DNA from: Deltaproteobacteria bacterium
GTDB lineage: Bacteria; Myxococcota_A; UBA796; GCA-2862545
Direction of reading: 5' to 3'
Assembly: GCA_006226595.1 (NCBI GenBank)
Contig: SBGP01000089.1
Span: 1-64,000 of the forward strand
Length of the DNA stretch: 64,000 nt
Positions 1 through 64,000 of this stretch are shown here, piece by piece; the first letter of the stretch is position 1, and each line of letters opens with the position of its first letter. Both the position numbers and the translations under genes were made by a program. A model generated the notes under the pieces. It searched no databases and was not told the DNA's origin. It was given only the letters and a program-made list of their open reading frames with translations.

Positions 1-349
1 CCTGGCAGGCTGTCGTCGCCCACGGCGCGAGCTCGGTCTGCGCGCGCACGTCGCCGCTCGCATCGAGCCACATCAGCCCCTGAAGGCTCGGGTCGCGCGC
101 CACGGCCTCGACCAGCACCGCGTCCGGGGCCTCTCCGAGCTCCGGAACATCGCGCAGTCGCTTGCGCTGGCGCTCGAGGAACAGGTCCAGATCGACGGCC
201 CAGGCCTGGGCGGTCTTGCCGACGTTCTCGGCGAGGAAGCGCTCGACGACCTGGGTGCTCTGCCAGGTCGAGAGACCGGCTGCGAGCATGAGCGGAACGA
301 GGGACAGGAACAGGAACGCGGCGAGGACCCGCCTGGCGAGGCGCCCCAT
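1..349 (-). CDS. Partial membrane sensor protein, probably a sensor histidine kinase (N-terminus only)
   Basis: Only the first 116 codons are in the window; the gene runs off the left edge. It starts MGRLARR, has one hydrophobic segment at about residues 8-26 (AAFLFLSLVPLMLAAGL) and then a charged, probably extracytoplasmic stretch (residues 30-116) without Cys pairs or a signal cleavage site. This one-anchor-then-sensor-domain start is typical of membrane histidine kinases and chemoreceptors. The kinase part is not visible, so that assignment is inferred, helped by the divergent sigma-54-type promoter of the Cus-like operon: ZraS/ZraR-type two-component systems pair a membrane kinase with a sigma-54 activator next to metal-resistance genes. 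A methyl-accepting or cyclase sensor is also possible. Confidence 0.6.
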   Translation of the reverse strand, partial: MGRLARRVLAAFLFLSLVPLMLAAGLSTWQSTQVVERFLAENVGKTAQAWAVDLDLFLERQRKRLRDVPELGEAPDAVLVEAVARDPSLQGLMWLDASGDVRAQTELAPWATTACQ

Positions 350-460
350 GCTCGGTCGTGCTGTACCGGACTCGCCCACGCGTGCCTCCACGCCCCTCCT
401 CTAGCAACTCGCATGCCGACGCCGGGACAGGCACGGCAGCCCGTGTCGCCGCCGCCACTC

Positions 461-497
461 TCGCACATCTGCGAAAGAACATTCGCGAGGACGCGAA
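461..497. promoter_or_regulatory. Two inverted repeats upstream of the sigma-54 promoter (candidate activator sites)
   Basis: Two short dyads lie side by side: TCGCA-catc-TGCGA at 461-474 and TTCGCG-agga-CGCGAA at 482-497. Both have a 4-bp spacer and a related TCGC/GCGA core, and each is followed by AAGA. They end about 40 bp upstream of the GG of the -24 element, a place where an NtrC-family activator dimer could bind. They are also about 110 bp upstream of the divergent sensor gene start, so they could serve both directions. Confidence 0.5.
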
Positions 498-537
498 AGA
501 ACAAGCCGCCGACCGCGCTGTGGGCCCATCGACGAGT

Positions 538-553
538 TGGCCCGCAACTTGCT
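538..553 (+). promoter_or_regulatory. Sigma-54 (-24/-12) promoter of the Cus-like operon
   Basis: TGGCCCG-caac-TTGCT matches the RpoN consensus TGGCACG-N4-TTGCW at all but one position, with the required GG-N10-GC spacing (GG 539-540, GC 551-552). It is 25 bp upstream of the first ATG of the operon at 578, on the correct strand, in a non-coding gap and preceded by two inverted repeats. The position plus the exact spacing make a chance match unlikely, although no transcript evidence exists here. Confidence 0.7.
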
Positions 554-577
554 TCTCACACCATGACCGGAGGACCC

Positions 578-808
<231 letters not shown>

Positions 809-810
809 GC

Positions 811-2037
811 GTGTCCCTGATCTTCCCCGCATGGCTCGCCCTCGCCACCACCCTCGCCGCCGAGCCCGCGGCCGGGACCGTCGACGCCTACGTGGGCGAG
901 GCGCTGGCGCATCACCCGCAGCTCGCGGCGGAGCAGGCCTCCTGGCAGGCGTCCCTGGAGCGAGTGCCCAGCCAGCGTGCCTTGCCCGATCCCAAGGTCA
1001 CGGTCGGCGGCTTCGTGCAGTCCGTCGAGACCCGTGTCGGCCCGCAGCAGGTGAGGCTCGGCGTGCAGCAGGCCGTTCCGTGGCCGACGCGGCTCGCCCA
1101 GATGGGCAAGGCCGCCGCCTCGGACGCGGACAGCGCAGAGTGGCTCGTGCGCGCGTCGGAGCGCACGGTGCGCGAGCGGGTCGAGCTCGCCTACTGGGCG
1201 CTGTGGGCCGTGCGAGAGAAGCGCGCGCTGCACGCCGAGCACCTCACCATCCTCGACGGCCTCTCCGCCACCGTGCGCGCGCGCGTCGAGGTCGGCGGGG
1301 CCTCCCTCGCGGACCTGCAGCAGGTGGACCTCTCGCGCTCCCGGCTCGAAGATGCCATCGCCACCCTGGATGCCGGTGAGGCGGCCGCCGTGGCCGTGCT
1401 CAGGGGTGCCGTAGGCTCCGAGGACCTGGGCACCGCCTCGACCGAGAGCGAGCCCGTGCTCACCGCGGCACCCGACACGCTCGAGGCAGGCGCCCACCCG
1501 CGCCTCGAGGCCCTCTCCACCATGGCCGAGAGCGCCGACCATCGCCGCCGGGCCGCCGCCAGCCAGCGACTGCCCGACTTCACGGTCGGCGCCGACTGGA
1601 TCGTGACCGGGCCCTCTCCGATGGACGGGGTCGCGGACTCGGGCAAGGACGCCGTCGCGGTGATGGTCGGGCTCCGCCTCCCCATCCGTCAGGGTGTCTA
1701 CACCCACGACGTCGCGGCCGCCCGGGCCACCGAGACCAGCCTGCGCGAGCGCCGGGCAGCTGGCGAAGACGAGCTCCAAGCCGCTATCGACAGCACCGCT
1801 GTGCGGCTCGCCGACAGTGCCCGCCGGACCGAGTTCATCGAACAGACCCTGCTGCCACAGGCCCAAGCGGCCTACGAGGCCGTGCTGGGCGAGTATGCCG
1901 TGGGCCGGGCACAGGTCTCGCAGACCCTGCTCGCTCAGAGGGACCTGCTGGAGCTCGCCGTCGACCTCACGGACGCCCGATCCGAGCACCAGATGCAGTG
2001 GGCGCGCCTCACCTCGCTCACCGGAGAGACGCCATGA
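811..2037 (+). CDS. Outer-membrane efflux channel of Cu/Ag RND pump (TolC/CusC family)
   Basis: A 408-residue protein starting at GTG 811, with AGGAG at 802-806. A signal peptide (about 1-18, ending TTLAAEP) leads into an OEP fold made of two long alpha-helical repeats rich in Ala, Glu and Arg, typical of CusC/TolC channels. Visible family features are the early EALAHHPQLAAEQA helix, the mid-protein turn PDFTVGADW, and the second repeat near VAAARATETSLRERRA. The ATGA overlap with the next gene (CusB-like) suggests translational coupling. No lipobox Cys is seen, unlike E. coli CusC. It should form the outer-membrane exit duct for the pump encoded by the next two genes. Confidence 0.88.
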   Translation: MSLIFPAWLALATTLAAEPAAGTVDAYVGEALAHHPQLAAEQASWQASLERVPSQRALPDPKVTVGGFVQSVETRVGPQQVRLGVQQAVPWPTRLAQMGKAAASDADSAEWLVRASERTVRERVELAYWALWAVREKRALHAEHLTILDGLSATVRARVEVGGASLADLQQVDLSRSRLEDAIATLDAGEAAAVAVLRGAVGSEDLGTASTESEPVLTAAPDTLEAGAHPRLEALSTMAESADHRRRAAASQRLPDFTVGADWIVTGPSPMDGVADSGKDAVAVMVGLRLPIRQGVYTHDVAAARATETSLRERRAAGEDELQAAIDSTAVRLADSARRTEFIEQTLLPQAQAAYEAVLGEYAVGRAQVSQTLLAQRDLLELAVDLTDARSEHQMQWARLTSLTGETP

Positions 2038-3859
2038 CCGATCGCCCCTCCAACCCCCTCGCCGGTGCGCTCGGGAGAGCCCTGGTGCTGCTGGTGGTGG
2101 CCGTGCTGGCGTTCGCCGCGGGGGCCCTGCTCACCGGTGGCGGGTCCGATGCCACCGGGGTCGAGCACGCCGAAGAGACGGTGTGGACCTGCTCGATGCA
2201 CCCGCAGATTCGTCAGCCCGATCCCGGGTCCTGTCCGATCTGTGGCATGGACCTCATCCCGGCCGGGCGCTCCGACGCCGCCTCGGCCGAGGACGTGGTG
2301 GTGCTCTCGGAGCGGGCACGGACCCTGGCTCAGCTGCGCACCGAGCCCGTGCGTCGCCAGGGAGCCGCAGCCGAGGTGCGCCTGCTCGGCCGGGTCGAGG
2401 TCGACGAGTCCACCCAGAAGACGGTCACCGCCTGGATCGACGGCCGCATCGACCGCCTCAGCGTGAACACGACCGGAGAGCGCGTGCGGGCCGGCCAGGT
2501 CATCGCGACGCTCTACTCGCCCGAGGTCTATGCCGCGCACCAGGACCTGCTCACCGCACGCGAGCAGGTCGAGCGCCTGGGGGACGGCACGGCCACCGCC
2601 GCCTCCGCCGCCCGCGCGGCACTGCAGGCCGCCAAGGACCGGCTGCACCTGCTCGGCGTGCCGAAGGACGAGGTCGAGCGCATGGCCTCGGCCGACGAGC
2701 CCCTGCGGGCCGTGGCGATCCGCTCCCCGTTCTCCGGCACCGTGATCGAGCGCATGGCGAGCGAGGGCAGCTACGTGAAGACGGGTGCTGCGCTGTATCG
2801 CGTCGCGGACCTCCGCAAGCTGTGGATCGAGCTCGACGCCTACGAGAGCGACCTGGCGCGCATCGAGGTCGGACAGGAGGTGCAGCTCGAGATCGAGGCC
2901 CTGCCCGGCCAGCGCTTCGAGGGCAAGGTCTCGTTCGTAGACCCCACGCTGGACCCGCGCCTGCGCACGGCCGCGGTGCGCGTCGAGCTCGCCAACGCCG
3001 ACGGCGCGCTGCGACCGGGCATGTTCGCCGAAGCGACCGTGTTCACCGGCGGCGACGTCACGGGAGAGGCACCACTGGTGATCCCGGCCTCGGCGCCACT
3101 GTTCACGGGTAAGCGATCGGTGGTCTATGTGGAGCAGACCGACGGAGAAGGGGTCGCGTACGCACCGCGCACGGTGCGCCTCGGTCCCCGTCTCGGCGAG
3201 GTCTACCCGGTGGTCGCCGGGCTCTCAGAGGGGGAGCGCGTGGTGACGCGGGGGGCCTTCGCGCTCGATGCGGACCTTCAGATCCGCGGCGGCCCGAGCA
3301 TGATGACCCTCTCCGACGACGAGTCGGAGGGCCCCTACTCCGAGGTCATCGAGCTGCCCGCCGAGAGCCGGGCCCGGCTGGCGCCCGTGCTTCGCACATA
3401 CCTCGAGGTCCAGGTGGCTCTGGCCGATGACGACCTCGACGCGGCGAAGGGCGCCGCCGACCGCCTGGCAGCGGCCGTCACCGACGTCGAGCTGAGCGCG
3501 GGCCAGGAGGCCTGGTCCGCTCTCGCCACCGAGTTGCGCGGACACGCGACCCACGTGGCCCGGGCCAAGGACCTGCAGGGCGCCCGCGGCGGCTTCGAGC
3601 CGCTGTCCACCGCCATCGAGGCGACTCTACGCAGCTTCGGGAACCCGCTCGACACCGACATCCACGTGGCCTTCTGCCCGATGGCGGACAACAACCAGGG
3701 CGCGCGCTGGATCCAGCAGGGCGAGAGCATCGACAACAGCTACTTCGGCGCGTCCATGCTTCGATGTGGCGAGATCAAGGCCGAGGTCCCGCCGGGTGCC
3801 TTCCTGCCGCGCGCCTCCGGCGCCGCTCCCCGCCCGGCGCCCGCAGGGCACGTGCACTG

Positions 3860-3860
<1 letters not shown>
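2034..3860 (+). CDS. cusB: CusB-like periplasmic adaptor with N-terminal metal-binding and C-terminal DUF3347-like domains
   Basis: A 608-residue membrane fusion protein. It has an N-terminal anchor (about 15-34), a heavy-metal-binding module at 50-78 (Cys53, His56, Cys67, Cys70 in CSMHP and CPICGMDL), then the adaptor core: barrel-sandwich hybrid halves around GERVRAGQVIATLYSPEV and SPFSGTVIERMASEGSYV, a helical hairpin, and the beta-barrel. The last 60 residues carry HVAFCPMA...YFGASMLRCGE (Cys548, Cys578), a DUF3347-like tail known from CusB relatives of Bacteroidetes and deltaproteobacteria. It overlaps the upstream stop (ATGA) and the downstream start (ATGA). It links pump to channel and probably hands Cu(I)/Ag(I) to CusA. 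Confidence 0.9.
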
Positions 3861-7582
<3,722 letters not shown>

Positions 7583-7620
7583 TAGATGCTGGAGAGAAGG
7601 CCCAGTCCCGAGGAGACCGC

Positions 7621-7773
7621 GTGAAGTCGTGCTGCCAGCCACAGCCCCGAACACCGTCCCGGCGCTGGCGTGTCCTGTGGGTCGGGATCGCGCTGCTGAT
7701 GGGGCTCGCTGCTGTCGCCGGAGCGGTCGGAGGGGCGACGCAGATGAGCCAGGAGGCATCCCATGCGCCGTGA
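7621..7773 (+). CDS. Small single-span membrane protein
   Basis: A 50-residue protein, GTG start at 7621 preceded by GAGGAGA. It begins VKSCCQPQP (a Cys-Cys pair), has an Arg-rich turn (RRWR), one transmembrane helix at about 20-42 (VLWVGIALLMGLAAVAGAVGG) and a short Gln/Ser/His tail. It sits 38 bp after cusA and overlaps the DUF6370 gene by 11 bp, so it belongs to the same operon. I do not recognise a family. The CC pair and its position suggest a small pump accessory or metal-binding peptide, which is an inference. The start could be another codon, but the overlap and the RBS support this one. Confidence 0.55.
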   Translation: MKSCCQPQPRTPSRRWRVLWVGIALLMGLAAVAGAVGGATQMSQEASHAP

Positions 7774-8002
7774 GCAGCGAGTCGAAGCCGCCTGTGGGCA
7801 GTGTCTGTTTGGGCTGCCGGGTCATGGCTGCGACCTGGCGGTGCGCATCGACGGAGTCGCCATGTACGTCGACGGCGCGCACATCGACGATCTCGGTGAC
7901 GCCCACGCCGCCGACGGGCTCTGCAACGCAATTCGCGAAGCCGCGGTGGTGGGTGAGCAACGCGGTGACCGGTTCGCGGTGCGCAGGATCCGCCTGGTCT
8001 AG
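7763..8002 (+). CDS. DUF6370 family small protein
   Basis: A 79-residue protein with conserved text ACGQCLFGLPG-HGCDLAVRIDG, YVDGAHIDDLGDAHA and DGLCNAIREA, which I recognise as the DUF6370 family. Four Cys (11, 14, 23, 54) and several Asp/His in the middle look like a metal or redox site. It has no signal peptide and would be cytoplasmic with this start; relatives often have a secretion signal, so an earlier start fused to the upstream small membrane protein cannot be excluded. It is the last gene of the Cus-like operon and is followed by a 232-bp gap. Function unknown; the neighbourhood points to copper handling. Confidence 0.7.
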   Translation: MRREQRVEAACGQCLFGLPGHGCDLAVRIDGVAMYVDGAHIDDLGDAHAADGLCNAIREAAVVGEQRGDRFAVRRIRLV

Positions 8003-8082
8003 GTCGCACCGCGGAGGCAGGCCGCGCGGTCCGACCCTCTACAGCAACTGCTAGTGGTCGTGCCCGTGCGCACCGTCGCTGT

Positions 8083-8262
8083 GAGCATCTGGGTGTGTCC
8101 GAACGCACGGCGAGCCGGATTCCCAAGGCCATGCTGGAAGCGGGACTGGTCCAGCCAGACGGTCGCGGTGGGAGGCATGCCGGCTACCTCAGGCCGATGC
8201 GCCCGGCGGAGTCGTCGGATAGACTGCGGGCATCGTGCGCCTCTTCTTCCGCAAGCTCCTGA
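8083..8262 (+). pseudogene. Possible remnant of a winged-helix domain
   Basis: In the 232-bp gap after the DUF6370 gene, one frame reads HLGVSERTASRIPKAMLEAG-LVQPDGRGGRHAGYL (8086-8190). It resembles the wHTH end of Fic-type or MarR-type proteins (LGVS-x-TASR-x3-LxEAGLL, followed by a GRGR-Y wing). No start codon or RBS precedes it, and the frame then runs into the start of the next gene, closing at 8262. It is either a decayed gene end or coincidence. Nothing else recognisable is present in 8003-8234. Confidence 0.25.
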
Positions 8263-8591
8263 CGTTCATCCTCTGCATCTCCCTGATGCCAGGTTGGATG
8301 GAGCTGCTCGAGAACCTAGAGCACCTGCTCCATGACGGCCACGCCGCGCACTTCGTCGAGCACGACGAGCACGAGGATGTCGCGAGCCACGATGCCCTGG
8401 AGGCCGAACACGGCTGTACGCCGGTCAGCCACACCTGTGGGTGCCACACCTCGATTCCCGCCGTTCTGCCCGGCGACTTCGACCTCGCCCACGCCCTGAT
8501 GGACGTGGTGCTACGCGACCGGCCCCCAGGTCTGGTCGAGCACCCTGTCTACCGCGCCAACGCCCCGCCGGTGCCGCCCCCGAGAGCCTGA
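8235..8591 (+). CDS. His-rich periplasmic protein leading the Czc-type operon
   Basis: A 118-residue protein starting at GTG 8235. The N-terminus MRLFFRKLLTFILCISLMPG is a signal or anchor, followed by an acidic, His-rich central region (LLHDGHAAHFVEHDEHEDVA, SHDALEAEHG) and a Cys/His cluster (CTPVSHTCGCHTS, Cys61, 68, 70). The tail is Pro-rich. The composition matches small periplasmic metal-binding proteins that precede czc-type operons in Gram-negative bacteria, but I cannot name a family. The czcC-like gene follows after 77 bp. Probable role: buffering or sensing Zn/Co/Ni ions in the periplasm. Confidence 0.7.
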   Translation: MRLFFRKLLTFILCISLMPGWMELLENLEHLLHDGHAAHFVEHDEHEDVASHDALEAEHGCTPVSHTCGCHTSIPAVLPGDFDLAHALMDVVLRDRPPGLVEHPVYRANAPPVPPPRA

Positions 8592-8668
8592 GCCACCCGT
8601 CACGGTCCTGAACCGTCGGACGAGCGCCTTGGTGCGCTTCCGGCTCACTCCCTTTCAAAGGCACCTCC

Positions 8669-9889
8669 ATGCATTCCCATACCCTCGTCGGGTGGGGCGG
8701 TGCGGTCGTGGCCGTCCTCCTACACGCCTCTGTGGCGTGGGCGGACGGCGGCGAACCATCGCTTCCCCCCGATCGAGCGGTCGCCTCTGCGCTGACCACA
8801 CACCCTGATCTACGCGCAGCAGAAGCTGCCCTGTCCATCGCCCAGGCCTCTCGCTCCGCGTCCGGCTTGTTCCTCTCGAATCCGACGGCCAACGCGTGGG
8901 CGACCCCGGACGGCTCTCGGGCCGATCTGGGCCTCTCCCAGCCGCTCTCCCTAAGTGGCGAGGGCTGGCATGCTCGCCGAACCGCACGCTTCTCCACCGA
9001 CTCCGCGGGGGCCTCCCTAGAGCGAACCCGGCGAGAGCTCGCGGCAGCGGTTCGACAAGCGTATGTCGAGGCGGTGGTCGCGACCGGGGTCGTCGAGGTC
9101 GCCCGTGAGGGCTCCGAGCTCGCAGCACGCCTCAGCTTTGCCGTCCGACGCAAGCACGAAGAGGGAGAAGCCGCCACGCTCGACCTTCGCTTGGCGCGGC
9201 TGGCCGAGGTGCAGGCTGCGACACGGCTGCTCGAAGCCCGGCGCGCCGAGGCCGAGGCGCTGCGGCGCCTGTCAGCTCTCGTGATGTTGCCGATCGAGGC
9301 CGGCGATCTGGTCTCCGACGCGCTCGCAGTGGCTCCACCGCCTGCAGAATCTGCCCCCAGCGATCGCTCCGACGTGCGGGCCGCGGGGGCTGCCCTGGAC
9401 GCCGCACGGGCCGACCTCCGCCGGGCGCGGGCAGCCACGATTCCCGCGGTGAGCCTCGGCGTCGGGGTCGACATCGAGGACGGCTCGACCTTCATCGGTC
9501 CCTCCGTGGGCGTGACCCTGCCGCTGTTCGACCGGAACCAGGTCGGCCGTGCCCAGGCCGTGGGCGGCCTCGATGTCGCAGAAGGCCAACTCGCCAGCAC
9601 GCGTGCGAGGGCGGAGACCGAACAGACCACCGCTGCCGCCCGGCTCGAGGAAGCGGAGGCAGCTGCAGAGGTCGCCGGCGTCGAACTGGACGAGGCGCGA
9701 GCGGCGCTCGCCAGCATCGAGTCCGGTGTGCTCGCCGGTGAGATCGACCTCGCCACTGCCGTGTTGCTGCAAGCCCAGGTCCTCCAGGGCGAAGCGGCCA
9801 TCGTGACCCTGCGCGGGCTGCTCGCCGACGCCCGCATCGATCTACTCCTCGCCCTCGACGACGACGCACTCCTCGGAGGTGCCCGATGA
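8669..9889 (+). CDS. czcC: Outer-membrane efflux channel (CzcC family)
   Basis: A 406-residue TolC-family protein. A signal peptide (MHSHTLVGWGGAVVAVLLHA to about 26, SVAWADGG) precedes the OEP helical repeats: AVASALTTHPDLRAAEAALS, then PTANAWATPDG, LGLSQPLSLSGEGWHARRTA, and the second repeat VSLGVGVDIEDGSTFIG with FDRNQVGRAQAVGGLDVAEG. The order czcC-czcB-czcA with ATGA overlaps is the classic arrangement. It provides the outer-membrane duct for divalent-cation export. Confidence 0.88.
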   Translation: MHSHTLVGWGGAVVAVLLHASVAWADGGEPSLPPDRAVASALTTHPDLRAAEAALSIAQASRSASGLFLSNPTANAWATPDGSRADLGLSQPLSLSGEGWHARRTARFSTDSAGASLERTRRELAAAVRQAYVEAVVATGVVEVAREGSELAARLSFAVRRKHEEGEAATLDLRLARLAEVQAATRLLEARRAEAEALRRLSALVMLPIEAGDLVSDALAVAPPPAESAPSDRSDVRAAGAALDAARADLRRARAATIPAVSLGVGVDIEDGSTFIGPSVGVTLPLFDRNQVGRAQAVGGLDVAEGQLASTRARAETEQTTAAARLEEAEAAAEVAGVELDEARAALASIESGVLAGEIDLATAVLLQAQVLQGEAAIVTLRGLLADARIDLLLALDDDALLGGAR

Positions 9890-11052
9890 CCCTCACCTCC
9901 ATCCTGTTGTTCGCCCTCGTCGGCTGCGGCTCCCCCTCCTCCGAGCACGATGACCACGACGAGCCTGGCCACGACGCGCACGAAGAGGGCGTGATCGAGC
10001 TCTCCCCCGAGGCCCTGGCCTCCGCTCGCATCGTGGTCGCCGAGGCCGAAGAGGGAACGCTGGAGGGCGGCATGTCGCTGCCCGCTCGGGTCGTGCTGGA
10101 CCCCCGCAAGGAAGCCATCGTGAGCGCGTGGATCGCCGGTCAGGTCGACACCATCGCGGTTCGACCCGGAGAGTCCGTGAAGCGTGGCCAGGAGCTGGCT
10201 CGGGTCCAGTCTCCCGATCTCGGGGAAGCGGTCGCGGCATTCCGGACGGCCAAGGCCCGAGACGACGCAGCGGACGCTCGCCTGGAGCGTCTCCGGAGAC
10301 TCGAGGCAGATGGCGTGTCCTCTCGCGCCCAGGTGCTGGAGGCCGAGGCCGACCATGCCGAGGCGGAAGGTGCGCTGGAAGCTGCCGAGGAGCGGCTTCG
10401 CATCATGGGCGTGCCGATGGATATCAGCGAGCCACACTCGGGGGAGCACTTCCCGTCCCGGGTGCCGGTGAGGAGCCCGATCGCGGGTACCGTGCTGCAG
10501 GCGGACGCGTCCGTGGGCCAGCGGGTGGAGCCGGGCGAGGCCCTGTTCCGCGTCGGTGACCTGGACGAGGTCTGGCTGGTGCTCGATGTCTACGAGCGCG
10601 ACCTGGCGGCCGTTCGCGAGGGTCAGACGGTGCGGTTCGCCGTCGAGGCCTGGCCGGACGTGCGCTTCGAGGGGCCCGTCGCCCAGGTGGGCGACTGGAT
10701 CGAGCCCGACGCCCGCACGGTCGAGGTGCGTGTGGTGGTCGACAATCCGGACCACAAGCTGAAGCCGAACATGTTCGCCACGGCCGAGCTCACCGTGAGG
10801 CGGGAGTCGCCAGAGCGCGGGGTCGTGCTCTCCGCTGAGGCAGTGCAGCGCATCGACGGCGCGGACGTCGTGTTCGTCGAGCAACAAGCCGGCCACTTCG
10901 TCGCAAGGCCGGTGGCGGTGGCGGAGCGCTTGTCGGAGCGGGTCCGTCTGAGCTCCGGGCTGACGGCCGGAGAGCGCGTCGTCACCGAGGGCGCCTTCGC
11001 TCTGAAGAGCGAGCTCGAGAAGGGCGAACTGGGGGAAGGTCATGCGCACTGA
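9886..11052 (+). CDS. czcB: Periplasmic adaptor lipoprotein (CzcB family)
   Basis: A 388-residue membrane fusion protein that is also a lipoprotein: MTLTSILLFALVGC, lipobox LVGC, Cys14. It continues with a His/Asp-rich stretch (SEHDDHDEPGHDAHEEG), a usual metal-binding feature of CzcB proteins. The adaptor core shows AWIAGQVDTIAVRPGESVKR, the hairpin around FRTAKARDDAADARLERLRR, SPIAGTVLQADASVGQRVEP and the beta-barrel VWLVLDVYERDLAAVREGQ. The start overlaps the czcC stop (ATGA), and the end overlaps czcA by 11 bp. It bridges CzcA and CzcC and may deliver Zn, Co or Cd to the pump. Confidence 0.9.
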   Translation: MTLTSILLFALVGCGSPSSEHDDHDEPGHDAHEEGVIELSPEALASARIVVAEAEEGTLEGGMSLPARVVLDPRKEAIVSAWIAGQVDTIAVRPGESVKRGQELARVQSPDLGEAVAAFRTAKARDDAADARLERLRRLEADGVSSRAQVLEAEADHAEAEGALEAAEERLRIMGVPMDISEPHSGEHFPSRVPVRSPIAGTVLQADASVGQRVEPGEALFRVGDLDEVWLVLDVYERDLAAVREGQTVRFAVEAWPDVRFEGPVAQVGDWIEPDARTVEVRVVVDNPDHKLKPNMFATAELTVRRESPERGVVLSAEAVQRIDGADVVFVEQQAGHFVARPVAVAERLSERVRLSSGLTAGERVVTEGAFALKSELEKGELGEGHAH

Positions 11053-14000
11053 AGACGAAGAGTTGCTGTCCGGCGGCGGTCCGGGCGTGCTCGACAAGAC
11101 CCTGGCCACCGTGCTTCGCAACAAGGCCCTCGTTCTCATCGGCGTCGTGCTCTGGATTGTGCTGGGCACCCGGGCCGCGAACGAACTGTCGATCGATGCG
11201 GTGCCCGACGTGACCAACGTCCAGGTGCAGATCCTCACCGACTCACCCGGACTCTCGCCCCTCGAAGTGGAGCGGTTCGTCACCTGGCCCGTCGAAACGG
11301 CCATGTCGGGCCTCCCAGAGACCGAGGAGGTCCGCTCGCTGTCACGCTTTGGCCTGTCGGTCGTGACCGTTGTGTTCGAGGACGGGACAGACCTGTGGTG
11401 GGCTCGACAGCTGGTCGCTGAGCGGCTGGGCGACGCCCGCGAGAACATCCCAGAGGGCTATGGCGAGCCCGAGATCGGTCCTCCTTCCACTGGTCTTGGC
11501 GAGATCTTCCAGTTCGAGGTCCTCGCGGAACCCGGCTTCGAGGACCAGTACTCGCTGATGGACCTGCGCGACGTCTTGGAATGGCAGGTTGCTCCCCGGC
11601 TGCGTTCTGTACCAGGTGTCGTGGAGATCAACGCCTTCGGCGGTGAGCTTCGGACCTACCAAGTCGAGGTCCGGCCGGAACGCCTTGTCGCCCACGACCT
11701 GGTTCTGGCGGATGTCTTCGATGCGCTGTCGACGAACAACCTCACGGTGGGTGGCGGGTACCTCGAGCGCGGTCGAGAGCAGATGCTCGTGCGAGGCACC
11801 GCACTGTTCGAGGACCTGGATGACATCGCCTCGGTGTCCGTCGCCACCACCCCGGAAGGTACGCCGATCACCATCAGCGCTCTGGGAGAGGTGCGGTTCG
11901 CGCCGCTGATCCGCCAAGGAGCCGTGACTCGCGACGGGCGCGGTGAGGCGGTCATCGGAATCGCGATGATGGGCTACGGAGAGAATGCTCGCGTGGTGGC
12001 CGAAGCGCTGGCCGAAGCCGTCGAGGATCTCGAACCGAGTCTCCCGGAAGGGGTGGGCATCGACGTGTTCTACGACCGCACCGAGCTGGTCGACCGCACC
12101 ATCCACACCGTGCAGAAGAACCTCCTCGAAGGGGGCTTGCTCGTCATCGCGGTCCTGTTCCTCTTGCTCGGCAACATCCGCGGCGGCATCGTCGTGGCGA
12201 TCGCCATTCCGCTCTCGATGCTGTTCGCCTTCATCGGCATGGTGTTCTCCGGGTTGTCCGGGAACCTCATGAGCCTCGGCGCCATCGATTTCGGCATCAT
12301 CGTGGACGGCTCCGTGGTGATGGTCGAGAACGTCGTGCGGGTCGTGGGCCAGCGAAGACAACAGGGCAAGGTCGTCGACGACGCCACGATCCTCGGCGCG
12401 ACCCGCGAGGTCGCTCGTCCGGTGGTGTTCGCGGTCGGCATCATCATCCTGGTCTACCTGCCGCTGCTCGCGCTCACGGGGATCGAAGGCAAGATGTTCG
12501 GCCCGATGGCGCTGACCGTGGTCTTTGCGTTGGTCGGGTCGCTCATCATCGCGATGACGCTCGTGCCCGTCCTCGCATCGATGTTCCTGAAGAACGCCTC
12601 CGAGAAGGAGACATGGACGATGCGCATGGCGCACCGCGCCTACGACCCTCTCGTCGGCCGAGCGCTTCGGCACCCGCACCTCATCGGCCTGGTCGCCGTG
12701 TTCGCGTTCATGTCGAGCCTCATGCTGACCCCCTTCCTGGGCGCGGAGTTCGTGCCCAAGCTCGACGAAGGCAGCATCGCGCTCCAGATCATCCGCCCGC
12801 CGTCCGTGTCTCTCGAGGAGTCCCTGAAGCAGGCCACGGCGGTCGAGGCCGTGCTCATGCGGGAGTTCCCCGACGAGGCGCGTTCGGTGATCTCCCGAAC
12901 GGGACGGGCCGAGATCGCCACGGACCCGATGGGAGTGGACTTCTCGGATGTGTACGTGATGCTGCATCCAGAGTCAGAGTGGACCCGAGGAAGCCAACAG
13001 TCCGAGCTCGTGACAGCGATGCAGGAGGAGCTGGAGTCTTCGGTGCCCGGGGTGAACTTCGCGTTCTCCCAGCCCATCGAGCTTCGGGTGAACGAGCTGA
13101 TCGAGGGCGTTCGGTCGGATGTGGCGCTGTTCCTCTATGGTGAGGATCTCAGCCAGTTGAAGGAGGTCGGAGACCGCCTGGTTCCCGCCCTCTCGGCAAT
13201 CGAAGGCGCCCAAGACGTGAAGGTGGAGAAACTCGCTGGCCTGCCCATCCTGGACGTCAAGGTCGATCGACAGGCCATTGGCCGGCTGGGCATCGATGCC
13301 AGGGATGTTCTCGATGCTGTCGAGGCGATTGGCGGCCGACCCGCGGGTGAGGTGCTCGTGGGACAGCGGAGGTTCGCGCTGCAAGTGCGCTTTCCAGACG
13401 CGATGCGGGCCAACCCTGAACAGCTCGAACGGGTGCTTGTCGGCAGTCAGGGCGGAGCACAGGTTCCGCTGGGCCAGGTGGCGCGCGTCAGCGTGTCCGA
13501 GGGTCCGCTGCAGATTGGCCGGGAGAATGTCCAGCGGCGGCTGACTATCGAGATGAATGTGCGCGGCCGCGACGTGGCGGGCTTCGTGTCCGAGGCACAG
13601 GCGAAGATCGCGGACGGGGACCTCGTGCCGGCTGGTGTCCTCCCCCAGTGGGGCGGCTCGTTCGAGAACCTCCAAGAAGCCACTGGGCGGCTCGCACTCT
13701 TGGTGCCGCTCGTCCTACTCCTGATCTTCGTCCTCCTCCAGGCCAACTTCCGCTCCACGCGCATCACGATGTTGGTCTACGCCAACGTGCCCCTGGCCGT
13801 CACTGGCGGGCTCGTCGCGCTGTTCCTGCGGGGCCTTCCGTTGTCGATCTCGGCTGCGGTGGGGTTCATCGCCTTGTTCGGCATCGCGGTGATGAACGGC
13901 GTGGTGCTGGTGAGCTGCATCATCGATCTACAAGCAGAGGGGCTGGCTCCCGGCGAGGCGTCGCTGCAGGGTGCGAAGCGAAGGCTGAGACCGGTGCTGA

Positions 14001-14194
14001 TGACCGCGCTGACAGACGCCATCGGCTTTCTGCCCATGGCGATATCGACCTCGGCAGGTGCAGAAGTTCAACGGCCCCTGGCCACCGTCGTGATCGGCGG
14101 CTTGGTGACGAGCACCCTGCTGACGCTGTTCGTGCTTCCTGCGCTGTACGCGCGCTGGGTGCCGGACACTCCGAAGGAGGTGCTCGATGTCTGA
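11042..14194 (+). CDS. czcA: CzcA-like heavy-metal RND transporter (Zn/Co/Cd type)
   Basis: A 1050-residue RND antiporter of normal CzcA length. Diagnostic sequences are LSIDAVPDVTNVQVQI, SPLEVERFVTWPVETAMSG, FEDGTDLWWARQLVAERL and the TM4 signature DFGIIVDGSVVMVEN. The Asp and Glu of that signature are the proton-relay residues typical of the Zn/Co-exporting HME1 class, in contrast to the CusA-like protein upstream. Twelve hydrophobic segments in the usual 1+5, 1+5 layout are visible. It starts inside the last codons of czcB (11-bp overlap) and overlaps the next gene (methyltransferase) by 8 bp, so the operon continues past the pump. Confidence 0.93.
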   Translation: MRTEDEELLSGGGPGVLDKTLATVLRNKALVLIGVVLWIVLGTRAANELSIDAVPDVTNVQVQILTDSPGLSPLEVERFVTWPVETAMSGLPETEEVRSLSRFGLSVVTVVFEDGTDLWWARQLVAERLGDARENIPEGYGEPEIGPPSTGLGEIFQFEVLAEPGFEDQYSLMDLRDVLEWQVAPRLRSVPGVVEINAFGGELRTYQVEVRPERLVAHDLVLADVFDALSTNNLTVGGGYLERGREQMLVRGTALFEDLDDIASVSVATTPEGTPITISALGEVRFAPLIRQGAVTRDGRGEAVIGIAMMGYGENARVVAEALAEAVEDLEPSLPEGVGIDVFYDRTELVDRTIHTVQKNLLEGGLLVIAVLFLLLGNIRGGIVVAIAIPLSMLFAFIGMVFSGLSGNLMSLGAIDFGIIVDGSVVMVENVVRVVGQRRQQGKVVDDATILGATREVARPVVFAVGIIILVYLPLLALTGIEGKMFGPMALTVVFALVGSLIIAMTLVPVLASMFLKNASEKETWTMRMAHRAYDPLVGRALRHPHLIGLVAVFAFMSSLMLTPFLGAEFVPKLDEGSIALQIIRPPSVSLEESLKQATAVEAVLMREFPDEARSVISRTGRAEIATDPMGVDFSDVYVMLHPESEWTRGSQQSELVTAMQEELESSVPGVNFAFSQPIELRVNELIEGVRSDVALFLYGEDLSQLKEVGDRLVPALSAIEGAQDVKVEKLAGLPILDVKVDRQAIGRLGIDARDVLDAVEAIGGRPAGEVLVGQRRFALQVRFPDAMRANPEQLERVLVGSQGGAQVPLGQVARVSVSEGPLQIGRENVQRRLTIEMNVRGRDVAGFVSEAQAKIADGDLVPAGVLPQWGGSFENLQEATGRLALLVPLVLLLIFVLLQANFRSTRITMLVYANVPLAVTGGLVALFLRGLPLSISAAVGFIALFGIAVMNGVVLVSCIIDLQAEGLAPGEASLQGAKRRLRPVLMTALTDAIGFLPMAISTSAGAEVQRPLATVVIGGLVTSTLLTLFVLPALYARWVPDTPKEVLDV

Positions 14195-14807
14195 CGACGG
14201 CAAGGCGTTCTGGGAACGCACGGCGGGACGCTACGACCTGTCGATGACGCTCTTTGGCGGACCACTGCAGGCGATGCTTCCACTGGTCGCCGAGGAGGTC
14301 GACGGGCTGGAGCGCGTGCTCGAGCTGGCGGCGGGGACCGGGTTGGTCTCCGCGGCCATTGCGCCGGTGGTTGGGGAGCTCGTGGCCACCGACTACGCCG
14401 AGGCCATGGTCGCGAAGCTGGAGGGGCGGGTGCGCTCGCTCGGGCTCGACAACGTGCGCACGCGGACGCTGGACGTGTACGCCCTGGACGGAGAGGAGCA
14501 GTTCGACGCCATCGTGGCGGCCAACGTGCTGCACCTGCTGCCCGACCTGGACGGTGCTCTCAACGCGATGATCCGGGCTCTGAAGCCCGGTGGTCGGCTG
14601 ATCGTGCCCACCTACTGCCACGATCAGAGCGCGCTCGCGCGGGTCACGTCTCGGGTGCTGGGGCTGGTCGGTTTCCCCGGTCAGCGGCGGCTGACCCTCG
14701 ACCGCCTCTTGGCGGCGCTGATCGATCGAGGACTGAAGGAGCGGAGAAGTCAGCTCCTCGACGGGCTTCTCCCGATCGGGTTTGTCAGTGTTGAACGGAA
14801 ACCTTGA
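14187..14807 (+). CDS. Class I SAM-dependent methyltransferase
   Basis: A 206-residue Rossmann methyltransferase. Motif I is VLELAAGTGLVSAAIAP (about 44-60), motif II/acidic position VATDYAEAMVAKLEGR, motif IV-like FDAIVAANVLHLLPDLDGAL, and the post-motif LKPGGRLIVPTYC. It matches the UbiE/Methyltransf_25 group; the substrate cannot be read from sequence. It overlaps czcA by 8 bp and ends directly before the TTGACA box of the next promoter, so it belongs to the czc operon. A role in methylating a metal(loid), a lipid or a small metabolite is possible. A second methyltransferase gene lies 1.3 kb downstream between two CDF genes. Confidence 0.85.
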   Translation: MSDDGKAFWERTAGRYDLSMTLFGGPLQAMLPLVAEEVDGLERVLELAAGTGLVSAAIAPVVGELVATDYAEAMVAKLEGRVRSLGLDNVRTRTLDVYALDGEEQFDAIVAANVLHLLPDLDGALNAMIRALKPGGRLIVPTYCHDQSALARVTSRVLGLVGFPGQRRLTLDRLLAALIDRGLKERRSQLLDGLLPIGFVSVERKP

Positions 14808-14844
14808 CACATGACGAAGTCATCATATGATGTATTCGTCATGT
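14804..14844 (+). promoter_or_regulatory. Sigma-70 promoter overlapped by a 36-bp ArsR/SmtB-type operator
   Basis: TTGACA (14804-14809) and TATGAT (14826-14831) are separated by 16 bp. Overlapping them is a dyad centred at 14826.5: arms ACATGACGAA (14809-14818) and TTCGTCATGT (14835-14844) are perfect, and the centre ATCATATGAT (14822-14831) is itself a palindrome. Sixteen of eighteen base pairs match overall. The layout, with the -10 in the middle of the dyad, is that of SmtB/CzrA/CadC repressor sites. GAGAGG follows at 14845-14850, six bases before the arsR-type ATG. It most likely gives autoregulated, metal-inducible expression of the arsR-CDF-methyltransferase-CDF operon. Confidence 0.8.
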
Positions 14845-14855
14845 GAGAGGTCCGT

Positions 14856-15170
14856 ATGTCCGAACCATCCCTCGCCCTCGAACGCGCTGTAGACCTCCTG
14901 GCTTGCATGGCCCACCCGGTGCGCCTGGCCGTCTTGGTCCGCCTGCACAGGAAGGGGCCCGCGAACGTGGGCACGCTGCGCGAGGAGCTCGCCGTCGAGC
15001 AGAGCGCGCTGTCCCACCACCTCCGCCACCTGCGCGCAGCGCGGCTCGTGGTCGGCGAGCGCGAAGGGAAGCGGGTGACGTACCGGCTTCAGGACGAGCA
15101 CGTGGGCTGCATCGTCGAGGACACACTGCAGCACGCGGCGGAGCTCGAGAGCGCCGAGAGGGGACAGTGA
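14856..15170 (+). CDS. ArsR-family metal-sensing repressor, SmtB/CzrA type
   Basis: A 104-residue winged-helix repressor. The recognition region is LREELAVEQSALSHHLRHLR (41-60), followed by the wing LVVGEREGKRVTYRL. The C-terminal helix carries Asp80, His82, His93 and Glu96, i.e. D-x-H-x10-H-x2-E, the exact spacing of the alpha-5 Zn/Co site of SmtB (D104, H106, H117, E120). The alpha-3 Cys pair (CVC) of ArsR/CadC is missing, so Zn or Co sensing at the dimer interface is the expected mode. The gene follows its own operator and overlaps the CDF start (GTGA), so derepression would raise both repressor and exporter. Confidence 0.9.
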   Translation: MSEPSLALERAVDLLACMAHPVRLAVLVRLHRKGPANVGTLREELAVEQSALSHHLRHLRAARLVVGEREGKRVTYRLQDEHVGCIVEDTLQHAAELESAERGQ

Positions 15171-16072
15171 GCCACGACCACCACGGCCACGACCACGGAA
15201 CCGCGGGCAAGCGGCTCGGGCTCGCCTTCGGCCTGAATGTCGCGTTCACCATCATCGAGCTGGTCGGCGCCTGGTTCACCAACAGCACCGCCATCGCGGC
15301 GGACGCAGTCCACGACCTGGGTGACAGCCTGTCGCTCGCCTTCGCCTGGGGCATGCAGGGGCTCTCGGGCTCGAAGCCAACGCAGACCTACACCTATGGA
15401 TTCAAGCGCCTGTCCCTGGTCGGCGCGCTGGCGAACGCCATCGTGTTGCTCGCTGGTGGGCTTGTCGTGCTCACCGAGGCCGTGCCTCGGCTGTGGGACC
15501 CGGGTCAGCCCGACGCGAAGGGCATGCTCGCCCTCGCGGTGCTGGGCGTGGTGGTCAACGGCGCCGCCGTGCTCCGCGTCCGTCATGGCTCCAGCCTCAA
15601 CGAGCGCGTCGTCACCTGGCACCTGCTGGAAGACGTGTTCGGCTGGGTAGCGGTCTTGATCGCGAGCATCGTCATGCTGTTCGCGGATCTGCCCGTGCTC
15701 GACCCGCTCCTGTCGGTGTTGATCACGCTGTGGGTGGGGTTCAACGCGGCGCGGCACCTCAAGCGCACCGTCGACGTCTTCCTGCAGGCCGTGCCCGACG
15801 GCGTGGACGTGGCCGCACTCCGAGAGGTGGCACGCCGTATCGAGGGTGTCGTCGATCTGCGGCACGTCCACGTGTGGTCTCAGGAAGGAGAACACCACGT
15901 GCTCACGGGCAGCCTGGTGCTCGACTGCGTCACCCTCGAGGAGGCCGAGCACATCCGCGACGAGGTGGCGCGGGCGCTGAGAGACGACGGCATCGAGCAC
16001 CCGACCCTGGAGGTCGTCTCCAGCAAGCGTGCCGGTGCTCTCGAGGCCGCGTGTGCGGGTGAGGAGGACTGA
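15167..16072 (+). CDS. czcD: Cation diffusion facilitator (CzcD/ZitB type)
   Basis: A 301-residue CDF exporter. The start is GTG 15167, overlapping the arsR-type stop. The N-terminus is His-rich (SHDHHGHDHG). Six transmembrane segments follow; the TM2 site is AADAVHDLGDS and the TM5 site WHLLEDVFGW, each with the H-x3-D pair of Zn-transporting CDFs. A His-rich-loop equivalent is short. The C-terminal cytoplasmic ferredoxin-like domain is visible as LREVARRIEGVVDLRHVHVW. It should exchange cytoplasmic Zn2+ (also Cd2+/Co2+) for protons, delivering ions to the periplasm for the CzcCBA pump. Confidence 0.92.
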   Translation: MSHDHHGHDHGTAGKRLGLAFGLNVAFTIIELVGAWFTNSTAIAADAVHDLGDSLSLAFAWGMQGLSGSKPTQTYTYGFKRLSLVGALANAIVLLAGGLVVLTEAVPRLWDPGQPDAKGMLALAVLGVVVNGAAVLRVRHGSSLNERVVTWHLLEDVFGWVAVLIASIVMLFADLPVLDPLLSVLITLWVGFNAARHLKRTVDVFLQAVPDGVDVAALREVARRIEGVVDLRHVHVWSQEGEHHVLTGSLVLDCVTLEEAEHIRDEVARALRDDGIEHPTLEVVSSKRAGALEAACAGEED

Positions 16073-16755
16073 TGCAACTGGATGACGTGGCGAAGAACTA
16101 CGGCGCGCTCGCGCGCTTCTACGACCTCGGCGACCGATGGCTGACCCGGCCGTTTGCGCGAATCGGCCGGCTGCGGGTCGCGTCCGTCGGCCGGTTGTCT
16201 CTGCGGGAGGGTGACAGCGTCTTGGACATCGGCTGCGGAACGGGGCTGAACCTCCCGCTCCTCGTGGAAGCTGTCGGTCCGACCGGACGTGTGGTCGGGC
16301 TCGACTACTCCGAGGGCATGCTCCGGGAGGCTCGTCGGCGGGTGGAATCCAACGGCTGGGGCAACGTGGAGCTCGTCCACGGCGATGCCGCGCTCCTCGA
16401 GGGGGTCGGCGGGCCATTCGATGCCGCGATGAGCACCTGGGCGCTGGGCATTGTCGATGACCTGCCCTCGGCGCTGGAGCGCGCCGTGGATGTGTTGAAG
16501 CCGCGTGGACGGCTCGCAATCCTCGACTTCCGCAGCACGCAAGCCGAGCGTGGGCTGCGCCGCCGGCTCGTCGACCCCGTGCTCCACAAGGTGCTGCTGT
16601 GGTCGGGCATCGACACGGCGGAGGACCTCGACAATGAGCGCTTCCAGAAGCGATGGGAAGACGGGAAGCGCTACCTCCGCGAGGCGCTCGTGGACGTGGA
16701 GGAGGAGTCGAACGTGGGTGGGACCGGGTTCTTGCTCTGGGGAACCAAGCCGTGA
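16072..16755 (+). CDS. Class I SAM-dependent methyltransferase (second copy in metal region)
   Basis: A 227-residue protein. Motif I is DSVLDIGCGTGLNLPLLVEA (about 48-67), then VVGLDYSEGMLREARRRV, a motif around NVELVHGDAALLEGVGGPF, and VLKPRGRLAILDFRST. It belongs to the Methyltransf_11/UbiE-like group; a C-terminal segment (LVDVEEESNVGGTGFLLWG) is typical of membrane-substrate enzymes of this group. The first base of its ATG is the last base of the CDF stop, and its own stop overlaps the GTG of the next CDF gene. It is not closely similar to the methyltransferase at 14187, so it is not a simple duplication. Substrate unknown. Confidence 0.82.
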   Translation: MQLDDVAKNYGALARFYDLGDRWLTRPFARIGRLRVASVGRLSLREGDSVLDIGCGTGLNLPLLVEAVGPTGRVVGLDYSEGMLREARRRVESNGWGNVELVHGDAALLEGVGGPFDAAMSTWALGIVDDLPSALERAVDVLKPRGRLAILDFRSTQAERGLRRRLVDPVLHKVLLWSGIDTAEDLDNERFQKRWEDGKRYLREALVDVEEESNVGGTGFLLWGTKP

Positions 16756-17543
16756 GGAGCCAGAGCACTTTCGATGTGCCGAAGATGGACTGTCCGTCCG
16801 AAGAGCGCATGATCCGGCTGGCGCTCGAACCGCTCGACGAGGTCCACGGCCTGCAGTTCGACCTGGAGGGCCGCCGCTTGACGGTCACCCACGACGGGGC
16901 CGCAGAGCACGTGTTGTCCCACCTCGAGCCTCTGGGCTTCGGGGCGAGGCTGGCGCACTCCGTGGAGGCGGGAGATGACGCGGTGGTCCTCGAGGACCCG
17001 GTCGCCGAGGCTCGGGTGCTTCGCCAGCTGCTCGCGATCAACGCGGCGATGTTCGTGCTCGAGCTCGGCTTTGGGTTCTGGGCGCAGTCCACGGGTCTGA
17101 TTGCGGACTCGCTGGACATGCTGGCCGACGCGATGGTCTACGGCCTGTCGCTGTACGCAGTCGGGCGGGCCGTGGGGGCCCAGAGGCGTGCGGCGCGCTG
17201 GAGCGGCTGGCTTCAGATGGTCCTGGCGCTCGGGGCGCTCGGCGAGGTCATCCGTCGGTCGATGGTGGGGAGCGAGCCCGTGGAGCTGCTGATGATTGGC
17301 GTCGCCAGCATCGCGCTGGTCGCGAACCTGGCCTGCGTGGCACTGCTCGCTGCCCACAGGAAGGGCGGAGTCCACCTGAAGGCGAGCTGGATCTTCTCGA
17401 CCAACGACGCGCTGGCGAACCTCGGGGTGATCCTCGCCGGTGTGCTCGTGATGGTGACGGGTTCGGCGGTTCCCGACCTGGTGGTCGGGACTGCAGTCGG
17501 GCTGCTGGTGCTGTCTGGAGCGGTGCGCATCCTTCGACTCTAG
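16752..17543 (+). CDS. Atypical CDF-like cation transporter with N-terminal HMA-like domain
   Basis: A 263-residue protein, start GTG 16752 inside the preceding stop. Residues 4-70 form an HMA-like ferredoxin fold with FDVPKMDCPSEERMIR, a one-Cys variant of the metal-binding loop. About five to six TM segments follow with CDF features: TGLIADSLDMLADAMVYG and FSTNDALANLGVILAG. At the positions where Zn CDFs have H-x3-D, this protein has D-x3-D (DMLAD) and N-x3-N-type residues (NDALAN), and the C-terminal cytoplasmic domain is absent. It therefore looks like the MDCPSEE group of cation-efflux proteins, perhaps with another metal preference. It is the last gene of the ArsR-controlled operon. Confidence 0.78.
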   Translation: MRSQSTFDVPKMDCPSEERMIRLALEPLDEVHGLQFDLEGRRLTVTHDGAAEHVLSHLEPLGFGARLAHSVEAGDDAVVLEDPVAEARVLRQLLAINAAMFVLELGFGFWAQSTGLIADSLDMLADAMVYGLSLYAVGRAVGAQRRAARWSGWLQMVLALGALGEVIRRSMVGSEPVELLMIGVASIALVANLACVALLAAHRKGGVHLKASWIFSTNDALANLGVILAGVLVMVTGSAVPDLVVGTAVGLLVLSGAVRILRL

Positions 17544-17817
17544 GCGCCTGCAGCCGTCTGCAAGCCCCGAAACGCCCACACCTGCTCATCGTGGTCGTGC
17601 AGCCTCGCGATCGCCCGCAGCTTCTTGTCGCTCACCCCGGCCGGGCACTCGTCCGCCGGCACGTCGACCACCGCGATGATCTCCAGCGCGAGGTGCAACA
17701 GGTTCAGAAGCGTAGCCGAGAATGGCGGAAGAGCTGACGCGCCTGCCGAGGATCGCCGGCATCTCGCTGCAGTGGCTCCCCCAGCGCGAGGTCGATCTCC
17801 TCCGCGATGCGCTTCAT
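17540..17817 (-). pseudogene. Frameshifted small hypothetical gene
   Basis: On the minus strand an ATG at 17817 opens MKRIAEEIDLALGEPLQRDA-GDPRQARQLFRHS, which ends at a stop (17704). Another frame continues the same region with LLNLLHLALEIIAVVDVPAD, then SDKKLRAIARLHDHDEQVWA and a stop at 17540. Both halves have protein-like composition and would join at about 17705-17715 after a one-base shift. I do not recognise the family. The 3' end overlaps the stop of the convergent CDF gene by 4 bp. Nothing indicates which strand is transcribed; the reading is based on composition alone. Confidence 0.3.
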
Positions 17818-18029
17818 GGTCGTAGCGCTCAACCTCGCCTCCTGCAAATCGAATCAGCCGGCAATGCCAGCTCGCAGACGGAACCGCGGGAGCAGCAACA
17901 GCGCAACCCCACGCTGAGGATCTCCGGAACGAGCCCGATGTGCAGCGGATCGCTCGCGAACGCGCTCCGACGAGCGCACGCTCCCCGCAGGGGCGCGCCA
18001 AAACGGCATGCATGGTGGTTCGAGCTTGT

Positions 18030-18110
18030 CATGTCGACCCGACATGCCGTTGGCGTCGACATGTCGGGTCGACATGACCACCCGACATGCCCACATGTCG
18101 ACTCGACATC
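18030..18110. repeat. Cluster of three CATGTCG-N3-CGACATG palindromes upstream of module A
   Basis: Three 17-bp dyads: CATGTCGACCCGACATG (18030-18046), its exact reverse complement CATGTCGGGTCGACATG (18060-18076), and CATGTCGACTCGACATC (18094-18110, one arm mismatch). A lone half-site CGACATG lies at 18083-18089. Spacing between dyad centres is 30 and 34 bp, about three helical turns. The cluster begins about 240 bp upstream of the wHTH gene at 18272. A related cluster precedes the paralogous gene of module B. Candidate operator, recombination or origin-like site. The rest of 17818-18271 shows no gene. Confidence 0.75.
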
Positions 18111-18271
18111 ACTTCCCGGGCCGGCATCGATCCGACGTGGAAGTCACACGGATCCGGCAGGTCGCGGCGACAAGACTCCGGCGTGGTTCCGACACCGCGG
18201 CCCCACCGGCGCGACCGTTTCGAGACGTTCCCGAGCCACGCCTCCGACGGCCAACGAGTAACGCTCCAAAG

Positions 18272-19327
18272 ATGACTCGACCCTGGCCCCCGATCTGGCT
18301 CCAAGAGCCGCCGTACCACCCCGACCCGGAAAGTAGGCTGGATGAGGATGAACCCTTTCCCGGCTTCTCGATCGACGCCGTGGATCGGGCCTTCGTCAGC
18401 AAGCTAAGGCACTCGACCACCCTTCAGGACTACCTGCGAGGGGGCGGCGTCCTCCGAGACGGCGAGCTGTCGGACGCTGGGTACCTGCTCTTCGGAAAGG
18501 AGCCTCAGGACGAGTACCCCGGGGCCGGGCTCGTCCTCCAGCTGGACCGTGAACGACACCTGCTGACCGGACCCATCGCCGGATTCTCGATGCGCCTGCG
18601 CCAGACACTCGGATCAGGCTTCTGCGTCTCGGACGTCGACCAGGCGCTCAACGCCGCCTACGCGGCCAGGGACTGGAGCGACTCCGAGCCGGTGCACGCA
18701 CGGATCTGGTCGGACCGCCTGGAACTCGAGTTCGAGACCGGGAGCTCGGCATTGAACGAGCGCCTGGAGGCGGCGATGAAGCGGTTCGGATGGCGCCTGT
18801 GGCAAGACAACCGCCACGTCACCGCCCATCGCCGAGCCGGCGGGTCCGTGGTCATGGAGGTGGCGCCTCGTCCCGAGAGGACGGCTCCGACCAAGCCGCC
18901 TCCGACCACCGTTGAAGCGACCCGGAGCCGTCCAGCGCGTCTCGCGGAGGTCCCCAGAAGAAAGTCCGTGTCGACCAGGTCCACGACGTCCAAACCGCCA
19001 GCTCCCTCCCAGGTCTCGCGCGCAGCCACCTCACCCTCACCGCGACGCCCCGCACAACCTGCCTCTGCGGCCGACGGCAGCTGGCAGCTCCGCCTCCCAC
19101 GTTCCGAGCGCCGCCGCATGGTCCTCGACCTGATGCATGATGGCGAAGAGCGGACCAGGGCGGAGCTGCAGCGGTCCCTGAGTTGGAGTCGGGGCACGCT
19201 GCGCGACGTCCTGCGAGATCTGGTGGATGACCAGCAGCTCCGTACCGTCGTGGCCGAGCTCCGGGACCCCACGCAGCGCTACGCGATCACCTCAGCCGGC
19301 GAGCAGGCGCTCTCGGACGACGCGTAG
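18272..19327 (+). CDS. Schlafen/AAA_4-related protein with C-terminal winged helix (module A)
   Basis: A 351-residue protein. Residues about 45-190 resemble the part after the AlbA_2 nuclease domain in Schlafen/AAA_4 proteins: GELSDAGYLLFGKEPQDEYP (usual form tnAalLlFgkdPq) and QALNAAYAARDWSDSEPVHA (usual form EAlvNAvaHRDYs) followed by DRLELEFETG. The AlbA_2 domain itself is missing. Next comes a Pro/Arg/Ser linker (about 200-275) and a winged helix at 280-351 (LQRSLSWSRGTLRDVLRDLV, DPTQRYAIT). Its 3' end overlaps the convergent XRE gene by 36 bp. The module B protein at 43988 has the same layout. Probably a DNA-binding regulator of the element; no catalytic function is proposed. Confidence 0.7.
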   Translation: MTRPWPPIWLQEPPYHPDPESRLDEDEPFPGFSIDAVDRAFVSKLRHSTTLQDYLRGGGVLRDGELSDAGYLLFGKEPQDEYPGAGLVLQLDRERHLLTGPIAGFSMRLRQTLGSGFCVSDVDQALNAAYAARDWSDSEPVHARIWSDRLELEFETGSSALNERLEAAMKRFGWRLWQDNRHVTAHRRAGGSVVMEVAPRPERTAPTKPPPTTVEATRSRPARLAEVPRRKSVSTRSTTSKPPAPSQVSRAATSPSPRRPAQPASAADGSWQLRLPRSERRRMVLDLMHDGEERTRAELQRSLSWSRGTLRDVLRDLVDDQQLRTVVAELRDPTQRYAITSAGEQALSDDA

Positions 19328-19996
19328 CGCCCGGGACAGGCCGACCTTGCTGTCTGTATCCGCTTGCAGGAGGGGCAGGAGATTCGCGGTGCCGCGGTAG
19401 ACGTGGGGGGCGTCGCGGTAGTACCCCAGCGGCTCGTCAGGTCCCCAGTGGGCGGCGTGGTCTTCGAAGGCCCACCAGGCTTCTCGGCCATCGCCGAACG
19501 GGCGAAGGAACAGCTTGTAGAGCCGTTCCGGAGCGCCTGGCTTGTGTGGTGCCAGGAACTCCCACTGGTGAAGCGGGATCTGGCGTACCGCACGTTCGAA
19601 GCGGGCCCAGACCTCCCGCTCCTCCGGAAGCACGACCTCGACGACGCCCGGGTCGATCTCGAAGGCGAAGCCTGCCTCGAACAGGACCTCGCGCACATCG
19701 AGACGGTAGGTCTCCGCGAGATGCCAGATCAGCGCCAGGTCGGGCGCCTTGGCGGTTCCCTGTCGCTCCACCTTGGCGAGGTACGGCGGCGAGACGCCCA
19801 ACCCCTTGGCGGCGGCGGCCAGGGTGAGGCCCCGGCGCTCGCGGACCTCCCTGAGCCAGGTGCCAAAGCTCGGGAGAGGCCCCCAGACTGCTCGCACTCC
19901 GGGCTGCAGGTGCGGTTCTCCAGATGCGTCGAGAGCGAAGGGCTCGCTGGCAAGTTCGAGGGCACCAGCGAGTCGGGAGCGAAGTCGTTCGTTCAT
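19292..19996 (-). CDS. XRE-family regulator with long C-terminal domain (module A)
   Basis: A 234-residue protein. The helix-turn-helix lies at about 45-105: WLREVRERRGLTLAAAAKGL, GVSPPYLAKVERQGTAKAPD. It is preceded by a conserved lead (HLQPGVRAVWG) shared with the module B protein (VLHPGVRRLMWG). The C-terminal half (about 115-234, VLFEAGFAFEIDPG, WWAFEDHAAHWGPDEPLGYY) is not a family I recognise. The start is taken at ATG 19996; an in-frame GTG at 20011 would add five residues. It converges on the wHTH gene and diverges from the small HTH gene at 20191, so it may control the promoters in the 194-bp gap. Confidence 0.75.
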   Translation of the reverse strand: MNERLRSRLAGALELASEPFALDASGEPHLQPGVRAVWGPLPSFGTWLREVRERRGLTLAAAAKGLGVSPPYLAKVERQGTAKAPDLALIWHLAETYRLDVREVLFEAGFAFEIDPGVVEVVLPEEREVWARFERAVRQIPLHQWEFLAPHKPGAPERLYKLFLRPFGDGREAWWAFEDHAAHWGPDEPLGYYRDAPHVYRGTANLLPLLQADTDSKVGLSRALRVVRERLLAG

Positions 19997-20190
19997 GAAC
20001 CGCCCATACACCGTTTAGTTTCTTTACGCATTGCGCAGACATTCAAGAGCCCATCCGCATGCCTTTTTACGGCCTTGTCAAGCCGAGAAGCGGACACCTT
20101 TTGGTACTTCACGGGGCGGGCCGGGTGCTTAAATTGTCGTTGTCGCGCCGAGTCTCGGCCGACGCATCCCACCCGCCCCTTGGGAGGCCC

Positions 20191-20493
20191 ATGCCCCGTC
20201 GTCCCTCCAGCTTCTTCCTCCGCACCGACACCATTCAGAAGATCGTCGACCGCGCCCACCTCACCCACACCCAGTTCGCCAAGCACCTCGGTGTCAACCG
20301 CTCGCACTGGAGCGCGCTGGTCAATCGACGCCGTGCCGTGTCTCCAGAGATCCGCAGGGCGCTGCTGACCAGCCGCCACACCAAGAACTTCCCCGAGCAC
20401 GAGCTCTGGGAAGACCTCAGCGACCTGTCGTCTGCGCTGCTGGTGCCTCGCGCCGGCGTCGCCCAACCTCTGAGGTCCCCAAACCATCGATAG
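20191..20493 (+). CDS. Small HTH protein (module A)
   Basis: A 100-residue protein, ATG 20191 preceded by GGGAGG. The core FFLRTDTIQKIVDRAHLTHT-QFAKHLGVNRSHWSALVNRR looks like a XRE/Cro-type helix-turn-helix (QFAKHLGVNRSHWSAL as helices 2-3). It is followed by RRALLTSRHTKNFPEHELWE, shared almost word for word with the protein at 46748 (RQALLTSRYTRDVPEDELWE). No other domain is visible; the tail after residue 80 is module-specific. It lies upstream of the Pro-rich and recombinase genes on the same strand, so it could be a recombination-directionality factor or an early regulator (inference). Confidence 0.72.
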   Translation: MPRRPSSFFLRTDTIQKIVDRAHLTHTQFAKHLGVNRSHWSALVNRRRAVSPEIRRALLTSRHTKNFPEHELWEDLSDLSSALLVPRAGVAQPLRSPNHR

Positions 20494-20581
20494 CCACGCC
20501 CGTCCACCCCCAACCAGCCCCGGAGGCCAACCCGCCACAGCCCTCGCCGTCGCTTGCCGCCATTCGAAGGACCCCGCCGCC

Positions 20582-20875
20582 ATGCCCCCTCGCTCCCTCC
20601 GCTCGCCCACCGCCCGAATCTCACCCGGTCGCGAGACCGCTACCCAAGCCCACCCCAACAAGCCGCCCCCTCAGCCAACTGCAGAGGCCGCTCCTGCTGG
20701 TCCAGAGTGGCCTCCGCTCAATCGCCCACATGGACGCAGGCCACAGACCGCCTCGAACAGGCCCCAGGTCCGGCTCTCTCCGGTACGCGTGCAGGCCATC
20801 GCCCGAATCTTGGCTCGTGGCGCGCTCGAGCTTGCCGGACAAGGCCCGCAGTCCCCTCCAGGGGACAATGCCTGA
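20582..20875 (+). CDS. Small Pro-rich protein with C-terminal helix (module A)
   Basis: A 97-residue protein, ATG 20582. Most of it is disordered and Pro/Arg-rich; the end is RVQAIARILARGALELAGQG, a probable amphipathic helix. The module B counterpart at 47177 ends RVRRAARLLATAVLRGVN, matching V-x2-x-AR-x-LA-x3-L. Both genes are preceded by the same CGAAGGA(C/T)CC...GCCATGCCCC context. This conservation of position, leader and last helix is the reason for calling it; composition alone would be weak. Function unknown, perhaps a partner of the recombinase. The gap 20876-21038 holds only the recombinase promoter region. Confidence 0.5.
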   Translation: MPPRSLRSPTARISPGRETATQAHPNKPPPQPTAEAAPAGPEWPPLNRPHGRRPQTASNRPQVRLSPVRVQAIARILARGALELAGQGPQSPPGDNA

Positions 20876-20998
20876 CGCCCTGCCGGTCTCGCCTTTTCAC
20901 CCTCGCCCCCGCGCCGTTTGTGGCGCGGGGGCGAGCACTTCCCCTTCATGGGCTCGCACCGCGCTAAGGGCACAGGTGCCATGGCCACAAATGAACGA

Positions 20999-21012
20999 CA
21001 GTGGTACCACTG
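20999..21012. promoter_or_regulatory. GGTACC-centred palindrome upstream of recombinase A
   Basis: CAGTGGTACCACTG is a perfect 14-bp palindrome ending 26 bp before the recombinase ATG. The module B recombinase has a palindrome with the same GGTACC centre at the equivalent place. It could be an operator or a recombinase crossover site with a central TA. Confidence 0.5.
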
Positions 21013-21038
21013 GTGAGCTGAACAAACAGGAGGCCTTC

Positions 21039-22676
21039 ATGCCTGCCGTCCGAGTCGGGATCTACACGCGTGTGTCCACCGACCTCCAAGCCCACCAGGA
21101 CGAGGGCTCCCTCGACACCCAGGAGGCGCGCCTGCGCGCCGCCCTCCTGGCACGCGCCGGAGACCACGAGGTGGTCCGCGTCTTCCGTGAGGAGGGACAG
21201 TCCGGGAAATCCCTGGACCGGCCAGCACTGCAGCAGATGCTGGACGCCGTCAGGCGCCGGGAGCTCGACCTCATCATCGTCACACGCATCGATCGCCTCT
21301 CTCGGTCGCTACTCGACTTCTACGAGGTGCATCGGCTGTTCGAGGAGCATGAGGTCCGCTTCGTCTCCCTGAACGAGACGTTCGACACCAGCAGCGCCGT
21401 GGGCCGCGCCATGCTCAAGCTGGTCCTCGTCTTCGCCGAGCTCGAACGCGAGCAGACCGCAGAGCGCACCAGACTGGCCATGCGGGCGCGGGCCGAGCGC
21501 GGACTCTGGAACGGGGGACGCCCACCCCTCGGCTACGACGGCGAGTCCGGCGGCCACCTCGCTGTCAACTCTGAGGAGGCGAAGGTCGTCCGCCTGATCT
21601 TCGCCAAGTACCCGGAGATCAGGAGCACACCCAAGCTCGCCAAATGGCTGAACGAGAGTGGCTACCGGCAGAAGCGGTACGTGTCGCGACGGCGAGGCCA
21701 GACTGGCGGCAAACCGTTCACCTCGGCAGCCGTACTCGGCATTCTCAAGAACCGCGTCTACCTGGGTGAGGTCTCCCATCATGGTGACCGGTTCGAGGGC
21801 CAGCACGAGGCGATCGTCGCACCCGACGCTTTCGCACAAGCGGCCACCATCATCGAAGCCAACACCCGCAACCGGGGCAAAGCACCGGCCCGCACGAACT
21901 ACGACTACCTGCTCACGGGCCTCGTGCGTTGCACATGCGGCTCCTCGCTCACCACGTCCGCCGGCAAGAGCCGGAACGGCACCGTGTATCACTACTACCG
22001 CTGCGTCGGCATGAACAAGAAGCTGGACCACGTATGTCCGGTGAAGATGGTGAACGCCGAGAACCTGGAGCGACGTGTGGTCCGCATCGTCCGGGAGGCC
22101 GCTCGCAGTCCGCAGATTGTCGAAGCCGCGCTCGCCGAGGCGAACGCGATGGCCAACACACGCCTCGCGCCCGTGCAGGAGCAGGTAGACCAGCTCAAGC
22201 GGGACCTGCAACGCGCTTCCGACGAGGCGGAACAGCTCCTGAGCCTCATTCTCACCCAGGGCCTGGGGCAGAGTGCGACGGCGAAACGGAAGCTGGAGGA
22301 GGCCGAGCGAAGGCATAGCCAGCTGCGCACCACGCTCGGGACTGCGGAAGGTGAGCTCATCCGACTGCAGTCGCAACAGCTCGACATGCCGGTGGTCGTC
22401 GAAGCCCTTCAGGGTTTCGATGCGGTGTTCAACATCCTCTCCGTCGACGAAAAGCGAGACCTACTCAATCTACTGGTCCAGCAGATCACGGTGTTCGAGG
22501 ACCGGGTGGAGGTCCGGCTCCATGAAGGCCACGCCGCGACGGCCTATCTCGTCGAGAACGAGACCGTGAACCAAGCCGCTGAGCACGAAACCCCGGGCGT
22601 TGACCCGGGGTTTGTGACCGTTTCGAAGTGGCTCCCCAGCCCGAAGCCAGGGCAAACATCGCCTTCGCCCGGCTGA
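21039..22676 (+). CDS. Large serine recombinase (module A)
   Basis: A 545-residue site-specific recombinase. The start at 21039 has CAGGAGG six bases upstream. Domains: resolvase catalytic domain 4-150 with the nucleophile in YTRVSTD (Ser13) and the conserved DRLSRSLLDF and GRAMLKLVLVFAELEREQ; recombinase domain about 165-275 (PLGYDGESGGHLAVNSEEAK, LAKWLNESGYRQKRYVSRR); zinc ribbon about 290-345 (RCTCGSSL...RCVG...CPV); coiled coil 375-455. It is clearly paralogous to the protein at 48256. It would cut and rejoin DNA at att sites to integrate or excise the surrounding element. A 10-bp hairpin lies inside its last codons. Confidence 0.93.
   Translation: MPAVRVGIYTRVSTDLQAHQDEGSLDTQEARLRAALLARAGDHEVVRVFREEGQSGKSLDRPALQQMLDAVRRRELDLIIVTRIDRLSRSLLDFYEVHRLFEEHEVRFVSLNETFDTSSAVGRAMLKLVLVFAELEREQTAERTRLAMRARAERGLWNGGRPPLGYDGESGGHLAVNSEEAKVVRLIFAKYPEIRSTPKLAKWLNESGYRQKRYVSRRRGQTGGKPFTSAAVLGILKNRVYLGEVSHHGDRFEGQHEAIVAPDAFAQAATIIEANTRNRGKAPARTNYDYLLTGLVRCTCGSSLTTSAGKSRNGTVYHYYRCVGMNKKLDHVCPVKMVNAENLERRVVRIVREAARSPQIVEAALAEANAMANTRLAPVQEQVDQLKRDLQRASDEAEQLLSLILTQGLGQSATAKRKLEEAERRHSQLRTTLGTAEGELIRLQSQQLDMPVVVEALQGFDAVFNILSVDEKRDLLNLLVQQITVFEDRVEVRLHEGHAATAYLVENETVNQAAEHETPGVDPGFVTVSKWLPSPKPGQTSPSPG
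22588..22613 (+). terminator. Hairpin in the 3' end of recombinase A
   Basis: AAACCCCGGG (22588-22597) and CCCGGGGTTT (22604-22613) pair perfectly around the loop CGTTGA. No U-tract follows (GTGACC), so it may be a Rho-dependent or attenuating structure. It lies inside the coding region, 63 bp before the recombinase stop. A longer hairpin occurs at the same relative place in recombinase B. Confidence 0.5.
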
Positions 22677-22900
22677 CGTGGGTCTACAGTCGCCCACCGC
22701 GGAGGCGCGCCCCCAAGAAGCCCAAGCCGGAGCGCGAGGCCACTGACTGGGAGCAGCGTGCACGGGAGTGGGCCGCGCTGCTCGATGGGGAGCGCATTCG
22801 CACGCGTGCGGACCTGGCGAGGCATCTCGGGCTCTCGCGAGCGAGGGTGACCCAGGTGCTGGGACCCCAACCCCCACGCGAGAATGTCGGAAACCATTAA
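22628..22900 (+). CDS. Small HTH protein following the recombinase
   Basis: A 90-residue protein starting at GTG 22628, overlapping the end of the recombinase gene by 49 bp in another frame. A basic Pro-rich start (RRRAPKKPKPERE) leads to EWAALLDGERIRTRADLARHL-GLSRARVTQVLG, a KorB/XRE-like helix-turn-helix. I have seen this type of short HTH protein directly after large serine recombinases, where it may assist DNA binding. In module B the same place is occupied by tRNA-Asn and no such gene is present. Confidence 0.65.
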   Translation: MAPQPEARANIAFARLTWVYSRPPRRRAPKKPKPEREATDWEQRAREWAALLDGERIRTRADLARHLGLSRARVTQVLGPQPPRENVGNH

Positions 22901-22961
22901 AACTTGTTGTTCGAAGCCATCAGACCCCCCAATACACCTAGTTTTGGGTTATCATGGAAGT

Positions 22962-23243
22962 ATGGACGAGATGACGCTCCTGCTCACCCCGGCCGACGCG
23001 GCGCAGCTTCTTCGCTCACGCGTGCGCGCGGCACGCAAGCGTCGAGGTTGGACCCAGGCCGAGCTCGCCGAGCACGCGGGGGTGTCCACCAACACCGTCG
23101 CTCGACTGGAGCGCAGCGGCGGCGGCCAGCTGCACACGCTCTTCGGCGTACTCGCCGCGCTCGAGCACCTGACCGACGTCGACGCGCTCCTCCAAGCTCC
23201 AGAGCCCACCACGCTGGACGAGCTCCGCAGGAGCCGGCGATGA
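22962..23243 (+). CDS. hipB: HipB-like antitoxin
   Basis: A 93-residue protein. The XRE helix-turn-helix is at about 18-70: RVRAARKRRGWTQAELAEHA and GVSTNTVARLERSGGGQLHT. The tail is rich in Leu/Asp (ALEHLTDVDALLQAPEPTTL). It starts at ATG 22962, preceded by GGAAG; an ATG at 22971 is an alternative. The stop overlaps the hipA start (ATGA), the normal tight coupling of type II toxin-antitoxin pairs. The protein would bind the promoter and neutralise the HipA kinase. The upstream sequence (22901-22961) is distinctly AT-richer than its surroundings and probably holds the promoter. Confidence 0.85.
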   Translation: MDEMTLLLTPADAAQLLRSRVRAARKRRGWTQAELAEHAGVSTNTVARLERSGGGQLHTLFGVLAALEHLTDVDALLQAPEPTTLDELRRSRR

Positions 23244-24490
23244 GGGAGCTCCGTGTCTCCCTCCAGTTCGCGGATCCAGTCGATGTCGGCGTGCTCGTCG
23301 AAGATGAGCAGGGGCGCATCTACTTCGAGTTCGCGCAGAGCTTCCTCGACTCGGGACACGCCATCTCCCCGTACACGCTCCCGGCCCGCCCGGGCCTGCA
23401 CGCTCACCAACCGAAGCCGGGCGTACCGCTGCCTGGCGTGTTCTCCGACTCCCGTCCGGACGGCTGGGGTCTGCGCCTGCTCCACCGCCGCTTCGCGAAC
23501 GCTGGACGCCCTCGGTCACAGGTCACCCCTTTCGATGAGCTCGCGTTCCTCGGCCAGCGCGCCATGGGCGCACTCGCCTACGAGCCCACCACCGGACCCG
23601 ACACCCTCTTCGAAGCCGTGGAGCTCGGCTCCCTCGCCGCGCATGCCCTCGACGTCTATGCGGGCCACACCACCGAGACGCTCCCTGCGCTGATCCGTGC
23701 CGGTGGTTCGCCGGGCGGCGTGCGCCCCAAGGCGCTCATCGGCCGTCGAGGAGACGAGGTCTGCATCGGCGAGGCGGAGCTCCCGGAGGGATTCGCCCAC
23801 TGGCTGGTGAAGTTCGCCCGCCCCGAGGACGACCCGGACGCCGCACGCCGCGAGGCCGCATGGATGGCCCTCGCCCGCAGGGCCGGCCTGACGGTGGCCG
23901 ACTCCGAGGTGCTCCAGCTCGGGCCCGACGTCGGCGACGCCTTCGCCACCCGCCGCTTCGATCGCAGCCCCCACCGGCAACACATGCTCTCCGCCGCCGG
24001 CGCTCTGAATGTCGACTTTCGGACTGCCCACGCCGACTACCACGATCTCGGCAGGCTCTGCGCACTGATCTGCCGCGGCGACCAATCCCAGGTGGCGCGC
24101 CTGGTGCGCCTCGGCATGTTCAACGTGGTCGCCCGCAACGAGGACGATCACCTGAAGAACCTGGCCTGGTTGTACGACGGCGACCGCTGGGCGCTTTCCC
24201 CTGCCTACGACCTTACCTACGCCCCCCACGCCTCCGGGCATCGCCAGACCGCGGTACTCGGTGGCACGCAGCAAGTCTCGAGGACGCTACTGCTCGAGCT
24301 CGGCACCGGCCTGGGCCTCCGGCAAGGCGTCGCACAGACCATACTCGACGAGGTCCTGGAGGCACTGGCAGACGTGGAGTCCGTCCTCGGCGACTTCGGC
24401 TGCACCCATGCGGTCTCGCGGGCCGCGGCGGCGGATGTGCTCGCCCAAGTGGAACGCACCAGGGAAAACGGAAGAAGAAAGGAGACATAA
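23240..24490 (+). CDS. hipA: HipA-family serine/threonine kinase toxin
   Basis: A 416-residue protein of normal HipA length. The N-terminal couple_hipA region has GVFSDSRPDGWGLRLL. The nucleotide-binding loop is GGSPGGVRPKALIG, and the catalytic region is ARNEDDHLKNLAWLYDGDRW (Asp as base and Asn for metal), followed by LSPAYDLTYAP, the metal-binding equivalent of DFG. E. coli HipA phosphorylates glutamyl-tRNA synthetase; the target here is not readable. All catalytic positions are present, so the toxin is probably active. Located directly after module A and before an IS3 remnant, typical of accessory DNA. Confidence 0.9.
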   Translation: MRELRVSLQFADPVDVGVLVEDEQGRIYFEFAQSFLDSGHAISPYTLPARPGLHAHQPKPGVPLPGVFSDSRPDGWGLRLLHRRFANAGRPRSQVTPFDELAFLGQRAMGALAYEPTTGPDTLFEAVELGSLAAHALDVYAGHTTETLPALIRAGGSPGGVRPKALIGRRGDEVCIGEAELPEGFAHWLVKFARPEDDPDAARREAAWMALARRAGLTVADSEVLQLGPDVGDAFATRRFDRSPHRQHMLSAAGALNVDFRTAHADYHDLGRLCALICRGDQSQVARLVRLGMFNVVARNEDDHLKNLAWLYDGDRWALSPAYDLTYAPHASGHRQTAVLGGTQQVSRTLLLELGTGLGLRQGVAQTILDEVLEALADVESVLGDFGCTHAVSRAAAADVLAQVERTRENGRRKET

Positions 24491-24536
24491 ACGTCGTTCT
24501 CGGAACTGAAGCCCAGCCACCACCCTCCCCTCCTCG

Positions 24537-24700
24537 GACTTCAGGCTCGAACTCCTCGGCCAGAGACTCGGGGCTGCGGCCAGCGCGAACGAGCTCGACC
24601 ATCTGGACCTTGAACTCGGCCGCGTAGGGTGGATGGGGACGGGGCATCGGGACTCTTCAGCGAAAACGCTAGGCTGTCCACGAAACTGGATCAACTCCAG
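24537..24700 (-). mobile_element. Remnant of an IS3-family element (start of orfA plus terminal repeat)
   Basis: From ATG 24647 the minus strand reads MPRPHPPYAAEFKVQMVELV and continues RAGRSPESLAEEFEP, the start of an IS3-type OrfA (Transposase_8 HTH). Homology stops after about 37 residues at 24537, where unrelated sequence toward hipA begins. Upstream of the ATG, 24671-24700 holds TTGATCCAGTTTCGTGGACA (minus strand), typical of an IS3-group terminal repeat. orfB and the other end are absent, so the element is dead. The terminal repeat has replaced the 3' end of the neighbouring transglutaminase gene. Confidence 0.65.
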
Positions 24701-25394
24701 AGAGCATCTCCGCCACCGGGAGCCCAGCCGCAGCGAGGGCCCCGATGTCTGCCCTCCCGTACGCCTCGGCGAACGACCCGAGCAGCGCCTCGAAGGGAAG
24801 ATCCAGGAATACGCCCTGCAACGCAACAAACTCCGCGTGCGGTCTTCCGTCGAGTGTGGTGGCTGCGATCAGCGCGTCACCCTGCCCATCCCAGGTCACC
24901 GTCTCATACTCCTTTCGCTCTGCGAAGCTCGCGTCGTGGCTGGCGTCCACGAGGAGCCACTCACCGTCCAAAAACACCGCCGTGAGACCGTGACCATGCA
25001 TGATGTCGGTGCCCATCGCCTGCGAGATTCGGCGTGGCATGGTGCGGTCTCGCAGCTCACTGAGGACGATGGCGCTAGGGATGCCACAAGCGCGAAGTAG
25101 CGCGGTGAGCAGCACCGCCTTCTGCACGCAGAATCCCCGGCCCCGATCGAGCACGTACGACGCTCGGTATTGGCCGGGCGTGAGTTTCGCCATGAACTCG
25201 TACGGCACGGCATCACGGACGTGCTCGAAGGCCGCCACCGCGAGTTCCCGCCCAGAGAGACCACCCTTGCCAAGGGAGGCCGCGAGTGCCTGCAGCTGTG
25301 GATGGGTCGACTCAATGAAACCCTGCGGATGCAAGGCCTCACTCGGATCAGGAAACTCGAGCCACGCCCGCAGAGCCGGGTCGAGGCTACTCAC
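24669..25394 (-). CDS. Transglutaminase-like protein with IS-derived C-terminus
   Basis: A 241-residue protein. The transglutaminase core has DRGRGFCVQKAVLLTALLRA (catalytic Cys89) and MHGHGLTAVFLDGEWLLVDA (His135, Asp150), a full Cys-His-Asp triad. The start is GTG 25394, overlapping the thioesterase stop by 8 bp (GTGAGTAG), so the two are co-translated. The last ten residues (SGVDPVSWTA) and the stop are encoded by the IS3 terminal repeat, so the original end is lost, probably by few residues because the core is complete. Possible roles are peptide or isopeptide hydrolysis; relatives include bacterial transglut_core proteins of unknown substrate. Confidence 0.75.
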   Translation of the reverse strand: MSSLDPALRAWLEFPDPSEALHPQGFIESTHPQLQALAASLGKGGLSGRELAVAAFEHVRDAVPYEFMAKLTPGQYRASYVLDRGRGFCVQKAVLLTALLRACGIPSAIVLSELRDRTMPRRISQAMGTDIMHGHGLTAVFLDGEWLLVDASHDASFAERKEYETVTWDGQGDALIAATTLDGRPHAEFVALQGVFLDLPFEALLGSFAEAYGRADIGALAAAGLPVAEMLSGVDPVSWTA

Positions 25395-25905
25395 TTGATT
25401 CTCCGGGGTGTCCCAGCACTTTCATCGCCTTCTCCGCCATATCACCGAAGCGGGCGAGATTGAGTGTCAGGAACAGGCCCTCACCCTCTGCGTAGAGCGT
25501 GCCGTCCGCTCCCTCTAGTCGGCCGCGGGTTCGCACTTTTCGGCCTTGGACTTCCGTGACTTCGGCAGTCAGCGTCGCAACCTCCCCGAGCGGGATCAGG
25601 TTGCGGAACCGGCTGGTGAGCTCCAGTGCGACGGCTGGATGCCCGCCCATCCAAGTAGCTCCCCCCATTGCTTCATCGAGAATCGAAGCGATACTGCCTC
25701 CATGCGCGTGTCCCGGTGGGCCTTGCGTGCCGGGCCCGAACCAGACCTTGCCGCGAAGTCGGCCATGGTCGTCTCGGAAGTATCGGACGCGAAGGCGATC
25801 TCCAGTGGGGTCGCCACTCACAAAGGACACGATTCCGACATCCGTAGGCAACAGGGTTGAGGTCCAGCCGGACTCGCCGTCCAGATTTGGCTCTAGGTCA
25901 CTCAC
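25387..25905 (-). CDS. PaaI-like hotdog-fold thioesterase
   Basis: A 172-residue protein starting at GTG 25905. The 4HBT/PaaI hotdog motif is visible as GPPGHAHGGSIASILDEAMG (HGG, then Asp/Glu as catalytic acid on the long helix), followed by VALELTSRFRNLIPLGEVAT and VRTRGRLEGADGTLYAEGEG. It hydrolyses acyl-CoA-type thioesters; the exact substrate is not readable. It overlaps the TetR gene upstream by 8 bp (GTGAGTGA) and the transglutaminase gene downstream by 8 bp. The three form one TetR-controlled operon. Confidence 0.83.
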   Translation of the reverse strand: MSDLEPNLDGESGWTSTLLPTDVGIVSFVSGDPTGDRLRVRYFRDDHGRLRGKVWFGPGTQGPPGHAHGGSIASILDEAMGGATWMGGHPAVALELTSRFRNLIPLGEVATLTAEVTEVQGRKVRTRGRLEGADGTLYAEGEGLFLTLNLARFGDMAEKAMKVLGHPGESSE

Positions 25906-26527
25906 TGGTCGTCTCCAGGGTTGCGCCCATCCTCTCGAACATCGGTCCGACGCTTGCAGGGCGAGCAGAATCAGAAAGCACACCGACTCCAATGAACGCC
26001 GAGAAGGCGTCCGCAATCTGGTCGGGCGTGCGGCCACCGTCCGGCTGGTACCAATGGGCGACCGAGTTGGCCGCGCCAAACACGAATAGGTGGACCAGCC
26101 GAAGGTCCAGCCCCTGTGAGAGCTGACCCGCGTCGCTGGCGTCTTCGACAAGGCGCTTCCACACGGAATCATACCGCTGATGCACCCCTCGAAGCTCTGC
26201 CCTGGACTCTGGGGGAAGTCGCCCCCACTCGTTGAGGAGCAGCCAGACAGCGCTGTCAGGTGCCAGCAGCTCGTTCAGGTGCACCCGAAGCGCGAGTCGC
26301 AGACGGTCCAGCGGATCGTCGGTACCCTCCACCACCTCCTCGATCGCGAACACCGCCCGCCGCACTCCAGCATCCATCACGGCTAGGAGCAGATCGCTCT
26401 TCTTGGGGTATCGGTACGTCAAGCTACCAAGCAGAATCCCCGATTCTTGGGCGATTCCACGCATCGATGCGCCCGCGATTCCACGCTCGCGAAATAGCCG
26501 CGCTGCCGTGTTGAGTACGTCGTCCAT
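25898..26527 (-). CDS. TetR-family regulator
   Basis: A 209-residue regulator. The N-terminal TetR HTH is VLNTAARLFRERGIAGASMR, GIAQESGILLGSLTYRYPKK-SDLLLAV. The C-terminal ligand domain (about 70-209) is all-helical with no recognisable ligand signature. ATG 26527 is chosen because it lies 8 bp from the duplicated operator; earlier in-frame codons would run through the operators. The first gene of the tetR-thioesterase-transglutaminase operon, divergent from a broken NmrA-like gene. A fatty-acyl or xenobiotic inducer is plausible from the thioesterase partner. Confidence 0.88.
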   Translation of the reverse strand: MDDVLNTAARLFRERGIAGASMRGIAQESGILLGSLTYRYPKKSDLLLAVMDAGVRRAVFAIEEVVEGTDDPLDRLRLALRVHLNELLAPDSAVWLLLNEWGRLPPESRAELRGVHQRYDSVWKRLVEDASDAGQLSQGLDLRLVHLFVFGAANSVAHWYQPDGGRTPDQIADAFSAFIGVGVLSDSARPASVGPMFERMGATLETTSE

Positions 26528-26534
26528 ACTCCCG

Positions 26535-26585
26535 TTGTACGATCGTACAAGGCGGGCGTCAAGGGCGACTTGTACGATCGTCCAA
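26535..26585. promoter_or_regulatory. Duplicated TetR operator
   Basis: TTGTACGATCGTACAA (26535-26550) is a perfect 16-bp palindrome; TTGTACGATCGTCCAA (26570-26585) is a second copy with one change. Start-to-start distance is 35 bp. They lie between the tetR start and the divergent broken gene, as expected of self-regulating TetR sites. Confidence 0.82.
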
Positions 26586-26650
26586 GGGTTGCTCAGCGCG
26601 ATGCAAGGCCCACCAGTCCGCTCGACCTGGCTCGCTCGGTGAAGAAGTCG

Positions 26651-26965
26651 ATGCACATCCTCACCGGAACCTGCTTGGTCGAGCACGGGTTGAGTGTGGC
26701 CACCTGGTGCGGTCCCACGTTCGCGATCTCAGCCGACTGGCGGTGACACACGAACGCGTCGTCCCGAACGTTGGTGACGCGCTCGATACGGACTCGGTTC
26801 GGGCAGCGTTCGCCGGCTCGGAAGCAGTCTTCTCGACCCTCAAGGTCGGACGGTCGCCGGCCTCTCCGCGGGCCGAATTGCTTCCGCCCGTCGACCTCGT
26901 TCCACGTTCGGTCGAACCCATGGTGGACGCCATGAGGGCCGAGGGCGTCAACCGCATCCCCCGTG
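26651..26965 (+). pseudogene. Broken NAD(P)-binding (NmrA-like) oxidoreductase gene
   Basis: ATG 26651 opens MHILTGTCLVEHGL, a damaged form of the Rossmann start (normally G-x-T-G-x-x-G). A shift near 26700 moves the homology to another frame: VRSHVRDLSRLAV, VVPNVGDALDTDSVRAAFAG, SEAVFSTLKVG, then VEPMVDAMRAEGVNRI, the order found in NmrA/SDR-atypical proteins (V-x-GD-x-D-x3-V-x-A-A-x-G-x-D-x-V). The Gly-rich loop is lost and the gene ends after about 105 codons, where such proteins have over 200. It is divergent from the TetR gene and shares its operators, so it was probably the original target of that repressor. Confidence 0.55.
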
Positions 26966-26980
26966 ACTGTCCTTCGCGCG

Positions 26981-27370
26981 TCAGCGTTCCAGGCGCACGA
27001 GCAATGCACGCGCACGATTGATCGCCTCCTCGAGCTGCGCGATCCGGAATGGCTTTCGGACCGCCACCGCGCCCGCCGCCTCAAGAAAGGCGGGGTCGAA
27101 GACTTCATCGTGAGAGCCGCCAGTCACGTAGACAATCGCCAGCGTCTTCCTCAACTTTCTCGCCTCCTCAGCGAGCTCCAGCCCGTTCATCTCCGGCATG
27201 TCGATGTCCGTTACCAACGTGTCGATTTCTCGAAAGCGCTCCACCATCGCCAACGCGTCAGATCCGCAGCTTGCGCCGCAGACCGAGTGCCGCAAGGAGA
27301 GGACCTTCACCATCATCTCCAGCACATCCGGTTGGTCATCGACAACGAGGATCAATCCTCCGCCCCTCAT
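26981..27370 (-). CDS. Single-domain response regulator
   Basis: A 129-residue receiver-only protein. Acidic pocket Asp11/Asp12 (LILVVDDQPD), phospho-acceptor Asp55 in LVTDIDMPEMNG, Thr83 (VTGG) and Lys106 (VRKPF) are all present. There is no output domain and no histidine kinase gene next to it. The start overlaps the stop of the TetR gene upstream (ATGA), so it is the last gene of the minus-strand pump operon. It may act as a phosphate shuttle or sink with a kinase elsewhere. Confidence 0.85.
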   Translation of the reverse strand: MRGGGLILVVDDQPDVLEMMVKVLSLRHSVCGASCGSDALAMVERFREIDTLVTDIDMPEMNGLELAEEARKLRKTLAIVYVTGGSHDEVFDPAFLEAAGAVAVRKPFRIAQLEEAINRARALLVRLER

Positions 27371-27954
27371 GGAAGGGCCCAGCCGCGCAGCAGTTGGTCA
27401 CAGACCTTCTGCGCATATCGATCTGTGGGCAACATCGGCTCCCGATCCGGTGCCAGGTGGGTCATGAACGCCCGGACCTGGAGGGAGCCCAGCCAGGTCA
27501 TCGCAGCCACTACGGGTTCCTCGACGCGCAGTCTGTCGCCCTCTGCCGCCCTCGCGAGCCACCCGGCGAGATCGCGCAACATGATGGTCGGCTTGGGGAG
27601 TCCGTATTCGGCGTGGATAAATTCCGGGGAATGGCCCGCAGCGCGCAGAATGGCCATCGCGGGGACAATGTCGTCCATCCAGCTCGCCAACTCCGTCGAG
27701 ATCTCCACCAGCTGTTCGCGGATGGGTCGCCCGTCGGGTCCCTGTCGCACTGCAGCAAGCCAGTCGGTCGGCGCTGTCGGGCGCAGCGCCTCGAGCATCA
27801 GCGCTTGCTTCGTGCCGAATCGCTTGAACAGGGCTGGGCCGGATATCCCCACCTCCGAAGCGACCTCATCCACTGTGGCGTGGCAACCCTTCGTGCGAAA
27901 CACCCGCCGTGCCGCGGATAGAATGACCTCGCGATCGCGTCTGACATGCGGCAT
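27367..27954 (-). CDS. TetR-family regulator at the end of a pump operon
   Basis: A 195-residue regulator. HTH: EVILSAARRVFRTKGCHATV, DEVASEVGISGPALFKRFGT-KQALMLEA. The C-terminal part resembles AcrR-type ligand domains (LASWMDDIVPAMAILRAAGH), with no specific ligand signature. It follows the START-domain and small ORF genes and overlaps the response-regulator gene. A second, different TetR gene (34226) heads the same gene string, so the operon carries two TetR regulators. Confidence 0.85.
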   Translation of the reverse strand: MPHVRRDREVILSAARRVFRTKGCHATVDEVASEVGISGPALFKRFGTKQALMLEALRPTAPTDWLAAVRQGPDGRPIREQLVEISTELASWMDDIVPAMAILRAAGHSPEFIHAEYGLPKPTIMLRDLAGWLARAAEGDRLRVEEPVVAAMTWLGSLQVRAFMTHLAPDREPMLPTDRYAQKVCDQLLRGWALP

Positions 27955-27957
27955 CGT

Positions 27958-28068
27958 TCAGGTCCTGACCGCAATGAGCGTGCCATCGGGCCGGGAGGTC
28001 TTCAGCTCGAGCAGCACACACGGCACCAGAGCGAAGGCGAAGCCTGTGGCGAGACGCGTCGGAGTCAT
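27958..28068 (-). CDS. Very small ORF, possible gene remnant
   Basis: A 36-codon frame, MTPTRLATGFAFALVPCVLL followed by ELKTSRPDGTLIAVRT, closes 3 bp before the TetR start. It has a hydrophobic segment and a protein-like end (SRPDGTLIAVRT) that reads like the beginning of a longer domain. It could be a truncated gene or a real microprotein; no RBS stands out. Spacing in the operon (20 bp after the START gene) is compatible with translation. Confidence 0.3.
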   Translation of the reverse strand: MTPTRLATGFAFALVPCVLLELKTSRPDGTLIAVRT

Positions 28069-28087
28069 CGGAGCTCGCACCGGCTGC

Positions 28088-28639
28088 TCACTCTGGCCCA
28101 TCCTGCGCACGGTCACGCAGGGAATCCAGCATGCGCTCGGTGGAGCTCTGACTCGCTCGGCGAATCAACCAAGTTGGGTACATCGAACCGGGCTTGCCAT
28201 CGCTGTGGTGGGTGACACGCGTGCCCCCGTCGATTGCGGTGAGGACGTAGTCCCCAGTCATGCTCTCGAGGCTGTTTTCACGAGCCGGGTCCAGGCCATA
28301 AGTGCACTTGGTGTTGGTCTCGTCCCACTCGTAGATGGCATGCCACGACCCCGTGAAACCGAGCATGCCCGCCTCGAACTGAACAGAGACGGACCGGTCA
28401 GCCTTGGCGTAGACCTCCGCGTTCCGGAGGATCGCAGCGTGCTTCACCCGGTAGTCGAAGTCGAGTAGCGCCTCCATCACGCGATCTGGGGGTGCGGCGA
28501 TGTCCACGGCCCCCACGGCCTGCGTCGCATCGTCTGAGAGACGAACCACCACCTCGCCCATCTTCACCGCCTCGAGATCAGACGGTGTGAGTTCAGGAGT
28601 GGCCCAGGCAGCCGCAAACCAGAGTAGGCAAACACTCAA
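28088..28639 (-). CDS. Secreted START/SRPBCC-domain protein
   Basis: A 183-residue protein with TTG start at 28639, preceded by GGAGGA. Signal peptide: MSVCLLWFAAAWA, cut near residue 13-14. The mature part has a START/SRPBCC pattern: VGAVDIAAPPDRVMEALLDF, GFTGSWHAIYEWDETN, GTRVTHHSDGKPGSMYPTWL. Such domains bind lipids or other hydrophobic ligands in a deep cavity. It lies 9 bp after the RND gene. A periplasmic lipid- or drug-binding helper of the pump is a reasonable inference. Confidence 0.7.
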   Translation of the reverse strand: MSVCLLWFAAAWATPELTPSDLEAVKMGEVVVRLSDDATQAVGAVDIAAPPDRVMEALLDFDYRVKHAAILRNAEVYAKADRSVSVQFEAGMLGFTGSWHAIYEWDETNTKCTYGLDPARENSLESMTGDYVLTAIDGGTRVTHHSDGKPGSMYPTWLIRRASQSSTERMLDSLRDRAQDGPE

Positions 28640-28648
28640 ATCGTCCTC

Positions 28649-31600
28649 CTATTTGCCCGCTTTGTCGAAGGCAGTGGCGGGCTGGTCTGCGAGCTCGAAA
28701 TCGACGCTCGCGACCTTGCCGCGGTTGCTGATCCAGTCCCTGAATCGATCGACGACGGAGTACGCCACGGGCACCAGGATCAACGTTACGACGGTGGACA
28801 TGACCAGTCCGCCCAACGCGGTGCGGCCCATCGGACCCCACATCTCTGCACCGCGACCTGAAGCGAGTGCCAGGGGGAACATCCCACCCACGGTTGTCAT
28901 CGTGGTCATGAGCACGGGGCGCAGACGTCGGCTTCCGCCGGTGACCAACGCTTCGGTGCGGTCCATGCCGCGCGACTGGAGAAGCTTGACATAGTCCACG
29001 AGCACGATGGCGTTGTTGACCACCACGCCGATCAGGATGATCAGCCCCAAGAAGGCCGTGACGGACAGGGTCGTGCGCGTGATCGCCAGCGCGAAGAAGG
29101 CGCCGGTCACCGCAAACGGGATCGAGAACAGGATGACGACGGGGTCGAGCCAGGACTCGAACTGCGCAGCCATGACCAGGTAGACGAGCAACATGCCCAG
29201 CCCCATGAGCAGGAACATGCTCTTGAAGCTCTCCCGCTGCTCCTCGACGGCCCCACCGTAGCGAACGATGGTTCCCGCCGGCGCCTCGAAGGAGTTGAGG
29301 ATGTCGTCGACCTCCGCCGCGACATCGCCGAGCGCTCGCCCCTCGATGCCGGCACTTACGGTCACGATGCGCTGCTTGTCCACCCGCTTGATCTCGATGG
29401 CCGCTTCGCCCTCAGTCTCGGTCAGCACGTCGCCCAGGGCGATCAGCGAACCCGACATCGAGCGGACCGGGACCTGGAACAGCTCGTCGATCTCGTCCCG
29501 GTCCTCCAGAGCGAGGCGCACGACAATGTCCTTGGGCTCGCTTCCACCCGTGTAGCGGCCCGCAGTCATTCCGGTCAGGGCTGCACGCATCTCTCCCCCC
29601 GCGAGGGCAAACGGAACCCCCGCGCGACCAGCCAGTTCTCTGGAGAGACCCAGGCGCACCTCGGGGCGGGTCTGGAGGATATCGGCAGCGACATCAACGG
29701 TTCCGTCAATGGCGGCGATCTGGGTTCGCAGCTCCCTTGCCACCTGCTGCAGGTCGGTGAAGTCGTTGCCGACCACCTCGACGGACACCGGCTTTCCACC
29801 TAATCCGAGCATGCGATTCATGGTGCTGCCCAGATTGATCTCTACGTTCACAACTTCGGGCATCGGGCCGATCCTGTCCAAAACACTCCGGGCTATCTGC
29901 TCGTCGGATCGGCTTCGGTAGTTGGCGGACACCAGCTTGACCGTGACCGTCGCAACATTTGCGCCCTCTTTGCCTCCGGTAAGAGCACCCATGCCCGATG
30001 AGCTGGTGCCGGCACGGGTGTAGATGAGTTCCACCTCCGGCTCCTCGTTCAACGAGTCGATGACGCGCTGAGCGACGTCCGCCGTGGTGTCCAGGTTGGT
30101 ACCGACCGGTAGCTCCAGGGTGATCTGGAACTCACCGGAGTCCTGCTTGGGCATGAAGTCCGTGGGTACGGTCAAGACGAGCAGGCCGGTGAGGACGATG
30201 GACCCGGCGGACGCTGCAAACACCATCCAGGTGTGGCGAAGCGAGAAGCCGAGAGACCATCGATAGATCGACTCCAGCCGACTGAACACTCGGCCCGTGG
30301 TCTCGCCCTTGTGCCGCTTCACCAACAGCGCAGCGAGCACCGGTGTGAGTGTGAGGGACACGACCAGGGAGCCCGCGATGGTCACGATCATCACGTAGGC
30401 CAGCTGGCCGAACATGATCCCGATAAGTCCGGTGATGAACACGAGCGGAGCGAAAATGACCAGGGTGGTTGAGGTCGACGCTAGCAGCGCCCCGCCCACT
30501 TCCTTGGTCCCATCTGCAGCCGCCTCGTAGGGGTCCATTCCCTCGTCGACAAGCCGGGTGATGTTCTCGAGCACCACGATCCCGTTGTCCACGACCATTC
30601 CAATGGCGAGCGCCATGGCCATCAAGGTGATGACGTTCAAGGTCATGCCAGCCAGGTAGAGCATCAGGAAGGTGACGATCATCGACGCAGGGATCGTGGT
30701 CGCCACGATCAGGCTGGGACGCAATCGACGAAGGAACAGGATGGCGACCAGGACCACCAGGACGCCGCCAATCGCGACAGTCCGCTTGAGGTTTCCGATC
30801 ATGTCCACGACGAACTCAGAGGTGTCCGTGACGATCGTGATGTCCATGCCCTCGGGGAGCCTGTCCTGAACCGCCGCGAGTTTCGCCTTTGCGGCCTCTG
30901 CCACCTCGATGGAGTTCTCGCCGCTCATTTTCATGATGCCGCCCACAACGACGACCTTTCCATCCACCGTAGCAAGCTCAGTCGAGTCGTTGATTCCCTC
31001 GCTGAGGGAGGCGAGATCGTCGAGGTGAACGGGGGTGCCGTCGCGATCTCGGGTGAGAACGATGGCTCCGAGTTCCTCGATGGACTGCGCCTCGTTTGGC
31101 ATTCGGACAGCGAACTCCATCGCGCCCACGTCCACGCTTCCCACGGGAACGGTCATGTTCTCGCTGCCGATCACGCGGACGATCTCGGTCATGGTGAGTC
31201 CGTGGGCCAGCAATCGGTCGCGGAAGACGTCCACCCGCACCACGAGCGGCGGTGCGTTGAACACCATCACCTGGCCCACGCCCTTCACATGTCGAATCGG
31301 CTCGAGGATCAGGTCATCGACCAGCTGCTGCTCGAGCCGGATGTCGCTCACCGATGAGGTGACCGCGAACACCATGATCGGAAACTTCGACGTGTCGAAC
31401 TTGAAGATCCGCGGGTCCTCGATGTCCTTTGGAAGCTGGTTCCGCACGAACTCGACCGACTGACGAATGTCGTTCGCCGCCTGGTCGAGGTCGGATCCAA
31501 ACGCGAACTTCAGGGTGACCAGGGAGAGATTCTCACGCGACGCCGAGCGGATCTCCTCGACCCCGGCCAAGCCACCCAGGGCCTCCTCGAGGTTCTCGGT

Positions 31601-31780
31601 GACCTTCTGCTCCACGTCCCCGGCCGAGGCTCCTGGATAAATGGTGATGACCGACAAGACCGGGGGCTCGATCTCCGGCATCATGTCGATGGGGAGTCGG
31701 GAGAACGAGACCAGACCAAAGAGCGACACCATGATGAAGATCACGGCGACGAAGATGGGGCGGCGAACAATCCAACTCAT
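28649..31780 (-). CDS. HAE1-type RND multidrug efflux transporter
   Basis: A 1043-residue inner-membrane pump of AcrB/MdtB-like length. It starts MSWIVRRPIFVAVIFIMVSL (first TM) and shows LPIDMMPEIEPPVLSVITIY, PGASAGDVEQKVTENLEEAL, and the TM4 relay motif AIGMVVDNGIVVLENI (Asp). The second half repeats the layout with GVVVNNAIVLVDYVKLLQSR. The HAE1 form of TM4 and the absence of HME motifs argue for organic substrates or lipids rather than metals. It overlaps the adaptor stop upstream (ATGA) and is followed by the START gene. Confidence 0.92.
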   Translation of the reverse strand: MSWIVRRPIFVAVIFIMVSLFGLVSFSRLPIDMMPEIEPPVLSVITIYPGASAGDVEQKVTENLEEALGGLAGVEEIRSASRENLSLVTLKFAFGSDLDQAANDIRQSVEFVRNQLPKDIEDPRIFKFDTSKFPIMVFAVTSSVSDIRLEQQLVDDLILEPIRHVKGVGQVMVFNAPPLVVRVDVFRDRLLAHGLTMTEIVRVIGSENMTVPVGSVDVGAMEFAVRMPNEAQSIEELGAIVLTRDRDGTPVHLDDLASLSEGINDSTELATVDGKVVVVGGIMKMSGENSIEVAEAAKAKLAAVQDRLPEGMDITIVTDTSEFVVDMIGNLKRTVAIGGVLVVLVAILFLRRLRPSLIVATTIPASMIVTFLMLYLAGMTLNVITLMAMALAIGMVVDNGIVVLENITRLVDEGMDPYEAAADGTKEVGGALLASTSTTLVIFAPLVFITGLIGIMFGQLAYVMIVTIAGSLVVSLTLTPVLAALLVKRHKGETTGRVFSRLESIYRWSLGFSLRHTWMVFAASAGSIVLTGLLVLTVPTDFMPKQDSGEFQITLELPVGTNLDTTADVAQRVIDSLNEEPEVELIYTRAGTSSSGMGALTGGKEGANVATVTVKLVSANYRSRSDEQIARSVLDRIGPMPEVVNVEINLGSTMNRMLGLGGKPVSVEVVGNDFTDLQQVARELRTQIAAIDGTVDVAADILQTRPEVRLGLSRELAGRAGVPFALAGGEMRAALTGMTAGRYTGGSEPKDIVVRLALEDRDEIDELFQVPVRSMSGSLIALGDVLTETEGEAAIEIKRVDKQRIVTVSAGIEGRALGDVAAEVDDILNSFEAPAGTIVRYGGAVEEQRESFKSMFLLMGLGMLLVYLVMAAQFESWLDPVVILFSIPFAVTGAFFALAITRTTLSVTAFLGLIILIGVVVNNAIVLVDYVKLLQSRGMDRTEALVTGGSRRLRPVLMTTMTTVGGMFPLALASGRGAEMWGPMGRTALGGLVMSTVVTLILVPVAYSVVDRFRDWISNRGKVASVDFELADQPATAFDKAGK

Positions 31781-32865
31781 TGAGGGGTACCGGCGATCGT
31801 GATGGGGCTGCCATCGGCCAGGCGAGTGTGTCCGGCGACCAGCACCTGCTCACCCGCCTCCAGTCCCTCGAGGATGGGAACGAGCCCGGTACGGCTACGG
31901 CCATAGCGAACCTCGCGGGAGGTGACGCTTCCATCCGCGGTGACGAGCACCCGTGCCGTTCCATCGTCTCGGTTCAGGAGCGCCTCACGAGGTATCGCAA
32001 GGTGTTCGTCAGCCACGCCCTCGATGAGAAAACCGGCTGACATACCGTGGATCAAGCGGGGGTCGGGCTCGTCGAGCACAGCCTCCACCTTGACCGACCG
32101 CGTCCGTACATCGACCTGGCCATTGATGCGCTCAACCTTCCCCGCGAAGGCCTCTCCAGGCAGTGCATCGACTTGGACGGAGATGACGTCGCCAATGCTA
32201 ATCTTGCTCGCTTGGGTCTCACCGATTGAGGCCGTTACGCGGACCCGCGACAGGTCGGCGAGCTGGATTGGAGGGCCCTTGCCCGGACCACCGCCGAGCA
32301 TCTCCCCGACCTCGACATTGCGGGCGATGACGGTTCCCGCGAAGGGAGCGCGAAGCCGTGTGTCGTAGAGTCGATCCTTGGCCACGCTGAGCCCGACCTC
32401 CGCCTGCCTCACCTGCGCCTGGGCCAATCTAAGCGCCACATCAACCTTCTCGAACTCGGCGTCGGTGACGGCGTCGCGCGCCTTGAGGTCGGTGAACCGG
32501 CGATGCGTCGCCTCTGCACCCGACAGTTGCGCCTTGGCCATGTCTGTGGCCGCCTCCGCCTGGAGCACACCTTGAGCATAGTCATCGTCGACCAGGCTCA
32601 GAAGCACCTCGCTCTTATCGACCTTCTGACCGATGCGGACTTCGACCGACCGGATCCGCCCCGGCACATCAGGAACCAGTGTTGCCACCTGCCATGCTTC
32701 GATCGAGCCCACAAGACTGACCTCCCCGTCGAAGCGCGTGCGCTCCACGGAAGCCACCTTCACGATGGTTGCGCCAACCTCCGCCTGAGTCTCGGTTTCC
32801 GCACCACCACAGCCGACAACAAGCGACAGAGCAGACAGTGCAAGGAAGAGGGTTGCTCCTCTCAT
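31777..32865 (-). CDS. RND periplasmic adaptor lipoprotein (MFP)
   Basis: A 362-residue protein. Start at ATG 32865, overlapping the OMF stop; the lipoprotein signal is MRGATLFLALSALSLVVGCG (Cys19). Domains: lipoyl-type halves around VPDVPGRIRSVEVRIGQKVD and RAPFAGTVIARNVEVGEMLG, an alpha-hairpin (about 95-165), beta-barrel (VRVTASIGETQASKISIGDV) and membrane-proximal domain. No His-rich or metal-binding segment, in line with a drug- or lipid-type pump. Couples the RND protein at 28649 to the channel at 32862. Confidence 0.9.
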   Translation of the reverse strand: MRGATLFLALSALSLVVGCGGAETETQAEVGATIVKVASVERTRFDGEVSLVGSIEAWQVATLVPDVPGRIRSVEVRIGQKVDKSEVLLSLVDDDYAQGVLQAEAATDMAKAQLSGAEATHRRFTDLKARDAVTDAEFEKVDVALRLAQAQVRQAEVGLSVAKDRLYDTRLRAPFAGTVIARNVEVGEMLGGGPGKGPPIQLADLSRVRVTASIGETQASKISIGDVISVQVDALPGEAFAGKVERINGQVDVRTRSVKVEAVLDEPDPRLIHGMSAGFLIEGVADEHLAIPREALLNRDDGTARVLVTADGSVTSREVRYGRSRTGLVPILEGLEAGEQVLVAGHTRLADGSPITIAGTPQ

Positions 32866-34229
32866 TGGGAGGCTCCTTCGGATCTGAGGGGTTCCACCTG
32901 CGCTCCGATGGCGCGCTGCCACCTCGCGACAGCCGTGAGGTAGTCGTATCTGGCGGTCAGCCTGGACATCCGAGCCTGCGCAAGCAAGCTCTCCGCATCC
33001 AGCAGGTCGGTGGCTGTTGCGAGCTGGCTGTCGAATCGAGCCGAGACGATCCGGTGATTCTCTTGCGCCTGTTCGTCAGTCGCCTGAGCCACCTCGTACG
33101 CCTGCCAGGAAGCCAAGACCGAATCCCAGGACTGCTCGACCTCGATGGGAACTGCGTCCGTCATGGCCTGGAGTCCGACCTTGGCCTGCCTCGCTGTCGC
33201 GGTTGCCTCACGGAGTGCCCAGTGCTTGCGCCCCCAGCCCCACAGCTGCCAGTTGGCGGTCAACCCCACGTAGGTCGCCTCTGGTGCCGCAAAGGAGCCC
33301 ATGCCTTCGTTGCGCTGCCAGGCGGCGATTGCCGCGATGTTCGGGCCGAGTTCGAAGACCTTCGCCCGCTTGCCCGCCTCCGCGGCAGCGACCCTGTGTT
33401 CCATCGCGGCCACATCGGGTCGTTCGCCTCCGGAAGCGTCCCCGTCGGATCCTGTGGATGGGGCCAGGATGGCTTCCTCGGCGATGTCCTGCGGCACGAC
33501 GGTCTCTTCGTCAGCCCCAATGAGTTTGGCCAGCAGGCCACGGGCGAGATCTCGGCCATCGGATGCGCGCCGCTGGCCGAGCTTGGCGTTGGCCAGGGCC
33601 ACCCGAATCTGAAGTAGCTCGTTCTTCTGAATCAGACCGGCATCGTGAAACGCAGCAGCACGGCGCTCGTGGCTCTCGAGGTTGGCTACCACGGTGGAGG
33701 CCACCTCCTCCATACGCTCAGCGGTGAGCGCGCCGAAGTACGCCTCCACCACCTGAACAGCGACGTCGGAGTGCTTGGCCGCCTGGTCGAGCTCGGCAGC
33801 CTTCTGCAGGTGGCTTGTGGCAATGTGCCCCTGCGAGATCGGGAGCAAGCCAGTCAGCGGCTGAACGGCCATCAACGTGACCGAACTCGTCTGCTGGTCT
33901 CGTACCACCAGAGGCCCGGACATTCCCAGGCAGATCTGGTCGAAGGGCGGCGGTGTGGCGCTACAGTCTAGGGGCTCATCCCCGGCGAGCGACACCTCGA
34001 GGGCTTCATCCCACCAAAGGTGGTTGGCATCGAGCGTGAACGTAGGGCCGTAGTAGGACATCGCCTGCCACTTGCGGGCACGCGCAGCGACAACAGCCCA
34101 CTCGGCCATCTCGACCTGCGGATTCTCGGTTTCAGCACGTCGAAGTGCCTCGTCGAGGCCCACCAAGGGGGCTTGGGCGGTAGCCAGGGCTGGAATCAGA
34201 AGCAGCAGCCATGCAATGTGCCGACTCAT
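32862..34229 (-). CDS. Outer-membrane efflux protein (TolC family)
   Basis: A 455-residue protein, ATG 34229 with GGAGAAAGG just upstream and overlapping the TetR stop. Signal peptide MSRHIAWLLLLIPALATAQA (cut near 19). OEP repeats: GLDEALRRAETENPQVEMAE, YYGPTFTLDANHLWWDEALE, then the second repeat with TYVGLTANWQLWGWGRKHWA. A 34-residue insertion with two Cys (about 78-98, LDCSATPPPFDQICLGMSG) is unusual for TolC channels and would lie in an early extracellular or periplasmic loop. Forms the exit duct of this pump. Confidence 0.85.
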   Translation of the reverse strand: MSRHIAWLLLLIPALATAQAPLVGLDEALRRAETENPQVEMAEWAVVAARARKWQAMSYYGPTFTLDANHLWWDEALEVSLAGDEPLDCSATPPPFDQICLGMSGPLVVRDQQTSSVTLMAVQPLTGLLPISQGHIATSHLQKAAELDQAAKHSDVAVQVVEAYFGALTAERMEEVASTVVANLESHERRAAAFHDAGLIQKNELLQIRVALANAKLGQRRASDGRDLARGLLAKLIGADEETVVPQDIAEEAILAPSTGSDGDASGGERPDVAAMEHRVAAAEAGKRAKVFELGPNIAAIAAWQRNEGMGSFAAPEATYVGLTANWQLWGWGRKHWALREATATARQAKVGLQAMTDAVPIEVEQSWDSVLASWQAYEVAQATDEQAQENHRIVSARFDSQLATATDLLDAESLLAQARMSRLTARYDYLTAVARWQRAIGAQVEPLRSEGASQ

Positions 34230-34837
34230 CCTTTCTCCGTGACTGCGCGGGCGCCAGCCAGCCAGTAGGTCATCAGGAGGGAGGTGAGTGCAGTGAGGTC
34301 CACCGGCACCCCCACTCGCTGCCAGGCAAAGCTCTCGGTTCGGATCATCCCCGTGAAGTGAAATGTAAGGCGCGGCACGTGGTCCGCTGGAACCCACGGG
34401 AGCCGTGCGACCTCATCCCGCAACGCCGACATCAATCGGCCGTGGACCGCCACGTAGCGCGCCCCCACTTCGCCCGCGCTCTCCTCGGCCAACACCTGGT
34501 TCATCAGCGTGCTCACCAGCCATTGGTGGTCTATCGAGACCTGAAGAAACCGAAGGAGAATCGACTCCAGTCGCTGCTCCGGTGTGAGGCTGGCAGGAAG
34601 GGGCGTCTCCACAACCACAAGCAGCCGCTCGACGGACCGGTCAACGAGCGCAAGGACCACCGCGGTCCGGTTCGAGAAGTAGTTGTACAGCGAGGCCGAG
34701 GAGTACCCGGACTCCTTGGCGATCTGGTCCATCGTGACCCCAGATACACCATGCCTACTGAAGACTCTGGCCGCTGCGTCGAGGATTCGGTCCCGAATGA
34801 GCTGAACCTCGGCGTCCGATCGGGCTGAACGTGCCAT
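34226..34837 (-). CDS. TetR-family regulator heading a pump operon
   Basis: A 203-residue regulator. HTH: ILDAAARVFSRHGVSGVTMD, QIAKESGYSSASLYNYFSNR-TAVVLAL. The C-terminal domain is helical and Leu/Val-rich (LLLVVVETPLPASL). First gene of the minus-strand string tetR-OMF-MFP-RND-START-tetR-RR, each gene overlapping or nearly touching the next. It should repress its own operon in the absence of pump substrate. Upstream (34838-34905) is AT-rich and holds the promoter; I see no convincing dyad there. Confidence 0.88.
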   Translation of the reverse strand: MARSARSDAEVQLIRDRILDAAARVFSRHGVSGVTMDQIAKESGYSSASLYNYFSNRTAVVLALVDRSVERLLVVVETPLPASLTPEQRLESILLRFLQVSIDHQWLVSTLMNQVLAEESAGEVGARYVAVHGRLMSALRDEVARLPWVPADHVPRLTFHFTGMIRTESFAWQRVGVPVDLTALTSLLMTYWLAGARAVTEKG

Positions 34838-34909
34838 TGTATTTCTGAAGATCCCATCAGTTTATTGGGTGTTCGCTGGATTTTGAGCGTACTCCGAATC
34901 ACCCTACCA

Positions 34910-35238
34910 GGCAACTCCAGCCGCAGCGGCGCCCCTCTGAGCAGCCGGTCGAGCGAGGGACCGTCCACGTACTCCATCAGCAGGGCCGGCTGAGCCTCGA
35001 CGTCGAGCACGTCGACCACCGAGACGATGTTCGTATGCCGCAGCGTGGCCCGGGCCCGGCCTTCGCGCATCAGGCGTTGGCGCTGGTCCGGGCTAGAGCT
35101 CGTGAGCACCTTGAGCGCGAGCGGGGTGCCGAGCTGGGCGTGTCGGACGCGGTAGACGGCGGCCATGCCGCCCTCGCCCAGGATGCCTTCCACCACGTAG
35201 CGGCCGTCGGCAATCGACATGTGCGGCAAGAGGTGCAT
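34910..35238 (-). pseudogene. Truncated Ser/Thr protein kinase (N-lobe only)
   Basis: From ATG 35238 or 35220 the minus strand encodes a Pkn-type kinase start: ADGRYVVEGILGEGGMAAVY (P-loop), LALKVL (catalytic Lys), REGRARATLRHTNIVSVVDV (C-helix Glu region), ALLMEYVDGPSLDRLLRG (hinge). Homology stops near LRLEL at about 34910; the HRD catalytic loop, DFG and the C-lobe are missing. The open frame runs on into the TetR promoter and gene, which is not kinase sequence. The break marks where the foreign pump region joins resident DNA. Such kinases are numerous in Myxococcota. Confidence 0.75.
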
Positions 35239-35333
35239 CGCGGCGCATTGTCGCACACGGCCGGCCCATCGCGAGCACGAGGGCGCGCGTGGAATGTGGC
35301 GGGCAACCCGCTCCGAGCCGCAGGGCCTGGGCC

Positions 35334-35954
35334 CTACTCGCGGACCGGCGCGAGCAGTGCCGCCTTGGCGACCCGGACCAGCTCGCGCTGACGCCGCACC
35401 TGCAGGGTGCGCTCGGGCACATCGGCGACGAGCTCACCCTGGTGTCGCGAGCCCGCATGGCTGGCGAGGAACATCATGCCGATGACGAACAGCGCATCCT
35501 CGGGCACGAAGTCGTCGCGCAAGGTGCCTTCCGCCTGGCCCCGCCGCAGGTACTCGAGCAGCAGCGCCGCGATGGAGTCCCCCGCCGGAGGCAGGTTCGG
35601 AGAGGGGCCGAAGGCCACGACACGCAGCATGAAGCGCGCCAGGTCGAAGTGCACGGCCATGGCGGACACCAGCTCCTCGAGGATGGCGTCGAGCGCGGAC
35701 TCGTCGGCGGTAAACGCGGCGACCATGTGCGGGAGCAGGTCGTCGAGCGAGGCCTTCACCCGCTCGCGAATCGGCTCCACCAGCGCATCCTTCGTGCGGA
35801 AGTGGTGCATCAGCGCCTGCTTCGAGATGCCGACCGCCTTGGCGATGTCGCTGACCGCGGTCGCATCGATGCCGCGATCGGCGAATTGCCGAAGGGCTTC
35901 GTCGACGATCTCTTCGCGAAGAGCGGCGACTTCTTCCGCTGTACGACGGGCCAT
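35334..35954 (-). CDS. TetR-family regulator divergent from a pump operon
   Basis: A 206-residue regulator, start ATG 35954 (MARRTAEEV); an upstream in-frame GTG at 35960 is possible. HTH: IVDEALRQFADRGIDATAVS, DIAKAVGISKQALMHHFRTK. The C-terminal domain (about 65-206) has no specific signature. Divergent from the OMF-MFP-RND-tetR operon with a 99-bp gap that contains a 26-bp dyad. It is the most likely repressor of both directions. Confidence 0.88.
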   Translation of the reverse strand: MARRTAEEVAALREEIVDEALRQFADRGIDATAVSDIAKAVGISKQALMHHFRTKDALVEPIRERVKASLDDLLPHMVAAFTADESALDAILEELVSAMAVHFDLARFMLRVVAFGPSPNLPPAGDSIAALLLEYLRRGQAEGTLRDDFVPEDALFVIGMMFLASHAGSRHQGELVADVPERTLQVRRQRELVRVAKAALLAPVRE

Positions 35955-35983
35955 TCGCACTCCCGGGCGGAGACTACCACCAA

Positions 35984-36009
35984 TTATACTTGCCGGTCGT
36001 CAAGCATAA
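35984..36009. promoter_or_regulatory. TetR-type operator between divergent TetR and pump genes
   Basis: Inverted repeat TTATACTTG (35984-35992) and CAAGCATAA (36001-36009), 8 of 9 positions paired, spacer 8 bp. The total of 26 bp and the place, in the only non-coding gap between the divergent genes and about 45 bp before the OMF ATG, fit a TetR/AcrR-type site. A small palindrome TAAGCTTA overlaps its right arm (36007-36014). Confidence 0.6.
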
Positions 36010-36053
36010 GCTTACTCATCGGTCAGCTCACAGCGGCACCCACGGAGTTGCCC

Positions 36054-37385
36054 ATGATTCGCTCTCTCCTGCTCGCGGCCCTCGCCCTCGCCGCCGCCCC
36101 GGCGCTCGCCGACGATGCACTGCCGCTGACCCCGGACGACGCGGTCCGCCACGCGCTGGCCGCCGCGCCGAGCCTCGACGCTCAGCAGGCCGCCACCCGC
36201 CAAGCCCAGCGGGACGCCGCCACGGCCACGGTGGACTTCGCGCCCATCCTCGAGGGCACGGCCTCGTACACGCGCCTGTCGAAGGTCGAACTCCCCCCGC
36301 TGAACTTCGGCGGCATGGAGATCGACAACCCCTTCGTGCCCGTCTACGACAACTACAGCCTCAAGGGCACGCTGACCTGGCCCGTCTCGGACCTGTTCTT
36401 CGCCATTCTGCCTGGCTACCGCGCCTCACTCGGCGCCCTGGAAGTGCAGCGGGCGAGCGAAGAGGTCGAGCGGCGCAAGGTCGCGCGCGACGCGCTCCAG
36501 GCCTACTACCAGCTGGTGCTCGTGCGCGAGGGACTCGCGGTGGCCGAGACTGGCGTGGCCCTGCTCGAAGCCCACGAGGTGCAGCTCGCCGACCTGTTCG
36601 AGGCCGGCCTCGTCACGCGTGCGGACGTGCTCCAGGTCCAGGCCCAGCTCGCCGAGGCCCGGGCCCAGCGCGAGACCCTGCTCGGGCAGTCGACGGTGGC
36701 CGAGGCGCACCTGTGCACGATGCTGCAGATCCCCGCGCCAGTGGCGGTGCTCCTGCCCGAGCCCCCCACCGACGAGGAGTCGCGCAGCGCCGAGGAGCTC
36801 GTCGCCCTCGCCGAGAGCCAGCGGCCCGAGGTGCGGCTGCTCGACCAGCTCGTCCAGACCCACCGCCACGCCGCGCGCGCCCAGCGAGGCGCCGCCCTGC
36901 CCCACATCGCGGTGGTGGGCAACTACACCTACGCCAACCCCAACCAGCGCATCTCGCCGCCAACCGCCGAGTTCAACGGCACCTGGGACGCGACGGTGGC
37001 GATGACCTGGTCCCCCGGCGAGAGCCTGAAGCGCGCGAACGACGCGGCCAAGGCGAAGACCGAGCAGCTCAAGGCCGAGGCCGACCTCGAGACCCTGGAG
37101 CGCGGCCTGAACGTGCAGGTCGCGGCAGCCCTCGCCGATCTGCGTGCTGCGACGCGGCTCACGGTCGTCGCCGCCGAACAGGTCTCTGCGGCAGAGGCCG
37201 CATTCGAGGCCCAGACGGACCTGCTCGAGGCCGGCTCCGCCACGGCCACCGAGGCGCTGCAGGCCGAAGCCTCGGCACGCCGCGCGCGGCTCGCCCTGGT
37301 CGACGCCCGCGTCGACCTGACCCTTGCCCAGATCGACCTCGACTACGCCATCGGCGACGCCCTCGCCCCGGAGAACGCCCCATGA
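36054..37385 (+). CDS. Outer-membrane efflux protein (TolC family)
   Basis: A 443-residue protein, ATG 36054 (MIRSLLLAALALAAAPALAD, signal peptide cut near 19). OEP helical repeats include LTPDDAVRHALAAAPSLDAQ, YDNYSLKGTLTWPVSDLFFA, VALLEAHEVQLADLFEAGLV, and PHIAVVGNYTYANPNQRISP. A turn rich in aromatic and Asn residues near 295-315 is the second outer-membrane strand set. Start overlaps no gene, end overlaps the adaptor by ATGA. Channel of the second multidrug-type pump. Confidence 0.9.
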   Translation: MIRSLLLAALALAAAPALADDALPLTPDDAVRHALAAAPSLDAQQAATRQAQRDAATATVDFAPILEGTASYTRLSKVELPPLNFGGMEIDNPFVPVYDNYSLKGTLTWPVSDLFFAILPGYRASLGALEVQRASEEVERRKVARDALQAYYQLVLVREGLAVAETGVALLEAHEVQLADLFEAGLVTRADVLQVQAQLAEARAQRETLLGQSTVAEAHLCTMLQIPAPVAVLLPEPPTDEESRSAEELVALAESQRPEVRLLDQLVQTHRHAARAQRGAALPHIAVVGNYTYANPNQRISPPTAEFNGTWDATVAMTWSPGESLKRANDAAKAKTEQLKAEADLETLERGLNVQVAAALADLRAATRLTVVAAEQVSAAEAAFEAQTDLLEAGSATATEALQAEASARRARLALVDARVDLTLAQIDLDYAIGDALAPENAP

Positions 37386-38457
37386 ACCGCCTGATCGTCA
37401 CGCTGGGGCTGTTGGCCCCGCTCACGGCCTGCCACTTCGGCTCCGCCCACGGCGAGTCCCCCTCGGTCCCGACCGAGGCCCGCTCTCCGCGTGTCGAGAT
37501 CCTCGACCTCGTCGACGAAGATCTCGTCGGCCACGTCCAGGCCTCGGGGACCGCCGCCGCTATCGAGTCCGCGAGCCTGGCCGCCCCGGCGGGTGCCGTC
37601 GTGCGAGAGGTGCTCGTCGAGCCCGGCGACACCGTCACCAAGGGACAGGCGCTGGTCCGCTACAAGAGCGACCGCATCGCCGCCGCCCAGCTCCAGGCCG
37701 AGTCCTCGGTGGTCGCCGCCGAGACCCAGGCGAGCCACGCGGAGTCCGAGCTCGCACGGCTGACTCCGCTCGCCGAGCGCGGCACCATCTCGAAGGCCCA
37801 GCTGGACACGCTGCAAGCACAGGCCAAAGCCGCACGCGCCCAGGCCGAGGCCGCCGTCGGCGCCTCCCGCTCTGCCAAGGCCGCAGCCAGCGACCTCACC
37901 GTGCGCGCACCCTTCGATGGGGTGGTGACGGCGGTGTACGCACAGGTCGGCGAGACCGCGACCGGCGGACCCGCCGCGCGCGTGGCCGATCTCAGCGCGC
38001 TGGAGCTCACCCTGCCCGTGCACGAGCGCGACCTGATGCGGGTGAAGAAGGGCGCCGAGGCCGAGGTGTACTTCCCGAACCTGGGCATCACCACCACCGG
38101 CGAGGTGACCTGGGTCGGGCTCGAGATCGACCGCCGCACGCGCACCGCCCAGGTCGAGGCGACCATCGACAACGGCACGCTCGGGCTGCCCGCCGGCGCC
38201 TTCGCCGACGCCACCCTGCGCTCGGACATCGGGCGCACCGGCATCACCATCCCCGCCGCGGCCCTTGCCGGGCCCGACGAGGCGCCCTTCGTGTGGGTGG
38301 TGGTCGACGACCACGCCTCGCGCCGCGAGGTCGCGGTGCGGCCGCTTCCCGACGGCAAGCTCGAGGTCGTCGAAGGCGTGAAGGCCGGTGAGCGCATCGT
38401 CGCGAGCCGGGTCAGCGCGGTGACCGAGGGACCCGTGACCCCCGTCGGAGGTGCGCT

Positions 38458-38461
<4 letters not shown>
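37382..38461 (+). CDS. RND periplasmic adaptor lipoprotein (MFP)
   Basis: A 359-residue protein: lipoprotein signal [20 protein letters not shown] (Cys17). Lipoyl halves at [20 protein letters not shown] and [20 protein letters not shown] flank an Ala-rich alpha-hairpin of about 85 residues ([20 protein letters not shown]). Then beta-barrel [20 protein letters not shown] and membrane-proximal domain. The genes on both sides overlap by ATGA and GTGA. Adaptor for the pump at 38458. Confidence 0.9.
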
Positions 38462-41549
<3,088 letters not shown>

Positions 41550-41553
<4 letters not shown>

Positions 41554-42089
41554 GCCGCCGCCAGGAGCTCCTGCGCGCCGCCACGCACCACTTCGGCGCG
41601 CGCGGCTACGGCGAGGCCCACGTGGCCGACATCGCCGCGGAGATCGGGTACACCAAGGCCGCGCTCTACTACCACTTCGCGAGCAAGGAAACGCTCTGGC
41701 GAGAGGCTCTCGCCACGGTGCTCGACCGCCTGGACGAGGCCATGGACAGCTGCGGCGACACCGCGGCGCTGGAGCCCTGGCTGCGCTGCCGCTTCGAGGC
41801 CGTGAGTCGCTGGGCCGCGGCGGACCCCGATGCCTGCCGGCTGGTCGTGCGCGCGGCCTGGGAGCGGCCCGAGGACCACGAATGGACCGAGGCCCGGTTC
41901 TCCACGCAGTGGCGGGCCTTTCGGGACCGCTTCGGCGAGCGGCCCGTGCTCGAGCTCGCCCTTCGAGGACTGATGCGCGAGCTGATGCGGACCATCGCCG
42001 AGCAGGGCGCCGTCCCCGACGCGATAGCAGACGGCCTCGCCGCCATCCTCGGCAGCCAGGGCCCGGGCAAGCCCACACCGCCAACCTGA
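41550..42089 (+). CDS. TetR-family regulator at the end of the second pump operon
   Basis: A 179-residue regulator starting GTG 41550 ([20 protein letters not shown]). [32 protein letters not shown]. The ligand domain is shorter than usual and Trp/Arg-rich ([20 protein letters not shown]). The operon therefore has two TetR regulators, one divergent (35334) and one terminal. The truncated IS91 transposase begins within 10 bp of its stop, so the IS-side junction lies right behind this gene. Confidence 0.85.
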
Positions 42090-42094
42090 CCAGC

Positions 42095-43319
42095 GAGGCC
42101 TCAGCGGGTGCGACCGCCGGTCCGCGCGGCACAGCCGTCGCTCCTCGGCCGTGACCGCCTTCCGAACAGGGCTCCGCGCTTCCGCGACCACCCGAGCTCG
42201 GTACCGAGACCGCGGTGCCAGCACCCCTCGATAGATCACCAGGTTCGAGTGCTTGAGGGGCACCAGCGCCGCGAGCCGCCCCACCAGCTCCTCTGGCGTG
42301 AATACGAACGCCGTCGTGCCGTCGCTCCAGGGCTTCTTCAGACGCAGCACCACCGCACCATCTGCCCGTCGATCGAGGCGGCTCTTCGCCAGCGCAGGTC
42401 GATTCACGTACCGGCACAGCCGCTCCAGGACCTCTCGATCCCGGGGCGCGATGCGGACCGCCGCGTGAAGGTTGTAGCCATCCCGAACCGCGCACCGCTC
42501 GGGCAGCCGGACCTCGCGGCCGCCAACGGTGACCATGCGACGCGCCTTCTGCCAGCGCCGCGGCCCGACCACGGTCAGCCCCTGGAGTGCACCTGCCTGA
42601 AGCAGCTGTTGAGCATCGGCCGAGTCCTCCTCTTCCCCAACGTCGAGTCCCTCGGCAACCAGCCACGCCTCGCAGTCCGCGGCAATCTGGTCGACCACCG
42701 TCTGCACCTCCCGGGTGCTCGGGGATGGCGAAGGGTGCCACCGCAGTTGGCCGTCGCTCTCCTCCCTGTAGACCCCATCGAGCCAGAGCATGTGCGCGTG
42801 GACGTTCAGCCGCAGGGCGCTGCCGAAGCGCTGCAGCACCGCGACCGAGCCGGTGCGCCCACCCTCCACACCCTGCCGACACAGGGCTGCCTCGTACCAC
42901 TGCTCGATGGCTTCACTTGCGATGCGTAGCAGGTCCAGCACCACGTCGTGGCGGCGTGCCAGCAGCATCCGGATCTTCCACGGGAACGTGAGCACCCACT
43001 GTCGCACACCGACCACCGGCAGCACGTGGTCTACCCAGTGTGCCGCCCTCTCCGCCATGCGACGGCCGCCACACGATGGGCAGAACCCTCGCCCCTTGCA
43101 CGAGAACGGGCGGTGGTGGTTGCAGCCCTCACACGCGAGGCAGGCGAAGCCCTGGCGAAAGTCCCCACACGCCACGAAGGCCTCGAGCTCCTTGTGCACG
43201 AACCGCGGCAGGAACCGGTCGGACGCGTCGAGGTGCGCCACGAAGCCCGGAAGTCCCTCCTCCACCGCGCTGTACAGGAGGTCACCCGCAGCGCCGCAGT
43301 GCTCGACCGAGAGGACCAT
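42095..43319 (-). mobile_element. IS91-family transposase, truncated at the 3' end
   Basis: About 405 residues of an HUH (Y1/Y2) transposase. The N-terminal zinc-binding part has CLACEGCNHHRPFSCKGRGF and CPSCGGRRMAERAAHWVDHV; the HUH motif is RLNVHAHMLWLDG; near the end KHSNLVIYRGVLAPRSRYRA is the usual C-terminal YHG-x-APN region. After that the frame runs into sequence opposite the TetR gene, so the normal C-terminus and the 3' origin (oriIS), needed for rolling-circle transposition, are missing. ATG 43319 is taken as start, with AGGAGG nearly touching it; GTG 43331 is an alternative. Two hairpins lie just upstream (43327-43345 and 43386-43404). Confidence 0.8.
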
Positions 43320-43800
43320 GCCTCCTGGCACGCAACAAGCGTGCCATCGGACAAACCATCATTATCGGCAGGGTCGACGGAGATCGACGAACCGCCTGTT
43401 CGTCGTTCTTCGTCGTTCTCCGTCAGCCGAGACCGCTCGACCATCCCCCTGGCGGGCGACGGACGCGCCACGCCGGACGGTTCTACGGGGGGCCGCTCCG
43501 ACCTCGTCCTGCAACTGGCCCGGACATCCCCCACTGCGGCTGATTGTTCTCGGCCCTCGCGGGTCGGGGTCGTGCCGGCGCCCCCATGGAGCGCCGCAGA
43601 CAACCAGCCAAACAGCCGATCTCCACTCCGCGGCACACACCGTGACGTAGGAGTGCGGGAGGTCGCAGGAGGTCTGGAGCTCCCTCTCAGACCACGTCCG
43701 GCGTGAGGCGCAAGCCCAGCCAGGGCCTCGACCCACGTTCTTGGAGGCCGAGCGGCTCCCGCCGACCGGCACGGCCGTTCTCTCCCGCGGACCCGCGCGG
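43320..43800. other. Non-coding stretch between IS91 remnant and module B, with hairpins
   Basis: No credible gene. GGCACGC-aacaa-GCGTGCC (43327-43345) and GACGAAC-cgcct-GTTCGTC (43386-43404) are perfect hairpins; GACGGAGA (43376-43383) pairs with TCTCCGTC (43417-43424) around the second. They may belong to the IS91 left end. 43425-43800 shows nothing recognisable on either strand. Confidence 0.5.
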
Positions 43801-43954
43801 CATGTCCGTCATGACATGACAAGTCGGACATGGGCCTGGGAGCGGCATGTGAGCACTCCTGACATGCCCGCCATGTCAGAAGCCGGGAGCTGACATGGCA
43901 CTCCCCGGCTTCCCGAGAATCGCCCGGGGAGCCCGTGAACACGCCCCATGTCAG
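43801..43954. repeat. Cluster of CATGTC/GACATG palindromes upstream of module B
   Basis: CATGTCC (43801-43807) pairs with GGACATG (43826-43832) around an inner dyad GTCATG-a-CATGAC (43808-43820). CTGACATG-cccgc-CATGTCAG (43859-43879) is a perfect dyad. Further half-sites are CTGACATG at 43890-43897 and CATGTCAG at 43947-43954. All share CATGTC/GACATG with the module A cluster but with other flanks. The cluster ends 33 bp before the wHTH gene start, so it covers its promoter. Confidence 0.72.
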
Positions 43955-43987
43955 GAGCAACAGCTTTGCAACACGCGCCGAGCGAAC

Positions 43988-45547
43988 ATGGCGTTCATGA
44001 GCACACTGACCCTGGACGAAGTGACCTCCCGCCTGAGCGATGCGGGCGAGGCGGTCTTTACCTACGACACCGACGCCGATCCGCTTGTCGCCGGATTCGA
44101 CGACGCGCTCTCGGAGGCCGCCGCGAGGGGCGGCGGATGGCTGCTGTTCCCCCCGCCACTCCAGGGCGGCGCCATCGCCCGCGTGTTCACCGAGGAGCTG
44201 AAGGAACAGGCCGAGGCCCAGGCCCTCGATCTGGAGTGCGCGGAGACCGTCGACTGCGGCACGGTTTGGGCGGTCCACGTCGAGGCCTCGCTCTTCCCCG
44301 AGTGGGAGGACGACGAGAAGGAGCTTCCGGAGTGGGTGGACGACGAGCGCGACGAGGACGGGGAAGCCCGCGTGGAACCCCACGTACCCGCGGCAGTGGT
44401 GCGCGTGGACACTCACGCCCAGCCATCCCCGGTCTGGACGCCGAACGAGGTCCGATACAAGCGACGCCTCGATCCGCTGCTCCTGGCGGAGCTTGCGAAG
44501 AAGTCCGGCAAGTCCAGCGCACAGACGCTCCGAGACCTACGGGCAACGGCGGGCGGCGACCCCACCGACGCCGCCTACCTCCTCCTCGGCGACGACCCCA
44601 CCGACCTCTGGGACTGGGCAGAGATCGGCACCGAACTCTACGGCCAGCCCAAGCGCAACTTCATCGGCCCCATGGTCGGCGCCGTGCGCCGCTGCGCGGA
44701 CCAGCGCGCGTTTCAGGCGTTCATCGGCCGCACGGGGCTCGAACGCCTGCTGTTCCACGCCGTCGCCCACCGCGACTGGGACATGCCGCAGCCGATCACC
44801 CTCCGTCGTCTTCAGGGCACGCTGGAGGTCTCGTTCCCGGTCGGGCGGCCCAGCCGCCTCAACACGGAGCTCCAGGAGCTGCTCACCCGCCTGCACATCG
44901 ACACCGCCTTTCCGGCGGAGACGAGTCGAACCACCGAGGCCGAGCTGTGCGTACTTCGGGCGCGCCGACCGACAGTGGCCCCGAGGTCGACCCCGGTCCG
45001 CATCTCCACAGCGGCGCGACCCCAGGCCGCGCAGGTGCGCAGCCCGACACCGCCCCCACGTCCCGTTCGGGTGAGCCCGCAACGACAGCCGAGCGCCGCA
45101 CCCGGCCGGCGGTCAAGGGCACCAGTCTCGCCTGGACCGGCTTCGCCCCGACCCCATCCCGCAGTCCCTCCGATCTCATCACCGCCGACACGGCGCCCGC
45201 TTGACCCCGCGCCCAGGCCTTCCACTGAGGCTCGCCCCAAGCCGGAACCCCACCGTCCAGGCCGCTCCACGGAGACACCTGGTGCGGCCATGTCTCCGAA
45301 CATTCAGGAGGAGCCGCTCCGCCCGTCGAGTGCCAGGATGACCCGGGAACAGCGCAAGCAGGCCCTCACCGCCTGGGTGCAGGCGCAGGGCGGGTGCTCC
45401 ACCAAGGAGCTCGAAGTCGGCCTCGGTTGGACGCGCTCCACGGTGCGAGCCATCCTCGAAGCGGTGATCGACGAGGGTCGAGTGCGTCGCACCGACGCCA
45501 ACCCACGGTCGCCAACGCAACGCTACGTCGCCACCGCGGCAGGCTGA
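43988..45547 (+). CDS. Schlafen/AAA_4-related protein with Pro-rich linker and winged helix (module B)
   Basis: A 519-residue protein (ATG 43988; 43997 also possible). Residues 1-150 are an acidic domain absent from the module A paralogue (VTSRLSDAGEAVFTYDTDAD, FPEWEDDEKELPEW). Residues about 155-315 match the paralogue: PTDAAYLLLGDDPTDLWDWA and LERLLFHAVAHRDWDMPQPI followed by TLEVSFPVG, the NA-x-x-HRD-type segment of Schlafen/AAA_4 proteins. A 125-residue Pro/Arg/Ser linker (about 325-450) leads to a winged helix (LEVGLGWTRSTVRAILEAVI, SPTQRYVATAAG). No AlbA_2 nuclease domain is present. Likely the DNA-binding regulator of the element. Confidence 0.7.
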   Translation: MAFMSTLTLDEVTSRLSDAGEAVFTYDTDADPLVAGFDDALSEAAARGGGWLLFPPPLQGGAIARVFTEELKEQAEAQALDLECAETVDCGTVWAVHVEASLFPEWEDDEKELPEWVDDERDEDGEARVEPHVPAAVVRVDTHAQPSPVWTPNEVRYKRRLDPLLLAELAKKSGKSSAQTLRDLRATAGGDPTDAAYLLLGDDPTDLWDWAEIGTELYGQPKRNFIGPMVGAVRRCADQRAFQAFIGRTGLERLLFHAVAHRDWDMPQPITLRRLQGTLEVSFPVGRPSRLNTELQELLTRLHIDTAFPAETSRTTEAELCVLRARRPTVAPRSTPVRISTAARPQAAQVRSPTPPPRPVRVSPQRQPSAAPGRRSRAPVSPGPASPRPHPAVPPISSPPTRRPLDPAPRPSTEARPKPEPHRPGRSTETPGAAMSPNIQEEPLRPSSARMTREQRKQALTAWVQAQGGCSTKELEVGLGWTRSTVRAILEAVIDEGRVRRTDANPRSPTQRYVATAAG

Positions 45548-45717
45548 CGGGGCACCGAAGAGCCCTGGTTCTAGCGGTTCGCCGGCGTCCCGTGATTCTC
45601 GCAGTGGTAGCGCTGATCGACGGTGGCGACGACTGAAAGGCGGTGCGGAGCCACGCCACGACCACGACATCCAGAGAGCACCAGAGCTGGGCAGGCGGGC
45701 CCGACCGGTCCGCGAGG

Positions 45718-46389
45718 TCAGTCGATCCGCGACAGGGTCTTGTCCCGCGCCTCCTCCCAGTCCTCTTCCGTCTCGCGCTGCTTCAGATCGCTATAGGCAT
45801 CCGCCCACCAGTCCACACCCCAGGGGAAGTTGCGGTGGACCTCGTGGTGGAGCTCGAAGCTGTCGTCCTCGCGCACCACCGCCTCCAGTCGATAGGCGAA
45901 CTGCAGCCACGCGCGCTTCACACGGGGGCCGAGCACGTCCCCGAGCCCCTCGTACGACGGGTGGGCGAGGGCGGGGTGCGACAGCATGCCCTCGAAGGCA
46001 TCCACCGTGGGGTCCCAGCGCATGCGCACCTGGTCGGGGTACACCTCCGCCAAGAACCCCGCCTTGGTGAGCACCTCGTTGCGGGAGGTGGTGTACCAGG
46101 TCGCCACCTGGTCCAAGAACACCAGGCTCGGCGCCTTCGCCGTGCCCTCGCGCTCCACCCGCGCCAGGTAGGTGCCCGAGACCCCCACGTAGTTGCTCCC
46201 CTCGGCAAGCGTGATGCCCCGCCTCTCCCGCTCGCCGCGGAGCCAAGGCCCGAACTCGGGCTCGTGCCCCCACATCAGGCGGCGTACCCCCGGGTGCAGC
46301 ACCACTTCGGGCTCGCCGTCGGCGGTGCGCTCGATGCGCATGACGGCATCGGCGAGGGTGTCGGGCTTCACGAACTTGGTGTGGGCCAT
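45718..46389 (-). CDS. XRE-family regulator with long C-terminal domain (module B)
   Basis: A 223-residue protein; ATG 46389 preceded by AAGGAGG. HTH at about 45-100: WLRGERERRGITLAEGSNYV, GVSGTYLARVEREGTAKAPS, matching the module A protein at 19292 (PYLAKVERQGTAKAPD). The lead VLHPGVRRLMWGHEPEFGP is also shared. The C-terminal half (VYPDQVRMRWDPTVDAFEGM, WGVDWWADAYSDLKQRETEE) is diverged from that of module A and not a family I know. Convergent with the wHTH gene (170-bp gap), divergent from the small HTH gene at 46748. Confidence 0.78.
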   Translation of the reverse strand: MAHTKFVKPDTLADAVMRIERTADGEPEVVLHPGVRRLMWGHEPEFGPWLRGERERRGITLAEGSNYVGVSGTYLARVEREGTAKAPSLVFLDQVATWYTTSRNEVLTKAGFLAEVYPDQVRMRWDPTVDAFEGMLSHPALAHPSYEGLGDVLGPRVKRAWLQFAYRLEAVVREDDSFELHHEVHRNFPWGVDWWADAYSDLKQRETEEDWEEARDKTLSRID

Positions 46390-46747
46390 GGGCTGACCTC
46401 CTTGCCCTGCCTGATAACTAAAATGTTGCCGGGAGGAAAGAGGGATCGGACATCGAACGGCCTCATGACGTCCTCGAGACGCCCACACCGGTACCGACGC
46501 CCACCTCCTACAACACACAGAAGCCCTGCACATCACCGAATCGCGCTGGGGAACCTCCTGCGGGCGAGCCCTTGAACTTTTTTGTTCAATCCGGGTGGCC
46601 CCTCGATTCGAGATCGCCTAGACTCCAGTTGGGGAACGTTCGCCGCAGCCCTGTGGCCGACGTCTCCGGTTCGACCTGCGTCCTCGCCCACCTGTGCGAG
46701 GCGGATGCCTCCGTGCGCCCGCCTCTCGCCGTCTCCTGGGAGCCTCG
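46390..46747. promoter_or_regulatory. Divergent regulatory gap of module B with TTGAAC-N6-GTTCAA dyad
   Basis: A 358-bp gap between the XRE and small HTH genes. TTGAAC (46572-46577) and GTTCAA (46584-46589) form a dyad around six T, a good candidate site for the XRE protein. AT-richer patches (GATAACTAAAATGTTGCC at 46422-46439) sit in front of the XRE gene and may hold its promoter. No coding sequence is evident. Module A has a 194-bp gap in the same place without this dyad. Confidence 0.5.
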
Positions 46748-46999
46748 ATGTCCGCACCCAAGCGCCAGTACTTCCTCAAGACCCACACCCTCCAGGCGGT
46801 GCTCGACCGCTGCCACCTCACCCACACCCGCTTCGCTCGGCACCTCGGCATCCACCGCTCTCACTGGAGCCAGTTGTTCAACGCGCGCCGGCCCGTCTCA
46901 CCCGACATGCGCCAGGCGCTCCTCACGAGCCGCTACACCCGAGACGTGCCCGAGGACGAGCTCTGGGAGGTGCGGCTGCCCGAGGGCGCGTGCAACTGA
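46748..46999 (+). CDS. Small HTH protein (module B)
   Basis: An 83-residue protein, ATG 46748 with GGGAG upstream. YFLKTHTLQAVLDRCHLTHT, RFARHLGIHRSHWSQLFNAR, RQALLTSRYTRDVPEDELWE: a Cro/XRE-like helix-turn-helix followed by a conserved tail, clearly paralogous to the protein at 20191 across its whole length. The two share the H-x-THT-x-FA-x-HLG-x-x-RSHWS core. The C-terminus is shorter by about 17 residues. Candidate regulator or excision factor of the element. Confidence 0.75.
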   Translation: MSAPKRQYFLKTHTLQAVLDRCHLTHTRFARHLGIHRSHWSQLFNARRPVSPDMRQALLTSRYTRDVPEDELWEVRLPEGACN

Positions 47000-47123
47000 G
47001 CGCCAACACGCTCGCCCAGACCCGACCCGGCGAATTGGCTCGTCGCCCACAACGGTCCCCAACCCGCAGGAGGTTCCCAGCACCAGACCCACCCACGCCC
47101 ACCCCCGCCTCGAAGGATCCGCC

Positions 47124-47180
47124 ATGCCCCGCCCCGCCCCCCTGTCCCCGCCCATCTCCCTCCACCCGGAGGTCCAGTGA
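47124..47180 (+). CDS. 18-codon leader ORF overlapping the Pro-rich gene
   Basis: ATG 47124 opens MPRPAPLSPPISLHPEVQ and stops at TGA 47178-47180, overlapping the GTG start of the next gene (GTGA). Its upstream context CGAAGGATCC-GCCATGCCCC matches that of the single, longer Pro-rich gene in module A. It may be a translated leader coupled to the 84-codon gene, or the trace of a frameshift that split the gene. Confidence 0.4.
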   Translation: MPRPAPLSPPISLHPEVQ

Positions 47181-47431
47181 CCCGGCCTGCGGCGAGCACG
47201 CCGCAGCCGCAGAGCAACCGCCACGAGCCGCCGCGATCCCAGCTGGCCGCTGGGCCCGCCAGTCCCGAAGGCGAGCCGCGGAGACCGACAGCCAATGCGC
47301 CCTCCGCACTCGAACCTCAGCCAGAGCAGGTCCAGCCGCAGCCCGTGCAGGGAGCCCAGGACGCTCAGGATCGGGTGCGCCGAGCGGCGCGTCTACTCGC
47401 CACGGCTGTGCTCCGGGGCGTGAACCGATGA
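47177..47431 (+). CDS. Small Pro/Gln-rich protein (module B)
   Basis: An 84-residue protein, GTG 47177 with GGAGG five bases upstream. Most of the sequence is disordered, rich in Pro, Gln and Ala (PQPEQVQPQPVQGAQDAQD is within frame), and it ends RVRRAARLLATAVLRGVNR, an amphipathic helix shared with the module A protein at 20582. It overlaps the J-domain-like gene by ATGA. Function unknown; position and last helix are the conserved features. Confidence 0.5.
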   Translation: MTRPAASTPQPQSNRHEPPRSQLAAGPASPEGEPRRPTANAPSALEPQPEQVQPQPVQGAQDAQDRVRRAARLLATAVLRGVNR

Positions 47432-48186
47432 AGCGCAACCCACCGAACTCCCGCGCGGGGGTGAGAAGGCCGTGTGCCAGGCAGTGGTGCCTGGTCCACC
47501 TCGCCGTGTGGTCGACAGAGCCCACCCGCACGGCCCTGGTCACGCTCCTGCGCCGCAAGGTGCCCTCGCTTCGGGTGTTTCGCCTCACCGTGCCGGAACT
47601 CCTCCCGGACCTCCGCCTCCTGGTCGAGCTCCGAGCGTTTGCCCAGCGCACGGACACCGGAGTCCTGGGCATCGCCCCTGGGTACTACCTCCTACGCCGT
47701 AGCAAGGTGGTCGCACGTGATGCGAGCACCCCCACGGCCTCCGGCTTCCAGGCAGGCCTGGCAGCGGGTCTCGGGGGTGGGCTGCTCGCGTGGGCCCTGG
47801 GCAAGCCTCCCCGCGACACGCTGGAAGACAGCATGATCGCCGCCCGCGACACCTACGCGGAGGTGGTGGCACAGCACGCCTACGCCTCGCTCGCACCCGC
47901 CATCGACCGCCTTGAGGTCCGCGCGCCGGAGCGCCGTCGTGCGCCTCCTCCACGCCAATCCACCGAGCGGGACACCACCGCCGTCAGCGCCCGTCGAGCG
48001 CTCCTGGCCGGTGCGTGCGCGCTCCTGGGCGTCGGTCCAGATGCCTCCAGGGCGCAGTTCAAGAACGCCTTTCGAGCGCGGGCGAGACAGCATCACCGCG
48101 ACCTCCACGGGGGCGCGACCGACGGCGAGATGGCCGCCCTCAACGCAGCCCGGGAGATCTACGAGCGCCACCGCGGCTGGCGCTGA
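47428..48186 (+). CDS. J-domain-like protein with HRD in place of HPD (module B)
   Basis: A 252-residue protein starting at ATG 47428. The N-terminal half is basic with a beta/alpha pattern (WCLVHLAVWSTEPTRTALVT, LLRRKVPSLRVFRLTVPELL), then a Gly/Ala-rich segment at about 115-135 (FQAGLAAGLGGGLLAWALG) that may insert in or lie on a membrane. The C-terminal 65 residues read like a DnaJ J-domain: ARRALLAGACALLGVGPDAS, FKNAFRARARQHHRDLHGGA, MAALNAAREIYERHRGW. The HPD loop that activates Hsp70 is HRD here. No counterpart is found in module A. Possibly an Hsp70-dependent or structural cofactor; the fold call is by pattern only. Confidence 0.6.
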   Translation: MKRNPPNSRAGVRRPCARQWCLVHLAVWSTEPTRTALVTLLRRKVPSLRVFRLTVPELLPDLRLLVELRAFAQRTDTGVLGIAPGYYLLRRSKVVARDASTPTASGFQAGLAAGLGGGLLAWALGKPPRDTLEDSMIAARDTYAEVVAQHAYASLAPAIDRLEVRAPERRRAPPPRQSTERDTTAVSARRALLAGACALLGVGPDASRAQFKNAFRARARQHHRDLHGGATDGEMAALNAAREIYERHRGWR

Positions 48187-48227
48187 GTCGCAAGGGGCCT
48201 TGCCCATCGGTTCGGCCCACAGTACAA

Positions 48228-48241
48228 ATTCGGTACCGATT
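48228..48241. promoter_or_regulatory. GGTACC-centred palindrome upstream of recombinase B
   Basis: TCGGTACCGA (48230-48239) is perfect and extends with partial symmetry (ATTCGGTACCGATT). It ends 14 bp before the recombinase start and shares its GGTACC centre with the 14-bp palindrome before recombinase A. Operator or crossover site. Confidence 0.45.
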
Positions 48242-48255
48242 CTTGGAGCACAAAC

Positions 48256-49872
48256 ATGCGCGTTGCGATCTACACCCGAGTCTCCACCGACATCCAGGCG
48301 GGGCGGGAGGAGGGCTCGCTGGAGACCCAGGAGGCGCGGCTGCGCGCCTACCTCACGTCTCGGGGCGACCACGTCGTCGCCGGCGTCTACCGGGAGGAGG
48401 GCGCCTCCGGAAAGTCGCTGGACCGCCCCGAGCTCCAGCGCCTGCTGCGCGATGTCCAGGGCGGACAGCTCGACCTCATCGTCGTCACCCGCCTGGACCG
48501 CCTGAGCCGCTCACTCCTCGACTTCTTCGAGGTCCACGCTCTGCTGGAGAAGCACGAGGTCGCGTTTACGTCCCTCAACGAGAGCTTCGACACCTCCACG
48601 CCGCTCGGTCGGGCGATGCTCAAGCTCGTGCTCGTCTTCGCAGAGCTCGAGCGCGAGCAGACCGCGGACCGCACTCGACAGGCGATGCGCGCGCGGTCGG
48701 AGCGGGGGCTGTGGAACGGTGGTGCGCCTCCACTCGGCTACGACTCCCAGGGAAACGGACACCTCGACGTCAACGACGAGGAGGCTCGCGTCGTGCGCCT
48801 CGCCTTCGACCGCTATTGCGAACTCCGTTCGGCACCAAAGCTCGCCAAGTGGCTCAACGGCGAGGGCTACCGACAGAAACGCTACGTCTCCCGCCGCAAG
48901 GGACCCACAGGAGGCAAGAAGTTCTCCGCGGCATCCGTGCGCATCATGCTCCGAAACCAGCTGTACCTCGGCAAGATCACCCACAAGGGCGACGTCTTCG
49001 AGGGTCAGCACGACCCGATCGTCGACACCGACGTCTTCGACCGGGTGCAGGCCATCCTCGACGGCAACGCCGTGAAGAAGCGCGGTCCGCAGGAGGGGGC
49101 CAACTACCCGTTCCCGCTCGTCGGCGTGCTCCGCTGCAGCTGTGGCTACGCCATGTCCTCGCTCTCGGTGCGCAAGCCGAAGCGGCGCTACTTCTACTAC
49201 GAGTGCATCTCCAAGACGAAGGACCCGGAGCGCCCCTGCGAGGTGAAGCGCGTCCGCGCCAAGGCGCTGGACGAGGCTGCGCTGAAGGTGCTCCGCGACG
49301 CCGCTCGCTCACCCGAGATCGTCGATGCCGCCGTCGAGGAGGCGAACCGGATGATCACCGAGCAGTTCGGACCGCTACAGGCGAAGGTCGACGACCAGCG
49401 CCGCGAGCTCGCCCAGGTCGAGGACGAGGGCAAGCGGCTGATCCGCAAGCTGATGCTCTCGGACCTCGACGACAACAACTTCGGCCGGGAGATGGTCAAC
49501 GAGCTGGAAGAGCGTCGCACCCAGCTCCGCGACGCCATCGCCCGCGGGGAAGCCGAGCTGGCCTCCGCCGAGATGAAGCGCCTGGACGCCGAGTACCTCC
49601 GCGAGGCCCTGCTCAACTTCGACGCGGTCTGGGACAGCCTCGACGATGCCGAGAAGCGGGAGTTGCTCCAGACCCTCGTTCTCCAGGTCGTGGTCCACAC
49701 GGAGCGCATCGATGTCGACCTCTACGACGGTCGCAACGTCTGCGAGGAGTGGCTCAAGCCGGCTCGACGCAAGCCCCTGAGCAACAAGACCCAGGGCACT
49801 TCCGTTAAGCCGGAAGTTTGCCCTGGGTCTGAGGTGGCTCCCGCTGCTGGACTCGAACCAGCGACCCTCTGA
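48256..49872 (+). CDS. Large serine recombinase (module B)
   Basis: A 538-residue recombinase. Catalytic domain 1-145 with YTRVSTD (Ser10), DRLSRSLLDFFEVHALLEKH and LKLVLVFAELEREQTADRTR; recombinase domain (PPLGYDSQGNGHLDVNDEEA, LAKWLNGEGYRQKRYVSRR); zinc ribbon LRCSCGYAM...YECIS...RPCEV; coiled coil at about 370-440. Strongly paralogous to the protein at 21039, roughly two-thirds identical by eye in the catalytic part. The last 12 codons (APAAGLEPATL and stop) are encoded by the antisense strand of tRNA-Asn, so the gene ends inside the tRNA, which fits integration at that tRNA. Confidence 0.93.
   Translation: MRVAIYTRVSTDIQAGREEGSLETQEARLRAYLTSRGDHVVAGVYREEGASGKSLDRPELQRLLRDVQGGQLDLIVVTRLDRLSRSLLDFFEVHALLEKHEVAFTSLNESFDTSTPLGRAMLKLVLVFAELEREQTADRTRQAMRARSERGLWNGGAPPLGYDSQGNGHLDVNDEEARVVRLAFDRYCELRSAPKLAKWLNGEGYRQKRYVSRRKGPTGGKKFSAASVRIMLRNQLYLGKITHKGDVFEGQHDPIVDTDVFDRVQAILDGNAVKKRGPQEGANYPFPLVGVLRCSCGYAMSSLSVRKPKRRYFYYECISKTKDPERPCEVKRVRAKALDEAALKVLRDAARSPEIVDAAVEEANRMITEQFGPLQAKVDDQRRELAQVEDEGKRLIRKLMLSDLDDNNFGREMVNELEERRTQLRDAIARGEAELASAEMKRLDAEYLREALLNFDAVWDSLDDAEKRELLQTLVLQVVVHTERIDVDLYDGRNVCEEWLKPARRKPLSNKTQGTSVKPEVCPGSEVAPAAGLEPATL
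49787..49830. terminator. Long two-part hairpin between recombinase B and tRNA-Asn
   Basis: AGACCCAGGGCA (49787-49798) pairs perfectly with TGCCCTGGGTCT (49819-49830); inside, CTTCCG (49799-49804) pairs with CGGAAG (49811-49816) around TTAAGC. Total 44 nt with one small bulge (TT). It is 4 bp from the 3' end of tRNA-Asn. It can serve as terminator from both sides, and resembles the smaller hairpin at the same place in recombinase A. There is no U-tract. Confidence 0.6.
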
Positions 49873-49911
49873 TTAACAGTCAGATGCTCTAACCAGCTGA
49901 GCTAAGCGGGA
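49835..49911 (-). tRNA. tRNA-Asn (anticodon GUU)
   Basis: On the minus strand the sequence folds as a tRNA: acceptor TCCCGCT pairs with AGCGGGA, D-arm GCTCAGCTGGTTAGAGC, anticodon stem TCTGA/TCAGA with loop CTGTTAA (anticodon GTT at 49875-49877), T-arm CTGGTTCGAGTCCAG, encoded GCCA at the end. The 77 nt include CCA. No disrupting mismatch is visible, so the gene is intact although the recombinase B coding frame ends inside it on the other strand. A classical integration target at its 3' end. Confidence 0.95.
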
Positions 49912-49984
49912 AGAGGGTGCCACCGCCGAGGCGATGCGCCCGCCCTACTATCCCTGCTCGCCTGGGTGGGCAAGCAGGTGATCG

Positions 49985-50872
49985 CTATCGGCGTTCGCGG
50001 CGGATCCAGGCCAGTGCGACCAGCGCGAGCCACCCCCCGCCACCACCGCCGACACTACAGGTTCGACCGGCAATCACGCTCTCATCCCACGCGCACTCGG
50101 AGTGCTGGACCTCGAGATCGAGGTAGTCGTCGAGCCCATCGCAGTCGACGTCGTTGGCTTCCTCGACGTCGGGGATGCCATCGCCGTCGGCATCGCCGTC
50201 GAGGTAGTTCGGAGTGCCGTCACCATCGCGGTCGCCGGTCCCCTCCTCTGCGGTGGGCACGCCATCGCCGTCGTCATCGGGGTCGATGGCGTCGGGAAGC
50301 CCGTCCCCATCGGTGTCTCCGTGCTCGTCGATCGAGAGCACGCCGTCCCCGTCGTCATCCTCGTCGAGCACGTCGGGGATACCGTCGCCGTCGGTGTCTC
50401 CGAGCTCCTCGCCGTCCCAACGCCCGTCGCCGTCAGTGTCGGGGTTGGTCGGGTCGGAACCGAGCTCGGCTTCTGCGGCATTGCCGAGCCCGTCCTCGTC
50501 GATGTCGCCGAGGGGACCGTCGTGGTCGCGGAAGTCGCGGAAGTCGGGGATGCCGTCCCCATCGCAGTCGTCGTTGAGCGGGTTTCCGTCGCCGTCCCGG
50601 TCCTCGTCGATGGTGGGAATGCCATCGCCGTCGTCGTCCGGGTCGAGCGCGTCGATCACCTCGTCGGCGTCGGTGTCCCGCGGCAGCCCGTCGCGCAGCT
50701 CGAGCTCGTGCAGGTCGCCAACACTGTCGCCGTCCGAGTCCCCGCTGTAGATGTCGAGTCCCCACAGCCGCTCGACCTCGTCCAGCACGCCGTCGCCGTC
50801 CGTATCGTACGCGAGCGCGGCGGACGGAGCGAAGGCGAAGAGGCCGAAGACGATGGCGAGGCGAAGGGTCAC
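49985..50872 (-). CDS. Secreted thrombospondin type-3 repeat protein with MYXO-CTERM-like tail
   Basis: A 295-residue protein, GTG 50872. Signal peptide VTLRLAIVFGLFAFAPSAAL, cut near 21 (ALAYD). About ten Asp-rich calcium-binding repeats follow (DTDGDGVLDEVE, DSDGDSVGDLHE, DDDGDGIPTIDE, DTDGDGIPDVLD and so on). The end CSVGGGGGGWLALVALAWIR-RERR is a Cys, Gly-run, hydrophobic helix and Arg cluster, the MYXO-CTERM form used for sorting to the surface in Myxococcota. Likely a Ca2+-stiffened cell-surface or spore-type protein; no enzymatic domain. Confidence 0.85.
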   Translation of the reverse strand: MTLRLAIVFGLFAFAPSAALAYDTDGDGVLDEVERLWGLDIYSGDSDGDSVGDLHELELRDGLPRDTDADEVIDALDPDDDGDGIPTIDEDRDGDGNPLNDDCDGDGIPDFRDFRDHDGPLGDIDEDGLGNAAEAELGSDPTNPDTDGDGRWDGEELGDTDGDGIPDVLDEDDDGDGVLSIDEHGDTDGDGLPDAIDPDDDGDGVPTAEEGTGDRDGDGTPNYLDGDADGDGIPDVEEANDVDCDGLDDYLDLEVQHSECAWDESVIAGRTCSVGGGGGGWLALVALAWIRRERR

Positions 50873-51013
50873 GGGAACACTGCTACACGCGGATAGAGGC
50901 CACTGGCAAGCCGTTTCCGCCGACGCATCGGGCCAGATCCGCAAACGGAGCGGCTGTCCCCTGCCCTTTCACCGAGCCTTGCAGCCCCCGATTCCGGCGT
51001 CGCCGACCCGGGC

Positions 51014-51550
51014 CTATTCGTCGATCGGTTGCATCCACACGTTGCCGGGCGTGAGTCCGAGCGTCGCCAGGGCTGCCTCCCAGCGGTCCTCGGCGGGGAT
51101 GTCGAACAACAGCTCGGCGTCGAGGTCCGTGGCGAGCCACCCGCCCTCGGCAATCTCGCGGTCGAGCTGTCCAGGCCCCCAGCCAGCGTAGCCCAGCACC
51201 AGCAGGAGCTCGGTGCGCTGTGAGAGCAGACGCAGCAGCGCATCCTGGGACTTGGTCACCGCGAGCCCGTCCGGGAGCAGCCAGCCCTCGCTGTCTTCGA
51301 CCTGCCCCCGCGCGACCACCGTCGCCGACGTGCCCTCGACCGGGCCACCCCAGCCGACCAGGTTCTGGTCGTACGGACGCAGGTCCACACCGCCGTCGAC
51401 CGCGAGAATCTCGGGCAACGAGTGCTCGAGCACCTTGTTCACGACCACGCCGAGGGCCCCCTCTTCGTCGTAGTGCCACACGAGCACCAGCGTCTTCTCG
51501 AAGAAGGGGTCCCGCATCTGCGGGCTCGCAATCAGGAAGGTCGGCTGCAT
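51014..51550 (-). CDS. yqgE: YqgE/AlgH family protein (UPF0301)
   Basis: A 178-residue protein, family-typical length. MQPTFLIASPQMRDPFFEKT, LVLVWHYDEEGALGVVVNKV, DQNLVGWGGPVEGTSATVVA and LLLVLGYAGWGPGQLDREIA are the conserved AlgH/UPF0301 motifs. ATG 51550 is chosen to give the standard start; GTG 51559 would add three residues. Function poorly understood in general; linked to alginate regulation in Pseudomonas. Located 28 bp after clpX on the same strand. Confidence 0.9.
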   Translation of the reverse strand: MQPTFLIASPQMRDPFFEKTLVLVWHYDEEGALGVVVNKVLEHSLPEILAVDGGVDLRPYDQNLVGWGGPVEGTSATVVARGQVEDSEGWLLPDGLAVTKSQDALLRLLSQRTELLLVLGYAGWGPGQLDREIAEGGWLATDLDAELLFDIPAEDRWEAALATLGLTPGNVWMQPIDE

Positions 51551-51578
51551 CGACGCCACGGGCGTACCCGGCTGTCAG

Positions 51579-52838
<1,260 letters not shown>

Positions 52839-53171
52839 GCGCTCCTCGTAACGCACGCCCCCAAGCGTGGCTTGTCCTCTGCAGAAGAGAGTAATCAACG
52901 AACGCGTTCGGGGTCAACGGAAAGCGCGATGTAGACGTCACATTCTCGAAATCTGGCGCGCGCATGACGCCAAAGTGGCAAGCAGGGGTGCCGTGTCCGC
53001 CTGACTCGACGCCGCAGGCGTGAATCTCGAAAATGACGCTTCAAGGCGTGGTCTCGTGGCCGACACATCCGGCGGCTCGAATCAGTCGCCCCCTCTTCTG
53101 GAGGAGATTTCGGGCGGCGGCGCACCCGCCAGAATGGACACCGGCCCCGACGCCCGGATACGCCGAAGCAC
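52839..53171. other. Divergent gap between clpX and an Asp-rich lipoprotein gene
   Basis: A 333-bp gap. CGAACGCGTTCG (52899-52910) is a perfect 12-bp palindrome 61 bp upstream of clpX and may be a regulatory site. The rest shows no gene or RNA I recognise. Confidence 0.4.
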
Positions 53172-53939
53172 ATGCGCAGCACCCTCCTCGTCCTGTCCAT
53201 GCTCGTCGCCTGCGGCGAGCCCACCGAGAACGCCTACCCCGGGCAGTGCAACGACGTCGTCGACAACGACGGCGACGGCCTGTTCGACTGCAACGATCCG
53301 GACTGCAACACGGATCCCGTGTGCGGCGGCACCGAGGGAGACGCGGACACCGACGCAGATGCCGACAGTGATGCGGACAGTGACGCCGACAGCGACGCGG
53401 ATGCCGACAGCGACGCCGACAGCGACGCGGACTCGGACAGCGACGCGGACTCGGACAGCGACGCCGACACCGATGCCGACACCGATGCCGACACGGATGT
53501 CGACACCGCCTTCGACACCGGATGGTTCGACACGGGCACGCCGGCCTTCGCCGACGAGACCGTGAAGTGCGGGTCCGAGAACCTCTACGACCTGTGGTCC
53601 TTCCAGGGGACGTCCGGGCAGACGGCCGTCATCCGCGTCGACACGGTGTCCACGGATACGGCCTTCGACCCGGGGGCTCGCCTGTACGACACCAACGTCG
53701 GCCTCACCACGTCGAACTACCTGGCGAGCGCGGACGACACGTTCACGTGTACCTTCCCGCCCCCGCGCTATTCCTGCCCCGAGATCTCGTACGCGCTCAC
53801 CAGCACGCAGACCTACTGGGTGGCCGTGCGCGAGGTCTCGAGCTGCAACGCCTCGGGCGGCGGTGCCTACGTGATCGACGTCACGGTCGGCGGGGTGAGC
53901 GTGACGCCCACCCTCGAGCTCGACGACGCCACTCCCTGA
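53172..53939 (+). CDS. Lipoprotein with Asp-rich repeat linker
   Basis: A 255-residue lipoprotein: [14 protein letters not shown], Cys14. Next is a short Cys/Asp motif [20 protein letters not shown] seen in many myxobacterial surface proteins. Then comes about 65 residues of near-perfect Asp/Ala/Ser/Thr repeats ([13 protein letters not shown] units, 53336-53500), and a C-terminal beta-type domain (Val/Thr/Ser-rich, [36 protein letters not shown]) resembling pre-peptidase C-terminal folds. Probably surface-exposed and calcium-binding; no known function. Confidence 0.82.
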
Positions 53940-54218
53940 GCCTCGCCGAAGCGCCCAGCCGGCGCGGCAGGCTCGATGCCCCCAGCCGGAGCGGCACCTC
54001 GTGCAGCGCCCCGCCGAGCCCTGTGCACAGCCTTGTGCGAGGCTCCACCTCGGCGAGTGATCCGCATGAGGATACGCGCAGCACACAACCCGCGAAGACG
54101 CTGAACTCCCGTACTTCCAATGAGTATGCCAACTTGAAGACATAAGCATACACAAACATCGTGCACAACCTCTTGCACATCCTCGTGTGGCTGAGCAGAA
54201 TGAGGGTGGAGACGATCG

Positions 54219-56717
54219 ATGAACCTGATCCTCGCCATCGCCATGCAGGTCGCGCTCGCCGCCGAGCCGACCCTTCCCGTGCTCGAGCAGACAGCGCCGG
54301 CCGTGTACCCGCCCGAGGCGCTCGCGACGGGCACCGCCTCCGCCGTGCTCATCGAACTGGTCGTCGACGAACAAGGCTACGTGGCCGAGGCGCGCGTCGC
54401 TGAGAGCGGCGGTGAGGCCTTCGACCGGGCCGCCCTCGACGCCGTGCGAGCCTTCGTGTTCGCCCCCGCGACCGACGCGAGCGGACGCCCCGCGTCGGCA
54501 ACCATCCTCTACCGCTATGTCTTCGAGCCCCAGGCCGTGCCCGTGCGCTCGGCCGAGGGCGTGCTGCGCCAGGCGGGCAGCCGCGACGCGATGAGCGGCG
54601 TGAGCCTGCGCTTCACCGGCCCCGACGGAAGCCAGCGCGTGGCGACGAGCGACGCGGATGGGCGCTTCGCCCTGGTGGACCTCGCCGAGGGCGAGTGGAC
54701 CGCCGTCCTCGAGCTGCCGGGCTACGAGGTCGAGCTGGTGCCGTTCACGGTCGAGCAGGGCAAGGTCGCCGAGCTCAAGCTGTTCGCGAACCCCGCCCGT
54801 CCCTGGGAGATCGAGGCCGACGAGGTGGTCGAGGTCGTCGGCAAGCGAACGGCCCCCGAGATCACCGAGCGTGTGCTCTCCGCCGAGGAGATCTACTACC
54901 TGCCCGGCACCAACGGCGACGTGGTGCGCGTCGTCCAGAACCTGCCCGGTGTGGCCCGTCCCCCGCTCAACATCGGTCAGCTGCTCATTCGCGGCACCGC
55001 GCCCGAGGATAGCGGCTACGCGCTGGACGGCGTGTCCATCCCCATCGTGTTCCACTTCTCGGGTCTGTCCACCGTCGTCGCCGGCGACCTGCTCGACGAG
55101 GTGAGCTTCCTCCCGGGCAACTACGGCGTGCGCTATGGGCGCACCCTCGGCGGCGTCGTCGACCTGCGCGCGAGCAGCGAGCTGCCCGACAAGAGCCACG
55201 GCTACGTGAGCGTCGACGTGTATCAGAGCGCCGCGTACGTCGAGCAGCGCATCAGCGAGCGCACGGCCCTGTCCTTCGCGGGACGACGCTCGTACATCGA
55301 CGCCGTGCTCAACCCCATCCTCAACAGCGGTGCGGCGGCGGTGCAGGCGCCTCGGTACTACGACGGCCAGATCCGACTGCAGCACGAGACCGAGCGTGGC
55401 CAGCTCGACGCGATGCTGTTCGCGAGCGACGACCGCTTCAAGGTGGTCGGCGGCATGGAGTCCGACCCCGACGAGGTGCAGATCGCGCTGATCACGAGCT
55501 TCGTGAAGGCCCGCGTGCGCTGGACCGAGGAGCTCGGCGACGGCTGGCGCAGCGAGGCGGCATTCCTCGCCGGACCGGACGCGAACGTGTTCGAGATCGC
55601 CCCCGAGGGCGAGTCCTACGAGCGCAACTTCGACATGGCGTGGCGCCAGGAGTTCTACCGGCTGCCCACCGAGGACCGTCTCGGCTGGCGCTTCGGCATG
55701 GACTGGCTCGCCCGCTACGAGCGCTTCCTCTACGACGTGCCCGCCTTCGGCTACGAGCCCGAGAAGGGCGAGACGCTGTGGCTGTCCCCCTCCCCGTACG
55801 CCGAGTTCTCCGCGCGCAAGGGGCTGTTCACGGTGACACCCGGCCTGCGCGTGGACCCGCTGTTCACGGGCATCGGCTACCAGGCCTTCTCCATCGATCC
55901 GCGCGTGTCGGCGACCGCCGAGGTCACACCCGACACCACGTTCAAGGCGTCCGCCGGGCGGTACTCGCAGTTCCCCGAGCTGCGTCAGATCCTCGATCCG
56001 ACGACAGAGAACCGGCTGCGCCCCGAGTCGTCGCTGCAGTTCTCGCTGGGCGCCGAGCAGAAGCTCGGTTCGGCGCTGTCCCTCGAGACGGTCGCCTACG
56101 TGAACAAGCTCACGAACCTGGTGGTCGGACGCGAGGACCGCTTCGAGTTCTTCACCGGCCCGCCGCCGGTGGGCCCCTTCGACACCGACCCCTACGCCAA
56201 CGACGGCGTGGGCACCATCGTCGGCGTGGAAGCGCAGCTCAAGCTCCAGACCGAGCGGGCCGTCGGCTGGATTGCGGCGACCACGTCCCGCTCCGTGCGC
56301 ACCAAGCGTCCCGGGGACGAGGTGAAGCTGTTCGCCTTCGACCAGCCCATCGTGATCAACGCTCTCGGCAGCTACGAGCTGCCCAAGAAGTGGCGCATCG
56401 GAAGCCGCGTCCGCTACGGCTCCGGCAACCCCTACACCCCCGTGGTCAACCGCTTCCAGCTGCTCGACGAGGGCGCGTTCCTGCCCGTGTACGGCGAGAC
56501 CGACAGCGCGCGGCTGCCGTCCTTCTACCAGGTCGACCTGCGCGTCGATAAGGACTGGGTCTTCGACCGATGGAAGCTCACGACCTATCTCGACTTCCAG
56601 AACATCACGGGCGCGCAGAACGTCGAGGTCATGGGCTGGACTTCGGATTACTCGGAAGAAGACCCGATCACCGGACTGCCGCCCATCCCGGCCTTCGGCG
56701 TCCGAGGAGAGTGGTGA
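54219..56717 (+). CDS. TonB-dependent receptor fused to a TonB C-terminal domain
   Basis: An 832-residue outer-membrane protein. Signal peptide 1-15 (MNLILAIAMQVALAA). Residues 20-105 are a TonB_C domain: YPPEALATGTASAVLIELVV, FDRAALDAVRAFVFAPATDA. Residues about 115-195 form a CarboxypepD_reg-like fold (SGVSLRFTGPDGSQRVATSD-ADGRFALVDL). The plug follows, 205-330 (LPGTNGDVVRVVQNLPGVAR, LLIRGTAPEDSGYALDGVSI), then a 22-strand-type barrel to the end (last strand FGVRGEW, terminal aromatic). A receptor carrying its own TonB domain is a layout known from Myxococcota. The next lipoprotein gene overlaps by one base, so they act together. Confidence 0.88.
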   Translation: MNLILAIAMQVALAAEPTLPVLEQTAPAVYPPEALATGTASAVLIELVVDEQGYVAEARVAESGGEAFDRAALDAVRAFVFAPATDASGRPASATILYRYVFEPQAVPVRSAEGVLRQAGSRDAMSGVSLRFTGPDGSQRVATSDADGRFALVDLAEGEWTAVLELPGYEVELVPFTVEQGKVAELKLFANPARPWEIEADEVVEVVGKRTAPEITERVLSAEEIYYLPGTNGDVVRVVQNLPGVARPPLNIGQLLIRGTAPEDSGYALDGVSIPIVFHFSGLSTVVAGDLLDEVSFLPGNYGVRYGRTLGGVVDLRASSELPDKSHGYVSVDVYQSAAYVEQRISERTALSFAGRRSYIDAVLNPILNSGAAAVQAPRYYDGQIRLQHETERGQLDAMLFASDDRFKVVGGMESDPDEVQIALITSFVKARVRWTEELGDGWRSEAAFLAGPDANVFEIAPEGESYERNFDMAWRQEFYRLPTEDRLGWRFGMDWLARYERFLYDVPAFGYEPEKGETLWLSPSPYAEFSARKGLFTVTPGLRVDPLFTGIGYQAFSIDPRVSATAEVTPDTTFKASAGRYSQFPELRQILDPTTENRLRPESSLQFSLGAEQKLGSALSLETVAYVNKLTNLVVGREDRFEFFTGPPPVGPFDTDPYANDGVGTIVGVEAQLKLQTERAVGWIAATTSRSVRTKRPGDEVKLFAFDQPIVINALGSYELPKKWRIGSRVRYGSGNPYTPVVNRFQLLDEGAFLPVYGETDSARLPSFYQVDLRVDKDWVFDRWKLTTYLDFQNITGAQNVEVMGWTSDYSEEDPITGLPPIPAFGVRGEW

Positions 56718-57535
56718 TGCGTTCCCTTCCCCTGCTCGCGCTGCTCGCTGCGTGTTCGGCGGGCCCCAACGAAGAGACGCTCGTCGACGAGCTTCGCGTG
56801 ATCGCAGCGGTCGCCGAGCCTCCCGAGGTGCTTCCCGGGGAGAGCACGGCGGTGAGCGTCGTCGTCGCCGATCCGCTGCTGACCGGCGCCAAGGTCGCCG
56901 TGTGGATGTGCACGCCGGCCGAGGAAGGCTGTGCAGAGGCCGGTTCCGAGCTCTCCGACCGCCTGGCCGTGGGCCAGGTCGAGAACGGCACCTTCGTGGC
57001 GGACCTCACGATCAACCCGCTGTGGGCAGCCTTCGCAAACCCCGAGCCGATCCCGGCGCCGGTGTGGGTGCTCGCCTGCGAGCCGGGGCTGTGCACGCAG
57101 CTCGATGCCTTCGAGGACGCGCTGGCCAACGGCGCGAGCGAGCAGACCGAGACCCTGCTCGCGACCCCCACCGAGTGGGTGGCCGACCTCCCCATCGTCG
57201 GGGTGAGCCTCGGGGCCAAGTCGCTCATGGTCTCGACTCGCGCGCCTGGTGAGCGGAACACGAACCCGACGATGCTCGTCGACGCGCCTGCGACGTCGGC
57301 GCCCGGCGAGGAGCTCGCCATCGAGGTCCAGGTCGACGACGACGACGACATCCCCGAGGTGATGGGTCTGTCCACCGCCGGCGGCTTTGGCGGCACGGGC
57401 TTCCCCATCCTCGATGGACTGGCGGTGATGCGCTGGTATGCGCCCGAGGAGCCCGGTGAGGTCGCGCTGTACGCCGTGGCCACCGATGGGGTCGGCGGTA
57501 CGGCGGTGTGGACGGGCACCGCGATGGTCGAGTAA
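56717..57535 (+). CDS. Lipoprotein partner of the TonB-dependent receptor
   Basis: A 272-residue lipoprotein: MRSLPLLALLAAC, Cys13. Beta-rich body with four Cys in two pairs (WMCTPAEEGCAEAGSE, LACEPGLCTQLD) and an acidic patch (VDDDDDIPEVMG). The C-terminal 60 residues (MRWYAPEEPGEVALYAVATD-GVGGTAVWTGTAMVE) look like an Ig-like end domain. ATG 56717 overlaps the receptor stop. By position it may be the surface lipoprotein that captures or passes ligand to the receptor. No family recognised. Confidence 0.75.
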   Translation: MRSLPLLALLAACSAGPNEETLVDELRVIAAVAEPPEVLPGESTAVSVVVADPLLTGAKVAVWMCTPAEEGCAEAGSELSDRLAVGQVENGTFVADLTINPLWAAFANPEPIPAPVWVLACEPGLCTQLDAFEDALANGASEQTETLLATPTEWVADLPIVGVSLGAKSLMVSTRAPGERNTNPTMLVDAPATSAPGEELAIEVQVDDDDDIPEVMGLSTAGGFGGTGFPILDGLAVMRWYAPEEPGEVALYAVATDGVGGTAVWTGTAMVE

Positions 57536-57593
57536 CGAGAGAGTGCGCACGGGCGGCCGACGCATGGTCGCCAGCCCGCGAGCGCTCTCGGAG

Positions 57594-58715
57594 ATGCCCT
57601 TGAACAAGAAGATCGCGGCGGTCGTGGCCGTCGCCGCCCTGTCGCTCGCCGCCCTGTTCGGGTGGTGGAAACGCCCCTTGGAGCCCGTGGACGGCCCGCG
57701 GATCGAAGCGACTCCCACCGCGAAATCCCCAGGGTGGACGGTTCGGCACGAGGCTACGCCCGCCGAGGTCGAGGCCGAACCGACTCGCCTCGACGACCCC
57801 GAGCCGCACACGCCCCACGAAGAGGCCCTGCACGCGGCGATCGCGTACTCGGGCGAGGGCTGGGTGCGCTGCGTGTTGCCCGTCGACCTGCCGAGCATCG
57901 ACGTCGACCGACTGAACTGGGCGGGACGCGACGGCCGCGTGCTGACCATGGCGGCGACCGAGTCGGAGGGTACCGTCGAGCTGCTGCCGGCCAACGCGCC
58001 GCCTGCACCCGAGCCGCCGAAGTTCGACTACGCCGTCTTCGAGGATCTTCCCGAGGTCGAGCAGCTCGCGTTGGCCGAGGAGTTCCAAGCCGCCAGCGAC
58101 CAGTACCAGGACGAGATGGACGCCTGGAACGCAAAGTGGCGTACGCCGGTGGCGTTTGCGACCTGGGACCACGCGGTGCCCGGCGAGCTGGGCAACTGCG
58201 GAGTGGAGCCCGCGGACCGGCGCGTGCCCGTGGTCGTCACCGTCGTCGACGCCGAGGGCACGCCCGTCGTGGATGCGAGCGTGTCCGTGCGCTGGTCGGG
58301 CCGCGCGCAGACGGACGCGGACGGCCGCGCCCACGCGGAGGCCTTCCAGGGGGTGGGAACGACCGTGTTCGCGATGCACACGTCGTCGGACGGCGAGTCC
58401 TTCGTGTCCCGCATGGGCAACGAGACCGTGGTGCTCGGCCCGCAAGGCGGCGCGGTGACCGTGACAATCGCCGAGCCAGAGCGCGACGAGCGCGAGCTGC
58501 GCGAGCTCGTGGACGAGACCCTCGATGCCGCCGAGGACGACTGGGGACAGGTGCTGGACCCGCTCGAACAGGCTCTGGAGACCGACGGGCTCTCGGATGG
58601 CGCGCGGGCCCAGCTCGAGCAGTGGCGCAGGCGCTCGCTGACCCGGCAGGACGAGGCCATGTCGCGCATGGAGGACATCCTCAAGCACATCGACGAGCAG
58701 GAGGCCGCGGAGTAG
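57594..58715 (+). CDS. Membrane-anchored hypothetical protein
   Basis: About 373 residues. A short basic start (PLNKK) and one TM helix at about 6-26 (IAAVVAVAALSLAALFGWW) are followed by a Pro/Glu-rich linker and an extracytoplasmic part. The region around RVPVVVTVVDAEGTPVVDAS and DADGRAHAEAFQGVGTTVFA is a CarboxypepD_reg-like beta-sandwich. The end is a charged coiled coil (ERDERELRELVDETLDAAED, MSRMEDILKHIDEQEAAE). Start uncertain: ATG 57594, or TTG 57600 (GGAG at better spacing), or ATG 57564. 58 bp after the lipoprotein gene, 20 bp before the ATP-grasp gene. Confidence 0.65.
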   Translation: MPLNKKIAAVVAVAALSLAALFGWWKRPLEPVDGPRIEATPTAKSPGWTVRHEATPAEVEAEPTRLDDPEPHTPHEEALHAAIAYSGEGWVRCVLPVDLPSIDVDRLNWAGRDGRVLTMAATESEGTVELLPANAPPAPEPPKFDYAVFEDLPEVEQLALAEEFQAASDQYQDEMDAWNAKWRTPVAFATWDHAVPGELGNCGVEPADRRVPVVVTVVDAEGTPVVDASVSVRWSGRAQTDADGRAHAEAFQGVGTTVFAMHTSSDGESFVSRMGNETVVLGPQGGAVTVTIAEPERDERELRELVDETLDAAEDDWGQVLDPLEQALETDGLSDGARAQLEQWRRRSLTRQDEAMSRMEDILKHIDEQEAAE

Positions 58716-58735
58716 CAGGGCGCCGTGGAGGGGCG

Positions 58736-59977
58736 ATGCTCGATGTGATCGTGCTCACCGAGGCGCGCTACGTCTCGCGGGACAGCGCGCCGGCGACGGT
58801 GCCGGACTGGTACCTCGAGCAGGTGCTCCGCGAGGATGCGCGGGTTGTCGACGCGCTGCGCGCGCGCGGACTGTCGGTCGAGCGGCGAGCGTGGGACGAC
58901 CCTGCGGTGCTCTCCGGCCGCGTCCGAAGCCTGCTGTTCCGCACGACCTGGGACTACTTCGAGCGCTGGCCCGAGTTCTCGGCGTGGCTCGAGGTGGCCG
59001 CAGAGCGCGCCGAGCTGCTCAATCCCGAGGCGCTCATCCACTGGAACCTCGACAAGCACTACCTCGAGGACCTCGATGGGCAAGGGGTCACCGTGGTCCC
59101 CACTCGCTGGGCCTCGAGGGGTGTGCACGATCTGGAGGCCCTCGCCTCTGGCTGGGACGAGGTGGTGGTGAAGCCCGCGATCAGCGGTGCCGGGCGCGAC
59201 ACCTTCCGCGTGCGACTGCCTGACCGCGAGGGGGAGTCGCGCTTCCGGCGCCTCGTCGAAGCCGAGGACGTACTGGTCCAGCCCTTCCTCCCTGCCATTC
59301 TCAGCGAGGGTGAGGTCAGCGTCGTCGTCATCGGTGGCGCGGTCACCCATGCGGTGCGCAAGGTGGCGGCCGCCGGCGAGTTCCGCGTGCAGGACGACCA
59401 CGGCGGGACCGTGCAGGCGCACGTACCCACGCCGGCGGAGGCGGCGCTCGCGAAGGCAGCGGTGGCCGCCTGTGACCCCTGCCCCCTGTACGCGCGGGTC
59501 GACATGGTGTCCATGGATGGAGAGCCGGCGATCATGGAGCTCGAGCTGGTCGAGCCAGAGCTGTTCTTCCGCTTCGGGGAGCACGCGGGCGATGCCCTCG
59601 CCAAGGCGGTGGAAGCGACGCTGGAGGCCTCCACGGCGTGGCTGGTCGAGCAGGTGCACAGCCTTCGCGCAGGCGAGGCGGATGCGGACGCGTTCGCCCA
59701 CGCGTTTGCCATGCGGCGCTGGTGGCTGGGCTGGTCCGAGGGAGAGCCCGTCTTCGAGTACGACTCCGAGGGCAACGAGTTCCTCGCCGTGTTCAGCAAC
59801 CCGCTGTTCGCGGACGCGGCGCGCTGTGACGCGTTCCGGCGGTGGACGGGTCGCCAGATCGCGGAGTGGTTGTTCGCGGACGGCCAGGAAAGCCATCTGG
59901 TTCTGGACTTCGCCCAAGCCCACGCGACGCACCTCTTCGCGGACCAGGTCCAGGCGCTGTTCGCTCGGCTCGCCTAG
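58736..59977 (+). CDS. ATP-grasp domain protein with C-terminal extension
   Basis: A 413-residue protein, ATG 58736 with GGAGGGG upstream. The first 300 residues follow the ATP-grasp order of RimK/DcsG-like ligases: N-terminal part (LLFRTTWDYFERWPEFSAWL), WNLDKHYLEDLDGQGVTVVP, VVVKPAISGAGRDTFRV (ATP loop), VLVQPFLPAILSEGEVSVVV, and metal-binding EPAIMELELVEPELFFR. Residues 300-413 are an added domain, rich in Trp, Asp and Arg (MRRWWLGWSEGEPVFEYDSE), not recognised. Catalyses ATP-dependent carboxylate-amine ligation; substrates unknown. After its TAG the same frame continues openly through the downstream repeat. Confidence 0.82.
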   Translation: MLDVIVLTEARYVSRDSAPATVPDWYLEQVLREDARVVDALRARGLSVERRAWDDPAVLSGRVRSLLFRTTWDYFERWPEFSAWLEVAAERAELLNPEALIHWNLDKHYLEDLDGQGVTVVPTRWASRGVHDLEALASGWDEVVVKPAISGAGRDTFRVRLPDREGESRFRRLVEAEDVLVQPFLPAILSEGEVSVVVIGGAVTHAVRKVAAAGEFRVQDDHGGTVQAHVPTPAEAALAKAAVAACDPCPLYARVDMVSMDGEPAIMELELVEPELFFRFGEHAGDALAKAVEATLEASTAWLVEQVHSLRAGEADADAFAHAFAMRRWWLGWSEGEPVFEYDSEGNEFLAVFSNPLFADAARCDAFRRWTGRQIAEWLFADGQESHLVLDFAQAHATHLFADQVQALFARLA

Positions 59978-60036
59978 GCCGAAGGCGGGGCCGGCGGTGG
60001 AGGAACCGACGGTGCTGGGCGTGCCGAGTCCGGCGC

Positions 60037-60420
60037 GACGCCTGGCACCGTACCCGGCACGACGCCTGGCACCGCACCCGGCACGACGCCTGGCACCGCA
60101 ACCGGCACGACGCCTGGCACCGCCACCGGCACGACGCCTGGCACCGCCACCGGCACGACGCCTGGCACCGCAACCGGTCCCACGCCTGGCACCGTACCGA
60201 GTCCCACGCCTGGCACCGTACCGAGTCCCACGCCTGGCACCGTACCGAGTCCCACGCCTGGCACCGCCACCGGGACGACGCCTGGCACCGCCACCGGGAC
60301 GACGCCTGGCACCGCCACCGGCACGACGCCTGGCACCGCACCCGGCATGACGCCTGGCACCGCCACCGGCACGACGCCTGGCACCGCCACCGGCACGACG
60401 CCTGGCACCGCAACCGCCAC
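60037..60420. repeat. 16-copy tandem repeat of a 24-bp unit
   Basis: Sixteen consecutive 24-bp units, each starting (G/C)ACGCCTGGCACCG; variable bases lie in the last ten positions, with variants such as CACCGGCAC, ACCCGGCAC and TACCGAGTCC. Three adjacent units with TACCGAGTCC are identical, indicating local slippage. Because 24 is divisible by three, every frame gives an 8-residue repeat: T-P-G-T-A-T-G-T in the frame of the upstream ATP-grasp gene (after its stop), and A-V-P-G-V-V-P-V on the minus strand. No start with RBS clearly favours a gene. It separates the ATP-grasp gene from the oxidoreductase operon. Not a CRISPR array: no spacers. Confidence 0.9.
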
Positions 60421-60471
60421 GCCTGACACCGAACGCGCCACACACGGGATAGTCTGGGCCTCGGAGGACTC

Positions 60472-60693
60472 GTGCTACAGCCGCTGGGACTGAAAAACGT
60501 CGCCACCAAGGACCTGGAGCAGCTGCTGCGCTTGGTGCATCGCGGAGAGCTGTCCTGTCCCATCGATCAGACGGGGCTCGCGGTCGCCGGCATGCTCAGA
60601 CTCGGCGATGACCTCGGGCATCTCCGCGGGCTCGACGAACAAGCGGTGCGGGCGGTGCTTGTCGCTGTGCTGGCCGAGCGCAAGCGGCGATGA
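60472..60693 (+). CDS. Small conserved-type protein heading an oxidoreductase operon
   Basis: A 73-residue protein, GTG 60472 with GGAGGA just upstream. All-helical, with LEQLLRLVHRGELSCPIDQT, GLAVAGMLRLGDDLGHLRGL and DEQAVRAVLVAVLAERKRR. I have seen similar short proteins in other myxobacteria, without a function. The stop overlaps the ATG of the Tat protein (ATGA), so they are co-translated. It may be a small regulator or assembly helper for the oxidoreductase; unproven. Confidence 0.6.
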   Translation: MLQPLGLKNVATKDLEQLLRLVHRGELSCPIDQTGLAVAGMLRLGDDLGHLRGLDEQAVRAVLVAVLAERKRR

Positions 60694-61229
60694 CCCACTC
60701 CCCGCTGGCCTTCCTCACGCGGCGCCGCTTCCTGGCGCTCGCCGGGGGGACGGCCGCGGTCGTCGGTGGAACCGCCGCCGGGCTTCTCTACCTTCGTGGC
60801 TCGGCTGAACCGGTCGACGGGCTGCGGACCCTCACCGCGCAGGGATACCGCACCATCGCCGCCGTGGCGCTCACCCACCTGCCGCCCGGCGGACCCATCG
60901 CCGACGGCGCCGAGGAGGCCCAGCTCGCCCGTGCATTCGATGGATGGCTGGCCGACGAACACCCCGACGTCATCCGGGACCTGACGCTGGCCCTGCATCT
61001 GATCGAGTACGGGCCGCTGATCTTCGAGGGCCAAGGCGCGACCTTTTCGAACCTCGCGCCAGCGGCCAGGCTGTCGCACTGGGAGGGCTGGCTCTACGCC
61101 GAAGACGACACGCGGCGCCAGCTGGCGGTCGCTCTGAAGAAGTTCCTGGCCCTGGTGTACTTCGACCGACCCGAAGCGTGGCCCGCCATCGGCTACAGCG
61201 GGCCCTCGTTCCACGGGATGCCGAAGTGA
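60690..61229 (+). CDS. Tat-exported gluconate 2-dehydrogenase subunit 3-like protein
   Basis: A 179-residue protein. The twin-arginine signal is LTRRRFLALAGGTAAVVGGT (RR at 11-12 and a hydrophobic run). The body has YRTIAAVALTHLPPGGPIAD and WLADEHPDVIRDLTLALHLI, then LKKFLALVYFDRPEAWPAIG, the pattern of the gluconate 2-dehydrogenase subunit 3 family, which pairs with a GMC-type catalytic subunit. In such complexes the small subunit's Tat signal exports the partner, which has none. The next gene overlaps by GTGA and encodes that partner. Confidence 0.85.
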   Translation: MTHSPLAFLTRRRFLALAGGTAAVVGGTAAGLLYLRGSAEPVDGLRTLTAQGYRTIAAVALTHLPPGGPIADGAEEAQLARAFDGWLADEHPDVIRDLTLALHLIEYGPLIFEGQGATFSNLAPAARLSHWEGWLYAEDDTRRQLAVALKKFLALVYFDRPEAWPAIGYSGPSFHGMPK

Positions 61230-62746
61230 TCCGGCACTGCGACGAGCAGCCACCGCCTCCCTCCACACGGGTCGAGGTCGCCATCGTCGGCAGCGGGTGT
61301 GCCGGAGGCACCGCCGCCTGGGTCCTGGCGGAGGCCGGAAAGCAGGTGCTCGTCCTCGAGGAGGGCCCCGACAAGAGCGGTGCCCAGTTCACCCAGCGCG
61401 ACTCGGAGATGTACGACCAGCTGTACATGGACCGCGGCGGCCGCATGACGACCGACCTCTCGGTCTCGATCCTCCAGGGGCGTGTGCTCGGCGGCGGCGG
61501 CGTCATCAACGCGAGCGACGTCGTGCCGATCGAGGACCCGGTGCTCGAGCTCTGGCAGCGCCGCTTCGGGCTGAGTGAGTGGACGGCGGCGGCGCTGGAC
61601 GCACCTCGCCTTCGCGCCCTCGAGGACCTGTCCGCGAACCCCATCCCCGAGGCCATGCTCAACCGGAACAACCAGCTCCTTCGGCAGGGTGCCGAACGAA
61701 TCGGCGCGTCCGGTCACGTGATGCGCCACAACCGAGTGGGCTGTGCGGGCATGGGCACCTGCCTCATCGGCTGTCCCGTGTCCGCGAAGCGCAACCCTCG
61801 CCAGGTCGCGATTCCTGCTGCACTGTCGGCGGGTGCCGAGGTGTGGACGCGCGCCCGCGTCGTGCGCATCGTCGACGGCACCCCCAAGCGCCTCATCGTG
61901 CGGCTGCTCGACGCGAAGGGCTACCGCGAGACCGGCGAGGTCGAGGTTGTCGCCGACACGGTCGTCCTCGCGGCGAATGCCATCGGATCGGCGGCACTGC
62001 TCTCCCGCTCCGGGCTCGGGAACCACCACGTCGGACAGCACGTGTCCCTCCAGCCGCAGCTCCCCCTGCTCGCGGAGTTCGACGAGCCTGTGGTCGGCTT
62101 TCGCGGCATTCCACAGGCCTACGCCATCGACGAGGGAGAGCACTTCGACGACACCCTGGGACTCTGGGGCTACCGCATCGAGACGATCATGGGCACCCCG
62201 GGCATCGTCGCCTCGCTGCTGCCGTATGCGGGGCTTGCCGCCAAGCAGGCCATGACCCAGTACCCGCGACTCGCCGCCGCCCTTCTACTCACGCCGGACG
62301 AGCCCACCGGACGGGTAGAGGTCACCTCGAGCGGCCGCATTCAGGTCGACTACGAACTTCACGCCAATGTCGTCGACCGCTATCGACAGGCCGTCAAGCT
62401 GGCCGCTCGCGCGTACCTGGCCGCAGGCGCACGGCGGGTGATGGTGCCCTCGCTGCCGCCCGTGTTGTTCGAGAGCGAAGCCGACCTCGCACGTATCGAC
62501 GCCTTCCCATTCCGGCCCGCCCAAGCCCCTCTGCTGTCCGCTCACCAGCAAGGTGGCGTTCGCGCCGGCCCCAGCCAGAGCAGCGCCGCCGCCGACCCAA
62601 CGGGCCAGATCTTCGGGAGTCGCGGCATCTATTGCTGGGACAGCGGGCTCTACCCTACGAGCAGCAGCAGCCACACCATGGCCCCCATTCTCGCGACGAG
62701 CCGCTGGCTCGCCGAGCGCTGGCTTTCGCAGCCACTTACACCGTAA
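61226..62746 (+). CDS. GMC-family FAD-dependent oxidoreductase
   Basis: A 506-residue flavoprotein. FAD motif VEVAIVGSGCAGGTAAWVLA (about 14-33), VLVLEEG, GRVLGGGGVINASDVVP, and the GMC C-terminal region GIYCWDSGLYPTSSSSHTMA (catalytic His/Asn area). A Cys-rich segment GCAGMGTCLIGCPVSAKRNP is characteristic of the gluconate- and long-chain-alcohol-type GMC enzymes. Start GTG 61226 overlaps the small subunit stop. No signal peptide, consistent with hitch-hiking through Tat with the small subunit. Substrate unknown; a cytochrome c subunit is not seen nearby. The gene ends at a 17-bp tandem repeat. Confidence 0.87.
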   Translation: MIRHCDEQPPPPSTRVEVAIVGSGCAGGTAAWVLAEAGKQVLVLEEGPDKSGAQFTQRDSEMYDQLYMDRGGRMTTDLSVSILQGRVLGGGGVINASDVVPIEDPVLELWQRRFGLSEWTAAALDAPRLRALEDLSANPIPEAMLNRNNQLLRQGAERIGASGHVMRHNRVGCAGMGTCLIGCPVSAKRNPRQVAIPAALSAGAEVWTRARVVRIVDGTPKRLIVRLLDAKGYRETGEVEVVADTVVLAANAIGSAALLSRSGLGNHHVGQHVSLQPQLPLLAEFDEPVVGFRGIPQAYAIDEGEHFDDTLGLWGYRIETIMGTPGIVASLLPYAGLAAKQAMTQYPRLAAALLLTPDEPTGRVEVTSSGRIQVDYELHANVVDRYRQAVKLAARAYLAAGARRVMVPSLPPVLFESEADLARIDAFPFRPAQAPLLSAHQQGGVRAGPSQSSAAADPTGQIFGSRGIYCWDSGLYPTSSSSHTMAPILATSRWLAERWLSQPLTP

Positions 62747-62767
62747 GCAAACTTACACCGTAAGCAA
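62734..62767. repeat. 17-bp tandem repeat between convergent genes
   Basis: ACTTACACCGTAAGCAA occurs twice in tandem (62734-62750 and 62751-62767). Each copy holds the small dyad CTTAC-acc-GTAAG. It spans the stop of the GMC gene and the gap to the convergent hydrolase. Related TTACACTGTAAG occurs inside the hydrolase gene at 63457-63468. It could help terminate transcription or be a repressor-type site. Confidence 0.6.
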
Positions 62768-64000
62768 CTACTGAAGCACGGGGAGGGTGATGGACGTACC
62801 CTCGAAGTGGATGGTCTGGGTCGCCGTGACCGTGTCGACCGCCTCGGCCCAGGGAACGGAAGTGTTCGCGTGGGCTTCGTACTTGGGGAAGCTCGCACTG
62901 GCGAACTCGACCAGCACGCGACTGCCCGCCTCGAACACGTAGTCCACGGGCCAGGTCTCGAGCTCCAGCTCGACGACGTCCCCGGGGGTGTACTCGGCCA
63001 GCCCGCGGCCATCGCGATGCGACAGCGCGAGGATGCTCTCCCGAACATGGATGCGCCGTCCATCGGCGCGCTCCTCCAGGAAGCGGACGTTTACGGCAGT
63101 GTCCTCCGCAGTTGTCGAGAACGCCACCTTCGCGCGCAGGCGCCCGACAACCCTCAGATCCGCGTCCAGGGGGTCCGACGCGAAGCCGAGCAGGTCATCG
63201 CGACGCTCGCAGAGACGCTTCTGATCGATGAAACCGGGCTTCGCGCCACGCCACAGCGGGAACGAACCCGCGAGAACCCCCGACCCTCCTCGGGCAGGCG
63301 TGGGATCATCCGGATCGTAGTCGAAGGCCGCGGTGCCAGCTCCACCATCGCCCAGCGACCCCGCGCAACGCTGCGCATCCCCACCCGGTTCCAGACGCCA
63401 GGTCCGGTCGACCGTAGCGGGGGGCCACGCGTCGTGGGCGGTCCAACCACCGCCATTTACACTGTAAGTCACCACCGTACCGACCGGCGTATCGAGGGGC
63501 TCGCCCTTCAGATGGTGCCCGTACCAGTCGAGCAAGCGCGGCCACTGCTGATAGCGCGGATACAGCCCGACATCATCGTTCAGGCCTGTCTGCCTTACAC
63601 TGGCAGGCACGAACGTGAGGTGGTTCCAGGGTCCAATCACCCAGACGGAATTCTCTTGGGTGGCCAGTCCCTCCCAGGTCTCCATCTGGGAGCCCAGGAA
63701 GGCGTCACTCCAGCCGCCAATCGAGAAGACAGGCAGCGTGGTGTGTTCGGGGGTGTCCACCGCCGCGACCACGATGTCACGCTTCCAGTAGGGGTGTTCG
63801 GGATCTGCGGCGCCCAGCCAGGGGCGGAACCAGAACAGCTCCTCCCCTGCGGCGGCCACGTCCATCTCGGTGCGCGGGCGCACCTTCAGCGCACGCCGAT
63901 AGCGGCGGCTACCCCCCACGTAGTGGAACTTGTGCTCGCTGGGCATCAGCGCCATCCACGCCGTGAGGATGTCGTGGCGCCACATGCCCCCCTGATAGGC
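62768..64000 (-). CDS. CocE/NonD family hydrolase (X-Pro dipeptidyl-peptidase type), partial
   Basis: The last 410 codons of a gene whose start lies beyond the right edge. The visible start AYQGGMWRHDI is in the alpha/beta-hydrolase core after the nucleophile; VFSIGGWSDAFLGSQMETWE and NSVWVIGPWNHLTF carry the Asp and His of the triad (GGW-x-D, GPW-x-H). The C-terminal X-Pro dipeptidyl-peptidase beta-domain is complete (LRVVGRLRAKVAFSTTAEDT, EYTPGDVVELELETWPVDYV). These enzymes are esterases or peptidases of the S15 fold. Convergent with the GMC gene. Confidence 0.88.
   Translation of the reverse strand, partial: AYQGGMWRHDILTAWMALMPSEHKFHYVGGSRRYRRALKVRPRTEMDVAAAGEELFWFRPWLGAADPEHPYWKRDIVVAAVDTPEHTTLPVFSIGGWSDAFLGSQMETWEGLATQENSVWVIGPWNHLTFVPASVRQTGLNDDVGLYPRYQQWPRLLDWYGHHLKGEPLDTPVGTVVTYSVNGGGWTAHDAWPPATVDRTWRLEPGGDAQRCAGSLGDGGAGTAAFDYDPDDPTPARGGSGVLAGSFPLWRGAKPGFIDQKRLCERRDDLLGFASDPLDADLRVVGRLRAKVAFSTTAEDTAVNVRFLEERADGRRIHVRESILALSHRDGRGLAEYTPGDVVELELETWPVDYVFEAGSRVLVEFASASFPKYEAHANTSVPWAEAVDTVTATQTIHFEGTSITLPVLQ

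Follow-up and report, generated by a model that had tools for sequence, protein, structure and literature searches.

A dense array of CATGTC/GACATG sites stands immediately ahead of a winged helix-turn-helix (wHTH) regulator gene in a mobile-element cassette of a deltaproteobacterial genome (GCA_006226595.1). The array is real, conserved and regulatory-looking, and it does not represent a new kind of system. The window, i.e., the whole stretch analysed, comprises 64,000 nt of contig SBGP01000089.1. Three copies were found in the genome: module A (18024), module B, to which the cluster described here belongs, and copy C, which is located on another contig and broken by the contig end. In all three copies, the array lies directly upstream of the wHTH gene. 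From its sequence context, the array is probably, though by no means certainly, an operator at the left end of the element's regulatory cassette, bound by the element's own wHTH protein and controlling that protein's promoter.

The CATGTC cluster of module B

Seven exact sites, at 43801(+), 43813(-), 43827(-), 43861(-), 43872(+), 43892(-) and 43947(+), and one near-site, CATGTG at 43846, make up the cluster. A dyad CATGTC-6-GACATG (43801-43818) falls within an inverted repeat with 16-bp arms (43801-43832). It is accompanied by an everted dyad, CTGACATG-5-CATGTCAG (43859-43879), and by a third dyad, GCCATGTCAG-10-CTGACATGGC (43870-43899). The preliminary description had reported a second dyad cluster ahead of the module B wHTH gene, and the counts bear this out. 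Seven sites in 152 bp compare with 0.09 expected from the window density (Poisson P ~1e-11), and 5000 dinucleotide-shuffled versions of the stretch never contained that many (mean 0.37, maximum 5). Chance or compositional clustering deserves almost no credence. CATGTC is indeed not over-represented across the window (39 occurrences versus 31 expected), so that only its clustering is unusual, but the Poisson probability, the three paralogous copies and the absence of core differences between modules A and C all speak against such an origin.

Gene order and the mobile-element setting

The cassette runs in the order cluster, wHTH gene, convergent XRE gene (XREm), divergent small XRE gene (sXRE) and recombinase (Table 1). 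As proposed earlier, the module B gene is a wHTH paralogue of the module A gene, and the cassette order is the same in both modules. Judged by this gene order, by its recurrence in module A and by the recombinase overlapping tRNA-Asn, module B is a small integrated mobile element. Similarity at tRNA-Asn ends at the tRNA 3' end in most related genomes. A search for att repeats of modules A and B returned no convincing direct repeat. A 13-bp direct repeat, AGGGTGCCACCGC, flanks module B (42732-42744 and 49914-49926) and is within chance (E 0.1).

Table 1 Features of modules A and B in the window
Feature	Coordinates	Strand	Remarks
Module A CATGTC cluster	18024..18112	.	Seven CATGTCG sites (18030-18099); dyads CATGTC-5-GACATG at 18030 and 18060, imperfect one at 18094
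Module A regulator paralogue, 351 aa	18272..19327	+	Without AlbA_2-like N-terminus
Module A XREm gene	19292..19996	-	
Module A sXRE gene	20191..20493	+	
Module A large serine recombinase	21041..22676	+	Start assigned from module B homology
Module B CATGTC cluster	43801..43952	.	Seven exact sites, next base A or C, in several dyads
Module B regulator, 516 aa	43997..45547	+	Degenerate AlbA_2-like N-terminus, HATPase_c_4-like middle, Pro-rich linker, C-terminal winged helix (residues ~450-512)
Module B XREm, XRE-family HTH gene	45718..46536	-	Convergent with module B wHTH gene
Module B sXRE, small XRE/HigA-like gene	46750..46999	+	Divergent from XREm; 61% identity to module A copy
Module B large serine recombinase	48256..49872	+	3' end reaches 38 bp into tRNA-Asn
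tRNA-Asn(gtt)	49835..49911	-	Likely right boundary and integration target of element B

Additionally, a perfect palindrome, TTGAAC-TTTTTT-GTTCAA (46572-46589), lies in the intergenic region of the divergent XREm/sXRE pair of module B and is a candidate XRE operator. A HipA-like gene (22904-24490) directly follows the module A recombinase and is possible cargo. Elsewhere in the window, self-comparison revealed tandem repeats with a 24-bp period (60030-60441).

Copy C and the extent of the conserved unit

Copy C lies at the end of contig C37 and shares 88% DNA identity with module A, from 18024 to the contig end. The homology starts at the cluster, since 18024 is only six bases ahead of the first array site. 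What remains of sXRE is matched at the end of contig C63; beyond it the similarity is lost, and a tyrosine integrase adjoins. We infer that both contig ends belong to one element, copy C. Modules A and B carry serine recombinases, and a tyrosine integrase (Phage_integrase) stands beside copy C. On the basis of the C37 and C63 matches to module A and the different recombinase in copy C, the conserved A/C unit appears as array, wHTH, XREm and sXRE (18024-20463), with an exchangeable recombinase and the array as its outer edge. A link of the array to the recombinase was rejected, because recombinase/XRE elements of the class lack the array and the recombinase of copy C is of another type.

Conserved cores and changed flanks

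The arrays of A and C differ at 7 of 89 bases and at 0 of 38 core bases, whereas 24 of 159 leader bases differ (Fisher 0.005). Thus, the A/C cores are conserved while the spacers and the leader vary. Immediately after the core, every one of the 14 A and C sites has G, whereas none of the seven B sites does; in order, these have C,A,C,A,A,A,A. The earlier claim of a common core with changed flanks in module B is therefore correct. The spacing and orientation of the sites also differ between A and B, which counts against the operator reading. Module A contains three dyads of the CATGTC-5-GACATG type, two perfect and one imperfect, at intervals of 30-34 bp, and module B has none with that spacing.

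The preliminary description went further and took the flank difference as a sign that each wHTH protein has co-evolved with its own operator. The wHTH paralogy, the shared core and the clean flank difference stand, but co-evolution as stated is unsupported. The genome holds two independent flank types only, A and C being near-identical. Among other homologues, a distant one (G010) has an array without a wHTH, another (G032) has only one site strictly upstream and a third (G060) has none. Moreover, each module encodes two XRE-type HTH proteins that might read the array. The preliminary interpretation is on the whole plausible and partly borne out, co-evolution of each wHTH protein with its operator being a plausible hypothesis.

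Architecture of the regulator

The best PDB profile match of the module B regulator was 3lmm (E 3e-13), which was also the top Foldseek match (E 1e-7). Overall confidence in the AlphaFold model is low (mean pLDDT 56), and only the winged helix and some of the middle domain can be used. The C-terminal winged helix was modelled with pLDDT near 88 (residues 451-500) and gave MarR-type fold matches. The homologue P0004 passed the HTH_IclR and MarR_2 cut-offs in this region, and the matches of the module B regulator itself (P0001) fell below them.

In Pfam searches, neither P0001 nor the module A paralogue P0002 matched SLFN_AlbA_2 (PF04326) or HATPase_c_4 (PF13749). Alignment suggests a degenerate AlbA_2 domain in P0001, P0004 and P0005 and none in P0002. 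For HATPase_c_4, P0005 scored above the cut-off and P0004 below it. Homologues thus bridge to the two families, P0005 through its passing HATPase_c_4 and the generic relative P0006 through both domains. By these comparisons, the body of the module B regulator resembles a degenerate Schlafen/RecG-like (AlbA_2/HATPase_c_4) protein. Its domain order is that of AlbA_2/HATPase_c_4/wHTH proteins (PF04326, PF13749 and HTH; 3lmm). Unlike in those proteins, the AlbA_2 and HATPase domains of the modules are degenerate, and module A has no AlbA_2 domain. No functional study of this architecture was found in open papers on these domain names.

Distribution of the array

The regulator subfamily is rare in the class (71 genomes). 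Scans of genome contigs with P0001 and P0002 turned up no relatives, and neither did viral contigs, plasmids or phages. The preliminary description expected similar clusters upstream of other homologues, which proved only partly right: a clear CATGTC array in G010 and a weak set in G032, none in G060 and none in more than 20 generic relatives.

In G010, which belongs to another genus of the family, CATGTCATGTC occurs twice within 27 bp just ahead of the start codon. That codon opens an AlbA/HATPase-like gene; behind it come an XRE gene read in the +1 frame, then one small gene and finally a tyrosine integrase akin to the copy C enzyme (E 3e-11). The run of the AlbA/HATPase-like gene into the +1-frame XRE gene (L150 1546-2893) may be a frameshift fusion, decay or an assembly error. 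No wHTH was recognised in G010 and the array is present all the same, which counts against the operator reading. G032 counts against it too: strictly upstream it has only one site (P 0.1), and further sites overlap or follow the start codon. CATGTC at the start codons of G010 and G032 was given no weight, because Met-Ser starts yield this word for free. No CATGTC sites were found upstream in G060 or in the G018 fragment.

The generic AlbA_2/HATPase relatives (more than 20) have at most two CATGTC sites near the start and, unlike modules A and B, no array. Elements of the class with XREm, sXRE and recombinase genes and no such wHTH gene showed no comparable array, the best being L104 with four scattered sites 4 kb from sXRE. 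Together, these two sets indicate that the array goes with the wHTH gene. The recognition helix is alike in the array carriers ([ST]R[GS]T.R) and differs in the site-less G060 (SRPVVGK). Across the class outside the source genome, a triple-site pattern was found at scattered single places. In viral contigs, the 17-bp dyad of the A type matched 25 loci, none of which had more than four CATGTC sites in 160 bp.

Possible roles: operator, XRE operator or origin

Clustered, conserved dyads are present upstream of the regulator gene. An autoregulatory operator is favoured because the cluster is far above chance, three copies lie directly upstream of a wHTH gene, the A/C homology starts at the cluster with unchanged cores, G010 has an array, the array goes with the gene and the carriers share a similar recognition helix. 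In the proposed mechanism, the element-encoded wHTH protein would recognise CATGTC half-sites; binding would probably involve a dimer and co-operation between several sites. The bound protein would repress or tune its own promoter and thereby the state of the element. Promoter consensus scans found nothing, which counts against this reading. The main rival reader is XREm, because G010 keeps the array and XREm and not the wHTH; the array would then be the operator of this repressor, governing the wHTH gene from a distance in the style of prophage repressors. XREm is encoded in each of the four carriers of a clear array (A, B, C and G010). Over 101 aa of the HTH region, the XREm proteins of A and B share 51% identity, which exceeds the likeness of the wHTH proteins, and 17-bp dyads suit XRE dimers. 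We nevertheless regard XREm as an unlikely reader, given that at least 10 elements of the class have XREm homologues without CATGTC arrays. In addition, the XREm/sXRE intergenic region, where autoregulation would be expected, contains no CATGTC, which also counts in favour of the wHTH protein.

Alternatively, the array may be a replication origin or a recombination or packaging site at the element end, with the wHTH or a helper's protein as initiator. In favour of this, nothing conserved in the A/C unit lies further left than the array, and the recombinase is at the opposite end. The idea was kept mainly on account of CATGGAC[CG] arrays next to VapE-domain helicase genes, as elements with VapE-type helicases carry this other CATG-word array just after the helicase gene. 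Such a position is typical of satellite origins. The origins of PLE satellites hold semi-palindromic iterons (PMC7145576). Like SaPI and PLE iteron origins, the arrays consist of short, partly palindromic repeated words in an integrated element, but A, B and C differ from these in lacking a recognised replication gene and a nearby AT-rich unwinding region. No initiator, helicase or primase was recognised among the scanned genes of A, B and C, elements whose limits are established in part, and the minimum 40-bp GC near the arrays is 0.53 (A), 0.55 (B) and 0.60 (C). Site spacing is irregular in B, and G032, with a DUF3854 replication-type gene, has a different repeat, GGGTGGTC, beside that gene. 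An origin or element-end site is accordingly quite improbable.

The CATGGAC[CG] arrays were observed in XREm/sXRE/serine-recombinase elements of the class (L104 6623-6740, L105 9574-9700, L109 5420-5545, L111 10010-10085 and L117 5626-5750) and are candidate replication origins. The GGGTGGTC repeats (L102 14444-14568) lie between the DUF3854 gene and the G032 wHTH gene, and a TTATGCGGA/TCCGCATAA word cluster (L107 9845-9970) is found in another sXRE element.

Possible separate control of co-resident elements

The autoregulatory operator would resemble lambda cI/Cro-type arrays, in which several dyads likewise lie just upstream of the regulator in an integrase-bearing element; the candidate reader here differs in being a wHTH protein of unusual architecture with predicted binding. 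A shared core followed by A or C in module B, as against G in the other two copies, might allow co-resident elements to be controlled separately and so insulated from each other. It is conceivable, if rather doubtful, that sister elements keep the operator core and switch the adjacent base while their degenerate Schlafen/RecG-like wHTH regulators track the change, giving each element private control. If true, the sister elements would amount to a small, naturally occurring set of specificities within a regulator family not yet studied. If the operator reading is right, the array would be the first DNA target for the widespread, little-studied AlbA_2/HATPase_c_4/wHTH architecture and would make it readily testable how mobile elements that share a genome avoid cross-talk between their switches.
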